From contig JAHELV010000022.1 of assembly GCA_024644015.1 (NCBI GenBank), positions 1-62,204 of the forward strand: DNA of 62,204 nt, in the 5' to 3' direction. The notes beneath the pieces were generated by a model. The model had not been told where the DNA came from. It made no database searches and saw nothing but the letters and a program-made list of their open reading frames with translations. This DNA is from Nitriliruptorales bacterium (lineage in GTDB: Bacteria; Actinomycetota; Nitriliruptoria; Euzebyales; JAHELV01). Below are positions 1 through 62,204 of the stretch, in pieces; positions within the stretch are counted from its first letter, which is position 1, and each line of letters begins with the position of its first letter. The position numbers and the translations under genes were made by a program.

Positions 1-424
1 CGCCCGCTGCGCCCTCGACCCGGGACACAGCCGACGGCGCAGCGTCACCGTCACCCGCCACGGTTCGGCTCCCGACCGGTGCGACCGGGACACCGTGCAC
101 TGGATCGGCGGCCACGGCCCCCGACGCACCCGGCCGCGCGACATGCTCACCGTCGCCCGCTGCGCCCTCGACCCGGGACACAGCCGACGGCGCAGCGTCA
201 CCGTCACCCGCCACGGTTCGGCTCCCGACCGGTGCGACCGGGACACCGTGCACTGGATCGGCGGCCACGGCCCCGGACGCACCCGGCCGCGCGACATGCT
301 CACCGTCGCCCGCTGCGCCCTCGACCCGGGACACAGCCGACGGCGCAGCGTCACCGTCACCCGCCACGGTTCGGCTCCCGACCGGCGCGGCCGGGACACC
401 GTGCACTGGATCGACCGCCACGGC
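1..424 (-). repeat. 153-bp tandem repeat inside the fliK-like gene
   Basis: Units start at 1, 154 and 307; the third is cut short near 424. The period is 153 bp, exactly 51 codons, so frame is kept. Copies differ at only a few positions (for example GGTGCGACC versus GGCGCGGCC near the 3' end of the unit on the plus strand). The array continues past the left edge, so the copy number is unknown. Confidence 0.9.
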
Positions 425-820
425 GGGTGACGGCACCCCTGTCGGCGGGACCGCCTCGACGACAGGTTCCGCCGGGATCCGCGCCCGACCGCCCGCCGAC
501 GCGTCCGTTTTGAGCGACGCGTGAGTAGTGGCCTGCAACGCTGCGGGCGGATCCGCCCGGTCGGGCGCCGGGCGCGCCCCTTCCACGCCCAGGTCCACTG
601 TTCCCCCGACGGGCACGCCCGCCGTCAGTACGGCGGCGATCACGGACTGCACGGCGGCCGGTTCGGCAGACGAATCAGCGGTCGTGTCGGGCACCTCAGC
701 CACCGCCGTCACGGACGACAGGGCGGTTGCGAAGGCCTGATTCGCCAGGTCCCCGTGCCCGGACGGTGCCGCCTCGGCCAGCATGGTCCACAGGATCGAG
801 TTGGCGTGGACGTCAGCCAT
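1..820 (-). CDS. fliK: FliK-like flagellar hook-length control protein, 5' part only (cut by window edge)
   Basis: The frame is open from ATG at 820 to the window edge (273 codons, no stop). GGAGG lies 5 nt upstream, and the start overlaps the transglycosylase stop by 8 nt (ATGGCTGA). The product begins [18 protein letters not shown] and is rich in Ala, Pro, Val and Gly. After residue ~131 it enters tandem 51-residue repeats containing [15 protein letters not shown]. Hook-length rulers (FliK) are long, low-complexity Ala/Pro-rich proteins often encoded after fliJ, so position and composition both fit. The conserved C-terminal hook domain, which would prove the call, lies outside the window. 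A non-ruler secreted repeat protein remains possible. Confidence 0.6.
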
Positions 821-1403
821 TCGTGCCTCCCATTGCTGCATACGATCCAAGTACCGCGCGGACGTAGTTCTGGGTCTCGCCGATACGGGGCACGCCGCCC
901 GCCTCCGCCACCCGACCGGGGCCCGCGTTGTACGCCGCCAGCGCAAGGCGCACCGTGCCGAACCGATCGAGCTGCTCGCGCAGGTACCGGGCGCCTCCGT
1001 CGAGGTTCTCGAGTGGATCGTCGGCGTCGACGCCGAGGCCACGCGCTGTCGCGGGCATCAACTGCGTCAGTCCGCGCGCACCGGCGTGGCTACGCGCATC
1101 GGGATCGAATCCCGACTCGTGCTTGACCAGCGCGGCCAGCAGTCGCGGGTCCAGGTTGTGTCGTCGCGCCGCCCGCTCGATGTGTGGCACCCACCGTCGA
1201 GCCTGCGCCGGCAGGGTCGCTGACCACTGCGACGCCGGCGATCGCTCTGCCGGCGCCGCCCCGACGAGCCTGTGCTGGTCATCGACCGCTGCAACGCGAC
1301 GCCCGGCGTCATCGAGGACCACACGGAACGCCGCGGCATCGGCGAACCGCATGTGCAGTGCGGCGATGCGCTGCTGTACGGCAACGACCGAAGCGACGGT
1401 CAT
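813..1403 (-). CDS. Flagellar-cluster lytic transglycosylase (SLT domain)
   Basis: A 196-aa protein with a C-terminal SLT lysozyme-like domain (about residues 75-190). The catalytic Glu is probably E96 in LVKHESGFD. It is followed by [17 protein letters not shown], the NLDGGARYL helix and [13 protein letters not shown], all typical of family 1 transglycosylases. The enzyme would open peptidoglycan locally so the flagellar rod can pass. There is no clear signal peptide; the N-terminal ~60 residues are coiled and may guide it to the export apparatus. The start overlaps the fliJ stop (ATGA) and its own stop overlaps the fliK-like start, so it is translated within the flagellar operon. Confidence 0.85.
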
Positions 1404-1813
1404 CGCTGCACCGCCCGCAGTCGCGCCAGCTCCGCCAGCGCACGCAGCGCAGCCCTGCGCGCCACGACCGCCTGGGCCTCCTCGCGGCGTTCGATCAATC
1501 GTTCGGCTGACCGGCGCCGCGCAACCGCAGCGCTGCGCGCAAGTCGGGCGTCGCGTTCGTCACGGTTGCGTAGCTGGACGATCGCGATCGCCTCGTCAGC
1601 CTGCTCATTCACCGCGATGCCCTGCATGCGCAACGCCAGCAGCTCCGGAAGCGTCTGCGGGTATGGCTCGCTGTGCAGCATGTGGTCGGTGCGCCGGAGG
1701 GCATCACGGGTCACCTCCGCGGCTTCGCGATCCCGCGCGGCTGCCGCAAGCACGCTGTCAGCGGCCTGCTCGTCACGCCGCAGCAGTCGCAGCACGATCC
1801 CGAAGCGGCTCAT
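1400..1813 (-). CDS. fliJ: FliJ-like flagellar export protein
   Basis: A 137-aa, almost wholly alpha-helical protein rich in Arg, Ala and Glu with heptad-like spacing, beginning [20 protein letters not shown]. FliJ is a small coiled-coil stalk protein that links the FliI ATPase to the export gate. FliJ sequences diverge strongly, so the call rests on size, coiled-coil character and position directly after fliI (ATGA overlap at 1810-1813) and before the transglycosylase. Confidence 0.7.
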
Positions 1814-3162
1814 GTCAGGACCTCGGTGGAGCCTGGCTGTGCCGCGGTCCGTGTCGCGTCCCGCACGTCGCCGGACGCGAGCAGCGCGGCCAGGTCAGCC
1901 CACGCCTCATCGGCCGGCACGAGCTCGAGAGGCCCCTGCGACAGGAACGCATCGAGCTCGGTACGCAGCGCCAGGCCGGCGTCGGCGAGCGGGTTCGTGC
2001 CGGCAACGTATGCCCCGACCTCGACGAGGTCTCGGACCTCGACCAGCGCCGACAGCAGCGACCGCAGCCGCGCCGCCAAGGCCGCCTGCTGCGGGTCGAC
2101 GAGCTTGGCGGCAAGGCGGCTCAGCGACTGACCTGGATCGATGGGCGGGTAGCGCCCCGCCATCGCCAGTGCGCGGTCGAGCACCAGATGCCCGTCCAAC
2201 AACGACCGTGCCGTGTCGCCGACAGGGTCGTGGATGTCGTCGCCCTCGACGAGCACCGTGTAGAACGCGGTGACGCTGCCGACCTGCCGCGGACCCGTCT
2301 GCTCGAGCAACTGCGGGAGCAGCCGCGAGGCCACCGACGGCGGGTAACCCATGTTTGCCGGCAGCTCGCCGGCGGCGAGCCCGATGTCGCGCTGTGCCAT
2401 CGCCATCCTGGTCAGGGAATCGACGAGCAGCAGCACGTCGCTGCCACGATCCGCCGCAACGGTGGCGATACGTGTCGCCAACCAGCCCGCGCGCAGACGC
2501 GCGAGGGGCGGTTCGTCTCCCGTGGCCACGACGACCGTGCACCGTTGACGCGCCTCGGCGCCCAGCTCGTCTTCGAGGAACTCGCGCACCTCTCGGCCGC
2601 GCTCCCCCACCAGCCCGACGACGACCTGGTCCGCGGCGGCGCCACGGGCGATCATGCCGAGCAACGTGGACTTGCCGACACCACTGCCCGCGAGCACGCC
2701 GACGCGTTGGCCTCTGCCGATCGTGCACAACGTGTCGATCGCCCGCACGCCGACGGACAGCGGGCGGTTGATGCGCCGTCGGGCCAGGGCGGGTGGCACG
2801 ACGGCGTGCAGCGGCACACGGTCTGTCCCGACCGTTCCGAGGCCATCCAGCGGGCGGCCCAGCGCGTCGAGCACCCGTCCGACCACCCCGTCGCCGACCG
2901 GCACGGCCGCGTGCGCCTGCAACGGTCGCACGCGGTCGCCGCGCGCGAGTCCTGCGGTCTGTTCGAGCAGCGTCACGTGTGCGCCGTCGTCGTCGACGCC
3001 GACCACTTCACCGTCCACCCGCCGCGACGCCGTCTCGACCGCGACGGGCTGACCGACCCGAAGGCGCAGTCCCCTGACCCGCAGCTGATCACCGGCAACG
3101 GCGGCAACTGTCCCATGAACCGTGTGGCGCTCCAGGCACTCGATCTGCTCACGACTGCGCAT
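1810..3162 (-). CDS. fliI: Flagellar export ATPase FliI
   Basis: A 450-aa ATPase of the F1-beta/type III export class, the usual length. Walker A is GSGVGKST (about residues 159-166), Walker B is LLLVDSLTRMA, and GYPPSVASRLLPQLLEQTG and GRYPPIDPGQSLSRL are family signatures. With FliH and FliJ it energises export of flagellar subunits at the inner membrane. The open frame extends far upstream, but ATG 3162 with GGGAGG seven nt before it gives the standard N-terminus (MRSREQIECLERHTVHG). The start lies inside the end of fliH (14-nt overlap). Confidence 0.95.
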   Translation of the reverse strand: MRSREQIECLERHTVHGTVAAVAGDQLRVRGLRLRVGQPVAVETASRRVDGEVVGVDDDGAHVTLLEQTAGLARGDRVRPLQAHAAVPVGDGVVGRVLDALGRPLDGLGTVGTDRVPLHAVVPPALARRRINRPLSVGVRAIDTLCTIGRGQRVGVLAGSGVGKSTLLGMIARGAAADQVVVGLVGERGREVREFLEDELGAEARQRCTVVVATGDEPPLARLRAGWLATRIATVAADRGSDVLLLVDSLTRMAMAQRDIGLAAGELPANMGYPPSVASRLLPQLLEQTGPRQVGSVTAFYTVLVEGDDIHDPVGDTARSLLDGHLVLDRALAMAGRYPPIDPGQSLSRLAAKLVDPQQAALAARLRSLLSALVEVRDLVEVGAYVAGTNPLADAGLALRTELDAFLSQGPLELVPADEAWADLAALLASGDVRDATRTAAQPGSTEVLT

Positions 3163-3721
3163 CGAGCACCTCCCGGACCGCGGACCACCGATGCTGCTGA
3201 CCCAAGGCTGCGACGCTCCAGCGTCCGACCAGCCGTGCTTCGCCCTCGGTGACCGACGGGTCCGACACGACGCGCACCGCGTCACCGAGTAGCTGCTGCA
3301 CGAGGTCGACCTGTTCCGGCGCCACGTGTGCCTGGATGTCGGTGTCGTCGAGCTCGGACAGCGCCGCGCGGATGCCGCCGACGAGGTCGTCGACGGGGGG
3401 CGGACCGGTCCCGCCGACGACGTATCGCGCGATCGCAAGCGCGAGATCGACGACGTCGTCGTCGTACGCCGCCGTCGCGGCCGCAAGCCGCTCGGTCTCG
3501 GCACGGATCGCGGCACGCAGCGTCTCGATCGTGTGCTCGACCTGTGCGAGGCCGGCTTGCGTGCCTTCCACCAGGCCGTCGGCGTGGCCCCGTGCATACG
3601 CCCGCCCGCACTCCTCGTCGAGATGACGCCGCAGCTCCGCCGGCAGCGCCGTGGACGCATCGGCCAGCACCTCGCCGACGTCGGCAACGAACGGTTGCGG
3701 GAGCACCCTAGGCAACGACAT
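3149..3721 (-). CDS. fliH: Flagellar assembly protein FliH
   Basis: About 190 aa with an acidic, helical middle (EECGRAYARGHADGLVEGTQAGLAQVE) containing Gly-spaced small-residue helices typical of FliH, and a C-terminal domain (LALAIARYVVGG, then DPSVTEGEARL) like the FliH/V-ATPase E subunit family. FliH binds and restrains FliI. ATG 3721 is preferred, with GGAG nine nt upstream; GTG 3736 would add five residues. The 5' end overlaps fliG by 14 nt and the 3' end overlaps fliI, consistent with coupled translation. Confidence 0.85.
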   Translation of the reverse strand: MSLPRVLPQPFVADVGEVLADASTALPAELRRHLDEECGRAYARGHADGLVEGTQAGLAQVEHTIETLRAAIRAETERLAAATAAYDDDVVDLALAIARYVVGGTGPPPVDDLVGGIRAALSELDDTDIQAHVAPEQVDLVQQLLGDAVRVVSDPSVTEGEARLVGRWSVAALGQQHRWSAVREVLDAQS

Positions 3722-4751
3722 CACCCGCGTCTCCACGCATCAGCGTGACGGTGCCTTCCTCAACCATGCGCCGGACCTGACCGGCAATCTCGGACCGCGC
3801 GCCGTCGATCTCGCTGCGCGGCGCGGGACCGAGGAGCTCGATCTCCTCGGTGAGCGCCTCGCGGGCACGTTCAGACAGGTTGCGCAGGATCGTGTCGTGC
3901 AACTGGCCCTCGAGTCCCTTCATGGCCAGCGCCAACTGCTGGGCGTCGATCTCGCGCAGCACCTCCTGCAGATCACGATCTGTCAGTGCGGCAAGATCGT
4001 CGAAGATGAACATCTGCCCGCGGATCTCGTTGGCGAGAGGCTCATCGACCTGCTCGATCGTGTCGAGGATCGCCGACCCGAGATCCGCGTCGACGCTGTT
4101 GAGCATGTTCGCGAGCTCGCGCAATCCCGACGACTGGGCAGACGGCACGGGCTGCGCGTCGCCCATGCTGGCCCGCAACGCTGCTTCGATCCTCGAGACC
4201 ATCGCTGCGGGTGGCGGTTGCATCGTCGCGACCCGGACGGCAACGTCCGCTCGCAGATCCTCGGGCAGCGCCGCCAGAACCAGCGCCGAGAAGCGGCTCG
4301 GCATGTGCGACAGGACCACCGCGCCGACCTGTGGGTGCTCGTTGCGCAGCAGTCGTGCGACGGCGTCCGGCGTCCGGCCGGTCAGGAAGTTGAACGGGGT
4401 CTGACGCGCCGTTGCGATGAGGCGGTCAACGATCTCGTCACCGCGGTCACCCCGCCAGGCCCGCAGCATGGCCCGGGCGTGCTGCTCACCGCCGGTGACG
4501 ATCGTGCGATGAGCGACCGCTTCCTGGTGGAACTCCGACAACACGCCGGCGAGCTGCTCAGGCGGAACGAAGCCGAGCTCGACGACCTCGCGCGCGATCT
4601 GCTCGACCTCGTCGTCGAACAACTCCCGCAGCACCGCTTCCGCGCGGTCCGTGCCGAGCGCGAGGAGTACCGCCGCAGCCTTCTGCGGACGGCTCAAACG
4701 CGACGCCGCGCCGGCGGCGTCGGCGACCGGATCCATGGGTGCGAGCGACAC
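3708..4751 (-). CDS. fliG: Flagellar motor switch protein FliG
   Basis: A 347-aa FliG with all three domains: N-terminal FliF-binding domain (RPQKAAAVLLALGTDRAEAVLREL), middle domain with the EHPQ motif (LLRNEHPQVGAVVLSHM), and C-terminal torque domain (IFDDLAALTDRDLQEVLREID ... NLSERAREALTEEIELLGP) carrying the charged residues that face the stator. It forms the upper C-ring and sets rotation direction. The start is GTG 4751 with GGAGG nine nt upstream, three bases after the fliF stop. Confidence 0.96.
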   Translation of the reverse strand: MSLAPMDPVADAAGAASRLSRPQKAAAVLLALGTDRAEAVLRELFDDEVEQIAREVVELGFVPPEQLAGVLSEFHQEAVAHRTIVTGGEQHARAMLRAWRGDRGDEIVDRLIATARQTPFNFLTGRTPDAVARLLRNEHPQVGAVVLSHMPSRFSALVLAALPEDLRADVAVRVATMQPPPAAMVSRIEAALRASMGDAQPVPSAQSSGLRELANMLNSVDADLGSAILDTIEQVDEPLANEIRGQMFIFDDLAALTDRDLQEVLREIDAQQLALAMKGLEGQLHDTILRNLSERAREALTEEIELLGPAPRSEIDGARSEIAGQVRRMVEEGTVTLMRGDAGDVVA

Positions 4752-4754
4752 GGG

Positions 4755-6254
4755 TCAGACCCTCCGGTCGGCGAGCCAGCTACGCAACAGCACCGCGATG
4801 TCCTCCGGTTGCTCGTCGACCAGCGCCGTGACGTCGGAGGGCACTCCGGCCGCGCCCGGCTGCAGCTGCTGCGGTGCACGGCCGAGTGCGGCCTGCGCCG
4901 GGCTGTCGACCGTGACGTCGACCACGTCGACGCTGCTGCGTCGCCGCCTGAGCATGATCACGAAGATCACCGCGACGACGATCAGCACGACCACGGCGGC
5001 GGCGCGTCCGGCCAGCCCGATCATGTCGGTGGCCCCTGCAGCCTCGTCGACCGGTTCTGGCTCCGGGAACGGCACCGCCGACACGGCCACCGTGTCGCCG
5101 CGTTCGGCGTCCAATCCGAGGGCCGCGGTCACCAGGTCCTCGACCTCGGTCTCCGGGACGGGTGTCAGACCGGTCAGCGCGCCGTCATCCATCACGATTG
5201 CGACCGACAGACCTTCGACCTTGCCGGGGCTCTGACGGGTGAACACCGTCTCCTTGTCAACCCCGTACTCGACGGTCGAGCGGTCCCGCTCGTAGTCGCT
5301 TCCAGTCGCACCGTCGATCGGCAGCGGTCCGCCGTCGACGCCGGTCACGCCGCCAGGCACCGTACCCTGCCCCTGGAAGCGCTCGTTCTCGACATCCTCG
5401 CGCAGCGACACCCGCGAATCGGGTGCGAAGGTCTCACGGGTCTGCTCGGCCTCGTCGAAGTTCATCGTCGCGCGGACCACGACCGACGCCGTGCCGCCGC
5501 CGGCGGCGGCGACCAGCTCACGAACGTCGCCTGCGAGGGCCTGCTCGAACTCGCGGGTCTGGCGCAGCAGCCGCCCGGTTCCACCACCGCCGCTCCCGTC
5601 GCCAGGTGCCTGCAGGACCGTGCCGTCGGTGTCGGCCACCGTCACGTTGTCGACATCGAGACCCTCGACGCTGGACGAGACCATGAACGCGATCGACTCG
5701 ACCTGGCTCGCGTCGATGTCGCGCGCCGTGTCGAGAAGGACCGACGCGGTGACCGGCTCTTGATCCTCCTCGAAGAGGCGCTCCTCGGGAATCACCAACC
5801 GCACTGTCGCGGTGTTCACGGCGTCCATCGCGCCGAGGGTCGCGGCCAGCTCACCCTCGAGCGCGCGCTGATAGTCCACGCGCTGTTTGAAGTTGGAGAC
5901 GCCGACGCCCTGCTCGTCGAGCAGCTCGTAGCCCGGCGGCGCAACGGCACCACCCGAGACGCCGTCCGCGGCGAGCGCCGCCCTCGTCTCGTACAGCTGG
6001 TTCTGTGGCACGAGCACCCGGGAGCCGCCACCCTCGACGGTGTACGCGACGCCCTGCTCTTCCAGGCCGTCGATGACCTGTTGCAGCGACGCGTCGTCGA
6101 GTCCGGTGTACAGGACGGTGTACGACGGACTGGTCACCCACCGAAGGAAGCCGGCCACAGCAACCGCAGCGACCGCGACGGCCGCAACGATCATGACGCG
6201 GTGCGCGACAGGAAGATCGCGCACGAACTGGAGCCCTCGGTCACGCATCGCCAT
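4755..6254 (-). CDS. fliF: Flagellar MS-ring protein FliF
   Basis: A 499-aa protein with transmembrane segments near residues 20-37 and 420-445, the YscJ-like ring-building motifs (SYTVLYTGLDDASLQQVIDGL, ALEGELAATLGAMDAV) and a C-terminal tail (DEQPEDIAVLLRSWLADR) that matches the FliG-binding end of FliF. It forms the membrane ring that houses the export gate. It lies between fliE (4-nt gap) and fliG (3-nt gap) in the usual order. A poly-Gly/Pro linker around residues 215-225 is unremarkable. Confidence 0.96.
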   Translation of the reverse strand: MAMRDRGLQFVRDLPVAHRVMIVAAVAVAAVAVAGFLRWVTSPSYTVLYTGLDDASLQQVIDGLEEQGVAYTVEGGGSRVLVPQNQLYETRAALAADGVSGGAVAPPGYELLDEQGVGVSNFKQRVDYQRALEGELAATLGAMDAVNTATVRLVIPEERLFEEDQEPVTASVLLDTARDIDASQVESIAFMVSSSVEGLDVDNVTVADTDGTVLQAPGDGSGGGGTGRLLRQTREFEQALAGDVRELVAAAGGGTASVVVRATMNFDEAEQTRETFAPDSRVSLREDVENERFQGQGTVPGGVTGVDGGPLPIDGATGSDYERDRSTVEYGVDKETVFTRQSPGKVEGLSVAIVMDDGALTGLTPVPETEVEDLVTAALGLDAERGDTVAVSAVPFPEPEPVDEAAGATDMIGLAGRAAAVVVLIVVAVIFVIMLRRRRSSVDVVDVTVDSPAQAALGRAPQQLQPGAAGVPSDVTALVDEQPEDIAVLLRSWLADRRV

Positions 6255-6258
6255 CCCC

Positions 6259-6555
6259 CTAGACCTGCAGCCTCATGATTTCCTGGTACGCCTCGACCGC
6301 GCGGTTGCGCACGGCAACGAGCGTCTCGGTCGCCAGCTGCGACTTCGTCGTTGCGGTCATCACCTCGTGGACCGCGGTCGGCCCGTCCGTCGCGAATGAC
6401 AACGCGGCGTCGTCTGCAGCCCGCTCGAGCTGCGAGACACTCTGCAGCCCACGCTGCAGGCTGTCGCCGAACCCCGCGGCCGGTGCCGGGTCGCCGGCGG
6501 GCTGCACGAGGCGTGAAGCAACCGGACCGATGTTGGAGACGCCGCCGACCGCCAT
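6259..6555 (-). CDS. fliE: Flagellar hook-basal body protein FliE
   Basis: A 98-aa rod adaptor. The C-terminal half (GPTAVHEVMTATTKSQLATE, then TLVAVRNRAVEAYQEIMRLQV) is the conserved FliE signature. FliE joins the MS-ring to the rod. Its start overlaps the flgC stop by one base (TGATG), as is common for flgC-fliE pairs. Confidence 0.95.
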   Translation of the reverse strand: MAVGGVSNIGPVASRLVQPAGDPAPAAGFGDSLQRGLQSVSQLERAADDAALSFATDGPTAVHEVMTATTKSQLATETLVAVRNRAVEAYQEIMRLQV

Positions 6556-6965
6556 CAGCCGTTGCCGATCCGGAGGGCGCTGGCGTACGCCTCACGGGCG
6601 CTGTCGAGCACTCTGGTGTTCGCCTGGTAGCCGCGCTGCGCGACGATGAGATCGGTCAGCTGGCCAACTAGGTCCACCACGGCGCCCTGTACCTGGCCGC
6701 TCGCGTCGGCAAGCGGATGTCCAGGCGCGAAGACCAGCGGCCCGTCGCTGGGATCTTCGAGCAGATCGGTGACCCGGACGCCGGAACCGGTCGGTGCGAT
6801 CTCGTCGGTGTTGGGTGCGGCGACGACGAACCGCTGACGGAAAGGCTCGTCGCCGGGTCGGGTCATCGTGTTGACGTTCGCCACGTTATGGCTGACGACC
6901 TCGGTCCAGTACTGGTTGAAGCCCATACCGGTGCGGCTGATGTCGATGGCAGCGAACGCACTCAT
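6555..6965 (-). CDS. flgC: Flagellar basal-body rod protein FlgC
   Basis: A 136-aa proximal rod protein. The N-terminal motif (AIDISRTGMGFNQYWTEVVS, then HNVANVNT) and C-terminal helix (VDLVGQLTDLIVAQRGYQAN, then TRVLDSAREAY) are typical of the rod/hook family. ATG 6965 with GGAGG seven nt upstream fixes the start; the open frame continues upstream into non-homologous sequence. The start overlaps the stop of a 60-codon frame that fills the gap after flgB. Confidence 0.95.
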   Translation of the reverse strand: MSAFAAIDISRTGMGFNQYWTEVVSHNVANVNTMTRPGDEPFRQRFVVAAPNTDEIAPTGSGVRVTDLLEDPSDGPLVFAPGHPLADASGQVQGAVVDLVGQLTDLIVAQRGYQANTRVLDSAREAYASALRIGNG

Positions 6966-7144
6966 GACACGGCCTCCGCGGATCCGCGCTTCCTGTGCAA
7001 AGGAGGTCGTCCGTGCGTGCGTAGGACCTTGGAGGGTGGGTGGGTGAGCGGTCCGAAGCACGGGTGGACGACCGACGCCCCTGGTTCCACTGCGGCACTC
7101 ATGCCCAGGGCCTCCGCGGAGCCTGGTTCCACTGCGGCACTCAT
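6962..7144 (-). CDS. Possible 60-aa linker ORF between flgB and flgC
   Basis: This 60-codon frame starts in an ATGA overlap with the flgB stop (7141-7144) and ends in an ATGA overlap with the flgC start (6962-6965). It begins MSAAVEPGSAEALG, repeats MSAAVEPG at residue 15, and ends RGSAEAVS. No family is recognised, and Pro/His/Arg richness makes a folded protein doubtful. The repeats look like copies of the flgC start region, including its GGAGG-ATGAGTGC. The frame may exist mainly to keep ribosomes coupled across the gap, or may be chance. Confidence 0.35.
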   Translation of the reverse strand: MSAAVEPGSAEALGMSAAVEPGASVVHPCFGPLTHPPSKVLRTHGRPPLHRKRGSAEAVS

Positions 7145-7146
7145 GC
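7080..7146. repeat. Two 25-bp direct repeats at the flgB/flgC junction
   Basis: Identical 25-bp copies lie at 7080-7104 and 7122-7146 (period 42 bp). The right copy covers the flgB stop codon. Between them, CCTCCGCGGAG recurs near 6974 before the flgC start. The arrangement suggests an old duplication of the flgB/flgC junction. Confidence 0.8.
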
Positions 7147-7497
7147 GTTGCTCCGGAGTGCGAGGCGCAGCAGGCCGGCCTTGTGGTTGAAGACATTGAC
7201 CGCCGTGTCGTAGGCCAGATTGTCCTTGACCAGGCCAACCAGATCGCCTGCGACATCAACGGTGTTGCCTTGGCCGTTTGGCAGGTTCGCCGCCCGCGTG
7301 ACGGCCGGCGTCACCGTCCTGGGATCGCTGCCCCGGTCCAACGCCTGCGCGAGCACGTCCTCGAACTGGACCTGCCGTGCCAGGAAGTTCGGCGTCGAGC
7401 TGTTCGCCACATTGTGGGAACGAACCTCGATACGGCGCTGGATGCCGTCGAGAAAGGCCTCCATCGTCTTCGACGCAGTGTCACCGATGGGTGTCAT
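7141..7497 (-). CDS. flgB: Flagellar basal-body rod protein FlgB
   Basis: A 118-aa rod protein with the conserved N-terminal helix (RRIEVRSHNVANSSTPNFLA) and C-terminal helix (LAYDTAVNVFNHKAGLLRLAL). ATG 7497 is chosen because GAGG lies five nt upstream; GTG/ATG codons further up would add six residues without similarity. This is the first gene of the flgBC-fliEFGHIJ operon; the 177 bp before it hold no gene and probably its promoter, which I could not locate. Confidence 0.94.
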   Translation of the reverse strand: MTPIGDTASKTMEAFLDGIQRRIEVRSHNVANSSTPNFLARQVQFEDVLAQALDRGSDPRTVTPAVTRAANLPNGQGNTVDVAGDLVGLVKDNLAYDTAVNVFNHKAGLLRLALRSNA

Positions 7498-7674
7498 CGT
7501 CACCTCACAGCGCACCGGGGCCTGCGGGTGCCGAGACAGCGCACGACGGAGACCTGCGGCACGTCCCTGTCGCGATCCTTGGCTGTCCTGTAGCCAGGAG
7601 GTCAGTCGTCAGCGGTGAGGATGGCTAAAGCACCCACGGAGACCGCGATGGTGTGGTGTCCGCGTGTCACGCAC

Positions 7675-7989
7675 TCACGTGCCCGCATCCGGCGAAAGGC
7701 CGTCGGCGATGGATCGCGTGTAATGCCTGGCTGCGTGACGCCTGGCGTCCAACTCGGCGAGCTCGGCCGTGCTCTCGTCACGAAGCGCCCGGAGCCGGTT
7801 CTCGAGCCGACTGAGGCGTGCGGCAACCGCTCGCGCGCGCGGGGTCAGCTCCGCCGGCACGGGCTCGTCGGTCAGTGGCGCGTAGCACGCCGGCACGGTG
7901 GTCCAGTCGTCGCTGCGGGACAGGTGCTCGACCTGTTCGACCCAGTCCTCCAACAGCAGCAGCGCGGCTGCCCACCGGCGCTCGCTCAT
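7675..7989 (-). CDS. FliT-like flagellar protein (putative export chaperone)
   Basis: A 104-aa helical protein, MSERRWAAALLLLEDWVEQVEH..., with DWTTVPACYAPLTDEPVP and a C-terminal coiled region. Its start overlaps the fliS stop (ATGA, 7986-7989), giving the order fliD-fliS-fliT known from other bacteria. Size and position fit the FliT class, which binds the FliD cap protein or restrains regulators, but the primary sequence is too divergent to be certain. Confidence 0.5.
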   Translation of the reverse strand: MSERRWAAALLLLEDWVEQVEHLSRSDDWTTVPACYAPLTDEPVPAELTPRARAVAARLSRLENRLRALRDESTAELAELDARRHAARHYTRSIADGLSPDAGT

Positions 7990-8393
7990 CCGACACCGGC
8001 CTCGGTGCGGCAGCACGCCTCGTACCATGCGGCTCGGAGCTGACCAACGAGTCCGATGACCTCGTCGACGCCGGCGAGGTCCTTGGTGACGTTGGCCTCG
8101 ACCAGCCGGCCGATCGCGTAGTCGTACAGCGACCAGAGCCTCGGGGCGACGTCACCGCCGCGGTCGAAGTCGAGCGCCAGCTGCAGCTCGGTCAACAGGT
8201 CCTGCGAGCGCTGCAACTCGCGGTTGACCAACCCGATGTCACGCGGCATCGACGCCGCGGTGACCTGCCGCAGCGCCAGGAGCGTGCGGTCGTAGATCAT
8301 GAGGACCAGCTGTACCGGGCCGACCGTCTCGAGCGCCTGCGCCCGATAGTGGTCCGCGCTGGTGCGCACCTGTTGCCGGCCGGCGAACGTCAC
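7986..8393 (-). CDS. fliS: Flagellin export chaperone FliS
   Basis: A 135-aa FliS with the characteristic TVGPVQLVLMIYDRTLLALRQ, ALDFDRGGDVAPRLWSLYDY and LRAAWYEA motifs. FliS binds the C-terminal disordered region of FliC to stop it polymerising in the cytoplasm. The start overlaps the fliD stop by 4 nt (8390-8393), so the cap protein and chaperone are co-translated. Confidence 0.95.
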   Translation of the reverse strand: MTFAGRQQVRTSADHYRAQALETVGPVQLVLMIYDRTLLALRQVTAASMPRDIGLVNRELQRSQDLLTELQLALDFDRGGDVAPRLWSLYDYAIGRLVEANVTKDLAGVDEVIGLVGQLRAAWYEACCRTEAGVG

Positions 8394-9769
8394 CGTGTGG
8401 CCGTCCCGAGCTGTGCGAGTAGGTTCGAGCCTTGGGCCTGCAGGGTCGCCAGCGTCGACTCCAGGCCGGCGAACTTCTGCCGCAGCAGCCGTTCGCGCAG
8501 TTCCAGGCGGACCTCGTAGCGGTCGACCTGATCGTCGTTGGCCGTGATCCGGTCACTGATGCCCTGGCGGGTAAGGGCGATCTGCCCGGCGGCGCCCTCG
8601 TAGCCGTCAAGTACCGCGTCGAGACTGGTGAGCACCCCTGGGCCCGGTTCGCCCTCCGCGGGTGCCGACGGTGCCGTCAGCAAGGTGACAACGCCGTCGA
8701 AGTCCGTGGCCAACGCGTTCGACAGCGTGTCCTCGTCGAGCGTCAGCAGGCCGTCGCGACCCACGGTGATGCCGACAGCAGTCGCAGCACTCAGCCCGGC
8801 GGCGTTCGGGACGAGCGCCGTGAACGCACCCGACAGCGCGAAGCGCAGACCGACCGCCGTGCTGTCGCCCTGCAACGCACCGGCCTTGTCGGACTCGGTG
8901 TCATAGCCGGTCTGCGTACGCAGTGCGCTGATCGTTGCGTTCAGCGCGTCGACGAGCGCACGGACCCGCTCGACGGTGACCGTCGGGTCGCGGGAGATCG
9001 AGATCGTCACCGGCGTCGCGGTCGGCTGCTGCAGCTGGAGCGTGACACCGTCGATCAGACCGGTGACGGTGTTGGTCGCCGACGTGATCTCGAGCGCGCC
9101 CGCACCACTGCCCATGGTCAGCGTCGCGTTCTGGGCGGCGTAGAGCTCGGTCGCGCTGTTCAACTCCGGCGGCGCCGACGCGAGGTCGAACACCAGCCCG
9201 CCGTCCTGGCCGCTGCGCTGTGACGTCAGCAGCAGCCGGACGGTTCCGCCGCTGGTCGCCTGCACGCTGGCGCTGACATCCAAGTTCGTGGCGGCGTTGA
9301 TCTGCGCGGCAACCTGTCCGAGCGTGAGGCCGGTCGTGTCGATCTCGGCGAAGTCCGCCTCGTCGGCGTGTCGGATTCGCAGGGTGCCCGCGCCAACGGC
9401 GTCGTCGGCGGAGCGCAGCGTCGTCGATCCGGACAGCGTGCCCTGGTATGACTGCGCGAGCTGGGTGACCGTGAAGGCGATGTTGCCGGTCGTCGGTGCG
9501 CCGGTGCGTGTCGCCGTGACCGCGGTGCTCGACGACGCGATCGCCACATGGGTGTCGTAGTCCCCGGCGCGATCGAGCGCGCCGAGGGCACTGCGGACAC
9601 CCGAGAGCGCTGTGACGACGCCGGACCAGGCGCCGTCGGTGCGTCGCAGCGCAGCCTGGCGGGTCTGGATCTGGTTCACCGGGATGCGCTCGATCTGCAT
9701 GAGCTGCCGAACGATGCCCTCAGTGTCCAACCCGGACGCCAGACCGCCCACCGAGAACAGCGACGTCAT
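8390..9769 (-). CDS. fliD: Flagellar filament cap protein FliD
   Basis: A 459-aa cap protein. The N-terminal motif FSVGGLASGLDTEGIVRQLM and the C-terminal coiled region (ISDRITANDDQVDRYEVRLE, then LRERLLRQKFAGLESTLATLQ, ending SNLLAQL) are standard FliD. It sits at the filament tip and guides flagellin folding. A hairpin lies between it and the upstream fliC gene. The length is typical and no frameshift is seen. Confidence 0.96.
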   Translation of the reverse strand: MTSLFSVGGLASGLDTEGIVRQLMQIERIPVNQIQTRQAALRRTDGAWSGVVTALSGVRSALGALDRAGDYDTHVAIASSSTAVTATRTGAPTTGNIAFTVTQLAQSYQGTLSGSTTLRSADDAVGAGTLRIRHADEADFAEIDTTGLTLGQVAAQINAATNLDVSASVQATSGGTVRLLLTSQRSGQDGGLVFDLASAPPELNSATELYAAQNATLTMGSGAGALEITSATNTVTGLIDGVTLQLQQPTATPVTISISRDPTVTVERVRALVDALNATISALRTQTGYDTESDKAGALQGDSTAVGLRFALSGAFTALVPNAAGLSAATAVGITVGRDGLLTLDEDTLSNALATDFDGVVTLLTAPSAPAEGEPGPGVLTSLDAVLDGYEGAAGQIALTRQGISDRITANDDQVDRYEVRLELRERLLRQKFAGLESTLATLQAQGSNLLAQLGTATR

Positions 9770-9811
9770 GGCGAGGCTCCTTTGGGGTCATCGTGGAAAG
9801 GGCGCCGGGCG

Positions 9812-9852
9812 CCGGGCGTGGCGGGATCCCTGTCGATCACCGCCACGCCCGG
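9812..9852 (-). terminator. GC-rich hairpin between fliC and fliD
   Basis: A perfect 13-bp inverted repeat (CCGGGCGTGGCGG at 9812-9824 and CCGCCACGCCCGG at 9840-9852) with a 15-nt loop lies just after fliC in the direction of transcription. The run of T after it is weak (CCCTTT), so it probably acts as a partial terminator or 3'-end stabiliser, letting flagellin exceed cap protein. Confidence 0.6.
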
Positions 9853-9869
9853 GCGTCGGCCTCGTGCTG

Positions 9870-10685
9870 CTAGAACAGCGACAGCACCGACTGCGGTACG
9901 GCGTTGGCCTGGGCCAACATCGCCGTCCCGGCCTGCTGGAGGATGGTGTTCCGTGTGAACGTCACCATCTCCTCCGCCATGTCGGCGTCCCTGATCCGGG
10001 ACTCCGCAGCGGACAGGTTCTCGACCGCCACCGAGACGTTCGCGATGGCGTGCTCCAGCCGGTTCTGGGTGGCGCCCAGGTTCGCGCGGCCCGTCGACAC
10101 CGCTGCGATCGCGGCGTCCAGCGTGCTCAGCGCCGCCGTCGCCGACGCAGTGACGTCGAGGCCCGACAGGTCGACACCGAAGACGTTGTCGCTGGCCAGC
10201 GCCAGGTCCTGCGTGACGGTCAGCTGGTCGGACGCGCCGGCGCCGATGTGGAACGTCAGCCCGGCCCCGGTTCCCGAGTAGTCGGCGAAGACGGTCTGGC
10301 CGTTGAACACGGTGCGCGACCCGATCGAACTCACTTCGGCGAGCAGTTCGTCGATCTCAGCCTGCTCGGCCGTGCCGTCCGACGTGTGGTTGGCCGCCGA
10401 GATTGCCAGCGTCCGCATGCGCTGCAGAATCGCGTGGACCTCGTTGAGCGCACCTTCTGCGGTCTGCACGAAGCTGATGCCGTCCTGCGCATTGCGGACG
10501 GCCTGCTTGGAGCCGTTGATCTCGCGGCGCAGACCCTCGGACCGGGCCAGACCTGCGGCGTCGTCCGCCGCGCGGTTGATGCGGAACCCGCTGGACAGCT
10601 TCTCCAGCGACTTGCCCAACGTCACGTTGGTGTTGGACAGGTTGCGATAGGCGTTGAACGCCATGACGTTGTTGTTGATGCGCAT
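9870..10685 (-). CDS. fliC: Flagellin FliC
   Basis: A 271-aa flagellin. The N-terminal D0/D1 region (MRINNNVMAFNAYRNLSNTN ... LEKLSSGFRINRAADDAAGLA) and C-terminal D1/D0 (AESRIRDADMAEEMVTFTRN ... LAQANAVPQSVLSLF) are complete, but the surface-exposed D2/D3 middle is nearly absent, so this is a minimal flagellin. ATG 10685 has GGAGG eight nt upstream. The middle (VTASATAALSTLDAAIAAVS, STGRANLG) is Ser/Thr-rich and could carry O-glycans, which matters because a glycosyltransferase is divergently encoded next door. Confidence 0.97.
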   Translation of the reverse strand: MRINNNVMAFNAYRNLSNTNVTLGKSLEKLSSGFRINRAADDAAGLARSEGLRREINGSKQAVRNAQDGISFVQTAEGALNEVHAILQRMRTLAISAANHTSDGTAEQAEIDELLAEVSSIGSRTVFNGQTVFADYSGTGAGLTFHIGAGASDQLTVTQDLALASDNVFGVDLSGLDVTASATAALSTLDAAIAAVSTGRANLGATQNRLEHAIANVSVAVENLSAAESRIRDADMAEEMVTFTRNTILQQAGTAMLAQANAVPQSVLSLF

Positions 10686-10774
10686 GCAGTGAACCTCCGT
10701 GTCACGTACGCGAGTCTTGCGCCGCGCCCCGATCCTTGGTGTCGCGGCCCGCCGATGAGGCGGTCTGCAGCTGC

Positions 10775-10801
10775 TGGTCGTCCAGGTGCGCGATCGGTTA
10801 A
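10775..10801 (-). promoter_or_regulatory. Weak sigma-28-like promoter candidate for fliC
   Basis: On the minus strand TTAA (10801-10798) is followed, after 15 nt, by GACGACCA (10782-10775). The FliA consensus is TAAA-N15-GCCGATAA; the match is 3/4 and 5/8. Transcription would begin about 83 nt before the fliC start. The match is modest. Confidence 0.3.
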
Positions 10802-10831
10802 GCGATCGGATGCTCACGTGTTCGCGCCGGG

Positions 10832-10858
10832 TAAAGAACGTCGCGGGCACGCCGACGA
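10832..10858 (+). promoter_or_regulatory. Sigma-28 (FliA)-like promoter for the glycosyltransferase-sulfotransferase gene
   Basis: TAAA at 10832-10835, a 15-nt spacer, and GCCGACGA at 10851-10858 fit the flagellar sigma-28 pattern TAAA-N15-GCCGATAA (4/4 and 6/8). The expected start site, about 7 nt after the -10 box, falls within two bases of ATG 10867, so the mRNA may be leaderless. Confidence 0.5.
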
Positions 10859-10866
10859 ACCGCCAC

Positions 10867-13524
10867 ATGTCCCCATACGCACCCCCGCGCCCGAGCCGCG
10901 TCGTCGTTTGTGCGTACGGCCCGGCAGACAGAACCGCCCTGGCCGTGCGGCAGGCCCGAGGTGTCGTCGCGCCCGGCGGTGACGTCGTCGTCATCGCTGC
11001 GCACCACGACGTGCCCGGCAGGGGGCACGGCGTCGGAACCGCGGCGCTGGACGAGGCCCTCGCCGGCGCCGGCGCCGGTCCCGTGCTGTTCCTGCACGAC
11101 GACGTCACGCTGGATCGCGGGACGGTGCGAGCGCTGGCGCGTGCCTGGGAGAAGACCGGCAGCACCGCGGTGCCGTGGACCGTGGCCGCCGGGACGGACC
11201 ACCACGTCGACGCCGACGTCCCGGTCGACGTCGCCGCACGTGCACGGCTCGCCCGCAGGCTGCATCTGCCGCCGGCGACCGCCGCCGCCATCCGGCCGTG
11301 CTGTGCGTTCGGCTCGCCCGCCCAGCTCCGCGCACTCGCCAACCACCACATCGTGCTCGGCGACTGCGTTCTGTCGCGTGTGCCGATGCCCGTCGCGGTG
11401 GCGGCCGGAGCGCTCGCCGCCCACGACGACACTTGTCGCGACAGCCTGCCGCGACCCACGGGTCCCGACGGGCGGCCCCTCTTGGTGGCAACGCTCATCG
11501 TCCGCGACGAAGAGCACTTGCTGGCGGCATGTCTGGCTTCGCTCGACGGTCTGGTCGACCGGATAGAGGTGTGCGACACCGGGTCGACGGACGCCACGAT
11601 CGCCATCGCCGAACAGCACGGCGCGCACGTCCTGCAACGGGCCTGGCGTGCCGACTTCGCCTGGGCACGCAACGAGGTGCTCGAACAGGCATCGGATGCC
11701 TGGTTCGTGCTGCAGATCGACGCCGACGAACGCCTGCGGTGTGCCGACCCGGCCTATGCACGCCGCCGTCTTGCCGGCACCTGCGGCGGCGGTGCGATGT
11801 TCGCGGTACCAATCGAGAACCTCGACGATGCCGCGTCGGTGGAGTCGAGCCACCATGCGGTGCGCATCTTCGACCCGGCGCGCGCACGCTACCACGGCGC
11901 GGTGCACGAGCGACCGCTGCCGGTCAACGGTGACAACCCGGTTGCGGCGCGGCTCGACGGCCTCGCGCTGGAACACCTGGGCTACGCCCAGCGTCATGTC
12001 GTAGCGACCGGAAAGGGCGGCCGCAACCTGGAGATCGCGCGTGCCGCCTACGAAGCCGCACCCGGATGGGAGGCCGCATTCCAGTACGCGCGCTCGCTGT
12101 TGGCGATCGACGAGCACGCGGAGCGCGCCGACGAACTGCTCGCCGACGTCGTGGACGCCGGCGACGCGGTGCCGCTGCCCTGGAGGGCCTACGCGCTGGG
12201 GGTGCGTGCGCGCCTGCGCCTGAACGGCGATCCCGAGGGGGCGCTCGAACTCGCAGGCCGCGCCCTCGAGCTCGTACCGGCCGATCCGCTGGCCAGCGGC
12301 GTGCACGCAACCGCCGCCCGGCGACTTGACCGTCCCGAGCTCGTGCTGTCACACCGACAGCACCGGCAGGACGCGGAGTCGCCGATCCCGATGGTCGAGT
12401 CGTCCACGCACCGCAGCTACCTGGCGGCCGAGGAGATGCACACATTGGTCGACGTGGGCCAGACCGCGGCGGCCTTCGACCAGGCGATCGAGGAGCTCAC
12501 TCGCGACCCGGACCGGTTCATGGGATGGCCCGCGCTGGTACGTAGCGTCGCTGCTGCCGACGATCCCGCCGTCGATCGCATGCTGGCCGAGGCCACGCTT
12601 GCAGACCCGAGCGGTACCTGTTTCGCCGCCGTCGCACGACAGCTGCCGCCGCAGCGCACGACGGCCATCTGTCGCCAGTACCTGGCCGCCGGCGGCCGTG
12701 ATCCGCGGGTCGTCAGGGACGGCCTCGCGGCGGCGTTTGTCGCTCGCGACGACGAGCTGATCGCCGACCTCGTGCCGGCCGTCGACCTGCTCGAGCCCGT
12801 GCTTGGCCGGCAGCTGGCGGCGATCGCCGACCGCTACGGCATGCCGCAGGTCGCCCAGCGCCTCCGGGAAGACCTCGACGCCCGGCTCGTGCCCTTCGTC
12901 GTGTGTGGCGCGGGCCGGTCGGGCACGGGGTACGCCAGCCAGGCGTTCACGGCGCTGGGGCATCCGTGCGGGCACGAAGCGGTGTTCGATCCCTACCGGC
13001 ACGTGCCCGACTTCGGTATGGCGCAGGGCGACTCGTCGTGGCTGTCTGTGCCGTTCCTCGACGATCTGCCCGATCACGCCGTCATCTTCCATCAGGTGCG
13101 CGACCCCGTCGATGTGCTGCGGTCATTGGTCGGCATCCGCATGCTGACCGCACCGTCGCCCTACCTGGACTTCATCGGCGTGCACCATCCGGAGGTGCTC
13201 GACCAGCCCGACGAGCTGTCGCGGTGCATCGCCTACTGGGTGACGTGGAACGCCGAAGTGGCGCGCCACGCCGACGGCGCCCGGCCGTATGTGCGCTACC
13301 GGCTGGAGGACGCGACGCCGGCGCTGCTGGCGCAGCTGGCGTCGCTGGTCGGCGGGCGGCTGGACGACCGTGAAGCCGAAGCCCGTCTGGCAGTCGTGCC
13401 ACACCGCTACAACGCCCGCCGTCGTGACGAGTCGATCGTCGGGTCGTCGCTGCCCGCCGGCGAACTGACCGCTCGGATGTGGGCAATGGCAGCCGAGTTC
13501 GGCTATCAGCCGGTGCCCGCGTAG
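10867..13524 (+). CDS. Double glycosyltransferase / TPR / sulfotransferase fusion next to flagellin
   Basis: An 885-aa multidomain protein. Residues ~10-185 look like a divergent GT-A fold (RVVVCAYGP, VLFLHDDVTL). Residues ~203-420 are a clear family-2 glycosyltransferase: LIVRDEEHLLAACLASL, IEVCDTGSTDATI, then QIDADERL as the metal-binding DxD. Residues ~420-670 are helical, TPR-like repeats. Residues ~676-885 are a sulfotransferase, with FVVCGAGRSGTGYASQAF as the PAPS phosphate loop and HQVRDPVDVLRSL as the 3'-phosphate site. It is divergent from fliC and has a sigma-28-like promoter, which suggests modification of flagellin or another filament glycan. ATG 10867 is chosen because the upstream start codons at 10786 and 10810 lie before that promoter. 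The substrate is unproven. Confidence 0.8.
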   Translation: MSPYAPPRPSRVVVCAYGPADRTALAVRQARGVVAPGGDVVVIAAHHDVPGRGHGVGTAALDEALAGAGAGPVLFLHDDVTLDRGTVRALARAWEKTGSTAVPWTVAAGTDHHVDADVPVDVAARARLARRLHLPPATAAAIRPCCAFGSPAQLRALANHHIVLGDCVLSRVPMPVAVAAGALAAHDDTCRDSLPRPTGPDGRPLLVATLIVRDEEHLLAACLASLDGLVDRIEVCDTGSTDATIAIAEQHGAHVLQRAWRADFAWARNEVLEQASDAWFVLQIDADERLRCADPAYARRRLAGTCGGGAMFAVPIENLDDAASVESSHHAVRIFDPARARYHGAVHERPLPVNGDNPVAARLDGLALEHLGYAQRHVVATGKGGRNLEIARAAYEAAPGWEAAFQYARSLLAIDEHAERADELLADVVDAGDAVPLPWRAYALGVRARLRLNGDPEGALELAGRALELVPADPLASGVHATAARRLDRPELVLSHRQHRQDAESPIPMVESSTHRSYLAAEEMHTLVDVGQTAAAFDQAIEELTRDPDRFMGWPALVRSVAAADDPAVDRMLAEATLADPSGTCFAAVARQLPPQRTTAICRQYLAAGGRDPRVVRDGLAAAFVARDDELIADLVPAVDLLEPVLGRQLAAIADRYGMPQVAQRLREDLDARLVPFVVCGAGRSGTGYASQAFTALGHPCGHEAVFDPYRHVPDFGMAQGDSSWLSVPFLDDLPDHAVIFHQVRDPVDVLRSLVGIRMLTAPSPYLDFIGVHHPEVLDQPDELSRCIAYWVTWNAEVARHADGARPYVRYRLEDATPALLAQLASLVGGRLDDREAEARLAVVPHRYNARRRDESIVGSSLPAGELTARMWAMAAEFGYQPVPA

Positions 13525-13559
13525 CCGGCGGCGGGGTCAGCGCGGTGCCGCGGCGCTGC

Positions 13560-13565
13560 TAGGGT
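13560..13565 (+). promoter_or_regulatory. -10 element of a probable leaderless tetR promoter
   Basis: TAGGGT ends six bases before the ATG at 13572. This spacing is the usual actinobacterial leaderless layout, and no Shine-Dalgarno sequence precedes the gene. Confidence 0.45.
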
Positions 13566-13571
13566 CGATCC

Positions 13572-14207
13572 ATGAGCGAGCGGCGGATGACAGCCAGCCA
13601 GCGACGCAGCCAGCTGGTCGACGTCGCCAAGGCCGTGTTCGCCGAACTCGGGTATGACGGCACCAGCGTCGAGGAGATCGCCTCCAGGGCCTCGGTCTCC
13701 AAGCCGGTCGTCTACGAGCACTTCGGCGGCAAGGAGGGCATCTACGCCGTCATCGTGGACCGCGAGAGCGCGCGGCTGCTCGAGATGATCACGTCGCGTC
13801 TGGGGCCCGACATCGGTGCGCGTGAGCAGATCTACGCCAGCGCGCTCGCGTTCCTGGACTACATCGAAGCGGACCCTGCGGGGTTTCGCGTGCTGACCCG
13901 GGACACGCCGGCCGGGCTCGGCGCCGGTGGCATGGCGGGCCTGCTCGGTGACGTCGCGACGAAGGCCGAGCAGATCCTCCGCGGTTTCTTCACACGGTCG
14001 GGCGTCGACCTCGAAGCCGCGCCGCTCTACGCCCATGCCCTGGTCGGGATGGTCGTGCACGTCGGTGGCTGGTGGGCCGAGGTACGGCAACCGTCGAAGG
14101 AGCGTGTGGCGATGTACCTGACGGCGCTGCTCTATCAGGGCCTGCAGCGACTGCCGACGGATCCGACGACCTTGCCGTTGCGGCACGAAGTCACCGTCAC
14201 CGACTGA
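13572..14207 (+). CDS. TetR/AcrR family transcriptional regulator
   Basis: A 211-aa regulator. The N-terminal helix-turn-helix spans about residues 12-60 (RRSQLVDVAKAVFAELGYDG, TSVEEIASRASVSKPVVYEHF). The C-terminal ligand domain contains paired Trp residues (VHVGGWWAEVRQP) typical of regulators sensing hydrophobic acyl ligands. It converges on the acyl-ACP desaturase gene with only 14 bp between the 3' ends. A perfect palindrome before the desaturase is a likely target, so regulation of fatty-acid unsaturation is a reasonable inference. Confidence 0.88.
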   Translation: MSERRMTASQRRSQLVDVAKAVFAELGYDGTSVEEIASRASVSKPVVYEHFGGKEGIYAVIVDRESARLLEMITSRLGPDIGAREQIYASALAFLDYIEADPAGFRVLTRDTPAGLGAGGMAGLLGDVATKAEQILRGFFTRSGVDLEAAPLYAHALVGMVVHVGGWWAEVRQPSKERVAMYLTALLYQGLQRLPTDPTTLPLRHEVTVTD

Positions 14208-14221
14208 CGCCGCAGCGCTCG

Positions 14222-15169
14222 TCAGGGGGTGGCGGTCTCGAGGTCGGTGCCACGCTGCCGGCGCTGCGCGCGCTTGTCCTCGTACCGCGAGGCCTGCGCG
14301 TCCAGGCCGTCGAGGAACACCCGCAGCTCCTCGCGTGCCTGTTCGCCCTCGGCGTCGAGCCCGGTGGCCGTGAAGATGCCGAGATGACGAACCAGCGGCC
14401 ACACGATGTCGTCGTGATGCACACGCAGGTCGTAGATCCCGGCGTCGGCGATCTGCAACGACATCCGCCGGAAGTTGTTCATGACCGCACCGGGCATCTC
14501 GAAGTCGACGATCTCGGCCTTGACGGCCTTGACGACGTCGTTCGGACGGATCTCCATGGCCGCTGTGAGGATGTCGCGGTAGAAGATCATGTGCAGGTTC
14601 TCGTCCGCTGAGATCCGCGCCATGATGCGGTCGGCGACGGGGTCGGCCGAGTACCGGCCGGTGTTGCGGTGCGAGATCCGGGTCGCGAGTTCCTGGAACG
14701 CCACATAGGCCATGCCGCGCAACGCGTCTTTGTTGTCCGTCTCGTAACCGTCTTCCATCACCTGCATACGGCCGCGTTCCAGCGCGATCGGGTCGATGTT
14801 GCGGGTGACGATCAGATAGTCACGTAGGACGATCGAGTGCCGACCCTCCTCGGCGGTCCAGCGGTGCACCCAGTTGCGCCACGCGCTGTCGGTCTGCGCG
14901 AACATCCGATAGATCTCGCGGTGGTAGCTGGGCAGGTTGTCCTCGGTCAGCAGGTTGACGAAGAACGCCGTTTGGGCGACACCGTCAAGGCGCGGCTGGT
15001 CCGGCGTCCACGGCTCCTTGTCGAAGTCGCGCCCCATGCTGTACGGGATGTAGTCATGTGGGAACCACTCCTGAGCCATCGCCGTATGGCGGTGCATCAG
15101 GCGTTCGGCCTCCGGCTCGAGCTCGGCGAGCAGGCGCGGCTGATCGTACGTCGGCACATAGTCGGGCAC
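14222..15169 (-). CDS. desA: Acyl-ACP Delta9-type desaturase (soluble diiron)
   Basis: A 315-aa member of the plant-type soluble acyl-ACP desaturase family (DesA1/A2 in mycobacteria). Diiron ligand motifs are EEGRH (residues 107-111) and DENLH (189-193), with a further acidic ligand in NLLTEDNLP. It inserts a double bond into acyl-ACP using O2 and ferredoxin electrons. The start at 15169 follows a GGGAGG on the coding strand by about 5 nt. The upstream palindrome suggests control by a TetR-type repressor. Unsaturated acyl chains could also feed the ole pathway in this window, which is speculative. Confidence 0.92.
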   Translation of the reverse strand: MPDYVPTYDQPRLLAELEPEAERLMHRHTAMAQEWFPHDYIPYSMGRDFDKEPWTPDQPRLDGVAQTAFFVNLLTEDNLPSYHREIYRMFAQTDSAWRNWVHRWTAEEGRHSIVLRDYLIVTRNIDPIALERGRMQVMEDGYETDNKDALRGMAYVAFQELATRISHRNTGRYSADPVADRIMARISADENLHMIFYRDILTAAMEIRPNDVVKAVKAEIVDFEMPGAVMNNFRRMSLQIADAGIYDLRVHHDDIVWPLVRHLGIFTATGLDAEGEQAREELRVFLDGLDAQASRYEDKRAQRRQRGTDLETATP

Positions 15170-15185
15170 GGGAGGACTCCTGACG

Positions 15186-15218
15186 ACCTACGGTAGCGTA
15201 ACCTACGCTACCGTAGGT
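15186..15218. promoter_or_regulatory. Perfect 15-bp inverted repeat, probable TetR operator before the desaturase
   Basis: ACCTACGGTAGCGTA (15186-15200) and its exact reverse complement (15204-15218) are separated by three bases. The centre is about 33 bp before the desaturase start and overlaps any promoter there. The length and symmetry are typical of TetR-family operators; the TetR gene just beyond the desaturase is the obvious partner. Confidence 0.75.
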
Positions 15219-15254
15219 CCTGACCGGCACGCACGCAACCGGTGGGCGGCAAGA

Positions 15255-15548
15255 TCATCCGCGGGTCTGCCGGTCCTGCTGGCGGCCGCACCGAAGACAG
15301 CTGAACGACACCCGGCCGGCCCGCTCCTCGACGACCCCCGCGCCGTCGCACCGCCGGCACCGTGCACCGGACGTCCACAACCGCGGACGGCCAGCGGCGC
15401 CGTCCCACTCGACCCCGCCGGAACGGTCGCGCCGCAGCTGGGCGCGCAGCGCGAGAAGCCAGGCGGCGATCAGGACGGCCGCTGCGACGACTGCCACCAT
15501 CAGCACGGGGTCTCCGGGACTGCTCGACGACAGGCCCCTGCCCACCAT
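15255..15548 (-). CDS. Small membrane protein with C-terminal zinc ribbon (unknown function)
   Basis: A 97-aa frame. One hydrophobic helix (residues ~16-35, VLMVAVVAAAVLIAAWLLAL) is followed by basic residues, then a CxxC-x16-CxxC ribbon (C64, C67, C84, C87: ARCRRCDGAG ... FSCLRCGRQ). The paired cysteines and single anchor argue for a real protein, probably with the ribbon in the cytoplasm. It is divergent from the response-regulator operon. I recognise no family. Confidence 0.55.
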   Translation of the reverse strand: MVGRGLSSSSPGDPVLMVAVVAAAVLIAAWLLALRAQLRRDRSGGVEWDGAAGRPRLWTSGARCRRCDGAGVVEERAGRVSFSCLRCGRQQDRQTRG

Positions 15549-15613
15549 CTACCCCGGCCACGTCGTCGGCCACCGCGAAAGGCGTCGACGACCGCGCCGA
15601 CGGTGCTTGTGAG

Positions 15614-16849
15614 ATGTCCAGCGACCCCGACGCTGCGCAGACCGTGCTGTTCGTCGACGACGAACCGCGGGTGCTGCGAGCGCTCCGCCGACTCCTGCGC
15701 GACGATCGCTGGAGGGTGCACACCGCCAGCAGCGGCGCGGCCGCCATGGCGCTGCTCCACACGCGCGACGTCGACGTGGTCGTGTCCGACTTCCGGATGC
15801 CCGACATGGACGGGGTCGGCCTGCTCGAACGTGTCCGGGACGACCACCCCGCCGCGGTCCGCGTGATGCTGTCGGGCGAGATCGACGACGTCCATCTGGC
15901 GCGTAGCACCGCCGTCGCCCACCAATGGCTGACCAAACCGTGCGAGCCCGAGCGCATCGTCGGCATGCTGGAGCGAGCCGGCACCCTGCGTGAGATGCTC
16001 GAGCGCGAAGAGGTCCGGGCACTCATCGGCGGGCTGGGCGGCCTGCCTACGTCGCCCAATCTGTGGTCCCGCCTGCAGCAGGCGCTCGCCGACCCGGATG
16101 GGACCGTGGACGACGTCGCGCTGATCGTGGCGGGCGACGCAGGCATGTCGGCGAAGGTGCTCCAACTCGTCAACTCGGCATTCATGGGCCTGCCACGCGC
16201 CGTGAGCAGCATCCGCGAGGCGATCGTGTACATCGGCATGGAAACGGTGCGCATGCTGGTCGTGTCGGTGGAGGTCTTTCGGGCCTTCCCCTTGGATCCG
16301 CGGATCGCGAGCCTGTCGATCGACGCCCTGTCCGCCCACGGCCAGGCGTGCGCGCAGCTCGTGCGCTCGCAGCTGTACGACCCCATCGCACGGGAGCACG
16401 CAGCGGCCGCCGCGATGCTGCAGGACGTCGGCCAGCTTGTCCACGCCAGTTGCGATCCCGGCGGCTACGCGCCAGTGCTCGAAGAAGCCGTCGAGTCCGG
16501 GCGCAGCCTGCACGACGTCGAGCGGGCGCGGTTCGGTTTCACCCATGCTGACGTGGGCGCCTATCTCCTGACCCTGTGGGGTCTGCCGCCGGCGATCGTC
16601 GCCGCGGTCCGGCGGCACCACGAGCCCCTCGGCCGCCTCGGCCACGCCGAGCCTGGCGCGACGTCGGCCGTTCGCATCTCGCATCTGCTGGTGCACACGC
16701 ACAACCGCCGAGCAGGAGATCCGGGCGATCGGAGTGCTCCAGCGGCCATCGACATCGAACTCGCGGAAGCGGTGCCACCGGACGTCCTCGAGCGCTGGAC
16801 CGCCGGCGCCGTGCGGGGTGCCGCGGCCGAGGAGGTGCAGTGCCCGTGA
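15614..16849 (+). CDS. Response regulator with HDOD output domain
   Basis: A 411-aa protein. The receiver domain (residues ~8-125) has the acidic pair in VLFVDDEPRVLRAL, phosphoacceptor D59 (VVVSDFRMPDMDG) and the switch Lys in LTKPCEP. The HDOD domain (residues ~140-340) has VAGDAGMSAKVLQLVNSAFM, typical of HDOD and not of active HD phosphodiesterases. HDOD proteins usually scaffold signalling partners. The start is ATG 15614, where receiver homology begins. Its stop overlaps the next gene's GTG start, so all three signalling genes form one operon. Confidence 0.88.
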   Translation: MSSDPDAAQTVLFVDDEPRVLRALRRLLRDDRWRVHTASSGAAAMALLHTRDVDVVVSDFRMPDMDGVGLLERVRDDHPAAVRVMLSGEIDDVHLARSTAVAHQWLTKPCEPERIVGMLERAGTLREMLEREEVRALIGGLGGLPTSPNLWSRLQQALADPDGTVDDVALIVAGDAGMSAKVLQLVNSAFMGLPRAVSSIREAIVYIGMETVRMLVVSVEVFRAFPLDPRIASLSIDALSAHGQACAQLVRSQLYDPIAREHAAAAAMLQDVGQLVHASCDPGGYAPVLEEAVESGRSLHDVERARFGFTHADVGAYLLTLWGLPPAIVAAVRRHHEPLGRLGHAEPGATSAVRISHLLVHTHNRRAGDPGDRSAPAAIDIELAEAVPPDVLERWTAGAVRGAAAEEVQCP

Positions 16850-18048
16850 CGCTCCCGACGACCGAGCCGGTGACGGCACGAGACTCCGCCGTCACCCGAC
16901 CGCGGATCATGCTCGTCGACGACGAGCCGGCACTGCTGACGTCGATGCGCCGGCAGCTGAGCTCGAGGTTCCGCGTCGAGACGTCAGATGATCCGGTGGA
17001 CGCACTGGCACGCCTCGCGGACATCGACGACCTGTCCGTGGTCGTCTCCGACATGCGGATGCCGGTGATGAACGGGGCGTCGTTCCTTCGTGGCGTGCGG
17101 GAACGCGCGCCCGACGTCACCCGGGTGCTGCTCACCGGCTACGCCGAGGTCGACACCGCGGTCGCGGCGGTCAACGAGGGTCAGATCTTCCGGTTCCTGT
17201 CCAAGCCGATCTCACCCGAGGCGTTCGCCGCGTGCCTCGACGACGCGGTGCGCCAGCACGCACTGGTCACGGCGGAGCGCGAATTGCTCGAGCGGACGCT
17301 GCGCAGCAGCGTGATGGCGTTGGTCGAGACGCTCGCGATGGCCAACCCGATGGCGTTCGCACGCGCGACACGTATCGCCAGAAGGGTGACGCTGCTGGGT
17401 GCGGTGCTCGACGTCGAGGATCAGTGGGCCGTCGAAGTCGCCGCGATGCTGACACACATCGCTGCCGTCGAGCTCCCGCCCGGCGTGAACGAGCGCCTGC
17501 ACCGCGGTCAGGAGCTGACGACCCGCCAGGCGGAGGCAGTCGCTGCGCTGCCGGCGCGCTCCGTCGCGTTGATCGCCGACATCCCGCGCCTCGACGCGGT
17601 CAGGCGCATCATCCGGTGGCAGTGTCAGCGCTACGACGGTCGCGGCCCGGTGGAGCCCGACGCCGGCGGAGACGCGATTCCGCTCGGCGCCCGCATGCTG
17701 CGGGCGGTCACCGACTACGACGCGTTGGAGGCCCGCGGGATGTCGGTGACGGCCGCGCTCCAACGGTTGTGCGCCGAGACGGGCCTGCACGACCCTGACG
17801 TGCTCGAGGCGCTGCGGACGTCGCTGGCCGACCTGCACCACGAGACCCGCTATGTCCAGCTTGCGGACCTCGAACCCGGTCAGGTGCTCGCACGCGACCT
17901 CGTCACGGTCAACGGCACACTGCTCGTCTCCCGCGGTCAGCAGCTGACCGGTCGGATCGTCAACAGCGTTCGCAACTGGGCCGGCCACACCGCGATCGAG
18001 CAGCCGATCGCCGTGCGGGCAGGCCCCGACGCGGATCCCCCGGCGTGA
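16846..18048 (+). CDS. Response regulator with degenerate HD-GYP domain
   Basis: A 400-aa protein. The receiver (residues ~18-135) has IMLVDDEPALL, D69 (VVVSDMRMPVMNG) and FLSKPIS. The output region follows the HD-GYP fold in order, but the catalytic HD is replaced (AAMLTHIAAVELP), the HH pair is WQCQ, and GYP reads DGRGPVEP. It is therefore unlikely to cleave cyclic-di-GMP and may only bind a ligand or partner. GTG 16846 overlaps the previous stop (GTGA); GTG 16840 is an alternative, with GGAGG at 16831-16835. Confidence 0.85.
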   Translation: MTLPTTEPVTARDSAVTRPRIMLVDDEPALLTSMRRQLSSRFRVETSDDPVDALARLADIDDLSVVVSDMRMPVMNGASFLRGVRERAPDVTRVLLTGYAEVDTAVAAVNEGQIFRFLSKPISPEAFAACLDDAVRQHALVTAERELLERTLRSSVMALVETLAMANPMAFARATRIARRVTLLGAVLDVEDQWAVEVAAMLTHIAAVELPPGVNERLHRGQELTTRQAEAVAALPARSVALIADIPRLDAVRRIIRWQCQRYDGRGPVEPDAGGDAIPLGARMLRAVTDYDALEARGMSVTAALQRLCAETGLHDPDVLEALRTSLADLHHETRYVQLADLEPGQVLARDLVTVNGTLLVSRGQQLTGRIVNSVRNWAGHTAIEQPIAVRAGPDADPPA

Positions 18049-19247
18049 GCCCAGACCGCGAACGCTCCGCGCCGCAGGCGGACGGTGGCCCGCTCGACGC
18101 CCAGCAGCTGCTGCGTGGGATCCCCGACCAGTTGCTGTGGATCGACCGCGACGGTCGCGTGCTCGCGGTCAAGCCTGCGAGCAATGGCGACGACGTCGTC
18201 GACGACGAGCTGCTCGCCGAGGTGCGGCGGCACATGTGCACCGCCATCGACGGCGGCGCCGCCGTGGGGTTCGCGTACGTGGCGGGCCACGAAATGGGCG
18301 ACTACCACGTCGAAGCCCGCATCATCCCCGGCGAGGACAGGAGCGCGCTGGTCATCCTGCGAAACACCACTGACGAGCGCCGACTCGAAGACGAGCTGCG
18401 CCACGCCCAGCGCCTGGAGGCCATCGGACGTCTCGCCGGTGGGATCGCGCACGAGATCAACACGCCCATCCAGTTCATCGGCGACAACGTCCGCTTCCTG
18501 CGCGACGCGTTCACCGCGACCATCGAGCTCGTGACGGCCTACCGGGCCTGCCTGTTCAGCGACCGTGAGATGTCCCGACAGGAGCGCGTGGAGATCGCCG
18601 AGGCCGCGGAGCGCCAGGCTGATGTCGAGTTCCTCACCGGCGAGGTCCCGTCCGCGGTCGAGGAGACCCTCGAGGGGGTGGAGCGGGTCGCTGCCATCGT
18701 CCGCGCCATGAAGGTCGTCGGACGTCCAGGCCAGACCGAGCAGCGGCCGGCGGACATCAACGGCGCCATCGAGAGCACGGTCGTCGTCACCCGCAGCGAA
18801 TACAAGCACGTCGCCGACGTCGAGCTGGACCTGGGTGAACTGCCACCCGTCGTGTGCCATCTCGGCGAACTGACGCAGGTGCTGGTCAACCTCATCGTCA
18901 ACGCCGCACACGCCATCGCCGATCGCTTCGCGGAATCGCGCGGCTGCGGACGCATCCGCATCAGCACGCGCGCCGGCCCGAGCGCGGTGGTGATCGAGGT
19001 GTCCGACAACGGTTCCGGCATCCCCGACGACATCCGCCATCGGATCTTCGAGCAGTTCTTCACCACCAAGGAGGTCGGCAGGGGCAGCGGGCAGGGCCTG
19101 TCGCTCGCGCGGTCGGTGGTCGTCGACCATCACGGCGGTTCGCTGACCGTTGACTCGACGCCCGGCCACGGCACGACATTCGTCGTGCGGCTGCCCATCG
19201 CCGGTGCCGCACCGACCACGCCGCCGCCGCGTGGTCAGATCGGCTGA
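18045..19247 (+). CDS. Sensor histidine kinase (PAS-like, HisKA, HATPase)
   Basis: A 400-aa soluble kinase without transmembrane segments. A PAS-like sensor region spans ~20-108; the H-box is [19 protein letters not shown] with H136; the ATPase domain has the N-box ([14 protein letters not shown]), DNGSGIP and [11 protein letters not shown]. It likely phosphorylates the two response regulators encoded just upstream. The GTG start overlaps the previous stop by 4 nt. Its 3' end overlaps the convergent nei-type gene by 13 bp. Confidence 0.92.
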
Positions 19248-20056
19248 CACCGGGGGCAGGCGAAGACCGGCCGCCCGCCCAGCTCCCAGGACCGGATCGG
19301 CGTACCGCAGCGGCGACACGGCTGCCCGGTCCGCCTGTACACGTACAACCGCTCGTCGCTGCGCAGGCGCGACGGCGGTCGAGAGCGGTCCTGCGGGATG
19401 ATCGTGATGATCCGCCCACGGCGCTCACCGGCGGCGAGCAGGCGGCGCAGCAGGTGCCACAGGTCGTCGAACGCCGCGCGGTCGATCTCACAGGCCGGTC
19501 GGTCGGGGTGCACACCGAGCAGGAACAGCAGCTCGGCCCGGTAGACGTTGCCGACCCCCGCGATGACGCGCTGGTCCAGGAGCGCCTGGCCGATGGCCGC
19601 GCGGCGGCGGCGCAGCGCCGCGAAGGCGGGTGCGGGATCGTCGCCGCGGAGCGGATCCGGTCCAAGCCGGCCACGCAGTTCGGCCTCCGTGCCGGGATCG
19701 ATCAGCTCGCACGCCGTCGGACCCGCGAGCTGGATCTCCGCGTCCTCGGTGGACAGCACCAGCCGGGTGCCGGCGGTCGGCGAGCGTGGGTCCGCACCGT
19801 ACTGACGGAACTTGCCGAACAGCCCGAGATGGACGTGCAGCGCCAGGGCGCCGGCCTCCCCTTCGGGCCGTCCGTTCGCACCGAAGCGGTAGAACAGGTG
19901 CTTGCCATGGGCGTCCACGCCGTGCAGCGTCGTGCCGTCCAACATCGCTGCGCCCGCGGCGAACCGGCCCTGCGGCGACCATGCCGCAACCCGCTCACCG
20001 GCGAACAGCTCTCGGTGCAGCCGCGCATAGCGGTGGATGGTGTGTCCCTCGGGCAC
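19235..20056 (-). CDS. nei: Nei/Fpg-family DNA glycosylase (endonuclease VIII type)
   Basis: A 273-aa base-excision enzyme. The start VPEGHTIHRYARLH gives Pro2 (catalytic amine) and Glu3 (acid). VIAGVGNVYRAELLF is the H2TH motif, and the C-terminal zinc finger is CRRCGTPI ... CPRC. These are features of actinobacterial Nei1, which removes oxidised pyrimidines. GTG 20056 is required to place Pro at position 2; the open frame runs further upstream with no homology. It follows gcvPB by 8 bp. Confidence 0.9.
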   Translation of the reverse strand: MPEGHTIHRYARLHRELFAGERVAAWSPQGRFAAGAAMLDGTTLHGVDAHGKHLFYRFGANGRPEGEAGALALHVHLGLFGKFRQYGADPRSPTAGTRLVLSTEDAEIQLAGPTACELIDPGTEAELRGRLGPDPLRGDDPAPAFAALRRRRAAIGQALLDQRVIAGVGNVYRAELLFLLGVHPDRPACEIDRAAFDDLWHLLRRLLAAGERRGRIITIIPQDRSRPPSRLRSDERLYVYRRTGQPCRRCGTPIRSWELGGRPVFACPRCQPI

Positions 20057-20064
20057 GGCCCGGT

Positions 20065-21558
20065 CTAGTCGTCGGTCTCCGGGGTCCACCGCAGCACCGG
20101 TCGGCGTGCGGCGGACGCCTCGTCGAGCCGGCGGACCGGCGTCGAGCGCGGCGCGTCGTGCAGGATGTCTGGATCCTGCGCGGCCTCCCCCACCGCCTGC
20201 GCGAGTGCGGCCGCGAAGCCGTCGAGCGTCTCGGGCGCCTCGGTCTCGGTCGGCTCGATCATCAACGCCTCGTCGACGATGAGCGGGAAGTAGTTGGTTG
20301 GCGGGTGATAGCCCAGGTCGATCAGACGCTTGCACACGTCGAGCACTCTGACCCCGTGCTCTCGTACCGCGGTGCCGCACAACACGAACTCGTGCATCGG
20401 CGGGTGCTGGGGGTATGCCAATGGCAGCGCCTCACCGGTCCGCCGCGCCAGGTAGTTCGCATTCAACACGGCTTTCGCGCTCATCGACGCCAGGCCGTCA
20501 CTGCCGTGTCGTTGCAGGTACGACAGGGCGCGCAGAAGCACGCCGACGTTGCCGTGAAACCCGTGTACCCGGCCGATGGACAGCGGCCGATCCCAGTCGA
20601 AGCGGTAGCCGGACGGTGGTTCGCCGTCGGCGACGATCACCGGGGCTGGCAGGTACGGCGTCAGCTCCTCGCTCACGACGACCGGTCCCGCGCCAGGACC
20701 GCCGCCGCCGTGGGGCGTGGCGAAGGTCTTGTGTACGTTGAGGTGCACGACATCGAACCCCATGTCGCCCGGCCGTACCCGGCCGGCAATCGCGTTGAAG
20801 TTGGCGCCGTCGTAGTACAGCAGCCCGCCGACGTCGTGGATCGCGGCCGCGATCCGTTCGATCTCGACCTCGAACAGCCCGAGGGTGTTGGGATTGGTCA
20901 GCATCAGGCCCGCGGTCCGCTCGTTGACGAGGGCCTCCAATGCCCCGACGTCGACGAGCCCGTCCGGCCCGGACGGTACGGTCACGGCCTCGAATCCGGC
21001 GGTGGTTGCGCTGGCGGGATTGGTGCCGTGCGCCGAGTCCGGCACGATGATCACGTCACGGTCGTCGTGGCGGTGCTCGTGGTAGGCGCGGATCATCAGC
21101 AGTCCCACCAGTTCGCCCTGGGCGCCTGCGGCCGGTTGCAGCGTCGCGGCGTGCAGGCCGGTGAGCTCGGTCAGCCACTGCTCGAGCTCCCACAGCGCGC
21201 GAAGCGTGCCCTGGACCGCCGCCGGCGGCGCCCACGGGTGCGCGTCGCGAAACCCTGGCAGAGCGGCGACCCGCTCGGCCACACGTGGGTTGTACTTCAT
21301 CGAGCATGAACCCAACGGGTAGAAGCCGACGTCGATGCCATGGTTGCGTTGGGCCATCCGGGTGAAGTGGCGGACGAGGTCCAGCTCCGCAATCTCGGGC
21401 AGCAGCGGGGCCCGCTCGGCCAGCTCGACCCCATCGAGTACGACATCGACATCGACGTCGGGCACGTCGGTCACCGGCAGCTCGCTGGATCGCCGACCCG
21501 GCCGCGACCGCTCGAACAGCGTCGGCTCCGTCTGGTTCCGGGCACCCATGACCGTCAT
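20065..21558 (-). CDS. gcvPB: Glycine dehydrogenase (decarboxylating) subunit 2
   Basis: A 497-aa P-protein beta subunit of the glycine cleavage system. The PLP lysine is in HLNVHKTFATPHGGGGPGAG (near residue 277). FYPLGSCSMKYNPRV and QPAAGAQGELVGLLMIRAYH are family signatures. With GcvPA it decarboxylates glycine and passes the aminomethyl group to lipoyl-GcvH, encoded 5 kb upstream in the same block. The start overlaps the gcvPA stop by 4 nt. Confidence 0.97.
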   Translation of the reverse strand: MTVMGARNQTEPTLFERSRPGRRSSELPVTDVPDVDVDVVLDGVELAERAPLLPEIAELDLVRHFTRMAQRNHGIDVGFYPLGSCSMKYNPRVAERVAALPGFRDAHPWAPPAAVQGTLRALWELEQWLTELTGLHAATLQPAAGAQGELVGLLMIRAYHEHRHDDRDVIIVPDSAHGTNPASATTAGFEAVTVPSGPDGLVDVGALEALVNERTAGLMLTNPNTLGLFEVEIERIAAAIHDVGGLLYYDGANFNAIAGRVRPGDMGFDVVHLNVHKTFATPHGGGGPGAGPVVVSEELTPYLPAPVIVADGEPPSGYRFDWDRPLSIGRVHGFHGNVGVLLRALSYLQRHGSDGLASMSAKAVLNANYLARRTGEALPLAYPQHPPMHEFVLCGTAVREHGVRVLDVCKRLIDLGYHPPTNYFPLIVDEALMIEPTETEAPETLDGFAAALAQAVGEAAQDPDILHDAPRSTPVRRLDEASAARRPVLRWTPETDD

Positions 21559-22898
21559 CGTTGATCCTTCAACTGCCGCTGCAGCGCGCCGGCAAGGCCT
21601 GCGATGTCCGCCGACGTGCGGCGTTCACTGGCCGCGACCATGACGAGTGGGCCGCCGGCACCGCGGGGGTCGTCGACGAGCGGACCGACCAGATACCCCT
21701 CGTCGCACAGCCCGTCGATGATCGCTGCCGGGTCGACGTCGCGCAGACGCAACGCGAACTCCTTGAGGAACGGCCCCCCGAACGCGAGGTCCACACCGTC
21801 GAGCGCAGTCAACTGCTCGGCGGCCGCTCGGGCGCGGCGGAGGCAGCCCAGCGCCAGCTCGCGCAGTCCCTGCGGCCCGAGCCACGCCATGTAGACGGTG
21901 GCCGCGACCGCGCTCAGGGTCTGGTTGGTGCAGATGTTGCTCGTCGCGCGCTCCCGCCGGATGTCCTGCTCGCGGGTCCGCAGGGTCATGACATACCCGC
22001 GCCGGCCATCGACGTCGACCGTACGACCGACGACGCGACCAGGCAGGCGGCGCTCGTAGCCCGCGGCACACGCGAGGAAGCCCACCGTCGGGCCACCGAA
22101 GTTCAGGCCCTGGCCCAGCGGCTGCCCGTCGCCCACGACGATGTCGGCGCCCAACGATCCAGGGGTGGCCAACAGGCCCACCGCGGTCGGTTCGAGCTTG
22201 ACGATCAGCAACGCGCCGGCAGCGTGCGCGGCCTCGGCGTGCGCGCGGAGGTCCTCGACGATGCCGAAGCAGTTGGGCTGCGCGACGACGACCGCGGCGA
22301 CATCTCCTGGGATGTCGCGCACGACGGTCCGGCCGTCGGCGACGACAGCGAGCGGGTCGAGCGGACGACGGAGCGGATGCGCATACGTGCCCAGCACCGT
22401 TCGGGTGGGCGCGTCGACGCCGTCGGAGACCAGCAGCCGCGATCGCCTGGTCGCCGCGCAGGCCATGGCGGCCGCCTCGGCGACGGCGCTCGCGCCGTCG
22501 TACAGGCTGGCGTTCGCGACCGGCAGCCCGGTCAGTTCACAGACCATCGTCTGGAACTCGAAGAGGATCTGCAGGATCCCCTGACTGACCTCCGGCTGGT
22601 ACGGCGTGTAGGAGGTCAGCAGCTCGCCGCGCTGCAGCACGGCGTCGACGACGGCCGGCACGTAGTGGTCGTAGGCCCCGCCGCCGGCGAAACACACCAG
22701 GTCGGTGCGGTTGGCAGCGGCAAGCCGGGCGCTGTCGGCAAGCGTTTCGTCCTCGCTACGTCCCGGTGGCAGGTCGAGGGGCCGAGCGATACGCAGATGC
22801 GCGGGGATGTGCGCGAACAGATCGTCAAGCTGGTCGTGCCCGAGCAGGTCGAGCATGGAGGAGATGTCTTCGGCGGTATGCGGTGCGTAGTCGGCCAC
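21555..22898 (-). CDS. gcvPA: Glycine dehydrogenase (decarboxylating) subunit 1
   Basis: A 447-aa P-protein alpha subunit, beginning VADYAPHTAEDISSMLDLLG, with FAGGGAYDHYVPAVVDAVLQ, TSYTPYQPEVSQGILQILFE and RREKATSN-like RRERATSNICTNQTL near the C-terminus. It forms the alpha2beta2 enzyme with GcvPB. Mycobacteria use one fused P-protein instead. GTG 22898 has AGAGGA upstream. A hairpin lies between it and the preceding merR gene. Confidence 0.96.
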   Translation of the reverse strand: MADYAPHTAEDISSMLDLLGHDQLDDLFAHIPAHLRIARPLDLPPGRSEDETLADSARLAAANRTDLVCFAGGGAYDHYVPAVVDAVLQRGELLTSYTPYQPEVSQGILQILFEFQTMVCELTGLPVANASLYDGASAVAEAAAMACAATRRSRLLVSDGVDAPTRTVLGTYAHPLRRPLDPLAVVADGRTVVRDIPGDVAAVVVAQPNCFGIVEDLRAHAEAAHAAGALLIVKLEPTAVGLLATPGSLGADIVVGDGQPLGQGLNFGGPTVGFLACAAGYERRLPGRVVGRTVDVDGRRGYVMTLRTREQDIRRERATSNICTNQTLSAVAATVYMAWLGPQGLRELALGCLRRARAAAEQLTALDGVDLAFGGPFLKEFALRLRDVDPAAIIDGLCDEGYLVGPLVDDPRGAGGPLVMVAASERRTSADIAGLAGALQRQLKDQR

Positions 22899-22917
22899 TG
22901 TTCCTCTGACGCCTCAG

Positions 22918-22937
22918 GCGCGGGTCAACTCCCGCGC
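22918..22937 (-). terminator. Hairpin between merR and gcvPA
   Basis: GCGCGGG (22918-22924) and CCCGCGC (22931-22937) flank a 6-nt loop, followed in the coding direction by a second small palindrome (CTGAGGCGTCAG) and the gcvPA ribosome site. There is no T tract. It may lower read-through or shape the gcvPA leader. Confidence 0.35.
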
Positions 22938-22967
22938 GAACCCAAGACAAGAGTAGAACAGTCCCGC

Positions 22968-23516
22968 TCAGGATCCTTCGCCGTGCGCAATGGGAGCCTC
23001 TGCCAGGTCATCGTCGACGCCGCTGGCGTCGACCGGAACGGCCGACTCGGCAGGCAACGCCGTCACTTCGGCCTCCATCTCGTCGTAGAGCGGATCGACC
23101 GCGATCGCAAAGACCCCCTGCCCACGACGCAGCAGATCGACGACGTCCCGGCTGTCGGTGGCCGCGTAGACCGTCTCGCCATCGCTGGCCAGCGTCAGGT
23201 TGCGCAGCGACAGACCGCGATCGCGGACGTAGTCGATCGCCTTGCGGATGCGCTGGAGACTGACGCCCACGTCGAGCAGCTGCTTGATCACCTTCAACGT
23301 GACGATGTCCTCGAACGAATACAGCCGCTGTGAGCCCGATCCTTCGGCGTCACGCACACCGGGTTCGACCAGTCCGGTCGTCGCCCAGTAGTCAAGCTGC
23401 CGGTAGGTGATGCCGACGACCCGACACACCGCGGGGCCGCGGTAGCCGCGACGGCCTTCGCCCAGTCCAGGTAGCGGGATGTCACGGGGAACACGAGCTG
23501 ATCGCGCCGCGCTCAT
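22968..23516 (-). CDS. MerR-family regulator (second MerR of the gcv block, Rv1830-like)
   Basis: A 182-aa regulator. The winged helix spans about residues 20-90 (YRGPAVCRVVGITYRQLDYW, TTGLVEPGV, RLYSFEDIVTLKVIKQLLDV). The C-terminus is acidic. It matches the second MerR gene found near the bifunctional nuclease gene in mycobacteria by size and position. ATG 23516 (MSAARSARVPRDIPLPG) is preferred over GTG 23582, whose extra 22 residues look non-coding. It lies 199 bp after the nuclease gene; that gap shows no other gene. Confidence 0.85.
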   Translation of the reverse strand: MSAARSARVPRDIPLPGLGEGRRGYRGPAVCRVVGITYRQLDYWATTGLVEPGVRDAEGSGSQRLYSFEDIVTLKVIKQLLDVGVSLQRIRKAIDYVRDRGLSLRNLTLASDGETVYAATDSRDVVDLLRRGQGVFAIAVDPLYDEMEAEVTALPAESAVPVDASGVDDDLAEAPIAHGEGS

Positions 23517-23714
23517 CCCGTCCGAACCACAGTGGAGTCGACGTCCATGCCACCATCCCTCGTCAGCGGTCCGCCGATTCACATCAGCGTAGTTACGTCA
23601 AGCCCGAGCACGATACCGGAAAGCGCGGCGTCCCGTCAATGCCTGGCGCCCGTTGCGCCACGGTCGGTGCCGGCTCGGGGTGGGTCGGATGTTCCGAAGC
23701 GCGCTGCGCGCACC

Positions 23715-24191
23715 TCAGGTGCGGAAGTCCTCGGGACTCACCGAGTCGATGAACTGCTTGAAGCGCTCGACTTCCTGCTCGTCCTCGTCCTCGATCTCGA
23801 TCCCCGCTTCGGCCAGCACGGCCTCCTCGGCGAAGATGGGCACAGCCGCGCGCACTGCCAACGCAATGGCGTCGGATGGCCGCGACGACACCTTGACCGT
23901 CGAGCCGTCGTGCAGCAGTTCGATCTCGGCGTAGAACGTGCCTTCACGGAGTTCGGTGACGACGATCCGCTCGACCCCGACCGACAGGTCGTCGAGCACG
24001 TTGCGCAGCAGATCGTGCGTCAGTGGCCGGGGCATCGCCACCCCCTGGAGCGCGAACGCGATCGACGTGGCTTCGGGCGCGCCGATCCAGATCGGCAGGA
24101 ACCGGAAGCCCGTCTGCTCTTTGAGGAGCACGATCGGCTGGTTGTGCGGCAATTCGACCCGAACGCCGACCAGCTCCAGCTCGATCAACAT
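23715..24191 (-). CDS. Bifunctional nuclease (BFN) domain protein
   Basis: A 158-aa protein of the DUF151/BFN family. It has MLIELELVGVRVELPHNQPI, then IVLLKEQTGFRFLPIWIGAP, RPLTHDLL and VKVSSRPSDAIALAVRAAVP. Family members have been reported as RNase/DNase in plants and are near-universal in actinobacteria, where the role is unclear. ATG 24191 has GAGG six nt upstream; ATG 24197 and GTG 24203 are alternatives. The C-terminus is very acidic. Confidence 0.9.
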   Translation of the reverse strand: MLIELELVGVRVELPHNQPIVLLKEQTGFRFLPIWIGAPEATSIAFALQGVAMPRPLTHDLLRNVLDDLSVGVERIVVTELREGTFYAEIELLHDGSTVKVSSRPSDAIALAVRAAVPIFAEEAVLAEAGIEIEDEDEQEVERFKQFIDSVSPEDFRT

Positions 24192-24305
24192 GCGCATCCT
24201 CACACCCGGCCGTGATCGCTCGGTTCTTGACCGTAGGTCCGCTACGTGTTTTCGCGGGACCAGGCTCCGCGAAGTTTATGGTCGCGCGCCCTGACCCACA
24301 ATGCG

Positions 24306-25502
24306 TCAACCGCCCGGTCGGACCCGGCTGCGACGGGGTGACGATCGCACGAATGACCGGACCGCGTCCTCGACCGCGTTGCCGACCGCTGTTGCCGGCA
24401 GCACCTGATCATCCCCTTCGAGCGCTGCTCCCGCTTCGATCCGGGCGGTGTCGACGATGTCGCCGTCGACGACCAGCTCGGCGCGCCCCAGCGGTGTCCC
24501 GCGATCGATGCGTGCCGGCGGGTTCGGCGCAAGCCACGCCCGCACCCGCACGGTGCCGTCGACCGGCACGGTGCGCTTCGTCGTGTCGACGATCCGCAGG
24601 TCGACTGCACCGCCGGCGGTGCGGTACACGCCCGGCTCGACATCCGCAGCACTCACGACGTCGAAGGCGTCGAACCCGTGGTTCAGAAGCGCCGCGGTGT
24701 CCGCGAAGTGGTCGTCGCTGCCCAGCACCGCGGTGTACAGCGTCCGCCCGTCGCGGGTCGCGCTGGCGACGAGGCACAGCCCGGCCAGCGCCGTGTAGCC
24801 GGTCTTCACTCCGGTCGCCCCGGGGTAGCTGTCGAGCAGAAGGTTCCGGCTGGTCAGCCTGCCCAGGCCCGGCACGTGGGCGCGGAACCGTCCGGCCATG
24901 GCCGCGAACGCCGGCCGGCGCATGGCCACCTCCGCCAGGCGCGCGAGGTCGGCTGGGCTCGCGTGATGCTCGGCCGAATCGGTCAGCCCCGACACGTCGC
25001 GGAAGTGGGTCTCCGCAAGGCCCAGTTGCCGCGCGCGGTCGTTCATAAGGTCCACGAACGCGCTCTGGCTGCCTGCGACGTGTTCGGCGACCGCGGCCGC
25101 GGCGTCGTTGCCGCTGCGCATCAGCAGGCCGCTCAGCAGGCTACGCATCGGGATCTGCTCATCGGCCCGGAGGTCGAGTGTGGCCGCGCCCGCTTCGGCG
25201 TCGGCGGCGTCGGCCGTCGCTGACACCGTCACGACGTCGTCGATGGTGCCGGCCTCCAGCGCGAGCAGCGCCGTCATGATCTTGGTGGTCGACGCCATAC
25301 GGCGAGGCGCCTCGGCGTCGCGGGACCACAGCGGGCGGTCGTCCAGCGGATCCCACAGCACAGCACCGGCGGCGGTGACCTCGCGGGCCACCTCGGCAGC
25401 GTCTGGCGCCTGCGCGTGTGCGTTCCCGGCCGCCTGCATGGCGGCAAGCAGCGCCACCGCGACAACGATCACCCGACGGCAGCGGGACACGGCGTCGGTC
25501 AT
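24306..25502 (-). CDS. D-alanyl-D-alanine carboxypeptidase (DacA/PBP5 class)
   Basis: A 398-aa secreted serine peptidase. The signal peptide spans about residues 1-30 (VIVVAVALLAAMQAAGNAHA). The catalytic motifs are SxxK in MASTTKIMTALL, SxN in LMRSGNDAAAAV and KTG in ATGVKTGYTAL. It trims the terminal D-Ala of peptidoglycan stem peptides. There is no C-terminal membrane anchor; the end is basic (SSPRRSRVRPGG). It sits between the ftsR-type merR (1-nt overlap) and the BFN gene, a place empty in the mycobacterial order I know. Confidence 0.93.
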   Translation of the reverse strand: MTDAVSRCRRVIVVAVALLAAMQAAGNAHAQAPDAAEVAREVTAAGAVLWDPLDDRPLWSRDAEAPRRMASTTKIMTALLALEAGTIDDVVTVSATADAADAEAGAATLDLRADEQIPMRSLLSGLLMRSGNDAAAAVAEHVAGSQSAFVDLMNDRARQLGLAETHFRDVSGLTDSAEHHASPADLARLAEVAMRRPAFAAMAGRFRAHVPGLGRLTSRNLLLDSYPGATGVKTGYTALAGLCLVASATRDGRTLYTAVLGSDDHFADTAALLNHGFDAFDVVSAADVEPGVYRTAGGAVDLRIVDTTKRTVPVDGTVRVRAWLAPNPPARIDRGTPLGRAELVVDGDIVDTARIEAGAALEGDDQVLPATAVGNAVEDAVRSFVRSSPRRSRVRPGG

Positions 25503-26269
25503 CAGCCGCCGTGCAACGACTCGCGCAGCGCAGACGCGAGCAACGCACGCTTCAAACGACGGGTCAGCACCGTCAGCTCCTCGAGCTGCTCGGTGGCGCG
25601 GCGCCGAGCATCCGGGTTGCGCTGGCGCAACAGGGGCGTGACCACCTGCTCGAACAGCGCCACCTCGCGGTCCACGAACTGCAGGTACATGCGCAGATGG
25701 CGTGGCTCCAGGCCCATGCGCAGCAGCTCACGTGCCGCACGTGCGACCAGCAGGTCGTCCGCGCCGAAGCTCGTTGCGTCGGCACCGCGTCCGATGAGGC
25801 CGTACTCGCGGAGGCTGCGAACCTGCGTTGCGGACATGCCAGTTGCGTCCGACAGCTCGTCGACGCTGAGGGTTATCCCACCGGTGTCCGGCTCGAGGAG
25901 ACGCTCGGAATCGGTCGACATCGCGGCCTCGAGCGCGCGTGCGACATCGGCGACACGCAACGGCTGCCCCACGACGCCTCCGGCGGCGTTGCCCTCCGGC
26001 GCCATTGTCGTCGGGATCTCGCCGGCGTCGAGCCGCTCGAGCTGTTCGCGGATGACCTTCAGCGGCAGGTAGTGGTCGCGCTGCGCGGTGAGGATGAACC
26101 GCAGGCGGTTGACGTCGTCGGCGGAGAACTTCCGGTAGCCCGAGTCCGTGCGATCGGGGAATACCAGTCCCTCGCTCTCGAGGAATCGAATCTTACTGAT
26201 CGTGATGTCCTCGAAGTCCTCCTTCAACTGGTTGAGGACCTCTCCGATCGTGAATCCGGCTGCCGCCAC
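25502..26269 (-). CDS. ftsR: MerR-family regulator FtsR-like (Rv1828 type)
   Basis: A 255-aa protein. The MerR helix-turn-helix is at the N-terminus (FTIGEVLNQLKEDFEDITIS, KIRFLESEGLVFPDRTDSGY, RKFSADDVNRLRFIL). A second helical domain (LSVDELSDATGMSATQVRSL, REYGLI) resembles another MerR-like fold. The Corynebacterium and Mycobacterium homologues lie directly after garA; FtsR was described as an activator of ftsZ. The name is by family and position only. Confidence 0.85.
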   Translation of the reverse strand: MAAAGFTIGEVLNQLKEDFEDITISKIRFLESEGLVFPDRTDSGYRKFSADDVNRLRFILTAQRDHYLPLKVIREQLERLDAGEIPTTMAPEGNAAGGVVGQPLRVADVARALEAAMSTDSERLLEPDTGGITLSVDELSDATGMSATQVRSLREYGLIGRGADATSFGADDLLVARAARELLRMGLEPRHLRMYLQFVDREVALFEQVVTPLLRQRNPDARRRATEQLEELTVLTRRLKRALLASALRESLHGG

Positions 26270-26289
26270 TGGTTGGCTCGCGACGAGAT

Positions 26290-26787
26290 CTACGAGGATC
26301 GCTCAGCGACGAACGCGAGAAGTTTGAACTTCCCGATCTGGATCTCGTCACCGGTGGCGATCAGTTGATCCTCGGCGCGCCGTCCGCCGACGTACGTGCC
26401 GTTCAGGCTGCCGACGTCATGAATCCAGAACCGCCCCTCCTCGCGTCGGAACTCCGCGTGGCGCCGGGAGACCGTGATGTCGTCCAAGAAGATGCTGCTC
26501 TCGGGGTGGCGCCCGACCGTGACCGTGTCGCGGTCGAGGAGGAACCGTGCGCCCTGGTTCGGTCCGCGAACGACTACCAGCAGCGCCGTGGACGGGTCGA
26601 GTTCGCTGAGCAGCGCCTGGGCGTCCTCGCCGACGTCGCCCGCGTCGACCCGGTCCGGGACGTCCTCCGGGCGCATCATGCCGGTCGTGTGGTCGCCCAC
26701 ATCCGCGAGCGGCCGCCCGCAGTTCGCACAGTAGTTGGCGTCCTCGGGGTTCTGGTGGCCGCAGTGTGTGCAGTACATCTGGTCCAT
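26290..26787 (-). CDS. garA: FHA-domain protein, GarA-like with N-terminal zinc ribbon
   Basis: A 165-aa protein. The FHA domain (residues ~70-160) has VTVGRHPESSIFLDD, TVSRRHAEF and DVGSLNGTYVGG, which bind phosphothreonine. The N-terminus is a double CxxC ribbon (MYCTHCGHQNPEDANYCANC) where mycobacterial GarA carries its phosphorylated ETTS segment; here only a DHTTGMM segment follows. GarA controls 2-oxoglutarate metabolism under Ser/Thr kinase signalling. ATG 26787 overlaps the gcvH stop by one base. Same order as in mycobacteria (gcvH-garA-merR). Confidence 0.82.
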   Translation of the reverse strand: MDQMYCTHCGHQNPEDANYCANCGRPLADVGDHTTGMMRPEDVPDRVDAGDVGEDAQALLSELDPSTALLVVVRGPNQGARFLLDRDTVTVGRHPESSIFLDDITVSRRHAEFRREEGRFWIHDVGSLNGTYVGGRRAEDQLIATGDEIQIGKFKLLAFVAERSS

Positions 26788-27167
26788 CACGATGCTTCGA
26801 TGAGTTTGTCGTACTCGGCCGCGGACATCATCCCGTCGGCCACCTCGCCCTCGGCCGCCTCGATGACGACCATCCAGCCCTCACCGTACGGGTCGGAGTT
26901 GACCAGCTCGGGCTGCGACTCCAGCGTCTCATTGCGCTCGACGATCGTGCCGCTGACCGGCGCGTACAGATCCGACACGCTCTTGGTCGACTCCACCTCA
27001 CCGAAAGGCTGTCCGCGCTCGACGCGCGTGCCGTTGGCGGGCAGATCGATGTAGACGACATCACCGAGGGCATCCTGGGCGTAGTCGGTGACGCCAACCG
27101 TGAGACGGCGGCCATCGACGCGGGCCCACTCATGCTCCTGCGTGTATCTGAGATCGTCGGGATTCAC
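26787..27167 (-). CDS. gcvH: Glycine cleavage system H protein
   Basis: A 126-aa lipoyl carrier with the lipoylation Lys in FGEVESTKSVSDLYAPVSGT (near residue 62). HEWARVDG and LVNSDPYGEGWMVVI are family signatures. It shuttles the aminomethyl group from the P-protein to the T-protein; no gcvT lies in this window. GTG 27167 has GGAGG four nt upstream. It is the first gene of the block that also encodes the FHA and MerR regulators; 132 bp separate it from pgsA. Confidence 0.96.
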   Translation of the reverse strand: MNPDDLRYTQEHEWARVDGRRLTVGVTDYAQDALGDVVYIDLPANGTRVERGQPFGEVESTKSVSDLYAPVSGTIVERNETLESQPELVNSDPYGEGWMVVIEAAEGEVADGMMSAAEYDKLIEAS

Positions 27168-27299
27168 TCCGCCTCCTGCGTCTGACTCGTGAGAGCGCTG
27201 ATGCTACCCGCTCGGTGACCGTCTGGTAGAGGTTGATGTGCAGCGTACGACTGATGTTGGCTGCGGTGTCGACCAGCAACGTCGACGTCGGTGGTGGCT

Positions 27300-27908
27300 T
27301 CAGTCAGCGCGTGCTCTGCGGATGGCCAGCGCGGCGCGGCCATACCGAGCGCCGGCCACGTAGTAGGCGATGATGCCGGCGGAGGTGCACAGCCAGGCGA
27401 CGACGGTGACGACGGCCGCGCCGCCCCAGTCGATGCCAGCGAGCAGGAATCCCGGGATCCCGATCATCAACAGCGCGGTGGCGAGCTTGCCGAGGTTGCT
27501 GACCGGGATCGGGGGAACGCCGCCGAACCAGATGAGGCTGGCGCCGAGAAGCAGCACGTCGCGCAGCACGATCAGCACCAGCAGCGGCCATGGGAACAGC
27601 CCGGCGACCAGCAACGTGACCGACGCCGTCGCGAGCAGCAGGCGGTCGACGAGGGGATCGACCAGCTTGCCGATCCGGCTGACCTGGTCGAACCGGCGGG
27701 CGACGTAACCGTCGATCCAATCGGTCGCGGCGATCACGACCAGCACGACGAAAGCCAGACCGTACCGCCGTGGCCCCAGCACCAGCCAGGAGAACAGTGG
27801 CAGGCCTGCCAGGCGCACGGCCGTGATGGCGTTCGGCACGGTGAGCAGCCGGTCGTGCACCTGCTCCCGGTCCGCGTCGCCGCGCCTGCCCGCGTCGAAC
27901 AGCGGCAC
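27300..27908 (-). CDS. CDP-alcohol phosphatidyltransferase (PgsA2-like)
   Basis: A 202-aa membrane enzyme with about five to six hydrophobic helices. The catalytic motif is DWIDGYVARRFDQVSRIGKL, followed by VDPLVDR, matching D-G-x2-A-R-x8-G-x3-D-x3-D. It transfers phosphatidyl from CDP-diacylglycerol to an alcohol; the acceptor (glycerol phosphate, inositol or phosphatidylglycerol) cannot be read from sequence. A pgsA2 gene precedes gcvH in mycobacteria. Confidence 0.88.
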   Translation of the reverse strand: MPLFDAGRRGDADREQVHDRLLTVPNAITAVRLAGLPLFSWLVLGPRRYGLAFVVLVVIAATDWIDGYVARRFDQVSRIGKLVDPLVDRLLLATASVTLLVAGLFPWPLLVLIVLRDVLLLGASLIWFGGVPPIPVSNLGKLATALLMIGIPGFLLAGIDWGGAAVVTVVAWLCTSAGIIAYYVAGARYGRAALAIRRARAD

Positions 27909-28052
27909 TTGGGGTGTCCTTTGGTCGTCGCGCAGTGCTGCAACGCTACTGCGTCAACGCCCGCCCGCCGTGGGGAGCCGGCGGTGCACCGCGGGGCGGC
28001 GACGGCCGCACACGCTCCCTACGCTCCCGCGCCACGCCCGACGGGTGGAAGG

Positions 28053-29204
28053 TCAGGCCGAGAACGTGTTCGGTGCGAGCACCGGCACCGGGCAGTTGAC
28101 CACGAACGTCTGACCGTTCGTGTCGGGTGTTCCCGGGAACTCCTCGAGGTCGCCGGCGTCGCGCGCCTCGTGGACCTCGTCCTCGGTCGTGAGCACCCGC
28201 GGGTCGACACCGTCGGCCCATGCGTACGTCAAATGGTCCCAGTACGGGCTCCACTCGGGATCACCCGCCTGGGTGTCGAAGACGGACGGCTGGAACCCCA
28301 TCGGCCCCGGGCCGTCGACGCCGTTCGAGAAGACGTTGGTCCGACCGGTCGCACCCGCGTCGGACACCCCTGCGAACGCGGGCGAGTGTGCAACCGCCAT
28401 GCCGTCGGCCATCGGCGCCAGCTCGACGTCGGTCACGATGTAGCGCACGTTCGGGTAGCACTCGTGGAGCTTGAAGCGCACGGTCATTGCGTCGGTGTCA
28501 GGCTCGGACAGCAGCTGGCCGGGCCCCAGGTAGGCGGTGCGTTCGTCGTCCACCGGCAGCGCGCCGTCCGACCACGCGACGAACGGCATGTTGGCGACGA
28601 TGTCTGTCTCCTCGGTGGTCACGGTGCCGGCCTCGATCGCGGCGTCGACATCTGCGACAGAGGTCAGCAGCGTGGACTCGCCTGTGAACGTGACCCGCTG
28701 GACCTGGCATGCCGGCGTGTAGTCGTCCCGGCCGGGCTCGGACGAGAAGACCATGCCCTGCTCGTCGACCCCGCCCTCGACCAGCACGGCCCTGCCGACG
28801 AGGTCGGTGCCGGCCAGGCCGGCCAGCTTCGGGACCACCAGCATCCCGAGCTCACGTCCGAACTGCTCATCGGACGTGTCGGTGTGGATCACGTAGACGT
28901 CGTTGCCGTCGACGTGACCGCGGTGCAGCCGGAAGTCCACGAAGCCGAACGCGCCCTCCCACTCGTCGGACGTGAGCGCGAAGTCGATGACGTCGCCGAC
29001 GATCGCGGTCCCCTCTCCCTGCGCCGAGGCCGCCGCCGTCTCACTCGGTGTGGCAGCGGCCGATGGCGCCGCGGCGGCCGTCGCGCCGCCGCCCGTCGCG
29101 CCGCCGCCGTCACCGCACGCTGACAGCAGGCCTCCCGCGCCCAGCACGCCGACCGCCACGCCGAAGCGTCCGGTCCGCCGCAGGAACAGCCGTCGGCTGA
29201 GCAC
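28053..29204 (-). CDS. Tat-exported lipoprotein of unknown function
   Basis: A 383-aa protein. The N-terminus has a twin-arginine signal (SRRLFLRRTGRFG) and lipobox LLSAC with the lipidated Cys at residue 30, then a Gly/Ala linker. The mature domain (from ~70: VGDVIDFALTSDEWEGAFGF, VDFRLHRGHVDGNDVYVIHTD, ... DPEWSPYWDHLTYAWADGVD) resembles secreted proteins of the DUF7482 kind, which I only tentatively recognise. GTG 29204 has GAGG seven nt upstream; the longer frame adds a segment without a signal. Tat export implies folding, perhaps with a cofactor, before export. Confidence 0.7.
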   Translation of the reverse strand: MLSRRLFLRRTGRFGVAVGVLGAGGLLSACGDGGGATGGGATAAAAPSAAATPSETAAASAQGEGTAIVGDVIDFALTSDEWEGAFGFVDFRLHRGHVDGNDVYVIHTDTSDEQFGRELGMLVVPKLAGLAGTDLVGRAVLVEGGVDEQGMVFSSEPGRDDYTPACQVQRVTFTGESTLLTSVADVDAAIEAGTVTTEETDIVANMPFVAWSDGALPVDDERTAYLGPGQLLSEPDTDAMTVRFKLHECYPNVRYIVTDVELAPMADGMAVAHSPAFAGVSDAGATGRTNVFSNGVDGPGPMGFQPSVFDTQAGDPEWSPYWDHLTYAWADGVDPRVLTTEDEVHEARDAGDLEEFPGTPDTNGQTFVVNCPVPVLAPNTFSA

Positions 29205-29451
29205 GTTCGATCCTCGTTCAGACACAATGAACCCCCATCGGCAACACGCGTGGGCCCGGTGGCGTCGTAGCCCTGGTCCGGGCGCGGATGCCGAGGAAAC
29301 CCGCTGCACCCCGCGGGCTATTCCGCAGATCTGTCCCCGATCTCGGCGTCACGCGGCCGCGTACGCGACGGCGGCGCGGGCCTTGGGTCGCTGGCGACGG
29401 TCGTACCACCGCGCTACGCTGCCACCGCGTGTCACGGCACTGGCGACGCAA

Positions 29452-29530
29452 CGGGATGTGGCCCAGTTTGGTCTAGGGCGCCGGTCTGGGGGACCGGAGA
29501 TCCCCGGTTCGAATCCGGGCATCCCGACCA
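29452..29530 (+). tRNA. tRNA-Pro (anticodon GGG)
   Basis: The acceptor stem CGGGATG pairs with CATCCCG; the discriminator A and an encoded CCA end at 29530. The D arm is GCCC/GGGC. The anticodon stem CCGGT/ACCGG holds loop CTGGGGG, giving anticodon GGG at 29488-29490. The T arm has GGTTCGAATCC. All bases fit a proline tRNA. Confidence 0.95.
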
Positions 29531-29760
29531 TCAGACCACAGGTCGGCCAGCCCGCTCTCCTACCGACACCGGCGCAGGGCCGTCTGCCCGCGGATCTGCC
29601 CACCGACGCAGCGGTCCGCTTCGGCCGGGCTCTGTCTCGGCAGCGGCGCCCCGTCGCGGCGACCAGCAGGCCGACCAGCACGGCGACCGGTCCGATCACC
29701 GCCCAGAAGGTCGCGCCGCTCATGAAGCTGCCGCCCACGCCGGCTAGTGCCAGCAGTACG

Positions 29761-29838
29761 GCGGCGACGCACCGGCGTGGCGGGCGACGCACCGGCGTGG
29801 CGGGCGACGCACCGGCGTGGCGGGCGACGCACCGGCGT
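29761..29838. repeat. 20-bp tandem repeat, about four copies
   Basis: Unit CGGGCGACGCACCGGCGTGG recurs with period 20 from about 29763. The first and last copies are slightly changed. As 20 is not a multiple of three, the array shifts frame with each copy and is unlikely to be coding. Confidence 0.85.
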
Positions 29839-29900
29839 CCGTCATGCCCGTGCGCCGCCTGCGCGACGAACGCGCACGGGCTGCGGTCGGCGCCGGCACA

Positions 29901-29906
29901 TACCAT
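29901..29906 (+). promoter_or_regulatory. Possible -10 element of the ole operon
   Basis: TACCAT lies about 47 bp before the oleA start. No clear -35 box is visible, which is usual for GC-rich actinobacterial promoters. Confidence 0.3.
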
Positions 29907-29952
29907 CGATGGCTGATGGACCACACCACCGGTGAGCAGCGGAGGTCTACGC

Positions 29953-30981
29953 GTGGCCCGATCGCAACGGTTCTCCAACGTCGTCGTCGCTGGTCTGGCG
30001 CATGTGGACGCTCCGCATGTCATCACCAGCGATGACCTCGAATCCCGGATCTCCGAGACCATGGCTCGGCTGGGCATGCCGTCCGGGACGCTGACCGGGC
30101 TGGCCGGCATCGCTGAACGGCGCTACTGGGACGAGGGCACGAAGCCGAGCGACGCCGCAGCGATGGCCGGGGGAAAGCTGCTGGCCGACGTCGGGATCGA
30201 CAGTAGCGAGATCGGCGCGCTGATCAACACCAGCGTCGACCGCGACTGGCTGGAGCCGTCGACCGCCTGCATCGTCCACCACAAGCTTGGCCTGCCGCCC
30301 GAGGCATTGAACTTCGACGTGGGCAACGCCTGCCTGGGGTTCATCAACGGCATGGCACTGACCGCAGCGATGATCGAACGCGGGGACATCGATCACGGGA
30401 TCGTGGTCGACGGGGAGTCCGCACGCTTCGTCGTCGAATCGACGATCGCGCGGCTGGCGGATCCGGCGTGCGACCGCGATCTGTTCCGCGCGTCGTACGC
30501 CACACTGACCCTGGGTTCCGGCGCCGCCGCCATGCTGCTGTCGCGACGTGACCTGGCCGACGACGGGCATCCGTTCCGCGGTGTGGTCTCACGCGCGGCG
30601 ACCGAGCACCACGAACTGTGCCAGGGTCAGCCCGACGACATGCGCACCGACGCGGCCGGCCTGCTGACGGCGGGCCTCGCGCTGGCCAGGGAGACGTGGA
30701 GGGACGCCGTCGAGGTCTTCGGATGGACGGCCGACACCATCGACGCGGCTTTCATCCACCAGATCAGCCGCGCGCACATGCGTTCGGTGACCGCGGCGCT
30801 GGGCCTGCGTGAGGACCGCATCCCGCTGCTGTACCCCTGCTATGGCAACGTCGGCCCCGCCGGGCTGATCATCACCTGGTCGAAGGAGGCCGACGCCGGT
30901 CGCCTGGCCCCCGGTGACCGCTTGGCGCTGCTCGGCGTGGGCAGCGGTCTGAACTGTGCGGCGGCCGAGGTGCTGTGGTAG
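29953..30981 (+). CDS. oleA: OleA: thiolase-fold acyl-CoA condensing enzyme
   Basis: A 342-aa KAS III-like enzyme. The catalytic Cys is probably C127 in FDVGNACLGFINGMALTAAM; HQIS (about 277) and YGNVGPAGL supply the His and Asn. ALINTSVDRDWLEPSTACIV is an OleA-type motif. OleA joins two fatty acyl-CoAs head to head to give a 2-alkyl-3-ketoacyl product. GTG 29953 has GGAGG seven nt upstream. It is the first gene of oleABCD, and its end overlaps oleB by 7 nt. Without the neighbours it could be called FabH, but the following three genes settle the pathway. Confidence 0.88.
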   Translation: MARSQRFSNVVVAGLAHVDAPHVITSDDLESRISETMARLGMPSGTLTGLAGIAERRYWDEGTKPSDAAAMAGGKLLADVGIDSSEIGALINTSVDRDWLEPSTACIVHHKLGLPPEALNFDVGNACLGFINGMALTAAMIERGDIDHGIVVDGESARFVVESTIARLADPACDRDLFRASYATLTLGSGAAAMLLSRRDLADDGHPFRGVVSRAATEHHELCQGQPDDMRTDAAGLLTAGLALARETWRDAVEVFGWTADTIDAAFIHQISRAHMRSVTAALGLREDRIPLLYPCYGNVGPAGLIITWSKEADAGRLAPGDRLALLGVGSGLNCAAAEVLW

Positions 30982-31877
30982 CCGACCCGGCGGTGCTGCC
31001 GCCGGCGCAGGAGTTCTCCCGTCCAGCCGGCACACTGCGCTACACCGACCGCGGGCACGGACCCACCGTCGTATGCGTCCACGGCAATCCAACCTGGTCG
31101 TTCTACTACCGCAACGTGGTCACAGCACTGTCCGGCGACCACCGTGTCATTGTTCCCGATCACCTCGGCATGGGACGATCCGACACCCCGAGCGCCGAGC
31201 GGTACAGCTACGACCTGTCGGCTCGCGTCGACGATCTCGGCGCGCTGCTCGACCACCTCGCCGTCGGCGTCGACGATCCCGCCACATTGATCGTGCACGA
31301 CTGGGGCGGGCCGATCGCGCTGGCGTGGGCGACACGCAATCCCGAACGTGTCGGACGCCTCGTGTTGTGCAACACCGCGGCGTTTCCCCGGTTGGCTGGG
31401 CACCCACTGCCCTGGCTGCTGCGTCCCGTCAGGGTCCCGGTGCTCGGTGAGCTACTCGTGCAGGGTGCGAACGCCTTCGTGCGCGGGACCCTGCGGCTGG
31501 GCGTTCGCCGCAGGCGGCTGTCGGCGGTGGTCCGCCGGGGCTACCTCGCGCCCTATCGTTCGTGGCGCGACCGTCGTGGCGTGCTGGCGTTCGTGCGCGA
31601 CATCCCCGACGGACCGTCCGGGGCCACGCACCGGATCCTGGAGGAGACCGGTGCGAACCTGCACCGGTTGGCCGACCGACCGGCGTTGCTGATCTGGGGG
31701 CTGCGGGATCCGGTGCTCACACCCGCGTACCTCGCGGAGTGGCGCCGGCGGCTTCCGTCTGCCGAGACGCACGAGATCGCCGATGCCGGCCATCTGGTGC
31801 TCGAGGACGCCGCCGAGTCGGTGCCGCTGATCGCAGCGTTCATGGCACGGACCCGTGTACGCGACGGTGTGACGTGA
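30975..31877 (+). CDS. oleB: OleB: alpha/beta hydrolase (beta-lactone decarboxylase)
   Basis: A 300-aa haloalkane-dehalogenase-like hydrolase. The nucleophile is D109 in LIVHDWGGPIALAWA; HGNPTWSFYYRN is the oxyanion region; the catalytic His is in IADAGHLVLED. OleB removes CO2 from the beta-lactone to give the cis-olefin. Being in the dehalogenase family, it could be misnamed haloalkane dehalogenase, but its place between oleA and oleC argues otherwise. The GTG start lies inside oleA and the stop overlaps oleC (GTGA). Confidence 0.88.
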   Translation: MVADPAVLPPAQEFSRPAGTLRYTDRGHGPTVVCVHGNPTWSFYYRNVVTALSGDHRVIVPDHLGMGRSDTPSAERYSYDLSARVDDLGALLDHLAVGVDDPATLIVHDWGGPIALAWATRNPERVGRLVLCNTAAFPRLAGHPLPWLLRPVRVPVLGELLVQGANAFVRGTLRLGVRRRRLSAVVRRGYLAPYRSWRDRRGVLAFVRDIPDGPSGATHRILEETGANLHRLADRPALLIWGLRDPVLTPAYLAEWRRRLPSAETHEIADAGHLVLEDAAESVPLIAAFMARTRVRDGVT

Positions 31878-33634
31878 CCGCGGTCGCTCCCGACGGCTTC
31901 CCCGCTGCCCCCGTCGACCTGCTTCCGCCGGTGCTCGCGGGCGTCGTGACCGCAGCGCGGACCACCCCCGCACACACCGCGCTGATCGGGCCCGGCGACG
32001 TCCGTCTGACGTTCGCGACGCTGGTCACGCGGGTGTCAGCTGCGGCCGCGGGGCTGCGGGCTCGCGGGATCGCTGACGGCGCACGCGCGGTCGTGCTCGT
32101 GCCACCCGGCCCCGACTTCGTCGTCACGATACTCGCCCTGCTCGCCAGTGGGGCCGTTCCCGTCCTGGTTGACCCGGGCATCGGCGTCCGTCGCGTGCGC
32201 CGGGCGCTGGCGGACGTCGAGGCCGAGGCGTTCGTCGGCTCCGCGCGTGCCAACCTCGCGCGTCGATTCCTGAGATGGGCGCCGTCGGCACGGCACACGA
32301 TCCTGACCGACGGCGCCCATCCGCTGGCCCGGACGATTCGGCCTGCACCCGAGACGCTGGCGGCGATCGAGCGCGACGGCGCCGCACAGCCGGAGCGGAT
32401 CGACTGGACGCCCCGGGTGGATGCGCACGAGGCGGCACTGCTGTTCACGTCGGGGTCGACCGGTCCTCCCAAGGCGGTGGTCTACCGACACCCGCACTTC
32501 ACTGCCCAGCTCGCCGCACTGCGGGGTGCCTACGGGCTGAAACCAGGTGAGACGAGCGTTGCGACGTTCCCGCCCTTCGCGTTGTTCGGGCCGGCGTTGG
32601 GCATGCGCACCGTACTGCCCGCGATGGACTTCACCCGTCCCGCCGCGGCCGATCCCAGCCATCTGTTCGCCGTCGTGCACCGCACCGGCGCGGACGTGCT
32701 GTTCGCATCCCCCGCGCTGCTGGCCGCACTCGCGCGGTACGGACGTGACCAGCAGCAGCATCTGCCGTCGGTCCGACTGGTGCTGTCGGCCGGCGCACCC
32801 GTGCCGGTCGACGTCGCGGACGCGACCGCCGCCCTGCTGCGCCCGGATGCCGTCGTGGCCACCCCGTACGGCATGACCGAGGCGTTGCCGGTCTGCACGA
32901 TCGGCGGTGACGAGCTGCGCGCGACCGCCGACGAACACTGGCCGCCGCGCGGTGTGTGCGTCGGCAGGCCGGTGCGCGACACCGACGTGACGGTCATCGG
33001 TGTCAGCAAGGAGCCGATCCGGCGGCTGTCCAACTCGCATGCCGTCGTCGACGGTGACGTGGGCGAGCTCGTCGTGGCGGGACCACAGGTCACCGAGGCG
33101 TACGTCGACCGTCCCGCCGCCACCGCTCGGGCCAAGACCGCATGGAACGGGCGTTCCGCGCACCGTACCGGCGACCTGGCGTGGTGTGACGAGCATGGGC
33201 GGGTGTGGTTCTGCGGCCGCACCGCACACCGGATCCACACGTCCGACGGGCCCTTGGATCCGCTCCCCGTCGAGCAGCTGGTGACCGGCCACGTCGGTGT
33301 GCGGCGTGCGGCGCTGGTCGGTTTGCCGGCGCCGGCCGGGCAGCAACCGGTGCTGATCGTCCAACCCGAGGACGCAGTCTGGCGACGGCTCCGGCCGTGG
33401 CGCCCGGGCGGTCGGCGCCGCCACGCGGCGTTCATCGCCGAGCTTCGCGCCCGCCTCGACGCGCATCCCCACAGTGCGCACGTGCGGTGGGTCATGCTGC
33501 GCCGGCGGTTCCCGGTCGACGCCCGTCACAACGCGAAGATCGGGTACGAGCAGCTGACGCGGTGGGCCGACGCCCGACGCCGCGGGCGGTTCGCCCGGGT
33601 CGGACGGCGTGCCTTCGGAGGCGCTGCGACATGA
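31874..33634 (+). CDS. oleC: OleC: beta-lactone synthetase (AMP-ligase family)
   Basis: A 586-aa adenylate-forming enzyme. The P-loop is LLFTSGSTGPPKAVVYRH; ATPYGMTEALPV is the second core motif; HRTGDLAWCDEHGRVWFCGR is the hinge region. OleC converts the beta-hydroxy acid to a beta-lactone with ATP. The start GTG 31874 is in a GTGA overlap with oleB; a longer open frame runs upstream inside oleB. The C-terminus is very Arg-rich (RRRGRFARVGRRAFG). Confidence 0.88.
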   Translation: MTAVAPDGFPAAPVDLLPPVLAGVVTAARTTPAHTALIGPGDVRLTFATLVTRVSAAAAGLRARGIADGARAVVLVPPGPDFVVTILALLASGAVPVLVDPGIGVRRVRRALADVEAEAFVGSARANLARRFLRWAPSARHTILTDGAHPLARTIRPAPETLAAIERDGAAQPERIDWTPRVDAHEAALLFTSGSTGPPKAVVYRHPHFTAQLAALRGAYGLKPGETSVATFPPFALFGPALGMRTVLPAMDFTRPAAADPSHLFAVVHRTGADVLFASPALLAALARYGRDQQQHLPSVRLVLSAGAPVPVDVADATAALLRPDAVVATPYGMTEALPVCTIGGDELRATADEHWPPRGVCVGRPVRDTDVTVIGVSKEPIRRLSNSHAVVDGDVGELVVAGPQVTEAYVDRPAATARAKTAWNGRSAHRTGDLAWCDEHGRVWFCGRTAHRIHTSDGPLDPLPVEQLVTGHVGVRRAALVGLPAPAGQQPVLIVQPEDAVWRRLRPWRPGGRRRHAAFIAELRARLDAHPHSAHVRWVMLRRRFPVDARHNAKIGYEQLTRWADARRRGRFARVGRRAFGGAAT

Positions 33635-33659
33635 GGACCGGCCCGCCGGCGATCGGGCC

Positions 33660-34658
33660 GTGAGCGAGCGCATACTCGTTACGGGTGGTGGGGGTGTCGT
33701 CGGTGGCGCGATCGTGCGCGCGCTGATCGACCGGGGAGACGACGTGCGCTCGTTCTCGCGAGGGGAATACCCGCGGCTGTGCACGTTGGGCGTCGAGACC
33801 GTCCGCGGTGACCTCGCCGACCTCGAGGCCGTGCAGGACGCCGTGGCCGGGTGCGACGCGGTGGTGCACACCGCCGCCAAGGCCGACCTGAGCGTGCACC
33901 CTCAGCCATTCATCACCGCCAACGTGGTGGGCACCGCGAATGTCATCGCCGCCTGCCGGCGGGGCGGCGTAGGTCGGCTGGTGTTCACGTCGACGCCGAG
34001 CGTCGTCCACAGCCGGCGACCCATCGAGGGCGCCGACGAGTCGCTGCCGTACGCCGAGCGGTACGACGCACCGTATCCCGCCACGAAGGCGCGGGCCGAG
34101 CAACTCGTGCTCGCGGCCAGCGACGACGCGTTGGCGACGCTCGCGATCCGACCCCATCTCGTGTGGGGACCCGGAGACACACAGCTGACCGCACGGATCC
34201 TCGGGCGCGCGCGCGCGGGACGGCTGCGCCTCGTCGACCACGGGCATGCGGTCGTCGATGCGACGTACGTCGACGACGCCGCCGCCGCGCACGCGTGTGC
34301 ACTCGACGCGCTCGCGGACGGCGGGGCGCGCGGCCGGGTCGCTGGCAGGGCCTTCTTCGTCGCGTCCGGACAGCCCCTGCCGATCGCCACGCTGGTCAAC
34401 GGTCTGCTCGGCGCGGCAGGTATGCCGACGGAGCATCGCAGCGTGCCGTTCGGCCTGGCGTACGCGGCGGGTGTGGCATGTGAGGCCGCCTGGCGGTTGG
34501 CGCGCCGGTACGACGAACCGCCGATGACCCGCTTCCTGGCGCGGCAGCTCGCGATCAGTCACTGGTTCGACCTCACGGCGGCGCGACGCGACCTTGGCTA
34601 TCGACCCGCGGTCACCCTCGACGACGGGTTCCACAGGCTCGCTGCTAGTCTGCGGTGA
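33660..34658 (+). CDS. oleD: OleD: NAD(P)H-dependent 2-alkyl-3-ketoacid reductase
   Basis: A 332-aa extended short-chain dehydrogenase. The nucleotide site is ILVTGGGGVVGGAIVRALID; the catalytic pair is in APYPATKARAEQ (YxxxK). WGPGDTQLTARIL and HGHAVVDATYVDDAAAAH fit sterol-dehydrogenase/OleD-like reductases. It reduces the OleA product before OleC acts. GTG 33660 begins the homology, 25 bp after oleC. Its stop overlaps (TGATG) a 12-codon frame that leads directly into arsC. Confidence 0.87.
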   Translation: MSERILVTGGGGVVGGAIVRALIDRGDDVRSFSRGEYPRLCTLGVETVRGDLADLEAVQDAVAGCDAVVHTAAKADLSVHPQPFITANVVGTANVIAACRRGGVGRLVFTSTPSVVHSRRPIEGADESLPYAERYDAPYPATKARAEQLVLAASDDALATLAIRPHLVWGPGDTQLTARILGRARAGRLRLVDHGHAVVDATYVDDAAAAHACALDALADGGARGRVAGRAFFVASGQPLPIATLVNGLLGAAGMPTEHRSVPFGLAYAAGVACEAAWRLARRYDEPPMTRFLARQLAISHWFDLTAARRDLGYRPAVTLDDGFHRLAASLR

Positions 34659-34696
34659 TGAGTGCGTTGCGCCGCTACCAGGAGCGCCTGCGATGA
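34658..34696 (+). other. 12-codon minicistron joining oleD to arsC
   Basis: ATG 34658 overlaps the oleD stop by one base (TGATG), and its TGA overlaps the arsC ATG (ATGA, 34693-34696). It would encode MSALRRYQERLR. It includes AGGAG, the arsC ribosome site. It may carry ribosomes from oleD to arsC. Confidence 0.4.
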
Positions 34697-35106
34697 CTGA
34701 CACGCCGACCGTGCTGTTCCTCTGTGTGCACAACGCCGGGCGATCGCAGATGGCCGCGGGGTGGACGCGCCACCTGGCCGGTGACCGCGTCACCGTGCTG
34801 TCGGGTGGGTCACAACCGGCCGACCGCGTCAACCCGGCGGCGGTGGAGGCGATGTCCGAGGTAGGGATCGACATCACCAACCAGCAGCCGATGCCGTGGA
34901 CGGACGAGGGGTTGGCCCGCGCCGACGTCGTGGTCACGATGGGCTGTGGCGACACCTGCCCGTACGTGCCGGGTACCCGGTACGTCGACTGGGAGCTGGA
35001 CGATCCCGCGGGCCTACCGGTCGAGCGGGTCAGACCGGTCCGTGACGATATCGGGCGCCGTGTGCAGCTGCTGCTGGCCGAGTTGGGCGTCGACGCGAGC
35101 GTCTAG
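34693..35106 (+). CDS. arsC: Arsenate reductase, low-molecular-weight phosphatase family
   Basis: A 137-aa ArsC of the LMW-PTPase fold. The P-loop is FLCVHNAGRSQMAAG (CX5R with His-Asn-Ala-Gly). Further cysteines lie in TMGCGDTCPYVPGTRYVDWE, supporting a Cys relay. It reduces arsenate to arsenite. The coupling thiol (thioredoxin or mycothiol) cannot be decided here. AGGAG precedes ATG 34693 by 8 nt. It converges with arsR, with 17 bp between 3' ends. Confidence 0.92.
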   Translation: MTDTPTVLFLCVHNAGRSQMAAGWTRHLAGDRVTVLSGGSQPADRVNPAAVEAMSEVGIDITNQQPMPWTDEGLARADVVVTMGCGDTCPYVPGTRYVDWELDDPAGLPVERVRPVRDDIGRRVQLLLAELGVDASV

Positions 35107-35123
35107 GACGGCCGACGCGTCCG

Positions 35124-35489
35124 TCAGCTCGTCACCGTCGTCAGCGCGTGGGGATCCAGCGCGACGCGCACCGCCTCGAGCTGTGAGCCGGCGATCCGGT
35201 AGAAGATCCACTGCCCGCGACGCTCACGCTCCAGCACGCCGGCGTCGTGCAGCACACGCAGGTGATGGGACACCGTCGGCTGGGACAGGCCGAGGGGTTC
35301 GACCAACTCGCAGTTGCACGCCTCGGCACGAGGTTGCGCGGCGATGAGCGAGATGAGCCGTAGACGCGCTGGATCCGCCAGCGCTTTGAGCACGTGTGCC
35401 AGGCCACGCGCTTCGGTCTCTGACAGCGGCGCCTCGAGCACAGGGGTGCAGCACACGGAGCTCGGCAGAACGTCGGGTGTGGACGGCAT
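35124..35489 (-). CDS. arsR: ArsR-family metalloregulator
   Basis: A 121-aa winged-helix repressor. The DNA-binding helix is LGLSQPTVSHHLRVLHDAGV. EACNCEL (replacing ELCVCDL) is the As(III) site in the recognition region, and an N-terminal CC pair (SSVCCTPVLE) may add a third ligand. It would repress the divergent arsI gene and itself until arsenite or an organoarsenical binds. ATG 35489 is chosen; the upstream bases are operator DNA. Confidence 0.92.
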   Translation of the reverse strand: MPSTPDVLPSSVCCTPVLEAPLSETEARGLAHVLKALADPARLRLISLIAAQPRAEACNCELVEPLGLSQPTVSHHLRVLHDAGVLERERRGQWIFYRIAGSQLEAVRVALDPHALTTVTS

Positions 35490-35508
35490 ACGCCAATTGT
35501 GCCAGATA

Positions 35509-35562
35509 TATTGACGAATGTCGATACGCATGGCAGCCTTGCATATAGACAACCATCGATAT
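35509..35562. promoter_or_regulatory. Two imperfect inverted repeats, probable ArsR operators
   Basis: TATTGAC-GAAT-GTCGATA (35509-35526) and ATATAGA-N6-TCGATAT (35543-35562) are near-perfect dyads (one mismatch each) in an AT-rich island between arsR and arsI. Dyads of this size placed across both promoters are typical of ArsR sites. Confidence 0.6.
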
Positions 35563-35578
35563 TCTCTCTGGAGGGTCC

Positions 35579-35998
35579 ATGTCCAGCGTTCAACCGACAC
35601 AGTCGCGAGTGCAACTGGCCCTGAACGTCGACGATCTCGACGCGGCGATCGACTTCTACGGCGCACTGTTCGACACGACCCCGGCCAAGGTCCGGGCGGG
35701 CTACGCCAACTTCGCCGTCACCGATCCCCCCCTCAAGCTGGTCCTCATCGCAGGCGACGGCGACGGCGGGACGCTCAACCACCTGGGTGTCGAGGTCGGT
35801 ACGACCACGCAGGTCACGGCCGCCACGCGGCGTCTCGCCGGCGCAGGCCTCGAGACAACCTCGAGCGAGCATGTCACCTGCTGCTACGCGGTGCAGGACA
35901 AGACGTGGGTCACCGACCCTGACGGCGCAGCCTGGGAGGTCTACACGGTGCTCGCCGACAGCGTTGTCGAGGGTGAACCCACCGTTCAGAGCCGCTGA
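35579..35998 (+). CDS. arsI: ArsI C-As lyase (glyoxalase/dioxygenase fold)
   Basis: A 139-aa vicinal-oxygen-chelate protein. RVQLALNVDDLDAAIDFYGA, NHLGVEVG (H68), the vicinal pair C101-C102 in EHVTCCYAVQDKTWVTDPDG and AWEVYTVLAD (E120) fit ArsI, which splits the C-As bond of methylarsenite. The first metal position is Gln12, as I recall for the Thermomonospora curvata enzyme. CadI-type cadmium proteins are related; the As context favours ArsI. TGGAGGG precedes ATG 35579. It is divergent from arsR. Confidence 0.87.
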   Translation: MSSVQPTQSRVQLALNVDDLDAAIDFYGALFDTTPAKVRAGYANFAVTDPPLKLVLIAGDGDGGTLNHLGVEVGTTTQVTAATRRLAGAGLETTSSEHVTCCYAVQDKTWVTDPDGAAWEVYTVLADSVVEGEPTVQSR

Positions 35999-36058
35999 CC
36001 GGAGCTCTGACGGCGCGGCCCAACTCCGGCCGTGCCCCTGAAACGAAGGGAGGTGGGA

Positions 36059-36112
36059 ATGATGCGGAGCGGATGCTGTGATGAGGGCTGCTGCGAGCCC
36101 GGCTGCTGCTGA
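36059..36112 (+). CDS. 17-aa Cys-rich peptide with three Cys-Cys pairs (putative arsenic/metal binder)
   Basis: The frame encodes MMRSGCCDEGCCEPGCC. GGGAGGTGGGA lies directly before it (GGAGG five nt from ATG 36059, eight from ATG 36062). Six of 17 residues are Cys, in CC-x3-CC-x3-CC spacing with acidic and Gly/Pro turns. The design is close to the CCPGCC tetracysteine motif known to bind biarsenical compounds. It starts 61 bp after arsI, the likely co-transcribed partner, and could bind As(III) released by ArsI or carry it to ArsR. It is too short for ordinary gene callers. No family is known to me. Confidence 0.6.
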   Translation: MMRSGCCDEGCCEPGCC

Positions 36113-36216
36113 CCTGCGACGTCCACGGGACCCTGCGACGGGCTGTGCCGACGATCGTGCCGTGTCCAGCGGTCGACGCTGAGACAATCGGTGCACCGCA
36201 CGTCGAGGAGGACCGC

Positions 36217-37689
36217 ATGGACCACACGCCGAGCGGACTGTGGATCGACGGTCGTGCCGTGGCCGCGTCCACCGACCAGCGTGTCGTTGTCGACAACCCC
36301 GCGACCGGTGCACCGATGGGTTCGGTGCCGGCCGCGGGGAAAGCCGACGTCGACCGCGCGGTCGTGGCCGCCCGCCGCGCGTTCGACGGCTGGCGGTGGA
36401 CGTCGGCGAACGAGCGCGCCGAGCTGCTGCACGAGGCGGCCGGCCGGACGATCGCCGCGGCGCCCCGGCTGGTCGACGCGCTCATCCGTGAGCAGGGCAA
36501 GGCGCGACCCGAGCAGGAGGAGGAGGTCGAGTGGGCGGCGACGACATTGCGCTACTACGCAGAGCTCGCCCGCAACAACCGCGGCCGGGTGCTGCCCAGC
36601 GGCGAGCCGCGGACGCAACTCAACCTGGTGCTCAAGGAGCCCTACGGCGTGGTCGGGGCGATCATCCCGTGGAACTTCCCGCTGCTGCTCCTAGCGTGGA
36701 AGCTCGCTCCCGCCCTCGCGGCCGGCAACACGCTGGTCATCAAGCCCAGCGAGCTGACTCCTTTGGTCACGCTCCAATGGATCCGGTCGTGCTTCGACCA
36801 CCTGCCCGACGGCGTCGTCAACGTCGTGACCGGCACGGGAGCCGGTGCCGGCGAAGCGCTGGTCCGCCATCCGGACGTGCCGGTGATCGCGATGACCGGA
36901 TCGGTGGCCACCGGCCAGCGCATCGCGACCGTCGCCGCACCGATGATGAAGCACCTGCACCTCGAGCTCGGCGGCAAGGACGCCTTCGTCATCGCGCCCG
37001 ACGCATCGATCGATGACTCGGTGGAGGCCCTGGCCTACGCCGCGCTCTTCAATGCAGGCCAGGTCTGCACGTCCGCCGAACGGGTGTACGTGCCGTCCGC
37101 GATGCACGACGCCGTGGTCGAGGCGGCGGCCGCACGCGCCGACGCAATCCGCGTCGGGGACCCGGCCGGAGAAGGCATCGACATGGGTCCGATGGCCGCG
37201 CAACGGTTCCGCGACAAGGTCGCCGCGCACATCGGCGATGCGAAGGCCCGTGGAGCGACGGTCGTCACCGGTGGGACGGTGCCCAAAGGGCTGGACGACG
37301 GCTACTTCTATGCACCGACGGTCCTGTCCGGCGTGGACCACGGCATGGCCGTCATGACCGATGAGACATTCGGGCCGGTGATTCCGATCATGGCCTACGA
37401 CCACATCGACGAGGCGATCGCATACGTCAATGACAGCCCGATGGGACTCGGGGCAACGCTGCGCTCCAGCGATCCAGCGCTGATCAAACGATTCTTCGAC
37501 GAGGTCACGGTCGGTACCGTCTGGATCAACGACCCCCTGACCGACAACTACGCCGGCCCCTTCGGCGGCATGAAGCTGACCGGCGGCGGCCGCGAGCTCG
37601 GCGAGGAGGGTCTCGAGTCCTTCCTCCAGACCAAACACGTGCACTGGGATCTCAGCCCCGACGTCAAGGACTACTGGTACCCGTACTGA
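36217..37689 (+). CDS. NAD(P)-dependent aldehyde dehydrogenase
   Basis: A 490-aa ALDH superfamily member. Catalytic E250 is in HLELGGKDAFVIAP and catalytic C284 in FNAGQVCTSAERVYVPS. IIPWNFPLLLLAWKLAPALA and NTLVIKPSELTP form the cofactor site. The closest classes are betaine-aldehyde, succinate-semialdehyde and glycolaldehyde dehydrogenases; substrate cannot be fixed. GAGGAGG lies five nt before ATG 36217. It follows the arsenic genes on the same strand with a 104-bp gap, so a link is possible but not shown. Confidence 0.92.
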   Translation: MDHTPSGLWIDGRAVAASTDQRVVVDNPATGAPMGSVPAAGKADVDRAVVAARRAFDGWRWTSANERAELLHEAAGRTIAAAPRLVDALIREQGKARPEQEEEVEWAATTLRYYAELARNNRGRVLPSGEPRTQLNLVLKEPYGVVGAIIPWNFPLLLLAWKLAPALAAGNTLVIKPSELTPLVTLQWIRSCFDHLPDGVVNVVTGTGAGAGEALVRHPDVPVIAMTGSVATGQRIATVAAPMMKHLHLELGGKDAFVIAPDASIDDSVEALAYAALFNAGQVCTSAERVYVPSAMHDAVVEAAAARADAIRVGDPAGEGIDMGPMAAQRFRDKVAAHIGDAKARGATVVTGGTVPKGLDDGYFYAPTVLSGVDHGMAVMTDETFGPVIPIMAYDHIDEAIAYVNDSPMGLGATLRSSDPALIKRFFDEVTVGTVWINDPLTDNYAGPFGGMKLTGGGRELGEEGLESFLQTKHVHWDLSPDVKDYWYPY

Positions 37690-37789
37690 TGCGTCGAATG
37701 GCACCGCTCGGCATGGGAACCGGCCGCCACGTGCCAGCCAGGGTTGCGGCGCCGGTCGCCTCACTGGTCGCGCGCCGCGTCTGGCGTCT

Positions 37790-39034
37790 CTACAGCGCCG
37801 CGCGTCGGCTGATCAGCTCGTGGCGCAACGGCTGGTTATCGGTCTGTGCGATCGCGGTGTCAAGGGCCTGTACGGCATCGGACGTCCGGCCCAGCCGCAG
37901 CAGGATCTCCGCGCGCGCGGCATGGAAGTGCGAGAATCCCGCGAGCGCGGTGGTCAGCGACTCGACGTCGGACAGCGCGGCGCCAAGGTCACCGAGCTCC
38001 ATCCGAGCGACTGCGCGGTTCAGGCGCAGCACCGGATCCTCAGCGGAGCCGATCAGCAAGTCGTACAGGGCGATGATCCGAGCCCAGTCGGTCGCGTCGT
38101 AGCGCGGCGCCTCGGCGTGCACGCCCGCGATGGCCGCCTGCAGCATGTACGGTCCAACGACCTGGCGCGACAACCCGTTGGCGACCAGCGCCAGCCCGCG
38201 GGCGATCTGGTCCCGGTTCCACAGCCCGCGATCCTGCTCGGACAACGGCACCGGACCGCCACGCCGCACCCGTGCGGGTGACCGCGCGGCGGTCAACAGC
38301 AGCAGCGCAAGCAGTCCGGCGTTCTCGAGGTCGTCGGGCAGCCGTTCGTGCAACAGCGACGCCAGCCGGATTGCCTCCTGCTGCAGCTCCACCCGCTGGA
38401 GCCGCGCGCCGGCCGTCGCCGTGTGGCCCTCGTTGAAGATCAGGTAGACCACGGCGCGCACGCCCGCCAGCCTCGGCGGCAGTTCGGCAGCGTCGGGCAC
38501 CGCATACGGGATGCCCGCGTCGCGGATCTTGCGCTTGGCGCGGCTGATGCGCTGGCCCATCGTCGTCTCGGACACCAGGAAGGCACGGGCGATCTCAATC
38601 GTCGTCAGACCGCCCACGACCCGTAGCGTCAACGCGACCTGCGCCTGTTGGGACAGCGCCGGGTGACAGGCGGTGCACAGCAGACGCAGACGCTCGTCGG
38701 GGATGTCGTCGGGTTCTGACAGGGCCGGTGTGGTCGCGTCGGGCACGATCAGCAGTGGTGCTTTGCGCCGTTCGGTGCCGACCCGGCGCAGCCGGTCGAT
38801 CGCGCGGCGGCGCGCGACCGCCAGCAGCCAGCCAGCCGGCTCGCGCGGCATGCCGTCGATCGGCCAGCGTTCCGCCGCTGCGGCCATGGCATCGCTGAGG
38901 GCGTCCTCGGCGAGCTCGAACTCGCGGAGCTCGCCGACCAGCACTGACAGCACCCGCGAGTACTCCTGGCGAAAGGTCTCGGCGAGGCGCCGGTGTGCAC
39001 CGAGCGCCACGCCGAGCGAGGACTGCTGGGTCAA
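37790..39034 (-). CDS. ECF42-type RNA polymerase sigma factor with TPR extension
   Basis: A 414-aa sigma factor. Region 2 (LVGELREFELAEDALSDAMA, EPAGWLLAVARRRAIDRLRR) and region 4 (LTTIEIARAFLVSETTMGQR, ISRAKRKI) lie in the first ~180 residues. The rest is a helical TPR-like domain (FNEGHTATAG, LLRLGRTSDAVQALDTAIAQ). That layout and coupling to a DGPF protein gene define the ECF42 group, which lacks an anti-sigma factor. The start overlaps the DGPF stop (ATGA). Confidence 0.92.
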   Translation of the reverse strand: MTQQSSLGVALGAHRRLAETFRQEYSRVLSVLVGELREFELAEDALSDAMAAAAERWPIDGMPREPAGWLLAVARRRAIDRLRRVGTERRKAPLLIVPDATTPALSEPDDIPDERLRLLCTACHPALSQQAQVALTLRVVGGLTTIEIARAFLVSETTMGQRISRAKRKIRDAGIPYAVPDAAELPPRLAGVRAVVYLIFNEGHTATAGARLQRVELQQEAIRLASLLHERLPDDLENAGLLALLLLTAARSPARVRRGGPVPLSEQDRGLWNRDQIARGLALVANGLSRQVVGPYMLQAAIAGVHAEAPRYDATDWARIIALYDLLIGSAEDPVLRLNRAVARMELGDLGAALSDVESLTTALAGFSHFHAARAEILLRLGRTSDAVQALDTAIAQTDNQPLRHELISRRAAL

Positions 39035-39390
39035 GAGCCCTCGGGCGCGTCGAGCTCGAGCACCGGCCGGACTTCGACGGCACCAATCGTGGGGATGCGC
39101 GCCGCCCAGCTGATCGCGGTGTCCAGATCGTCGACCTCGATCAGGTAGTAGCCGTTGATGATCTCCTTTGTCTCGGCGAACGGCCCGTCGGTCGTCAACG
39201 TGTCACCGTCCTGCACCCGCACGGTGGTCGCCGACGACGACTCGTTGAGGGCAACGCCATCGACGAAGGCGCCCGCCTGCTGGAGATCGTTGGTGAACGC
39301 GAACCACCTCGCCATGTCCGCCTGCTGGTCCTCCTGGGACCAGTGCGAGCGCACGCCTTCTTCCTCGGCGATGAGCAGCAGATACCTCAT
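39031..39390 (-). CDS. DGPF (YCII-related) protein
   Basis: A 119-aa protein of the YCII superfamily with the signature TTDGPFAETKEIINGYYLIEV and N-terminal MRYLLLIAEEEG. DGPF genes almost always sit beside ECF42 sigma genes and are probably their targets; the biochemical role is not settled. ATG 39390 starts the conserved domain, with GGGAG upstream. It is the first gene of the two-gene operon. Confidence 0.9.
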   Translation of the reverse strand: MRYLLLIAEEEGVRSHWSQEDQQADMARWFAFTNDLQQAGAFVDGVALNESSSATTVRVQDGDTLTTDGPFAETKEIINGYYLIEVDDLDTAISWAARIPTIGAVEVRPVLELDAPEGS

Positions 39391-39443
39391 GACACACTCC
39401 CGGGTCGGTACGTCCCGCGCGCTGCGGGATCGATCTTCTTCTG

Positions 39444-39470
39444 GTCGTACCATCCGCACCGACTTCGACA
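39444..39470 (-). promoter_or_regulatory. Candidate ECF42 promoter upstream of the DGPF gene
   Basis: On the minus strand TGTCGA (39470-39465) and CGAC (39447-39444) are 17 nt apart, as I recall for ECF42 targets (TGTCGA at -35, CGA(T)C-type at -10). The expected start is about 45 nt before the DGPF start codon, so the pair would be autoregulated. Confidence 0.5.
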
Positions 39471-39505
39471 GCAGACCCACACTGGTTCTAGGAGATATCC
39501 GCCTG

Positions 39506-40390
39506 CTACGCCAACAGGCCGGCAGTCGGGAAGATGACGTACTCGGCGTAGAACAGCCCCCATATCAGCAGGTAGAACCGCGCGATCGACGGTCGCCGAG
39601 CCAGATCCACCCGGGTCCCGGCGATGATGAGCACCGTCAACGACACCATGTGGGCCGCGGCCAGGATGCCGCCGTTCAGCCCGGGTAGACCGACCAGCGC
39701 GACGATGATCACCATGCCGTACGCGACCGCCAGCACGGTCATTCCCAGTGTGAGCACCCGCCGGGGCCCGAGCCGCAGAGTCAGCGTGCGCACGCTGAAG
39801 CGGCGGTCACCGTCCATGTCGGGGATGTCCTTGAACCACGCGATCGCCAGGCTCAACGCCAATACGATCGCCGTCAGCGCGATCAACGGCGCGGGCAGCC
39901 GTGCCGGCGCGCCCGTGGCTGTCACGAACTGCAGGTACAACAACAGGTTGACCGCCAGGCCGCGCACACCCGCGATCGACAGAGCCGCCCACAGCGCACT
40001 GCGTTTGAGCCGCAGTGGCGGCAGCGAGTAGGCGGTGCCGACCACGAAGCCCACAGCGAACGCCGCCAGCGCATAGGGACCGGCCACGAGTCCGGCGACC
40101 CCCGCGAGCAGCGCCGACCCGGCGACCAGCCAGCGGGCGGCGGTGATGCTCAAGGCGCCGGACGCCAGCGGCAGCCATGGCTTGTTTATGCGGTCGATGT
40201 CGACATCGGTCACCTGGTTGAGACCGACGATGTAGACGTTGATCGCCAGGCTGCCCACCAGCACGACGGCGACCAGGGGCCACGAGGGTCCACCCCCGGC
40301 GTGCAACGCGGCCAGAATCGCGAGCGCGCCCACCGACAGCGTTGTGCCGATGATCGTGTGGGGCCGGCTGAACGCCACCATCGTACGCAT
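39506..40390 (-). CDS. UbiA-family prenyltransferase, homogentisate-prenyltransferase-like
   Basis: A 294-aa integral membrane enzyme with about eight or nine helices. The first Asp-rich motif reads VGLNQVTDVDIDRINKPWLP and the second WFKDIPDMDGDRRF, both needed for Mg-prenyl diphosphate binding. The NQxxDVDIDxINKPxLPLASG form is typical of homogentisate phytyl/solanesyl transferases of tocopherol and plastoquinone pathways. The aromatic acceptor here is unknown. ATG 40390 is chosen; ATG 40381 is an alternative. Divergent from the nucleotidyltransferase gene. Confidence 0.85.
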   Translation of the reverse strand: MRTMVAFSRPHTIIGTTLSVGALAILAALHAGGGPSWPLVAVVLVGSLAINVYIVGLNQVTDVDIDRINKPWLPLASGALSITAARWLVAGSALLAGVAGLVAGPYALAAFAVGFVVGTAYSLPPLRLKRSALWAALSIAGVRGLAVNLLLYLQFVTATGAPARLPAPLIALTAIVLALSLAIAWFKDIPDMDGDRRFSVRTLTLRLGPRRVLTLGMTVLAVAYGMVIIVALVGLPGLNGGILAAAHMVSLTVLIIAGTRVDLARRPSIARFYLLIWGLFYAEYVIFPTAGLLA

Positions 40391-40455
40391 GGGCTGGCAC
40401 CATCCTGCCGTGTGCACCGGCCACCCACACATTCGACATCGCCGAGCGCTGCGAC

Positions 40456-40461
40456 TACGGT
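40456..40461 (+). promoter_or_regulatory. -10 element of a probable leaderless promoter
   Basis: TACGGT ends six bases before ATG 40468, and no ribosome-binding site is present. This is the same layout as at 13560. Confidence 0.45.
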
Positions 40462-40467
40462 ACGCGC

Positions 40468-41457
40468 ATGCGAGCAGTAGTCCTGGCCGGCGGCGGTGGC
40501 ACCCGCCTGCGTCCGCTGACCGACACAACCCCGAAGCCGATGCTCGAGTTCATGGGCCAGCCCTACGCGATCGGGCTGCTGCAGCGACTCGCCCACGCGG
40601 GCGTCGACCGGATGGATCTGCTCGTCGGACAGCGCGTGGATGCGTTCGCGGCACTGGTCAGCGCAGGCCGGAACCTCGACGTCGATGTCTCGGTCCTCAC
40701 CGAAGAGCGTCCTCTCGACACCGCCGGCGCTGCTCGGCGGCTCCTGCGTGGCACCAACGACCGCGCCGTCATCGTCTGCAACGGCGACGTGCTGACCGAC
40801 ATCGACTACACGGACCTCGTCAAGCGGCACCGTGATGCGCAGGCCGTGGCGACGTTGGCCTTGACCCGGGTGTCTGACACGTCGACCTTCGGCGTCATCG
40901 AGTGCGCCGACGACGGAACCATCGACCGCTTCATCGAGAAGCCACCACCTGGCACCACCAGCGCCGACACGATCAACGCCGGCACATACGTCCTCGATTC
41001 CGCAGCGTTCGACCCGTTTCCCGGCGACGGACCGCTGTCGTTCGAGCGGGTGGTGTTTCCCGGCCTCCTCGACGCCGGCGCGCTGCTCCGAGGCGAGGCG
41101 TACGACGCGCACTGGCAGGACCTTGGAACGCCACAACGATTCCGTGACGGCCACCACGCGGTGCTCGATGGCCGCTGCGCGTGGCCAGTTCCGGCTGCGC
41201 TCGAACTGCGTGAAGAGGCCGTCGCCGTGCACAACACCGCGGTCGTCGCCGATGATGCAAGGCTCGAGGTCGCGACGGTCATCGGTGCTGGCGTGCACAT
41301 CGGGCCGGATGTCAGCTGCCAGGGAGCCATCGTGCTCAGCGACGCGGCGGTCGGCCGGGCGGTCCGCATCACCGACAGCATCATCGGTCCGCGGGCTCGG
41401 ATCGCCGACAACACCGTCGTGGGGCCCGAAGCCGTGATCGTCGCCGACGACGGCTAG
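40468..41457 (+). CDS. Sugar-1-phosphate nucleotidyltransferase (mannose-1-P guanylyltransferase-like)
   Basis: A 329-aa enzyme. The N-terminal signature is MRAVVLAGGGGTRLRPLTDT followed by TPKPMLEF; CNGDVLTDID is the metal site; FIEKPPPG follows. The C-terminal part has hexapeptide-like left-handed helix repeats (VIGAGVHIGPDVSCQGAIVL, SDSIIG-type). It activates a hexose-1-phosphate as an NDP-sugar for glycan synthesis. The choice of GDP-mannose over dTDP-glucose is an inference from the C-terminal repeats. Confidence 0.85.
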   Translation: MRAVVLAGGGGTRLRPLTDTTPKPMLEFMGQPYAIGLLQRLAHAGVDRMDLLVGQRVDAFAALVSAGRNLDVDVSVLTEERPLDTAGAARRLLRGTNDRAVIVCNGDVLTDIDYTDLVKRHRDAQAVATLALTRVSDTSTFGVIECADDGTIDRFIEKPPPGTTSADTINAGTYVLDSAAFDPFPGDGPLSFERVVFPGLLDAGALLRGEAYDAHWQDLGTPQRFRDGHHAVLDGRCAWPVPAALELREEAVAVHNTAVVADDARLEVATVIGAGVHIGPDVSCQGAIVLSDAAVGRAVRITDSIIGPRARIADNTVVGPEAVIVADDG

Positions 41458-41458
41458 C

Positions 41459-41474
41459 GGGGAGCCGGCTCCCC
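41459..41474. terminator. Palindrome between convergent genes
   Basis: GGGGAGCCGGCTCCCC is a perfect 16-bp palindrome lying between the ends of the nucleotidyltransferase and der genes, 13 bp from the latter. It could fold as a hairpin in either transcript. There is no T tract. Confidence 0.4.
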
Positions 41475-41486
41475 ACGGCCGAGCGG

Positions 41487-42872
41487 TCAGCGCTGGCGTC
41501 GGCGGTCCTGCCGTATCCGGATCCCCACGCGCAACGGCGTGCCGATGAACCCGTACTCGGTTCGCAGGCTGCGCTCCAGATAGCGGACGTAGGCCGCCGG
41601 CACCGGCCCGCTCGAGAACACCCGAAACGTGGGCGGACCGACGTCGACCTGCGTCGCATAGCGCAGGCGCACCGCTCGGCCCCGGGCCATTGGCGGTGCG
41701 GTTGCCGCCACAGCGTCGGCAAGCCACCGGTTCAAGACGGCGGTCGGAACACGCCGCGACCACTCGGCGTGGACCTGATCGATCACCGAGCCGAGGTTGC
41801 GCAGCCCCCGCCCCGTGTGCGCGGACGTCCGCAGCAGCGGTGCGAAGGAGGTGAACGCAAGCAGACGATCGAGTTCGCGGTCGATCCGCTCGCGTCGGTC
41901 CTCGTCGACGGCGTCCCACTTGTTGAGGATCATGACCAGCCCGCGTCCCGCGTCGATGACCTGACGTGCGAGCCGCTGGTCCTGCTCACCGAAGGGCTCG
42001 GCGGCGTCGAGCACCAGCAGCGCGACCTGTGCGCGGTGTAGCGCGTCGACGGTGCGCAGTCTGCTGTAGTACTCGGTGGCGTCGCCTTGTCGGCCCCGGC
42101 GTCGGAGCCCCGCGGTGTCCACGAACCGGTAGGTACCGCCGCCGCGGAGATCGAGCAGCGAATCGATCGCATCCCTCGTGGTACCGGGACGCTCGTCGAC
42201 GATCACCCGCTGCTCCCCCGCCACACGGTTGAACAACGAGGACTTGCCCACGTTCGGGCGGCCCAGAAGGACGACGCTGATCACGTCGTTCGCTTGCCGT
42301 CGTACCACTGGACGCGCGCCAGTGAGGCGTTCGAGGACCGCGTCGAGCAGATCACCCGAGCCGCGCCCATGGAGTGCGCTGACCGGGAACGGATCGCCCA
42401 TGCCCAGTCCGTGCAGCTCGGCGAGCTGCGCCGCCACCGCCGACGCGTTACCGAGCTGGTCGGCCTTGTTGGCCACCAGCAGCACCGGTGCCGTCACGTT
42501 GCGCAGCCAGCGGGCGACCATCGCGTCGTCCTCCGTGATGCCGACCGTCAGATCGACGACGAACAACACGACGTCCGCGTCGACCGACGCTGTCTCGGCC
42601 TGCGCGGTGACGGCGGCGCCGAGGCGGTCCACGTCGTCGACGCCGAGACCAGTCCACCCGCCGGTGTCGACGAACGTCAGCGCCTGTCCCGACCAGGTCG
42701 TCTCGTGCTCGGTGCGGTCCCTGGTGACTCCCGGCTGTTCCTCGGTGATCGCGGCGCGTCGGCCGATGAAACGGTTCACCAGCGTCGACTTGCCCACATT
42801 GGGACGCCCGACCACGGCGATCACCGCAGGTGGGGCGGCGTCGCTGGTCGACAGCTCCGGGGTGTCAGTCAT
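41487..42872 (-). CDS. der: Ribosome-assembly GTPase Der (EngA)
   Basis: A 461-aa double GTPase. G1 motifs are VVGRPNVGKSTLVNRFIG and LLGRPNVGKSSLFNRVAG; DTGGW and DTAGLRRRGR are the G3 regions; NKAD and NKWD the G4. The KH-like domain is at the C-terminus. It is needed for 50S maturation. The start overlaps the cmk stop by 8 nt; it is the last gene of the scpA-to-der operon, an order shared with mycobacteria. Confidence 0.97.
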   Translation of the reverse strand: MTDTPELSTSDAAPPAVIAVVGRPNVGKSTLVNRFIGRRAAITEEQPGVTRDRTEHETTWSGQALTFVDTGGWTGLGVDDVDRLGAAVTAQAETASVDADVVLFVVDLTVGITEDDAMVARWLRNVTAPVLLVANKADQLGNASAVAAQLAELHGLGMGDPFPVSALHGRGSGDLLDAVLERLTGARPVVRRQANDVISVVLLGRPNVGKSSLFNRVAGEQRVIVDERPGTTRDAIDSLLDLRGGGTYRFVDTAGLRRRGRQGDATEYYSRLRTVDALHRAQVALLVLDAAEPFGEQDQRLARQVIDAGRGLVMILNKWDAVDEDRRERIDRELDRLLAFTSFAPLLRTSAHTGRGLRNLGSVIDQVHAEWSRRVPTAVLNRWLADAVAATAPPMARGRAVRLRYATQVDVGPPTFRVFSSGPVPAAYVRYLERSLRTEYGFIGTPLRVGIRIRQDRRRQR

Positions 42873-43503
42873 CTGCCGGCAGGTGCGCGACGACGCGGTC
42901 TACGACGTCGGCGATCGTCAGGTCGGCCGTGTCGATCTCGATCGCGTCCCTAGCGCGGAAGGTGTTGCCGCGGTCGGCCTGGTCACGCGCGATCAACTGG
43001 GTGACCACCTGCTCGATCACGGCGGCGTCGGCGTTTCCCTGTTGTGCGGCGCGCCGGGTGGCCCGGACCGCCGGCGGCGCGGTCAGCCACACCTTCAGCG
43101 TCGCATCGGGCACGATCACCGTGGCGGCGTCGCGGCCCTCGACCACAGCGCCGTGATCACCGATCGCGGCGCGCTGCCACTCGACCAACCGTGCGCGGAC
43201 CTGCGGATGGCGCGCAACCGCGGACACGCTGGCGGTCACCTCGCCGGACCGGATCTCGTCGCTGACGTCGTGGCCGTCGAGCAGGGTGCGGTCGTCGGCG
43301 CGGCACACGTTCGTGCGCGCGAGCACATCGAGCACGCTCGCCTGATCCGCCGGATCGGCACCGGCCCGTAACACCGCCAGTGTCAACGCACGGTAGAAGG
43401 CGCCGGTGTCGACATGCGGGACACCGACGCGCCGGGCGAGCTCCCGTGCGATCGTGGACTTGCCCGAGCCGGCCGGCCCGTCGATCGCGATCACCGTCGT
43501 CAT
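42865..43503 (-). CDS. cmk: Cytidylate kinase
   Basis: A 212-aa kinase. The P-loop is IAIDGPAGSGKSTIARELAR; DTGAFYRALTLAVL, VVEGRDAATVIVPDA and RDQADRGNTFRARDAIEIDT are CMP-kinase signatures. It phosphorylates CMP and dCMP. ATG 43503 overlaps the aroA stop (ATGA). The usual length of about 220 aa supports this start over the longer frame. Confidence 0.96.
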   Translation of the reverse strand: MTTVIAIDGPAGSGKSTIARELARRVGVPHVDTGAFYRALTLAVLRAGADPADQASVLDVLARTNVCRADDRTLLDGHDVSDEIRSGEVTASVSAVARHPQVRARLVEWQRAAIGDHGAVVEGRDAATVIVPDATLKVWLTAPPAVRATRRAAQQGNADAAVIEQVVTQLIARDQADRGNTFRARDAIEIDTADLTIADVVDRVVAHLPADD

Positions 43504-44825
43504 CGGCTCACCTCGTCGCCGCGACGCTCCCAGCGGCAGCCGAGCGCGCGGACGTCGTCCCAGAACGCCGGGTAGGTCTTGGCGACGCAGCCCGGATCCT
43601 CGATGGTCACGCCGTCGATGCACGTACCCAGCGCCGTGAACGCCATCGCCAACCGGTGGTCGTCATGCGTTCGCAGCCGCGCCGGGCCACGTGCCGCGCC
43701 GCCGTGGATCGTCAGCGTATCCGCTTCGGCGTCGACGCGGACGGCGAGGCGGCCAAGCTCCGTTGCGAGCGCCTCGAGCCGATCCGTCTCGTGCATGCGT
43801 GCCACGCCGACGTCGCGCAACACCGACGTCCCGGGCGCCAACGCCGCCATCGCCGCGAACGTCGTGACCTGATCGGGCATGGCCGACAGCGACACGTCGA
43901 TCGGACGTAGCTGCGCCGGACCGCTGACCGTCGTCGCGCCGCCGCCACCCGAGACCTCGCAGCCGAGCGCAGCGAACACGCTGACGGCACCCGCATCGGG
44001 TTGGCGCGTCGGTGTGGCATTGCTGATGGTGACCGCGCCACCACTCGCGGCCGCCAGCGCGAACAGGTGCGCGGCGGCGCTCGCGTCGTACTCGATGGCG
44101 ACGTCTCGACTGCGGTACGGCACACCAGCGCGTACCCGCCACCCCAACGGCACCGCATTGACCTCGGCTCCCCACCGCCGCATCAGGTCGACGGTCAGCG
44201 CGATGTACGCTCCGGCCGCGGCGCCGCGCAGCCGGCATGTGACGTCGTTGCGGGCGTAGGGCGCCGTGAGCAGCAACGCGCTGGCGAACTGACTCGACGC
44301 CGCGACGTCGACGTCGACCTCGCCGCCGGTGATGCCGCCTCCGGACAGCCGAACCGGCAGACCACCGTCGCTGTCCTCGGCCTCGGCGCCCAGCGTCCGC
44401 AGTGCATCGACCAGCGGTCCGATCGGTCGCCGGCGCAGTGGCGCAGCGCCGGTGACCACACCCCCTTCCTCACCGAGAGCCATGACCGCGGTCACGAACC
44501 GAGCCGTCGTGCCCGACAGCCCGGCGTCCAGCGGGTCAGGCGGCGACGCCACAGCGCCACCGGTTCCATCCACCCGCCAGGTGGAGGCCGACCCGTCGAT
44601 CTGCGCACCCAGTGACGTCAAGCACGCACGCATCGCCCGGCTGTCGTCGCACTCGAGGGGCTCACGCAAGGTGCTCGTGCCGCCCGCGAGTGCGGCAAGG
44701 ATCAGCACCCGGTTCGTCACACTCTTGCTCGTCGGCGCGCGCAGGCGGCCGCGGGCCCGGGTGCCAGGCAGCACCCGCACGGCGGTCGCATCCAGCGCAC
44801 CTACCGCTGCGCTACCTGAGGTCAT
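43500..44825 (-). CDS. aroA: 3-phosphoshikimate 1-carboxyvinyltransferase (EPSP synthase)
   Basis: A 441-aa shikimate pathway enzyme. LRAPTSKSVTNRVLILAALA binds shikimate-3-phosphate; LSGTTARFVTAVMAL holds the LxxGxxxR-type motif; RTHDDHRLAMAFTAL and VAKTYPAFWDD are near the end. It joins PEP to shikimate-3-phosphate. The first eight codons (ATGACCTCAGGTAGCGCAGC...) lie within the last copy of a 35-bp tandem repeat, so the N-terminus was shaped by the repeat. ATG 44825 overlaps the end of a minicistron. Confidence 0.97.
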   Translation of the reverse strand: MTSGSAAVGALDATAVRVLPGTRARGRLRAPTSKSVTNRVLILAALAGGTSTLREPLECDDSRAMRACLTSLGAQIDGSASTWRVDGTGGAVASPPDPLDAGLSGTTARFVTAVMALGEEGGVVTGAAPLRRRPIGPLVDALRTLGAEAEDSDGGLPVRLSGGGITGGEVDVDVAASSQFASALLLTAPYARNDVTCRLRGAAAGAYIALTVDLMRRWGAEVNAVPLGWRVRAGVPYRSRDVAIEYDASAAAHLFALAAASGGAVTISNATPTRQPDAGAVSVFAALGCEVSGGGGATTVSGPAQLRPIDVSLSAMPDQVTTFAAMAALAPGTSVLRDVGVARMHETDRLEALATELGRLAVRVDAEADTLTIHGGAARGPARLRTHDDHRLAMAFTALGTCIDGVTIEDPGCVAKTYPAFWDDVRALGCRWERRGDEVSR

Positions 44826-44932
44826 GACCGGCGACCTACCGCTGCGCTACCTGAGGTCATGACCGGCGACCTACCGCTGCGCTACTTGAGGTCATGACCG
44901 GCGACCTACCGCTGCGCTACTTGAGGTCATAG
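44801..44932 (-). repeat. 35-bp tandem repeat across the tyrA-aroA junction, four copies
   Basis: Copies begin at 44801, 44836, 44871 and 44906 with period 35; only a C/T change (CTACCTGAGG versus CTACTTGAGG) and the two ends differ. The leftmost copy enters aroA codons 1-9 and the rightmost includes the tyrA stop. Each carries the palindrome GGTCATGACC. Confidence 0.92.
44822..44930 (-). other. Three tandem 12-codon minicistrons between tyrA and aroA
   Basis: From ATG 44930 (ATGA overlap with the tyrA stop) the frame reads MTSSSAAVGRRS and stops in an ATGA that starts the next copy at 44895, then 44860 (there MTSGSAAVGRRS), whose ATGA starts aroA at 44825. The 35-bp period equals 39 nt (12 codons plus stop) minus the 4-nt overlap, so each copy keeps stop-start coupling. 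Confidence 0.6.
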
Positions 44933-46024
44933 CTGGCGCTCGCGGACGTCGTAGCCGCGTTCCTTGAGTGCAGACGCCGCGCTCGCGGCATGCCCCGCGC
45001 CCGCGATGATCAACCGCAGTGCGCCACGCCCGCCCTCGGCCGCGTGGTCGATGCTGAAGTCCTCGATGTTGACGCCGGTGGCGCCCACCGACGTGGTGAC
45101 CTCCGCCAGGACACCGGGGCGGTCGGGAATCGGCAGGAGCAGCTCGACCAGCGCGCCGCCCGCCACGGTCTTGCGTGGCAGACCCCGCCTGGCCCGCTGG
45201 GCGTTGATGAGCACGTCGTGCAGCGTTCCTTCGTCGGCCTTCGCGATCGTGGTCCGCAGGTCCGCGATGCGCGTCGCGTAGTCGTCGAGCACTGCCACGA
45301 TCGCATCACGATTCTCGGCGCAGATGTCCAGCCACAGCTCCGGGTTGCTCGCAGCGACCCGGGTCGCATCCCGAAAGCTCCCGGCCGCCAGCAGCAACAG
45401 GCCGGCGTGCTGCCGGTGCGCCTGTTCAGCAGCGAGGTTCATCAGTGTCGTCGCCGCCAGCTGCGGCAGATGGCTGATCACCGCCACCAGACGGTCGTGG
45501 TGCACGGGATCGACAGCCATCGGTCGCGCGCCGACGCCTGCGACCAGCCGGTGAAGTGTCCGGTACGCCTGCGGGTCGGTATGGGTCGTCGGGGTCAGCA
45601 GGTAGGTCGCCCCGACGAACAGCTCAGCGGATGCGTGCTCGGGCCCCGTCTCGTGCGATCCGGCCATCGGGTGGCCCCCCACCAGCCAGACATCGTCAGG
45701 CAGCACCTGTTGCAGTGTCGACACCACCGCCGTCTTCACGCTGGCGACGTCGGTGACGATCGTCCCGGCGCGCAGCGAGCCGACGATCTCGCGTGCGACC
45801 GCGCCCACCGCCGAGGCGGGTACCGCGAGCACGACGACGTCGGCGTCGACGACGGCCTGCTCGGCCGACAGCGCGGCTGCCGAGATCCCGCCCCGCTGCA
45901 TCGCGGCGGTCAAACGGTCGGTGTCGCGGTCGTACCCGACCACGTCGTCGACCTCGTGCACGTCCTGCAGTGCCAGGCCAAGTGAGGTACCGATCAGGCC
46001 GGTACCGACGATCGCGACACGCAC
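44927..46024 (-). CDS. tyrA: Prephenate dehydrogenase with C-terminal ACT domain
   Basis: A 365-aa enzyme. The NAD site is VAIVGTGLIGTSLGLALQ; catalytic region GGHPMAGSHETGPEHASAEL; SHLPQLAATTLMNLA follows. The last ~75 residues form an ACT domain (DRPGVLAEVTTSVGATGVNI, EDFSIDHA), which senses amino acids and suggests tyrosine feedback. It converts prephenate to 4-hydroxyphenylpyruvate. GTG 46024 has AGGAG nine nt upstream. It lies 61 bp after the chorismate mutase gene, giving two consecutive steps of the pathway. Confidence 0.95.
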   Translation of the reverse strand: MRVAIVGTGLIGTSLGLALQDVHEVDDVVGYDRDTDRLTAAMQRGGISAAALSAEQAVVDADVVVLAVPASAVGAVAREIVGSLRAGTIVTDVASVKTAVVSTLQQVLPDDVWLVGGHPMAGSHETGPEHASAELFVGATYLLTPTTHTDPQAYRTLHRLVAGVGARPMAVDPVHHDRLVAVISHLPQLAATTLMNLAAEQAHRQHAGLLLLAAGSFRDATRVAASNPELWLDICAENRDAIVAVLDDYATRIADLRTTIAKADEGTLHDVLINAQRARRGLPRKTVAGGALVELLLPIPDRPGVLAEVTTSVGATGVNIEDFSIDHAAEGGRGALRLIIAGAGHAASAASALKERGYDVRERQL

Positions 46025-46085
46025 GGACCACAACTCCTGGAGGAAGACGCTGGCTGCACTGTATGTTCGTTCGCAGCCGCCGGCG

Positions 46086-46511
46086 TTACTCGCGCAGATC
46101 GCTGCGCAGCTGGCGGGCGCCGTGAAGATACGGGTGGCGCAGGGCGTTGCGGGCGCGGTCGGTGTGCACGTGCGCCAGCACACGGATGCACAGCGGGATG
46201 TTGCTGGGCCCGGCGATCGCCAGTTCGCGCGCGCACAGCATCGGCACGTCCGAGATGCCCGCAGCGCGGACGGCGGCCGCCGGGAACTCGCTGTGGATGT
46301 CGTCTGTGGCTGTGAAGACCAGGCTGATCAGAGCGGTCGGATCCAGACCGTTGCGCTCGAGAATCGCACCCAGCAGCTCAGCCGTGCGGTCCAGCACCTG
46401 GTCACGGGTGTCGCCGTCGAGCGTCGTCGCACCGCGCAGGGCCACGACCCGAGGGCCGACCTGGACGTCGGCTGCGGGATCACTCGTCGACTCCACCATG
46501 TCCACGCTCAC
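46086..46511 (-). CDS. aroH: Chorismate mutase, AroH type
   Basis: A 141-aa monofunctional mutase of the Bacillus AroH class: VALRGATTLDGDTRDQVLDR, ISLVFTATDDIHSEFPAAAV and VPMLCARELAI. It rearranges chorismate to prephenate, the substrate of the TyrA encoded next. GTG 46511 overlaps the rluB stop (GTGA); ATG 46499 is an alternative. AroH-type mutases are trimeric and usually not feedback regulated. Confidence 0.93.
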   Translation of the reverse strand: MSVDMVESTSDPAADVQVGPRVVALRGATTLDGDTRDQVLDRTAELLGAILERNGLDPTALISLVFTATDDIHSEFPAAAVRAAGISDVPMLCARELAIAGPSNIPLCIRVLAHVHTDRARNALRHPYLHGARQLRSDLRE

Positions 46512-47296
46512 TGCTCATCCTCGTCGTCGGCTTCCGGCGCCGCCGGGCGGTCGGTGTCTACGTCCCCGAGCTTGACCGCCCGGTACAGCTCGCGCACCTC
46601 CCGGCTGGTCAGGGGTCGTACCCGACCCTGGCCGATGTCGCCGAGTGCCAGCGGTCCCAGCTGAACCCGCGCGAGTCGCTCGAGCGACAGCCCGACGGCA
46701 CTGAGCATCCTCCGGACCACGCGGTTGCGACCCTCCGTGACCACCAGTTCCAGCAGCGTCTCGTCCCGGGCAGCCGCAAGCGTACGCACCGAACTTGCCG
46801 CCGCCACGCCATCGTCGAGCTCGACGCCCTCGGTGAGCGCTCGCAGCGCCTGCCGCCGTACGGTTCCGCGCAGCCGCGCGACGTACGTCTTGGGGACACC
46901 GTAGCGCGGGTGGGTCAGCCGCTGGGCCAGCGGGCCATCGTTCGTCAACAGCAGCAGGCCCTCGGTGTCGACGTCCAACCGTCCCACCGGGAAGACGCGT
47001 GGGGGGGTCGTGACGTAGTCGGCGACGGTGGGTCGCCCCTCGGGATCGTGCAGCGTCGTCACGACGCCGCGCGGCTTGTTGAGCATGTAGTGCACCAGCC
47101 GGGGGTCGGCGTGGACCCGCACGCCGTCGACGACGATGACTGCCGTCGACGGATCGGCGCGGTCACCGAGGCGTGCCGTCCGGCCGTCGACGCTGACCCG
47201 CCCGGCCCTGATCAACGCTTCGCACTGCCGCCGGCTTCCCAGACCGGCGGCCGCGAGCACCTTCTGCACCCGCTCGGGTCCGCTGCCGCTGTTCAT
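46508..47296 (-). CDS. rluB: 23S rRNA pseudouridine synthase RluB/RsuA family
   Basis: A 262-aa enzyme. The S4 RNA-binding domain spans ~7-65 (ERVQKVLAAAGLGSRRQCEA). The catalytic Asp is in FPVGRLDVDTEGLLLLTNDG. MLNKPRGVVTTL and TEGRNRVVRRMLSAVGLSLE are family motifs. It follows scpAB as in most actinobacteria and firmicutes. ATG 47296 has AGGTGGTGAC upstream. The acidic C-terminal tail (EADDEDEQ) is extra. Confidence 0.94.
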   Translation of the reverse strand: MNSGSGPERVQKVLAAAGLGSRRQCEALIRAGRVSVDGRTARLGDRADPSTAVIVVDGVRVHADPRLVHYMLNKPRGVVTTLHDPEGRPTVADYVTTPPRVFPVGRLDVDTEGLLLLTNDGPLAQRLTHPRYGVPKTYVARLRGTVRRQALRALTEGVELDDGVAAASSVRTLAAARDETLLELVVTEGRNRVVRRMLSAVGLSLERLARVQLGPLALGDIGQGRVRPLTSREVRELYRAVKLGDVDTDRPAAPEADDEDEQ

Positions 47297-47392
47297 GTCA
47301 CCACCTGTGTGTGCGACGACGCCGTGTCGCGTCGCCGGTGGAACAGTCGAGGAGCCGTCCATCCGCTCGCGTGGGTGGCCACCGGCAGTTGC

Positions 47393-48031
47393 TCACGCCC
47401 CGTTGTCGGCCTCCGGTGCCGCCGTCACGCGCCCCAGATCACGCCGCGCCTGCCGGTAGCCGTCGAACGGCGGTTCGTCAGGTGGCGCCCCCAGCGGCGC
47501 GAAGACGCTCAGCGCGGGTAGCTCCGCGACCGAGCCGAGGCCCAGCTGCTCGAGGAACGTGGTCGTCGTTGCATACAACACCGGCTGGCCGGGCGCATCG
47601 TCGCGGCCTATCGCCTCGACCAGCCCTCGGCTGAGCAACGTACGGACCGCACCGTCAGCGTCGACACCTCGGATCGCTGAGATCGTTCCCCGTGTCACGG
47701 GCTGCCGGTAGGCGACGATCGCCAGCGTCTCCAACGCCGCACGCGACAGGCCACCCGACCGGCCCCGGGTCACCCAGCGCTCGACGTATGCGGCCGCCCG
47801 TGGTGCCGTGTAGAGCCGCCACCCGCCGCCGACCTCGCGGAGGACGAAGCCACGCCCGTCGTCGAGGTATTCCCGCCGCAGGTGGCGCAGGGCGTCGACG
47901 ATCTCCTGCTCGCCGACCTCGATGACCTGGGCGAGCGTGTTGGCCGGCACCGGCTCCTCCACGACGAGCAGGATCGCCTCCAGCGCCAGCCTGAGCTCGG
48001 GATCGAGCCCGCGCTGCTCGGGCGGCGTCAC
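47393..48031 (-). CDS. scpB: Segregation and condensation protein ScpB
   Basis: A 212-aa winged-helix kleisin partner. LRLALEAILLVVEEPVPANT, RGFVLREVGGGWRLYTAPRA and LSRAALETLAIVAYRQPVTR, followed by RGTISAIRGV, are ScpB signatures. With ScpA and SMC it condenses and separates the chromosome. The start overlaps the scpA stop by 4 nt. Confidence 0.96.
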   Translation of the reverse strand: MTPPEQRGLDPELRLALEAILLVVEEPVPANTLAQVIEVGEQEIVDALRHLRREYLDDGRGFVLREVGGGWRLYTAPRAAAYVERWVTRGRSGGLSRAALETLAIVAYRQPVTRGTISAIRGVDADGAVRTLLSRGLVEAIGRDDAPGQPVLYATTTTFLEQLGLGSVAELPALSVFAPLGAPPDEPPFDGYRQARRDLGRVTAAPEADNGA

Positions 48032-48831
48032 CGGGGGGCCTGCACAGCCATCGGCTGATGAACCAGCGTCAGGTCGTCGACGGTGACCGCCAGCTCGTCG
48101 TCTCGCACCAGTTCGACGAACAGATCGCCGAAGTGGTCCGCCTGGGACACCTCGACGAATTCGTTCTTGTACAGCTCGAGCACCGCGAGGAACGCGACCG
48201 CGACCTCGAGCCGCGTCGCGTACCGATCGGTCAGCACGCGGAACGTGGCGCGGCCAGCGCAGGATGTCAGACGGTCGACCACGTGGCGCGACGCCTGTTC
48301 GACCGTGATCGGTATCGGTGGGAGATGCGACGTGTCGACGGGGCGATCGCGGTCGGCGACCTGCGCGAGCAGTTCGGTGTACACAGTCGCCAGATCGCCG
48401 GCGGTTGCCGCCAACTCGACGGGGGGCATGCAGTCGACGAACCGCTCCTCGAGGGGGACAGCTCTCGGCACATAGCCTTTCTGGTCGCTCATCCGACCGC
48501 CGACGAACGACGCGGCTTCGGCGAACACCTGGAAGTCCAGCAGCCGCGCGTACAGCAGATCGCGAGCGTGCATCGCCAGCTCGTCGATCTCGGTTTCCTC
48601 ATCGGTCGGGAGCAGCCGCGCCGCTTTCAGCTCGACCAGCGTGGCGGCGATGACCAGGAACTCGGTCGTAGCCTCCAGATCCACGGTGTCCATCGCGCGC
48701 ACGACCCTGAGGTAGTCGTCGGTGATGTCGGCCAGAACGACCTCGTACACGTCGACGCGTCGCTGTGCGATGAGCTTCAGCAACAGGTCGAACGGGCCCT
48801 CGAAGTCACCGACAGTCACGGTGTACGCCAT
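48028..48831 (-). CDS. scpA: Segregation and condensation protein ScpA
   Basis: A 267-aa kleisin. The conserved N-terminus is VTVGDFEGPFDLLLKLIAQR followed by RVDVYEVVLADITDDYL; the C-terminal winged helix includes RTHV-type VAVAFLAVLELYKNEFVEVS. It bridges SMC heads. ATG 48831 begins the homology, and a -10 box eight nt upstream suggests a leaderless transcript opening the 7.3-kb scpA-to-der operon. Mycobacteria place a ParA-like gene before scpA; here deoA takes that place. Confidence 0.96.
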   Translation of the reverse strand: MAYTVTVGDFEGPFDLLLKLIAQRRVDVYEVVLADITDDYLRVVRAMDTVDLEATTEFLVIAATLVELKAARLLPTDEETEIDELAMHARDLLYARLLDFQVFAEAASFVGGRMSDQKGYVPRAVPLEERFVDCMPPVELAATAGDLATVYTELLAQVADRDRPVDTSHLPPIPITVEQASRHVVDRLTSCAGRATFRVLTDRYATRLEVAVAFLAVLELYKNEFVEVSQADHFGDLFVELVRDDELAVTVDDLTLVHQPMAVQAPR

Positions 48832-48839
48832 GCTTGAGA

Positions 48840-48845
48840 AGTGTA
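48840..48845 (-). promoter_or_regulatory. -10 element before scpA
   Basis: On the minus strand TACACT ends eight bases before the scpA ATG, with no ribosome-binding site between them, a leaderless arrangement. It would drive scpA-scpB-rluB-aroH-tyrA-aroA-cmk-der. Confidence 0.4.
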
Positions 48846-48897
48846 TGGCAGCGCACCCCGGGGACGGCGGAGCCCGAACGGTCACAGAGGTCCGAAG

Positions 48898-50241
48898 TCA
48901 TCCGAGCAGGACCCGCGAACAGATAACGTCGCGGGGACTCGCGCCGCCCAGCGTGATCGCCTCCTGCATGCCATTGACCGCGCGTTGGGCGTCGTCCGCG
49001 GATCGCGCGTGCACGAGCGCGAGCCGCTGACCGGCCTCCACCCGGTCGCCCACCGCGACGTCGAGGTCCACGCCGACGGCCGGATCGATCACATCGCCCT
49101 TGCGCTTCCGGCCCGCGCCGAGGCGCGCGACGATCTCACCGATCTGGCGCGCCGGCATCGCGCCGACCGTTCCGCCTGCGGTGGCCACGACCTCCCGTTC
49201 CACCGGCGCTGACGGCAGGATGGCCGCAGGGTCTGTGCAGACCTCAGCTGCGCCCCCCTGCGCTGCGATCATCCGTTCAAGCCGTTCCATCGCGTCGCCA
49301 CGCTCCCAATGCCGGACGAGTTCGGATCTGACGCTGCCCGAGGGATCGTGTCCACCGGCTTGCGGTCGCGCCTCGGTCAGCGCCAGGGTCGCGAGCTCGA
49401 GCGCCACCTCCGCCAGTCGTCCGCTCGGTGGTGCCCGCAACAGGCTGATCGCCTCGGCCACCTCGGTCGCATTGCCGATCCGGCGTCCGAGCGGCTGCTC
49501 CATGTCGGTAACGAGGGCGGCGCAGCGCCGTCCCGCATCCTGCGCGATCTGAACGCACAGCCGAGCGAGCTCCTCGGCGGCGGCGGCGTCGGGCATGAAC
49601 GCGCCGTCCCCCGCTTTGACGTCCAGCACGATCGTGGAGGCCCCCGCAGCCAGCTTCTTCGACATCACCGAAGAGGCGATCAGCGCCGTCGACTCGACAG
49701 TGCCGGTCAGGTCGCGCAGCGCGTACAGGGTGCGGTCGGCTGGCACCAGCCGATCCGTCTGCGCGGCGACCACGCAGCCGACCCGCTCGGCGATGTCGAG
49801 CATGCGTTGTGGTTCCAACGACACGTTGATGCCGGGGATCGACTCCAGCTTGTCCAGCGTCCCACCAGTGTGCCCCAGCCCACGGCCGGACAGCTTGACC
49901 ATCTGACCACCGGCCGCCGCGACGAGCGGCGCCACCAGCAGCGTCGTGCCGTCACCAACCCCGCCGGTCGAGTGCTTGTCGATGGTCGGCCCGCTCAGCG
50001 ACGACAGATCAAGTGTCTCGCCACTGTCCCACAGGATCGCGGTCAACGCCTTTGCCTCCGCGACCGTGAAGCCGTTGAGCACCCCCGCCATCAGCAGCGC
50101 GGCGATCTGCGCCTCGCTGACGTCGCCGCCGAGCATCCCCTCGACGAGCACCCGCAGCTGCGCCTCGCTCAACTCGTGTCCGTCGCGCTTGAGGCCGATC
50201 AGCTCGCTGGGCAGCAGCCCTTCCTGATGATCGCTCACCAT
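48898..50241 (-). CDS. deoA: Thymidine / pyrimidine-nucleoside phosphorylase
   Basis: A 447-aa salvage enzyme. DKHSTGGVGDGTTLLVAPLV is the phosphate site signature; SGRGLGHTGGTLDKLESIPG and ASSVMSKKLAAGASTIVLDV are also conserved. It splits thymidine or uridine with phosphate. The N-terminal codons ATG GTG leave the exact start open (GGAGG three or six nt upstream). It is separated from dksA-like by 76 bp. Confidence 0.95.
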   Translation of the reverse strand: MVSDHQEGLLPSELIGLKRDGHELSEAQLRVLVEGMLGGDVSEAQIAALLMAGVLNGFTVAEAKALTAILWDSGETLDLSSLSGPTIDKHSTGGVGDGTTLLVAPLVAAAGGQMVKLSGRGLGHTGGTLDKLESIPGINVSLEPQRMLDIAERVGCVVAAQTDRLVPADRTLYALRDLTGTVESTALIASSVMSKKLAAGASTIVLDVKAGDGAFMPDAAAAEELARLCVQIAQDAGRRCAALVTDMEQPLGRRIGNATEVAEAISLLRAPPSGRLAEVALELATLALTEARPQAGGHDPSGSVRSELVRHWERGDAMERLERMIAAQGGAAEVCTDPAAILPSAPVEREVVATAGGTVGAMPARQIGEIVARLGAGRKRKGDVIDPAVGVDLDVAVGDRVEAGQRLALVHARSADDAQRAVNGMQEAITLGGASPRDVICSRVLLG

Positions 50242-50317
50242 CTGCCTCCGCGTGTCGCTCGTCGGCTACCGTCCATATCCCACCCGCTCGCCCCAGTTGC
50301 CGGCCGTGTGGCACCGG

Positions 50318-50671
50318 CTACGACATCGCCGCGGCGCACTCGACGCACAGCACGCTCATCGGCCGCGCCTCCAGGCGCGATGTCGCGATCGGCTTGCCAC
50401 AGTGCTCACAGATCCCGTATCTGCCGTCGTCCATTCGCTGCAGCGCGTGCTGGGTGTCGGCGAGCCGATCGGTCGCCTGATCGATCAGCGCGAGCCTCTC
50501 GGCGCGCTCGGCGGTGGCGCTGGCAGAATCGGCGAAGTTGTCGTCGACAGCGTCGAGCTGTCGGACGCGATCACTGTCGGGATCGGCTCCCAGGGCGCGC
50601 AGCTCGTCGATCAGGTCCCGGCGGCCCGCTTCCAGCTCCGCCCGCAGCCGCTGTTGGGTTTCCGCGTCCAT
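50318..50671 (-). CDS. TraR/DksA-family zinc finger protein
   Basis: A 117-aa protein. A helical N-terminal coiled coil is followed by the C4 zinc finger CEHCGKPI ... LCVEC (CxxC-x17-CxxC). DksA-family proteins enter the RNA polymerase secondary channel, but the acidic tip residues are not obvious here, so function may differ. GGAG lies nine nt before ATG 50671. Confidence 0.88.
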   Translation of the reverse strand: MDAETQQRLRAELEAGRRDLIDELRALGADPDSDRVRQLDAVDDNFADSASATAERAERLALIDQATDRLADTQHALQRMDDGRYGICEHCGKPIATSRLEARPMSVLCVECAAAMS

Positions 50672-50720
50672 CGTGCTGTGCTCCAGTTCGTTTCAATCGG
50701 GCCTCACTGGCCCGTCGTGA

Positions 50721-51677
50721 TCACTTCAGGCTGCTCTGGTTCGCGCTTGCGCGCGGATGCGCGCGCTCGTAGACACTTCGTAGTCGCGTGGTCGAAACCT
50801 GGGTGTAGATCTGCGTGGTGTTCACACTCGCGTGGCCCAGCAGCTCCTGCACGACGCGCACGTCGGCGCCGCCGTCGAGCAGGTGTGTGGCGAATGAATG
50901 TCTCAGTGTATGCGGTGAAACGAGCGCGCCGAGACCCGCGCGCTGCGCATGGGCCTTGACGATCTTCCACGCCCCCTGCCGCGTCAGACGGCCGCCACGC
51001 TGGTTGCACATCAACCAGGGGCCCGCCGCGTGCAGCGCCGGACGTCCGTTCGACACCAGTGCCTCCAGCGCCCGCGTCGCCGGGCGTCCAAACGGCACGA
51101 CGCGCTCCTTGCGGCCCTTGCCCAGGCACCGCACCGTCCGCAGTGTGAGGTCCACGTCATCGACGTCGAGCGCGACCAACTCGGAGATGCGCAACCCGGC
51201 GGAGTACAGGAGCTCGAGCAGCGCACGATCGCGCAGCGCCGCCGGCTCGTCACCGGTCGGCGACGCCAGCAGGCGCTCGACCTGCCCGACGGTCAGCGCT
51301 CGCGGCAGGTTGCGCGGCAGGCGGGGGGCGCTGACCTCAGTGGTCGGATCCGACCCGGCCAGACCCTCGGCGACCAGGAACCGGTGGAAGCCACGCACTG
51401 CCGCCAGTGTGCGCGCGATCGACCGTGGCGCGAAGCTGTTGCCGCGCGAGTTTGGCGTGTCACGCAGCCACGGCACCAGCCCGCGGAGCGTCGCGGCGTC
51501 GACCGCCGTGACGTCCGCGATCCCGCGGTGTGCGAGGAAGTCCTGATACAGCCGCAGGTCGCGCCGGTACGCCGCGAGGCTGTGCTCGGATAGACCACGC
51601 TCGACGATCAGGTAGTCCAGGAACCGTTCGCCGTGGCGCGGCAACGCGTCGCCGGCGGCCCGCCGCTGGCCCGCCAT
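50721..51677 (-). CDS. xerD: Tyrosine recombinase XerD-like
   Basis: A 318-aa site-specific recombinase. The catalytic set is visible: R in YSAGLRISELVALD, K in LGKGRKERVVPFG, HxxR in SPHTLRHSFATHLLDGGADV, H in ELLGHASVNTT and the Tyr nucleophile in QIYTQVSTTRLR. It resolves chromosome dimers at dif with XerC. ATG 51677 overlaps the ald stop (TGATG). It follows pyrG and nudix as in mycobacteria, with ald inserted. Confidence 0.94.
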   Translation of the reverse strand: MAGQRRAAGDALPRHGERFLDYLIVERGLSEHSLAAYRRDLRLYQDFLAHRGIADVTAVDAATLRGLVPWLRDTPNSRGNSFAPRSIARTLAAVRGFHRFLVAEGLAGSDPTTEVSAPRLPRNLPRALTVGQVERLLASPTGDEPAALRDRALLELLYSAGLRISELVALDVDDVDLTLRTVRCLGKGRKERVVPFGRPATRALEALVSNGRPALHAAGPWLMCNQRGGRLTRQGAWKIVKAHAQRAGLGALVSPHTLRHSFATHLLDGGADVRVVQELLGHASVNTTQIYTQVSTTRLRSVYERAHPRASANQSSLK

Positions 51678-52801
51678 CACGACGTGGCCGGCTCCAGCAC
51701 CTCGCGCAGCGGACGTGCTCCGATGCCGTGTGCGCGCGCGACGCCGGCGTTCGTCAGGGCACCTCGCGCGGTGTTGACCCCTGCGGCGATGTGGGCGTCC
51801 GAGCAGCTGGCCTCGATTCCCTCATTGGCCAGTCGCATGATGTAGGGCAACGTCGCATTGGTCAGCGCGTACGTCGAGGTTCGTGGGACCGCGCCCGGCA
51901 TGTTGCCGACGCAGTAGTGGACCACGCCGTGGCGTACGAACGTCGGGTCGCTGTGGGTGGTGACCTCGCTGGTCTCCACACACCCACCCTGATCGATCGA
52001 GATGTCGACGATCACCGCACCCGGCCGCATCGACCGCACCATGTCCTCGGTGACGACCGACGGCGCACGGGCGCCGGGGATCAGGACGGCCCCGATCACG
52101 AGGTCGGCTTCGGGGACCTGCTCTTCCACCGTCAACGTGTTCGACGTGAGCGTCGTGATGCGACCCTGGTGGATGGCATCGATCGCGCGCAGCTTGTCGA
52201 CGTCGAGATCCAGCACCCTGACGCTCGCCTCCATGCCCGCCGCGATCCACGCCGCGTTGCGTCCGGCGGTGCCGGCGCCGATGACGAGAACGCGTGCGGG
52301 CAGTACCCCGGAGACGCCACCCATCAGCACGCCCATGCCGCCTCGTGGTCGTTCGAGCGCCTGCGCGCCCGACTGGGGCGCCATGCGCCCGGCGATCTCG
52401 CTCATCGGGGCGAGCAACGGCAGGCGACCGCGTCCGTCGGTGATCGTCTCGTAGGCAATCGCGGTGACACCGGCGTCGAGCAACGCCTGGGTCAGCGGAC
52501 GGTCGGCAGCCAGATGCAGATAGGTGAACAGTGCGATGTCCGCGCGCAGGTGCCGGTACTCCGACGAGACGGGCTCTTTGACCTTCAGCAGCAGGTCGAC
52601 CTCGCCCCACACCGACTCCGCGTCGGGGACGATCGTGGCGCCCGCCCCGCGGTAGTCCTCGTTGGTCAGCGACGAGCCGAGGCCGGCGCCCGACTGAATG
52701 AGCACCTCGTGGCCGGCCACTGTCAGTTCACGGACTCCCGCCGGTGTGAGTGCGACCCGGTCCTCTGAGTCCTTGACCTCCGTCGGAACCCCGATGCGCA
52801 T
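51677..52801 (-). CDS. ald: Alanine dehydrogenase
   Basis: A 374-aa NAD enzyme. MRIGVPTEVKDSEDRVALTP is the classic start; KVKEP holds the pyruvate-binding Lys; VLVIGAGTAGRNAAWIAAGM is the NAD site; HYCVGNMPGAVPRTSTYALT is a family signature. It reversibly deaminates L-alanine to pyruvate. ATG 52801 gives the family length; a GTG 27 nt upstream is possible. Confidence 0.96.
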   Translation of the reverse strand: MRIGVPTEVKDSEDRVALTPAGVRELTVAGHEVLIQSGAGLGSSLTNEDYRGAGATIVPDAESVWGEVDLLLKVKEPVSSEYRHLRADIALFTYLHLAADRPLTQALLDAGVTAIAYETITDGRGRLPLLAPMSEIAGRMAPQSGAQALERPRGGMGVLMGGVSGVLPARVLVIGAGTAGRNAAWIAAGMEASVRVLDLDVDKLRAIDAIHQGRITTLTSNTLTVEEQVPEADLVIGAVLIPGARAPSVVTEDMVRSMRPGAVIVDISIDQGGCVETSEVTTHSDPTFVRHGVVHYCVGNMPGAVPRTSTYALTNATLPYIMRLANEGIEASCSDAHIAAGVNTARGALTNAGVARAHGIGARPLREVLEPATS

Positions 52802-52900
52802 CAGGTCGCAGCCTTTCTGCTCGGGCACGCGCCGCCACCGTCGACGCGGCGAGCCACTCCGATGCCGGGATCGGCCACCAGCGCAGCGCGCGTCCGCAGT

Positions 52901-53488
52901 CTACGGGGCGGCACGCTGCGCGGCGGCAACGAACAGCAGTCCGATCACGGTCTTGGCGTCACTGATCTGACCGCGGTGCACCTGGTCCAGCGCGTCGATG
53001 AACCGCAGCCGGAGCACCTCCATGTCTGCCTCTTCCGCCTCGGCGACGAACCCGTCATCGGGGGTTGCCGGGCGCAGGTCGGTGCCGACGAAGACCGTCG
53101 TCGCCTCGTCCGACCAGCCGGCGGAGTTCCAGAAGCGGGTCAGGCGCTGCAGGCGTCCGGCAGCCATGCCGATCTCCTCGACGAGCTCGCGCTGCGCCGC
53201 GGCGTCCTCGTCTTCACCTTCGATGTCGAGCAGTCCGGCGGGGATCTCCAGCTCGTAGCGACCGATCGCGTGGCGATACTGGCGCAGCATCACAACCTGA
53301 CCGTCACTGGTCAGCGGCACGACAGCGACCGCGTCGGGGCGCTGTGCGATCTCACGGCTGACGACCGCGCCATCGGGCAGCGCGATCCGATCGACACGAA
53401 GCGTCGACATCAGACCCGTGTGGACGACGTTCGATTCGACGACCACGAACGGCGTCGGCCGGGTATCGCCCAGGTCGTCGTGGCTCAC
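52901..53488 (-). CDS. NUDIX hydrolase, ADP-ribose pyrophosphatase type
   Basis: A 195-aa enzyme with the Nudix box GLLDIEGEDEDAAAQRELVE followed by EIGM. VAVVPLTSDGQVVMLRQYRH, AIGRYELEIPAG and FWNSAGWSDEATTVFVG match ADP-ribose pyrophosphatases. It cleaves ADP-ribose to AMP and ribose-5-phosphate. Located right after pyrG, as in mycobacteria. GTG 53488 lies in a GTGA overlap with a 4-codon frame (MMHQ). Confidence 0.92.
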   Translation of the reverse strand: MSHDDLGDTRPTPFVVVESNVVHTGLMSTLRVDRIALPDGAVVSREIAQRPDAVAVVPLTSDGQVVMLRQYRHAIGRYELEIPAGLLDIEGEDEDAAAQRELVEEIGMAAGRLQRLTRFWNSAGWSDEATTVFVGTDLRPATPDDGFVAEAEEADMEVLRLRFIDALDQVHRGQISDAKTVIGLLFVAAAQRAAP

Positions 53489-53522
53489 TGGTGCATCATC
53501 CCGTGATCGACGGTCGTGAGAC

Positions 53523-55202
<1,680 letters not shown>

Positions 55203-55264
55203 TCACACGTCGAGGAGCGGCCACCACCAGACGCACATCGGCGCAGGTAGCGCAGCCTCTTCAT

Positions 55265-55292
55265 ACGGTACCAGCAGCCCTGAGCGCGACAA
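55265..55292 (-). promoter_or_regulatory. Candidate promoter of the pyrG operon
   Basis: On the minus strand TTGTCG (55292-55287) and TACCGT (55270-55265) are separated by 16 nt, a fair match to the housekeeping consensus. The leader would be about 83 nt. Confidence 0.45.
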
Positions 55293-55332
55293 AGCACCGT
55301 CGGGCGCCCCACCCGGCGACCCCTGTCGGCTG

Positions 55333-56994
55333 TCAGCCGGACCTGACGGTGGTGAGCAGCTCGTCGGCGTGCCGGACGGCGACGTCGCTGTCGGTCGACC
55401 CCGACAGCATCCGGCTGAGCTCGCTGACGCGCTCCTCGCGGTCCAGTCGGCGCACGTGCGAGCGGGTGCGGTCGTCCGATGAATCCTTGGTCACCTGGAA
55501 GTGGGCGTCAGCATGCGCCGCCAGCTGCGCGGAGTGCGTCACGCACAGCACCTGCCGGCCGCGGGCAAGGGCCGCGAGCTTGGCGCCGACCTGCCGCGCG
55601 ACCGCGCCGCCGATCCCCGCGTCGACCTCGTCGAACACGAGCACCGGCGTGTCGTCCGCGTCGGCGAGCGCCAACCGCAACGCGAGCGCGATGCGGCTGC
55701 GTTCGCCGCCGGACGCGAATCGGCCGAGCTCGAGTGCCGGCTCTCCGCGGTTGGCCGACAGCAGGAAGTCGATGCGGTCCGCACCGTCGGGGCCGGGCGG
55801 CGTGTCAGTCGATCGGATGTCCAGCCGGGCACCTGCCATCGCGAGCTCCTCGAGATGCGAGCCGACGGCCTGCTCGAGCCGCTCCGCGGCCGCACGCCGG
55901 GCCTGGCGCAGCAGCAGTGCGGCCTCGCCGACCTGATCGCTGAGCGTGGCGAGCACGGCGGTGAGTTGTCGCTCCTGGTCGTCGTCGGTCTCGAGCTGCT
56001 CGACCCGGGTCCGTGCCCGCTGGGCGTACTGGCCGACCTCGCGGGTGTCTGCTCCGTACTTGCGCACCAGTTGCGCGATCGCCGAGCGCCGGACCCGGAG
56101 ATGCTCGAGACCGACCGGGTCGACCGAGATGCCGTCGGCGTACCCGCCAAGCCCGAGGCCGACCTCCTGCGTCTCGGCTGCCAGGCGCTCCAGCTGCTCG
56201 TGGAGCCGGTCCAGGTCGGCGTCCACGCCCGACATGCCACGCAGGACGGCCACGGCGCCGCCCAGAGCGTCGCGTGCGCCGCCCTCTCCGGTCAACAGGT
56301 CGGCCGCCTCGCGCGCGGCGAGCATCAGCCCCTCGGCGTGCTCCATTCGCCGCAGCTGTGCGTCGAGCGCGTGTTCCTCGTCGGGTGCGGGGTCAACGGC
56401 GTCGATCTCATCGAGCTCGTAACGCAGCCGGTCCAACTCCCTGGCCCGCTCCCGCTGCGCCGAACGCAGCTGCTCGAGCAGGCGTCGCGCGTCGGTGAAG
56501 GCCTCCCAGGCCGCGCGGTACGACTGCGCAGCGGACATGACCGGTTCACCGCCGTACCGGTCCAGCAGGTCACGCTGGGCGGTCGCCGCCGTCAACCGCG
56601 TCGAGTCCTGCTGACCGTGCAGCTCGATCATCCCAGCAGTGACCGTTCGCAGCGCCGACACGGGGGCGAGATGCCCACCTATGCGGGCCCGGCTGCGGCC
56701 GCCGGCGTCGGACGACGCCAGCTCCCGGGCGATCACCAGGTCGTCGTCATCGTCGTCGACCCACCCGGCCGCCGACGCCGGCACGGGATGCAGGCGCGCC
56801 TCGGCGACGGCGATCTTGGCGCCCTGACGGACCAGCGGCCCGCTGGCCCGTGCCCCGCGGAGCAGCTCCAGGGCCGACACGATGATCGTCTTGCCCGCGC
56901 CGGTCTCGCCAGTCAGGACGTTCAGACCTGGGGACAGGCTCAGCGTGACGTCTTCGATGACGCCGAGATCGCGGATGTGCAGTTCGTCGAGCAT
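55333..56994 (-). CDS. recN: DNA repair protein RecN
   Basis: A 553-aa SMC-like ATPase. Walker A is LNVLTGETGAGKTIIVSALE; the ABC signature is RFASGGERSRIALALRLALA; Walker B is TPVLVFDEVDAGIGG. Long coiled-coil arms lie between. It acts early in double-strand break repair. ATG 56994 (MLDELHIRDLGVIEDV) matches the family start; GTG 57003 is also in frame. It follows nadK by 12 bp, as in mycobacteria. Confidence 0.96.
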   Translation of the reverse strand: MLDELHIRDLGVIEDVTLSLSPGLNVLTGETGAGKTIIVSALELLRGARASGPLVRQGAKIAVAEARLHPVPASAAGWVDDDDDDLVIARELASSDAGGRSRARIGGHLAPVSALRTVTAGMIELHGQQDSTRLTAATAQRDLLDRYGGEPVMSAAQSYRAAWEAFTDARRLLEQLRSAQRERARELDRLRYELDEIDAVDPAPDEEHALDAQLRRMEHAEGLMLAAREAADLLTGEGGARDALGGAVAVLRGMSGVDADLDRLHEQLERLAAETQEVGLGLGGYADGISVDPVGLEHLRVRRSAIAQLVRKYGADTREVGQYAQRARTRVEQLETDDDQERQLTAVLATLSDQVGEAALLLRQARRAAAERLEQAVGSHLEELAMAGARLDIRSTDTPPGPDGADRIDFLLSANRGEPALELGRFASGGERSRIALALRLALADADDTPVLVFDEVDAGIGGAVARQVGAKLAALARGRQVLCVTHSAQLAAHADAHFQVTKDSSDDRTRSHVRRLDREERVSELSRMLSGSTDSDVAVRHADELLTTVRSG

Positions 56995-57006
56995 GACGTC
57001 CACTCG

Positions 57007-57900
57007 TCAGCGGAGACCGAACTTCTCGCGGATCCGGTCGTAGAAGTCAAAGGGGTTGAGCCGCACCATGCGAACGGGGGTGGCCCCCCGCGTCACCCGC
57101 ACCTCGCCGTCGGACGGCACCGGCTGCGACTCACGCCCGTCGAGGCTGACCACGCACGTGTTGCGGCCCCCGGCCCCTGGGCGGATCCTGATGACCTCGG
57201 TCGGATCGACCACGATCGTGCGGTCGAACAGCGTGTGCGGCGCAACGGGCGTGAGCAGCAGGGCCTCGACCAGGGGCGACACGATCGGCCCGCCGGCGCT
57301 GAACGCGTACGCCGTCGAACCGGTGGGGCTCGCGCAGATCAGCGCATCGGCTGGGATGCTGGTGAGCTGGGTTGCACCGATGGCAACGTCGAGCACGATC
57401 AGGCGCTGCGGCTGGCGACGTTCGACCGACGCGTCGTTGAGCGCCCAGCTCTCCGACAACGGTTCGCCGTCGGCACCGTGGACCGCGGCCGACAGGGTCA
57501 TACGGTCCTCGATCTGGTAGTCGCCCGCGATCAGGCGATCCAACGCCGGCGGCACCTCCGGTAGCTCGCACTCGGACAGAAAGCCCAGTCGGCCCAGGTT
57601 GACCCCGAGCAGCGGTACTCCCGCGTCCCGCGCGAGATACGCCGCTCGCAGGAACGTCCCGTCGCCGCCGAAGACCAGCACGACATCCAGATCTTCAGCG
57701 AACCGCTCAGGCTCGATGACCTCGAGCACATCGTCGGACCGCCAGTCGTCCTCCTTGCAGCCCACGACGCGCAACCCGGATCCGTGCAGGGTCGAGGCGG
57801 CAGCGATCGCCGCGGCACGGGCGTCCGCGCGCTTAGGATGCACGACGACACCGAAACGGCGCGCTGGGCTGGGCGCCGGCCGGCGCGCGCCGTCGGTCAC
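57007..57900 (-). CDS. nadK: NAD kinase
   Basis: A 297-aa kinase with VLVFGGDGTFLRAAYLARDA (GGDGT motif), WALNDASVERRQPQ (NE/D motif) and CASPTGSTAYAFSAGGPIVS. It makes NADP from NAD. GTG 57900 (VTDGARRPAP) has GAGAGG nine nt upstream; longer frames upstream lack homology. Confidence 0.96.
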   Translation of the reverse strand: MTDGARRPAPSPARRFGVVVHPKRADARAAAIAAASTLHGSGLRVVGCKEDDWRSDDVLEVIEPERFAEDLDVVLVFGGDGTFLRAAYLARDAGVPLLGVNLGRLGFLSECELPEVPPALDRLIAGDYQIEDRMTLSAAVHGADGEPLSESWALNDASVERRQPQRLIVLDVAIGATQLTSIPADALICASPTGSTAYAFSAGGPIVSPLVEALLLTPVAPHTLFDRTIVVDPTEVIRIRPGAGGRNTCVVSLDGRESQPVPSDGEVRVTRGATPVRMVRLNPFDFYDRIREKFGLR

Positions 57901-57976
57901 GTCGGTCGACCTCTCGCCGGTGCATGCCGAAGCCACATCCGCGACCTGCCTCCTGGGGGCTGCTCTGGTAGCGATG

Positions 57977-58801
57977 CTAACCCGCGGAACCGCCGCGCAG
58001 CGCCGATCCCCGCCCCAACAGCCGCTCGCGCAGCTGCGGCCATGCAGCCGCGCCGTCGTCTCGCAGCCACAGGAAGAACTCGATGTTCCCGCTCGGACCC
58101 GGCAGCGGGGAGACGGTGCCGGCGCGCACGACGAGCTGAAGCGACTCCGCCTGCGACTGCACGCGATCCAGTGCGACGCCCCACACGGCCGGATCCCGCA
58201 CGACTCCCCGCCGTCCGACCAGCCGCCTGCCGACCTCGAACTGGGGCTTGACGAGACAACACCAGTCAACACCGCCGTCGAGCAGTCGCCGAAGGCCGGG
58301 CAGCACCGCCGTCAGTGAGATGAACGACAGGTCGGCCACGACGAGGTCCGGGTCGTGGCCCCCGAGATGCGCGCGCGTGAGGTCGCGCACGTGCGTCCGT
58401 TCGAGCACGCGCACGCGCGCATCGGTGCGCAGTCGCCAGGCCAGTTGCCCATAGCCCACATCGACCGCGACCACGGCGCGCGCACCGCGCGCCAGCAGCA
58501 CGTCGGTGAACCCGCCGGTCGACGCGCCCACGTCGAGGCACACACGTCCAGCGACCGCCAGGCCGAGCACATCGAGTGCCCCGTCGAGCTTGTCGCCGCC
58601 GCGCGACACCCATCGGCGGCCGGGACCGCGAACCGCGATCTGCTGGGCCGACGCGACGAGCGTCGCCGCTTTGCGTCCCGGCGCGCCGTCGACGGTGACG
58701 TGCCCTGCGGCGATGAGCTCCTGTGCCGACTGACGGCTGCCCGCCAGGCCTCGGCGTACCAGTTCGACATCCAACCGCGCCCGACCCTGTGCGGCGCCCA
58801 T
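57977..58801 (-). CDS. tlyA: TlyA-family rRNA 2'-O-methyltransferase
   Basis: A 274-aa protein. The S4 domain spans ~8-65 (RLDVELVRRGLAGSRQSAQE). The FtsJ-like methyltransferase has CLDVGASTGGFTDVLLARGA as the SAM site, with catalytic Lys/Asp/Lys in SRGGDKLDGAL, LVVADLSFIS and CLVKPQFEVG. TlyA methylates ribose in 16S and 23S rRNA and affects capreomycin sensitivity; the older name is hemolysin A. It lies just upstream of nadK. Confidence 0.95.
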   Translation of the reverse strand: MGAAQGRARLDVELVRRGLAGSRQSAQELIAAGHVTVDGAPGRKAATLVASAQQIAVRGPGRRWVSRGGDKLDGALDVLGLAVAGRVCLDVGASTGGFTDVLLARGARAVVAVDVGYGQLAWRLRTDARVRVLERTHVRDLTRAHLGGHDPDLVVADLSFISLTAVLPGLRRLLDGGVDWCCLVKPQFEVGRRLVGRRGVVRDPAVWGVALDRVQSQAESLQLVVRAGTVSPLPGPSGNIEFFLWLRDDGAAAWPQLRERLLGRGSALRGGSAG

Positions 58802-58872
58802 CAGGTGTCGGCCGTCGTTTCAGTCGCGCCAGCGGGATCGTGTGCCGCGTCCCACACCACACGCACCGGGCC

Positions 58873-59043
58873 TCACGGCGCCGGCGGGCGCTCGTCCGTT
58901 GCCCGATCACGGCGCAGCAGATCGTCCAGCTCCGCCGTGAGCGACTCGTGCACGAACTCGAGGATCTCGGCCTGCTCCTCCGCCGGCTGCTCGGCGATGC
59001 CATCCAGGCGCGCACGGCATTCGGCGAGTCGGTCAGCCGTCAC
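58873..59043 (-). CDS. Small conserved-looking protein, 56 aa (function unknown)
   Basis: GTG 59043 overlaps the stop of the 115-aa gene (GTGA) and the frame ends at TGA 58873. The product is acidic and helical: VTADRLAECRARLDGIAEQP, then AEEQAEILEFVHESLTAELD, ending DLLRRDRATDERPPAP. Leu/Ile spacing suggests a short coiled coil. Stop-start coupling and sensible amino-acid composition favour a real gene between the phasin-like gene and tlyA. Confidence 0.6.
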   Translation of the reverse strand: MTADRLAECRARLDGIAEQPAEEQAEILEFVHESLTAELDDLLRRDRATDERPPAP

Positions 59044-59387
59044 GACGCAGCGCCTCCGTCGTGCGACCCGCCGTCCCGGGAGCCACCGGCGCGCTCGGCG
59101 AGCCGGTGTTGCAGAACCGCGAGGTCGCGTCGCAGCGCGTCGAGCTCCTCGGACCGGGCGAACCCGGCTCGCTCGATGCCGCGCTCGACCTCGGTACGCA
59201 CCAGTTGCGCAAGCGCTCCGCTGCTCTCGATGGATCGTGTGATCACCTCATCGAACACGCGTTCCGCGTGTTCGGCGGCCAGCTCGCCCTGGCGGACGAA
59301 CTGGGCCACCGCCCGTTCGGTCACACCGAGCGTCGTGCGGGTCAGTCCGGACGCCACCTCCAGGTACCGCTGGAGACCGTCGCTCAT
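59040..59387 (-). CDS. Phasin-like helical protein (function unknown)
   Basis: A 115-aa helical protein: MSDGLQRYLEVASGLTRTTL, GVTERAVAQFVRQGELAAEH, ending in a Gly/Asp/Ser-rich tail (GGSRDGGSHDGGAAS). Similar to phasin-like coiled-coil proteins that actinobacteria encode near tlyA. The role is unknown. It is followed with a 4-nt overlap by the 56-aa gene. Confidence 0.7.
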   Translation of the reverse strand: MSDGLQRYLEVASGLTRTTLGVTERAVAQFVRQGELAAEHAERVFDEVITRSIESSGALAQLVRTEVERGIERAGFARSEELDALRRDLAVLQHRLAERAGGSRDGGSHDGGAAS

Positions 59388-59442
59388 CGTTCCTGCCTCT
59401 CGCTGTGCGCCTTCTGTCGTCGCATCTTGACACGCCCGCGCG

Positions 59443-59832
59443 TCATCCGCCGGTACGACGGGCGATCCGCTCGGCGGCGCGGCGATAGACCGGTCGGGGT
59501 GTCAGCGCGTTCGCCAGCTTGTAGTGCTTGCCGGCCAAGGTCAGACGGCCCTCCCGTTCGAACGCCCGGCCAAGGCCGTAGTGCGCATACGCGTTGCTCG
59601 GATCGAGCAGCAGGGCGTGTTCGAACTCCCGGCGTGCCATGCGGATCCGCGAGGTTGCGAAGCACGCTCGGGCGAGCGCCTCACGCAACGACGCCTTCTC
59701 CGGTTCCAGCGCGACGGCCTCCTCGAGGGGAGCGATCGCACCCGCAGGGTCACCGCCTTCCAGACGGCGGCAGCCTTCGCGGTACAGCTCGTAGACGGTC
59801 GGGACGGATCCGGTCGACTGCTCGCTGCCCAC
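59443..59832 (-). CDS. TPR-repeat protein
   Basis: A 129-aa protein with three tetratricopeptide-like repeats (YREGCRRLEGGDPAGAIAPL, LREALARACFATSRIRMARR, NAYAHYGLGRAFEREGRLTL). It is likely a small protein-protein interaction module. GTG 59832 has GGAGG six nt upstream; the longer frame is not supported. It starts the leftward run toward tlyA, 55 bp before the phasin-like gene. Confidence 0.85.
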   Translation of the reverse strand: MGSEQSTGSVPTVYELYREGCRRLEGGDPAGAIAPLEEAVALEPEKASLREALARACFATSRIRMARREFEHALLLDPSNAYAHYGLGRAFEREGRLTLAGKHYKLANALTPRPVYRRAAERIARRTGG

Positions 59833-59929
59833 TGCTGACCTCCGGTGAGACCACCGTTCCAGTATGTCGGCGTGCACCGGCACCGGGCGGCGTGGCCGGC
59901 GATGATCCCCCAATGCGTCCTGGACCTCG

Positions 59930-59935
59930 TACGAT
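59930..59935 (+). promoter_or_regulatory. -10 element before the hydrolase
   Basis: TACGAT ends nine bases before ATG 59945 without a ribosome-binding site, again a leaderless-type layout. Confidence 0.4.
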
Positions 59936-59944
59936 GGGCGCGCT

Positions 59945-60925
59945 ATGGCCCAACGCACACTGCAGCCTGATGCCGCTGGCGCGCTCGCCGTCCCGGCGTC
60001 ATCGGACGCCGACAGTTGGCGCACCACCGCGAGCGCCGACGGTACGACCATCGCGTGGCGGCGCGACGGGCTCGCGGGCGTGCACCCTGGGCCAGTTCCC
60101 ACTCCGGTTGTTCTGTGTAACGGGATCGCCTGCTCGACCGGCCACTGGTCCGCGTTGGCGGAGCTCCTTGTGGCCGAACGCCCGGTGGTGCGTTGGGACT
60201 ACCGGGGCCATGGCCGCAGCGGCGCTCCGACCACCGCCCACGCCGTCGCGGTCGCAGACGTCGCGCGTGATCTGGCCGCCGTCCTGTCGGCGAGCGAAAC
60301 GCAGCGCGCGGTCATCGTCGGGCATTCCTTCGGTGTCCAGGTGGCGCTCGAGGCCGCGCGCCGCTGGCCGGACCGCGTCGCCGCCGTCGTCGCCGTGGCG
60401 GGTGCGAGCGGGGCACCGCTGCCGGCGTCCGCCGTGCGACCCGGAGTTGGGCCACTCGACCTGATCGAGCGCGTCAACGCGCGGACCCCTGATCGCGCGG
60501 GCGACGCGTGGCGCGCATGGTGGCGCAATCCAGCACTGCACGTGGTGGCCCGCGCAATCGGCGGAACGAGCCGGACGGCGCCGCCCGAGGTGATGCGGTC
60601 CTACTTCGAACATGTGTCGACCCGCGACATCGGCGTGCTGCTCGCCATGATGCGAGCGATGCAGCGCCACGACGCGTCCGACGTCGTGCGTGAGCTGTCG
60701 GTGCCGCTGCTCGCGCTCGCCGGCGGCGCGGACCGGTTGACGCCCGTGCCCGTCATGGCCAGGCTGGCGCTTGCCGCACCGAACGGCGAGTTGGCGGTGT
60801 GCCACGGTGGCAGCCACACGCTGCCCGCCGAACGGCCCGAGTGGGTCGTGGGGCAGATGCAGCCGCTGCTGCACGACGTGGACAACGCACAACGTCCGTT
60901 GCTGTCCGTACCGGCCAGTGCCTGA
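59945..60925 (+). CDS. Alpha/beta hydrolase
   Basis: A 326-aa hydrolase. The nucleophile elbow is AVIVGHSFGVQVALEAARRW; WDYRGHGRSGAP precedes it; the acid is in LAGGADRLTPVPV and the His in CHGGSHTLPAERPEWV. Esterase, lipase or peptidase activity cannot be told apart. It is divergent from the TPR gene and followed by a 13-codon frame leading into the permease. Confidence 0.88.
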   Translation: MAQRTLQPDAAGALAVPASSDADSWRTTASADGTTIAWRRDGLAGVHPGPVPTPVVLCNGIACSTGHWSALAELLVAERPVVRWDYRGHGRSGAPTTAHAVAVADVARDLAAVLSASETQRAVIVGHSFGVQVALEAARRWPDRVAAVVAVAGASGAPLPASAVRPGVGPLDLIERVNARTPDRAGDAWRAWWRNPALHVVARAIGGTSRTAPPEVMRSYFEHVSTRDIGVLLAMMRAMQRHDASDVVRELSVPLLALAGGADRLTPVPVMARLALAAPNGELAVCHGGSHTLPAERPEWVVGQMQPLLHDVDNAQRPLLSVPASA

Positions 60926-60934
60926 GGCGCCGCC

Positions 60935-60976
60935 ATGATCGCTCTGCACCGCTCCGCCGAACGGCTCAGATCGTGA
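60935..60976 (+). other. 13-codon minicistron before the AI-2E-type permease
   Basis: ATG 60935 opens MIALHRSAERLRS, and its TGA overlaps the permease GTG (GTGA, 60973-60976). The permease has no strong ribosome site of its own, so this frame may deliver ribosomes. Confidence 0.35.
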
Positions 60977-62204
60977 GCGATCCGCACCCCGGCGACCATC
61001 GCGAAGGCCCTCGCGGTCGGCCGGCTGACGCGGACGGGGTGTGGCTGACGCCACGCCGGTTGGGCAGCCTCGTGCTGGTGCTGCTCGCGGGCTTTGCGGT
61101 CCTGACGATCATCAGAGCGCTTCGCACCGTCCTGGTGATGGTCGCGGTCTCGGTGTTCCTGAGCTTCGCGATCGAGCCGGCGGTGCAGTGGCTGTCGCGT
61201 CGCGGGATGCGCCGGGTGGTCGCGACCGCGCTGGTCTTTTCGTTCGTGGTGCTCCTGCTCGTGGGCGTGGTCGCGCTGATGCTGCCGCTGTTCATCGACC
61301 AGCTGAGCGAGCTGACCAGCAGCGTGCCCGACATCCTCAACCAGCTCGACAGCGATCTCGTGTCCCGCCTGCCCCTCGGGCTCGACGTCAACGCCAGTCC
61401 GGGTCTGCAACGCGAATTGGCTGCGTTCGGCGATCGGTTCGGGGCGCAGGTCCGCAACGTCCTCCTTGGTGCGGCGGGCGAGGTCGTCACGTTGGGCAGG
61501 ACCGCGCTCGGCATGCTCTTCCAGCTCGCCACGATCGGGCTGTTGAGCTTCTACCTGGTCGCCGACGGCCCCCGCGCGCGGCGGGCGCTGGCGCGACCGC
61601 TGCCGCCGGACCGGCAGCGCGAGATGCTGGCGATCTGGGAGATCGCCGTCGCCAAGACCGGTGGCTACATCTACTCCCGCGTGCTGCTGGCCCTCGCTGC
61701 CACCATCGCACACGCCGTGTTCTTCGTTGCGATCGCCCTTCCCTTCCCGATCCCGCTGGCCGTGTGGATCGGCGTGACGAGCGCATTCATCCCGGTGATC
61801 GGTACGTACCTCGGTGCGTTCGCTGCGGTGCTCGTCGCGTTCGTCGCGGATCCGACCACTGCGCTGTTCGTCGTGATCTTCGCGGTGGCCTACCAGCAGC
61901 TCGAGAACTACGTGCTCGCGCCGCGTATCCAGAGCACCACCATGGACGTGCATCCAGCGATCGCGTTCCTGTCCGTGGTGGTCGGTGCCACCCTGCTGGG
62001 CGCGGTCGGAGCGATCCTGGCATTGCCCGCGACCGCCGTCATCCAGGCATTGCTGTCGACGTACGTCCGCCGCCACGAGCTGATCGACGAGCTCACGGAG
62101 GTGCAGTTGCCGGCGGGGCTGGAACCCGAATCCGGCGCGGCGTACGCGGACGGGCTCAGGAGGGGCGCCTCCGACGACGCCGGGCGGGCCTCGGCCGATA
62201 CCAG
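60973..62204 (+). CDS. AI-2E family transporter, 3'-truncated by the window edge
   Basis: The frame is open for 410 codons from GTG 60973 to the end with no stop. At least seven hydrophobic helices are visible (LGSLVLVLLAGFAVLTII; ALVFSFVVLLLVGVVALMLP; AVWIGVTSAFIPVIGTYLGA; FLSVVVGATLLGAVGAILAL). The motif IPVIGTYLGAF followed by NYVLAPRIQSTTMDVHPAIA is typical of the PerM/YdiK/TqsA family. Members export varied small molecules or act as Na+/H+ antiporters. The C-terminus may continue a few residues beyond the window. Confidence 0.9.
   Translation, partial: MSDPHPGDHREGPRGRPADADGVWLTPRRLGSLVLVLLAGFAVLTIIRALRTVLVMVAVSVFLSFAIEPAVQWLSRRGMRRVVATALVFSFVVLLLVGVVALMLPLFIDQLSELTSSVPDILNQLDSDLVSRLPLGLDVNASPGLQRELAAFGDRFGAQVRNVLLGAAGEVVTLGRTALGMLFQLATIGLLSFYLVADGPRARRALARPLPPDRQREMLAIWEIAVAKTGGYIYSRVLLALAATIAHAVFFVAIALPFPIPLAVWIGVTSAFIPVIGTYLGAFAAVLVAFVADPTTALFVVIFAVAYQQLENYVLAPRIQSTTMDVHPAIAFLSVVVGATLLGAVGAILALPATAVIQALLSTYVRRHELIDELTEVQLPAGLEPESGAAYADGLRRGASDDAGRASADT

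Follow-up and report, generated by a model that had tools for sequence, protein, structure and literature searches.

An arsenic locus with a cysteine-rich mini-ORF

The window, that is the whole stretch of 62,204 nucleotides that was analysed, contains an arsenic locus, as the preliminary description of this DNA had recognized. The gene arsR (35124..35489, reverse strand) encodes an ArsR/SmtB regulator (HTH_metalloreg, 93.9 bits), the best family match of which is of the Rv2640c type with a score under that family's cut-off; the protein carries an N-terminal CC and the motif EACNCEL. Divergent from it lies arsI/cadI (35579..35998, forward strand), an equivalog match to ArsI_CadI_VOC NF041414 with 182 bits. 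Upstream of arsI are two ArsR-operator-like repeats, neither assigned to a strand: ATATTGACGAATGTCGAT at 35508..35525, which is common to mini-ORF loci in other genomes, and ATATAGACAACCATCGAT at 35543..35560, identified by pattern match. An arsC-like low-molecular-weight phosphatase or arsenate reductase gene (34693..35106, forward strand) is the arsenic-locus neighbour beyond arsR.

Behind arsI, positions 36059..36112 of the forward strand encode the 17-residue Cys-rich peptide MMRSGCCDEGCCEPGCC, recognized by translation, pattern scan and relatives. Its CC-x3-CC-x3-CC pattern, its position after arsI and its good ribosome site are as previously described. The Shine-Dalgarno sequence GGGAGGT (36048..36054, forward strand, by sequence reading) stands directly 5' of the first ATG and 7 nt ahead of a second one. 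The mini-ORF starts 60 nt past the arsI stop (35998) in the same frame as arsI. Simple readthrough from arsI was ruled out by two intervening in-frame TGA codons (35996 and 36011), and with these two stops and a ribosome site of its own the peptide is not a covalent part of an ArsI C-terminal tail. The window has a single match to the pattern plus a stop codon, its shuffled versions none (0 of 100), and the mini-ORF was confirmed as a genuine, non-chance ORF. An aldehyde dehydrogenase gene follows at 36217.

Elsewhere in the window, positions 29932-34658 hold an OleD-like reductase (NF042422, 422 bits, below the cut-off) after OleA-, OleB- and OleC-looking genes, likely an olefin (ole) biosynthesis cluster. 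An Rfam match at 14781-14848 (43.2 bits against a gathering threshold of 40) points to ASdes, an antisense sRNA of mycobacteria, but the host genome is non-mycobacterial and the match may just stem from conserved coding sequence.

Relatives of the mini-ORF beside arsR genes

An unbiased pattern scan for CC-x3-CC-x3-CC-stop in 397 Actinomycetota genomes gave matches in 28 of them, nearly all of which, when read in frame, were off-frame Gln/Leu repeats or ended in Trp (TGG). No more than four matches were genuine short ORFs that have a ribosome site; ars loci are the setting of every one. Besides the window copy, these are MAASCCDESCCPEGCC from a same-genus genome, where the ORF directly adjoins and diverges from arsR without ArsI, VRVDDPCCPPDCCPPGCC, which adjoins arsR and arsM, and MGPQDCCPPDCCPNGCC, which precedes an arsC-like gene. 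The majority of matches from both genome-wide patterns were discarded as off-frame readings of other genes, and in viral contigs the pattern scan returned only off-frame Gln/Ala/Leu repeats and no mini-ORF.

A survey of ArsR loci covered 119 neighbourhoods with 139 ArsR genes, selected for the closest match of their ArsR to that of the window. Cys-pair mini-ORFs were found at 12 of the 139 genes, every one divergent and at a distance of 43-154 nt from the start of ArsR: MDPDCCPPGCC, MCEECPPGCCGPGCC, MPDPGCPDCCPPDCC, MNEGCCPSGCC, VRIDGPCCPPGCC, VRVDDPCCPPDCCLPASC, VRVDDPCCPPDCCPPGCC, MIGDPRALGGDGCCDSDCCGGGAGCC, MRLDPCCPDCPECPPDCC, MAPIKITGDAGGDDSDCCSGCGPGCC, MSGECCKPGSDCCSGDDCC and MAASCCDESCCPEGCC. 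About ten of these can be regarded as independent because three come from one genus. Control DNA amounting to 400 kb, taken from the window's genome and other sampled genomes, gave one noise match over 2,666 strand-windows, each 300 nt long; Fisher's test puts the difference at p = 1.7e-15. Removal of the ribosome-site filter recovered the identical 12 loci, and a ribosome site is present 5' of the mini-ORF in all of them. A weaker 13th member, MMKLRTDGGCCGGGCSC, was found at L326, whereas the matches at L340, L373 and L380 proved to be ArsI tails. The remaining ArsR loci of the survey gave no convincing case of an intermediate Cys-poor version. The idea of a real, conserved, probably translated and ars-linked thiol peptide is thus borne out, and the search for short Cys ORFs by ars genes that had been proposed was successful beside arsR but gave nothing behind other arsI genes.

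On the ArsR tree, about ten changes are required to account for the mini-ORF label; the mini-ORF is, as far as the tree suggests, inherited in some parts and gained or lost in others. The same-genus genome G002 has three ArsR paralogues (L277, L276 and L278) with a mini-ORF at one only, and L276, which of the three comes nearest to the ArsR of the window, is without one.

Coding signal and peptide pattern

The members of the family are 11-26 residues long and built of CC pairs. Substitutions between the three most similar stand-alone members number 16, of which 11 affect third codon positions (p = 0.004); these members also show an in-frame indel of 15 nt. In the plasmid copies the Cys pairs are kept, and every indel within the ORF is a multiple of three (3, 9 and 24 nt). 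The preliminary description was open to the objections that the ORF and its ribosome site might not be conserved or that Cys codons might be substituted at random. Neither applies: related genomes show both again, and nearly every Cys codon is retained while TGC and TGT are interchanged, with one relative, CCPPDCCLPASC, having lost one Cys. Only Cys, Gly/Pro and acidic residues recur, and the residues between the pairs vary freely. The window copy has all the features by which we propose to define the family, namely no more than 26 codons, at least four Cys with CC pairs, a ribosome site and an ars locus.

Regulatory anatomy of the loci

In the typical unit, arsR is followed by operator-like repeats, a ribosome site, the mini-ORF and then a strong hairpin. 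The repeat of the typical unit is ATATTGACAnnnnTCGAT, frequently with a second copy. A pattern search recovered such repeats, candidate ArsR operators, in the window and at every one of the 12 divergent loci except two. The strong hairpin of the typical unit lies 2-16 nt past the stop codon and ranks in the strongest ~2% for 10 of 15 relatives when compared with 240 random sites, but the window copy has operator-like repeats and no such strong hairpin, the one 3' of its stop being no stronger than half of the random sites. A post-stop hairpin is typical of stand-alone members and is not a defining family feature. The mini-genes are usually self-contained, each having a putative arsenic switch and terminator to itself.

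The next gene is convergent in 7 of the 12 divergent loci (truA three times, pafA, rpsI, an Obg-like GTPase gene and one unnamed; the Obg-like GTPase and the third truA were assigned by sequence and position alone). A transcript at these seven loci can serve the peptide only, which excludes a leader-peptide role there. All 15 ArsRs inspected contain Cys-x-Cys, and also an N-terminal Cys pair wherever the N-terminus was read. In the Corynebacterium glutamicum ArsR, the As(III) site is formed by Cys15-Cys16-Cys55 (PMC11868830); the N-terminal pair belongs to this site, which supports the presumed control of ArsR by arsenic.

Relation to ArsI and its Cys tail

The actinobacterial ArsI/CadI proteins examined (L002-L081 and those at ArsR loci) nearly all have a C-terminal tail that is variable and rich in Cys and in most cases finishes with CC; no function assigned to this tail was found. 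Among 79 ArsI relatives from named records, 78 have Cys in the tail and 70 have CC there, in agreement with the earlier remark that some ArsI tails carry extra CC pairs. The window ArsI has the substrate CC pair in its core and no Cys in its tail. The ArsR neighbourhoods contain 41 ArsI genes, each of which encodes a Cys tail, and a free peptide occurs at none of these loci (p = 0.008). Thiols provided in cis by the tail and in trans by the free peptide therefore look like alternatives, although the exclusivity could also stem from competition for one divergent position. No separate peptide was found behind other arsI genes, which carry the Cys in their tails, and most mini-ORF relatives have no arsI nearby. 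Thus, the tie to ArsI that had been proposed does not hold as a general rule. In the window lineage, arsI may have been inserted between operator and peptide. The ArsI product As(III) shows no significant binding to ArsI (PMC12607644), so that a separate As(III) acceptor makes sense.

Copies inside ars operons and on plasmids

Some copies lie within ars operons. At L291 the mini-ORF stands 3' of an aquaporin gene; at L305 it is flanked by an aquaporin gene on one side and by a flavoprotein gene plus arsC on the other. The copies at L289 and L352 neighbour the ArsM gene. On five named plasmids, from Paenarthrobacter aurescens TC1 (pTC2) and Arthrobacter sp. YA7-1, D5-1, FW305-BF8 and FW306-05-C, it is located between trxB and the FAD oxidoreductase gene of an ars island, and it is missing from the gene tables inspected. 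At L445:745-807 on TC1 pTC2, the annotated start of a 'putative secreted protein' appears to overrun the mini-ORF in a different frame; judged from the sequence, the true start of this FAD-oxidoreductase-like gene is likely downstream, at MDSVKTLPIAVIGAGP. The first twelve plasmid ArsR loci yielded one member and four Streptomyces/Rhodococcus trxB loci none. A tblastn search of plasmids with a 20-residue member returned no match, its own record included, as expected for so short a query.

MerR-linked mini-ORFs

A second pattern search led to a MerR-type regulator in the genome G268 whose gene has two Cys mini-ORFs behind it. In the class to which G268 belongs, about ten MerR relatives (at least ~45% identity) end in or overlap one or two mini-ORFs rich in Cys, such as MTDGGCPCCGCPCGDCGGSGSR and VMAEVPCDCGPECPCTDDCC. 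The types PCDCGPECPC..DCC and CPCCGCPCGDCGG were seen at L454-L465 and L470. At L455 and L465, a similar Cys sequence is fused to the regulator as a tail, and here too a thiol cluster is used either fused or free. A wider proposal, which we put forward tentatively and hold somewhat short of even odds, is that actinobacteria follow the general strategy of a modular, detachable thiol element: the same Cys cluster would serve as the tail of ArsI or of a MerR-type regulator, or as a free peptide of 11-26 residues from a metalloregulated mini-gene, giving trans-acting metal ligands that annotation has missed.

Proposed function and alternative explanations

On balance we favour the explanation that the mini-gene belongs to a previously undescribed family and encodes an ArsR-induced, metallothionein-like thiol peptide which chelates or buffers trivalent arsenic. 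The observations behind it are the ORF and its ribosome site, the ars context, the operator-like repeats, the hairpin in most relatives, the constraint at codon level and the exclusivity towards tailed ArsI. In the proposed mechanism, trivalent arsenic would cause ArsR to leave its operator, and the mini-ORF would be expressed and translated into a reduced, cytosolic thiol peptide of 11-26 residues. Its Cys pairs would wrap trivalent arsenic, As(III) through three thiolates and methyl-As(III), or MAs(III), through two. As a sacrificial chelator, and in effect a metallothionein cut down to the minimum, the peptide would buffer the arsenic until it is cleared by efflux or methylation. The family product is probably a minimal thiol trap for toxic arsenic. 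In the window, the mini-ORF is probably co-transcribed with the tail-less ArsI, and the peptide would make up in trans for the thiols of the C-terminal tail found in other ArsI proteins. Such a peptide must be dispensable, since only ~10% of ArsR loci have one. Peptides this short may be degraded fast, and in the absence of metal they are probably disordered. Convergent origins of the members are possible, as membership is set by Cys pattern and location and not by alignable homology.

A more specific role is conceivable, in which the peptide is a metallochaperone that passes As(III) between ArsI, ArsR, ArsM, ArsC/Trx and the pump, or tunes ArsR by competing for As(III) and resetting the repressor. 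ArsR is indeed the constant partner, arsR and the peptide are the only visible ars genes at several loci, and in the window and on plasmids the peptide is embedded among ars enzymes. On the other hand, the freely varying residues between the pairs leave no conserved non-Cys surface for partner recognition, and the partners differ from locus to locus (ArsI, aquaporin, trxB or none). Buffering is preferred over chaperoning because only Cys, Gly/Pro and acidic residues recur, and we regard the chaperone or tuner role as unlikely. Still less likely is that the peptide originated as a split ArsI tail, arsI having broken in the window lineage and left its Cys tail behind as a cistron of its own for ArsI alone. 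The shared frame, the 60-nt distance, the nearly unique absence of tail Cys in the window ArsI and the mutual exclusion of tailed ArsI and mini-ORF would all agree with such a break. The same-genus relative, however, has the peptide beside arsR without ArsI, for which reason a split tail is not the preferred origin; other members also lack a nearby ArsI, and the exclusivity may merely mirror a shared divergent slot. The detached tail of the preliminary description is therefore not supported as a general origin, even though tails and peptides have the look of alternatives.

The runs of Cys codons and the hairpin 3' of the ORF could also point to an attenuator, in which ribosomes stalling at Cys codons of a leader peptide control the downstream gene, and the polycysteine leaderless ORFs reported from mycobacteria provide a precedent. 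This is refuted at the seven loci with a convergent next gene, where nothing is left to regulate in cis. Moreover, the mini-ORFs have ribosome sites and are not leaderless, and Pro/Gly/Asp-Glu spacers and the CC-x3-CC spacing recur even though attenuation requires the Cys codons alone, making a leader role very improbable for the family. For the window copy taken alone, which has the aldehyde dehydrogenase gene at 36217 downstream, such a role is still conceivable. Chance ORFs, or a functional RNA instead of a peptide, could account for ORFs that are very short, unannotated and followed by a hairpin RNA. Such an origin is scarcely credible given the association with ArsR genes, the ribosome site at all 12 divergent loci, the third-position bias and the in-frame indels, and no Rfam family was found at the ORFs tested.

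If the preferred explanation of an arsenic-buffering peptide is true, gene callers have skipped a component of ars loci that falls below their length limits. The mini-genes would rank with the smallest genes dedicated to metal(loid) resistance and would be a clean test of the minimal length for a selected protein-coding gene. Their products would offer a natural minimal As(III) ligand useful for biosensors and remediation, as well as an explanation for the Cys tails of ArsI. Paenarthrobacter aurescens TC1 and the Arthrobacter strains are named culturable carriers.

Comparison with known systems

The preliminary description knew of no peptide of this kind. This still stands: members of at least 20 residues have no Pfam or NCBIfam match up to E = 10, and a literature search of open-licence papers found no description of such peptides. 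Mycobacterial polycysteine short ORFs, the subject of work by Canestrari et al. in 2020, are reportedly leaderless and attenuate a downstream operon. They resemble the present family as short actinobacterial ORFs rich in Cys codons, whereas the ars mini-ORFs have ribosome sites and often no co-directional downstream gene. The engineered CCPGCC tag, to which the peptide had been likened, shares CC pairs around a Pro-Gly turn, but the tag has CC-x2-CC and the window peptide CC-x3-CC twice, which is also the prevailing spacing in the family. The analogy is a loose one, and binding of biarsenical dyes is no proof of As(III) binding.

The arsenite metallochaperone ArsD is a folded protein of ~120 residues with ArsA as its partner. 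It has in common with the mini-peptides vicinal Cys pairs, a place in ars operons and a proposed role as As(III) carrier, but its fold and its partnership with ArsA do not apply to them. The C-terminal Cys tails of ArsI/CadI likewise have CC pairs, usually a CC ending, and ars loci as their setting; the tails act in cis, whereas the free peptide comes with a separate ribosome site, often also with a separate operator and hairpin, and is found at loci without ArsI as well. Metallothioneins include SmtA, MymT and the 25-residue copper metallothionein of Neurospora. They are similar in being gene-encoded, very Cys-rich and poor in other features, and in their control by a metalloregulator, which we infer for the present family. 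They differ in that the family members have 11-26 residues with CC pairs instead of CxC/CxxC and reside in ars loci. The peptide would thus be metallothionein-like by inference, with none of the tested defining features of a metallothionein; it is placed in the broad kind of gene-encoded metal-binding Cys peptides and in no named family.
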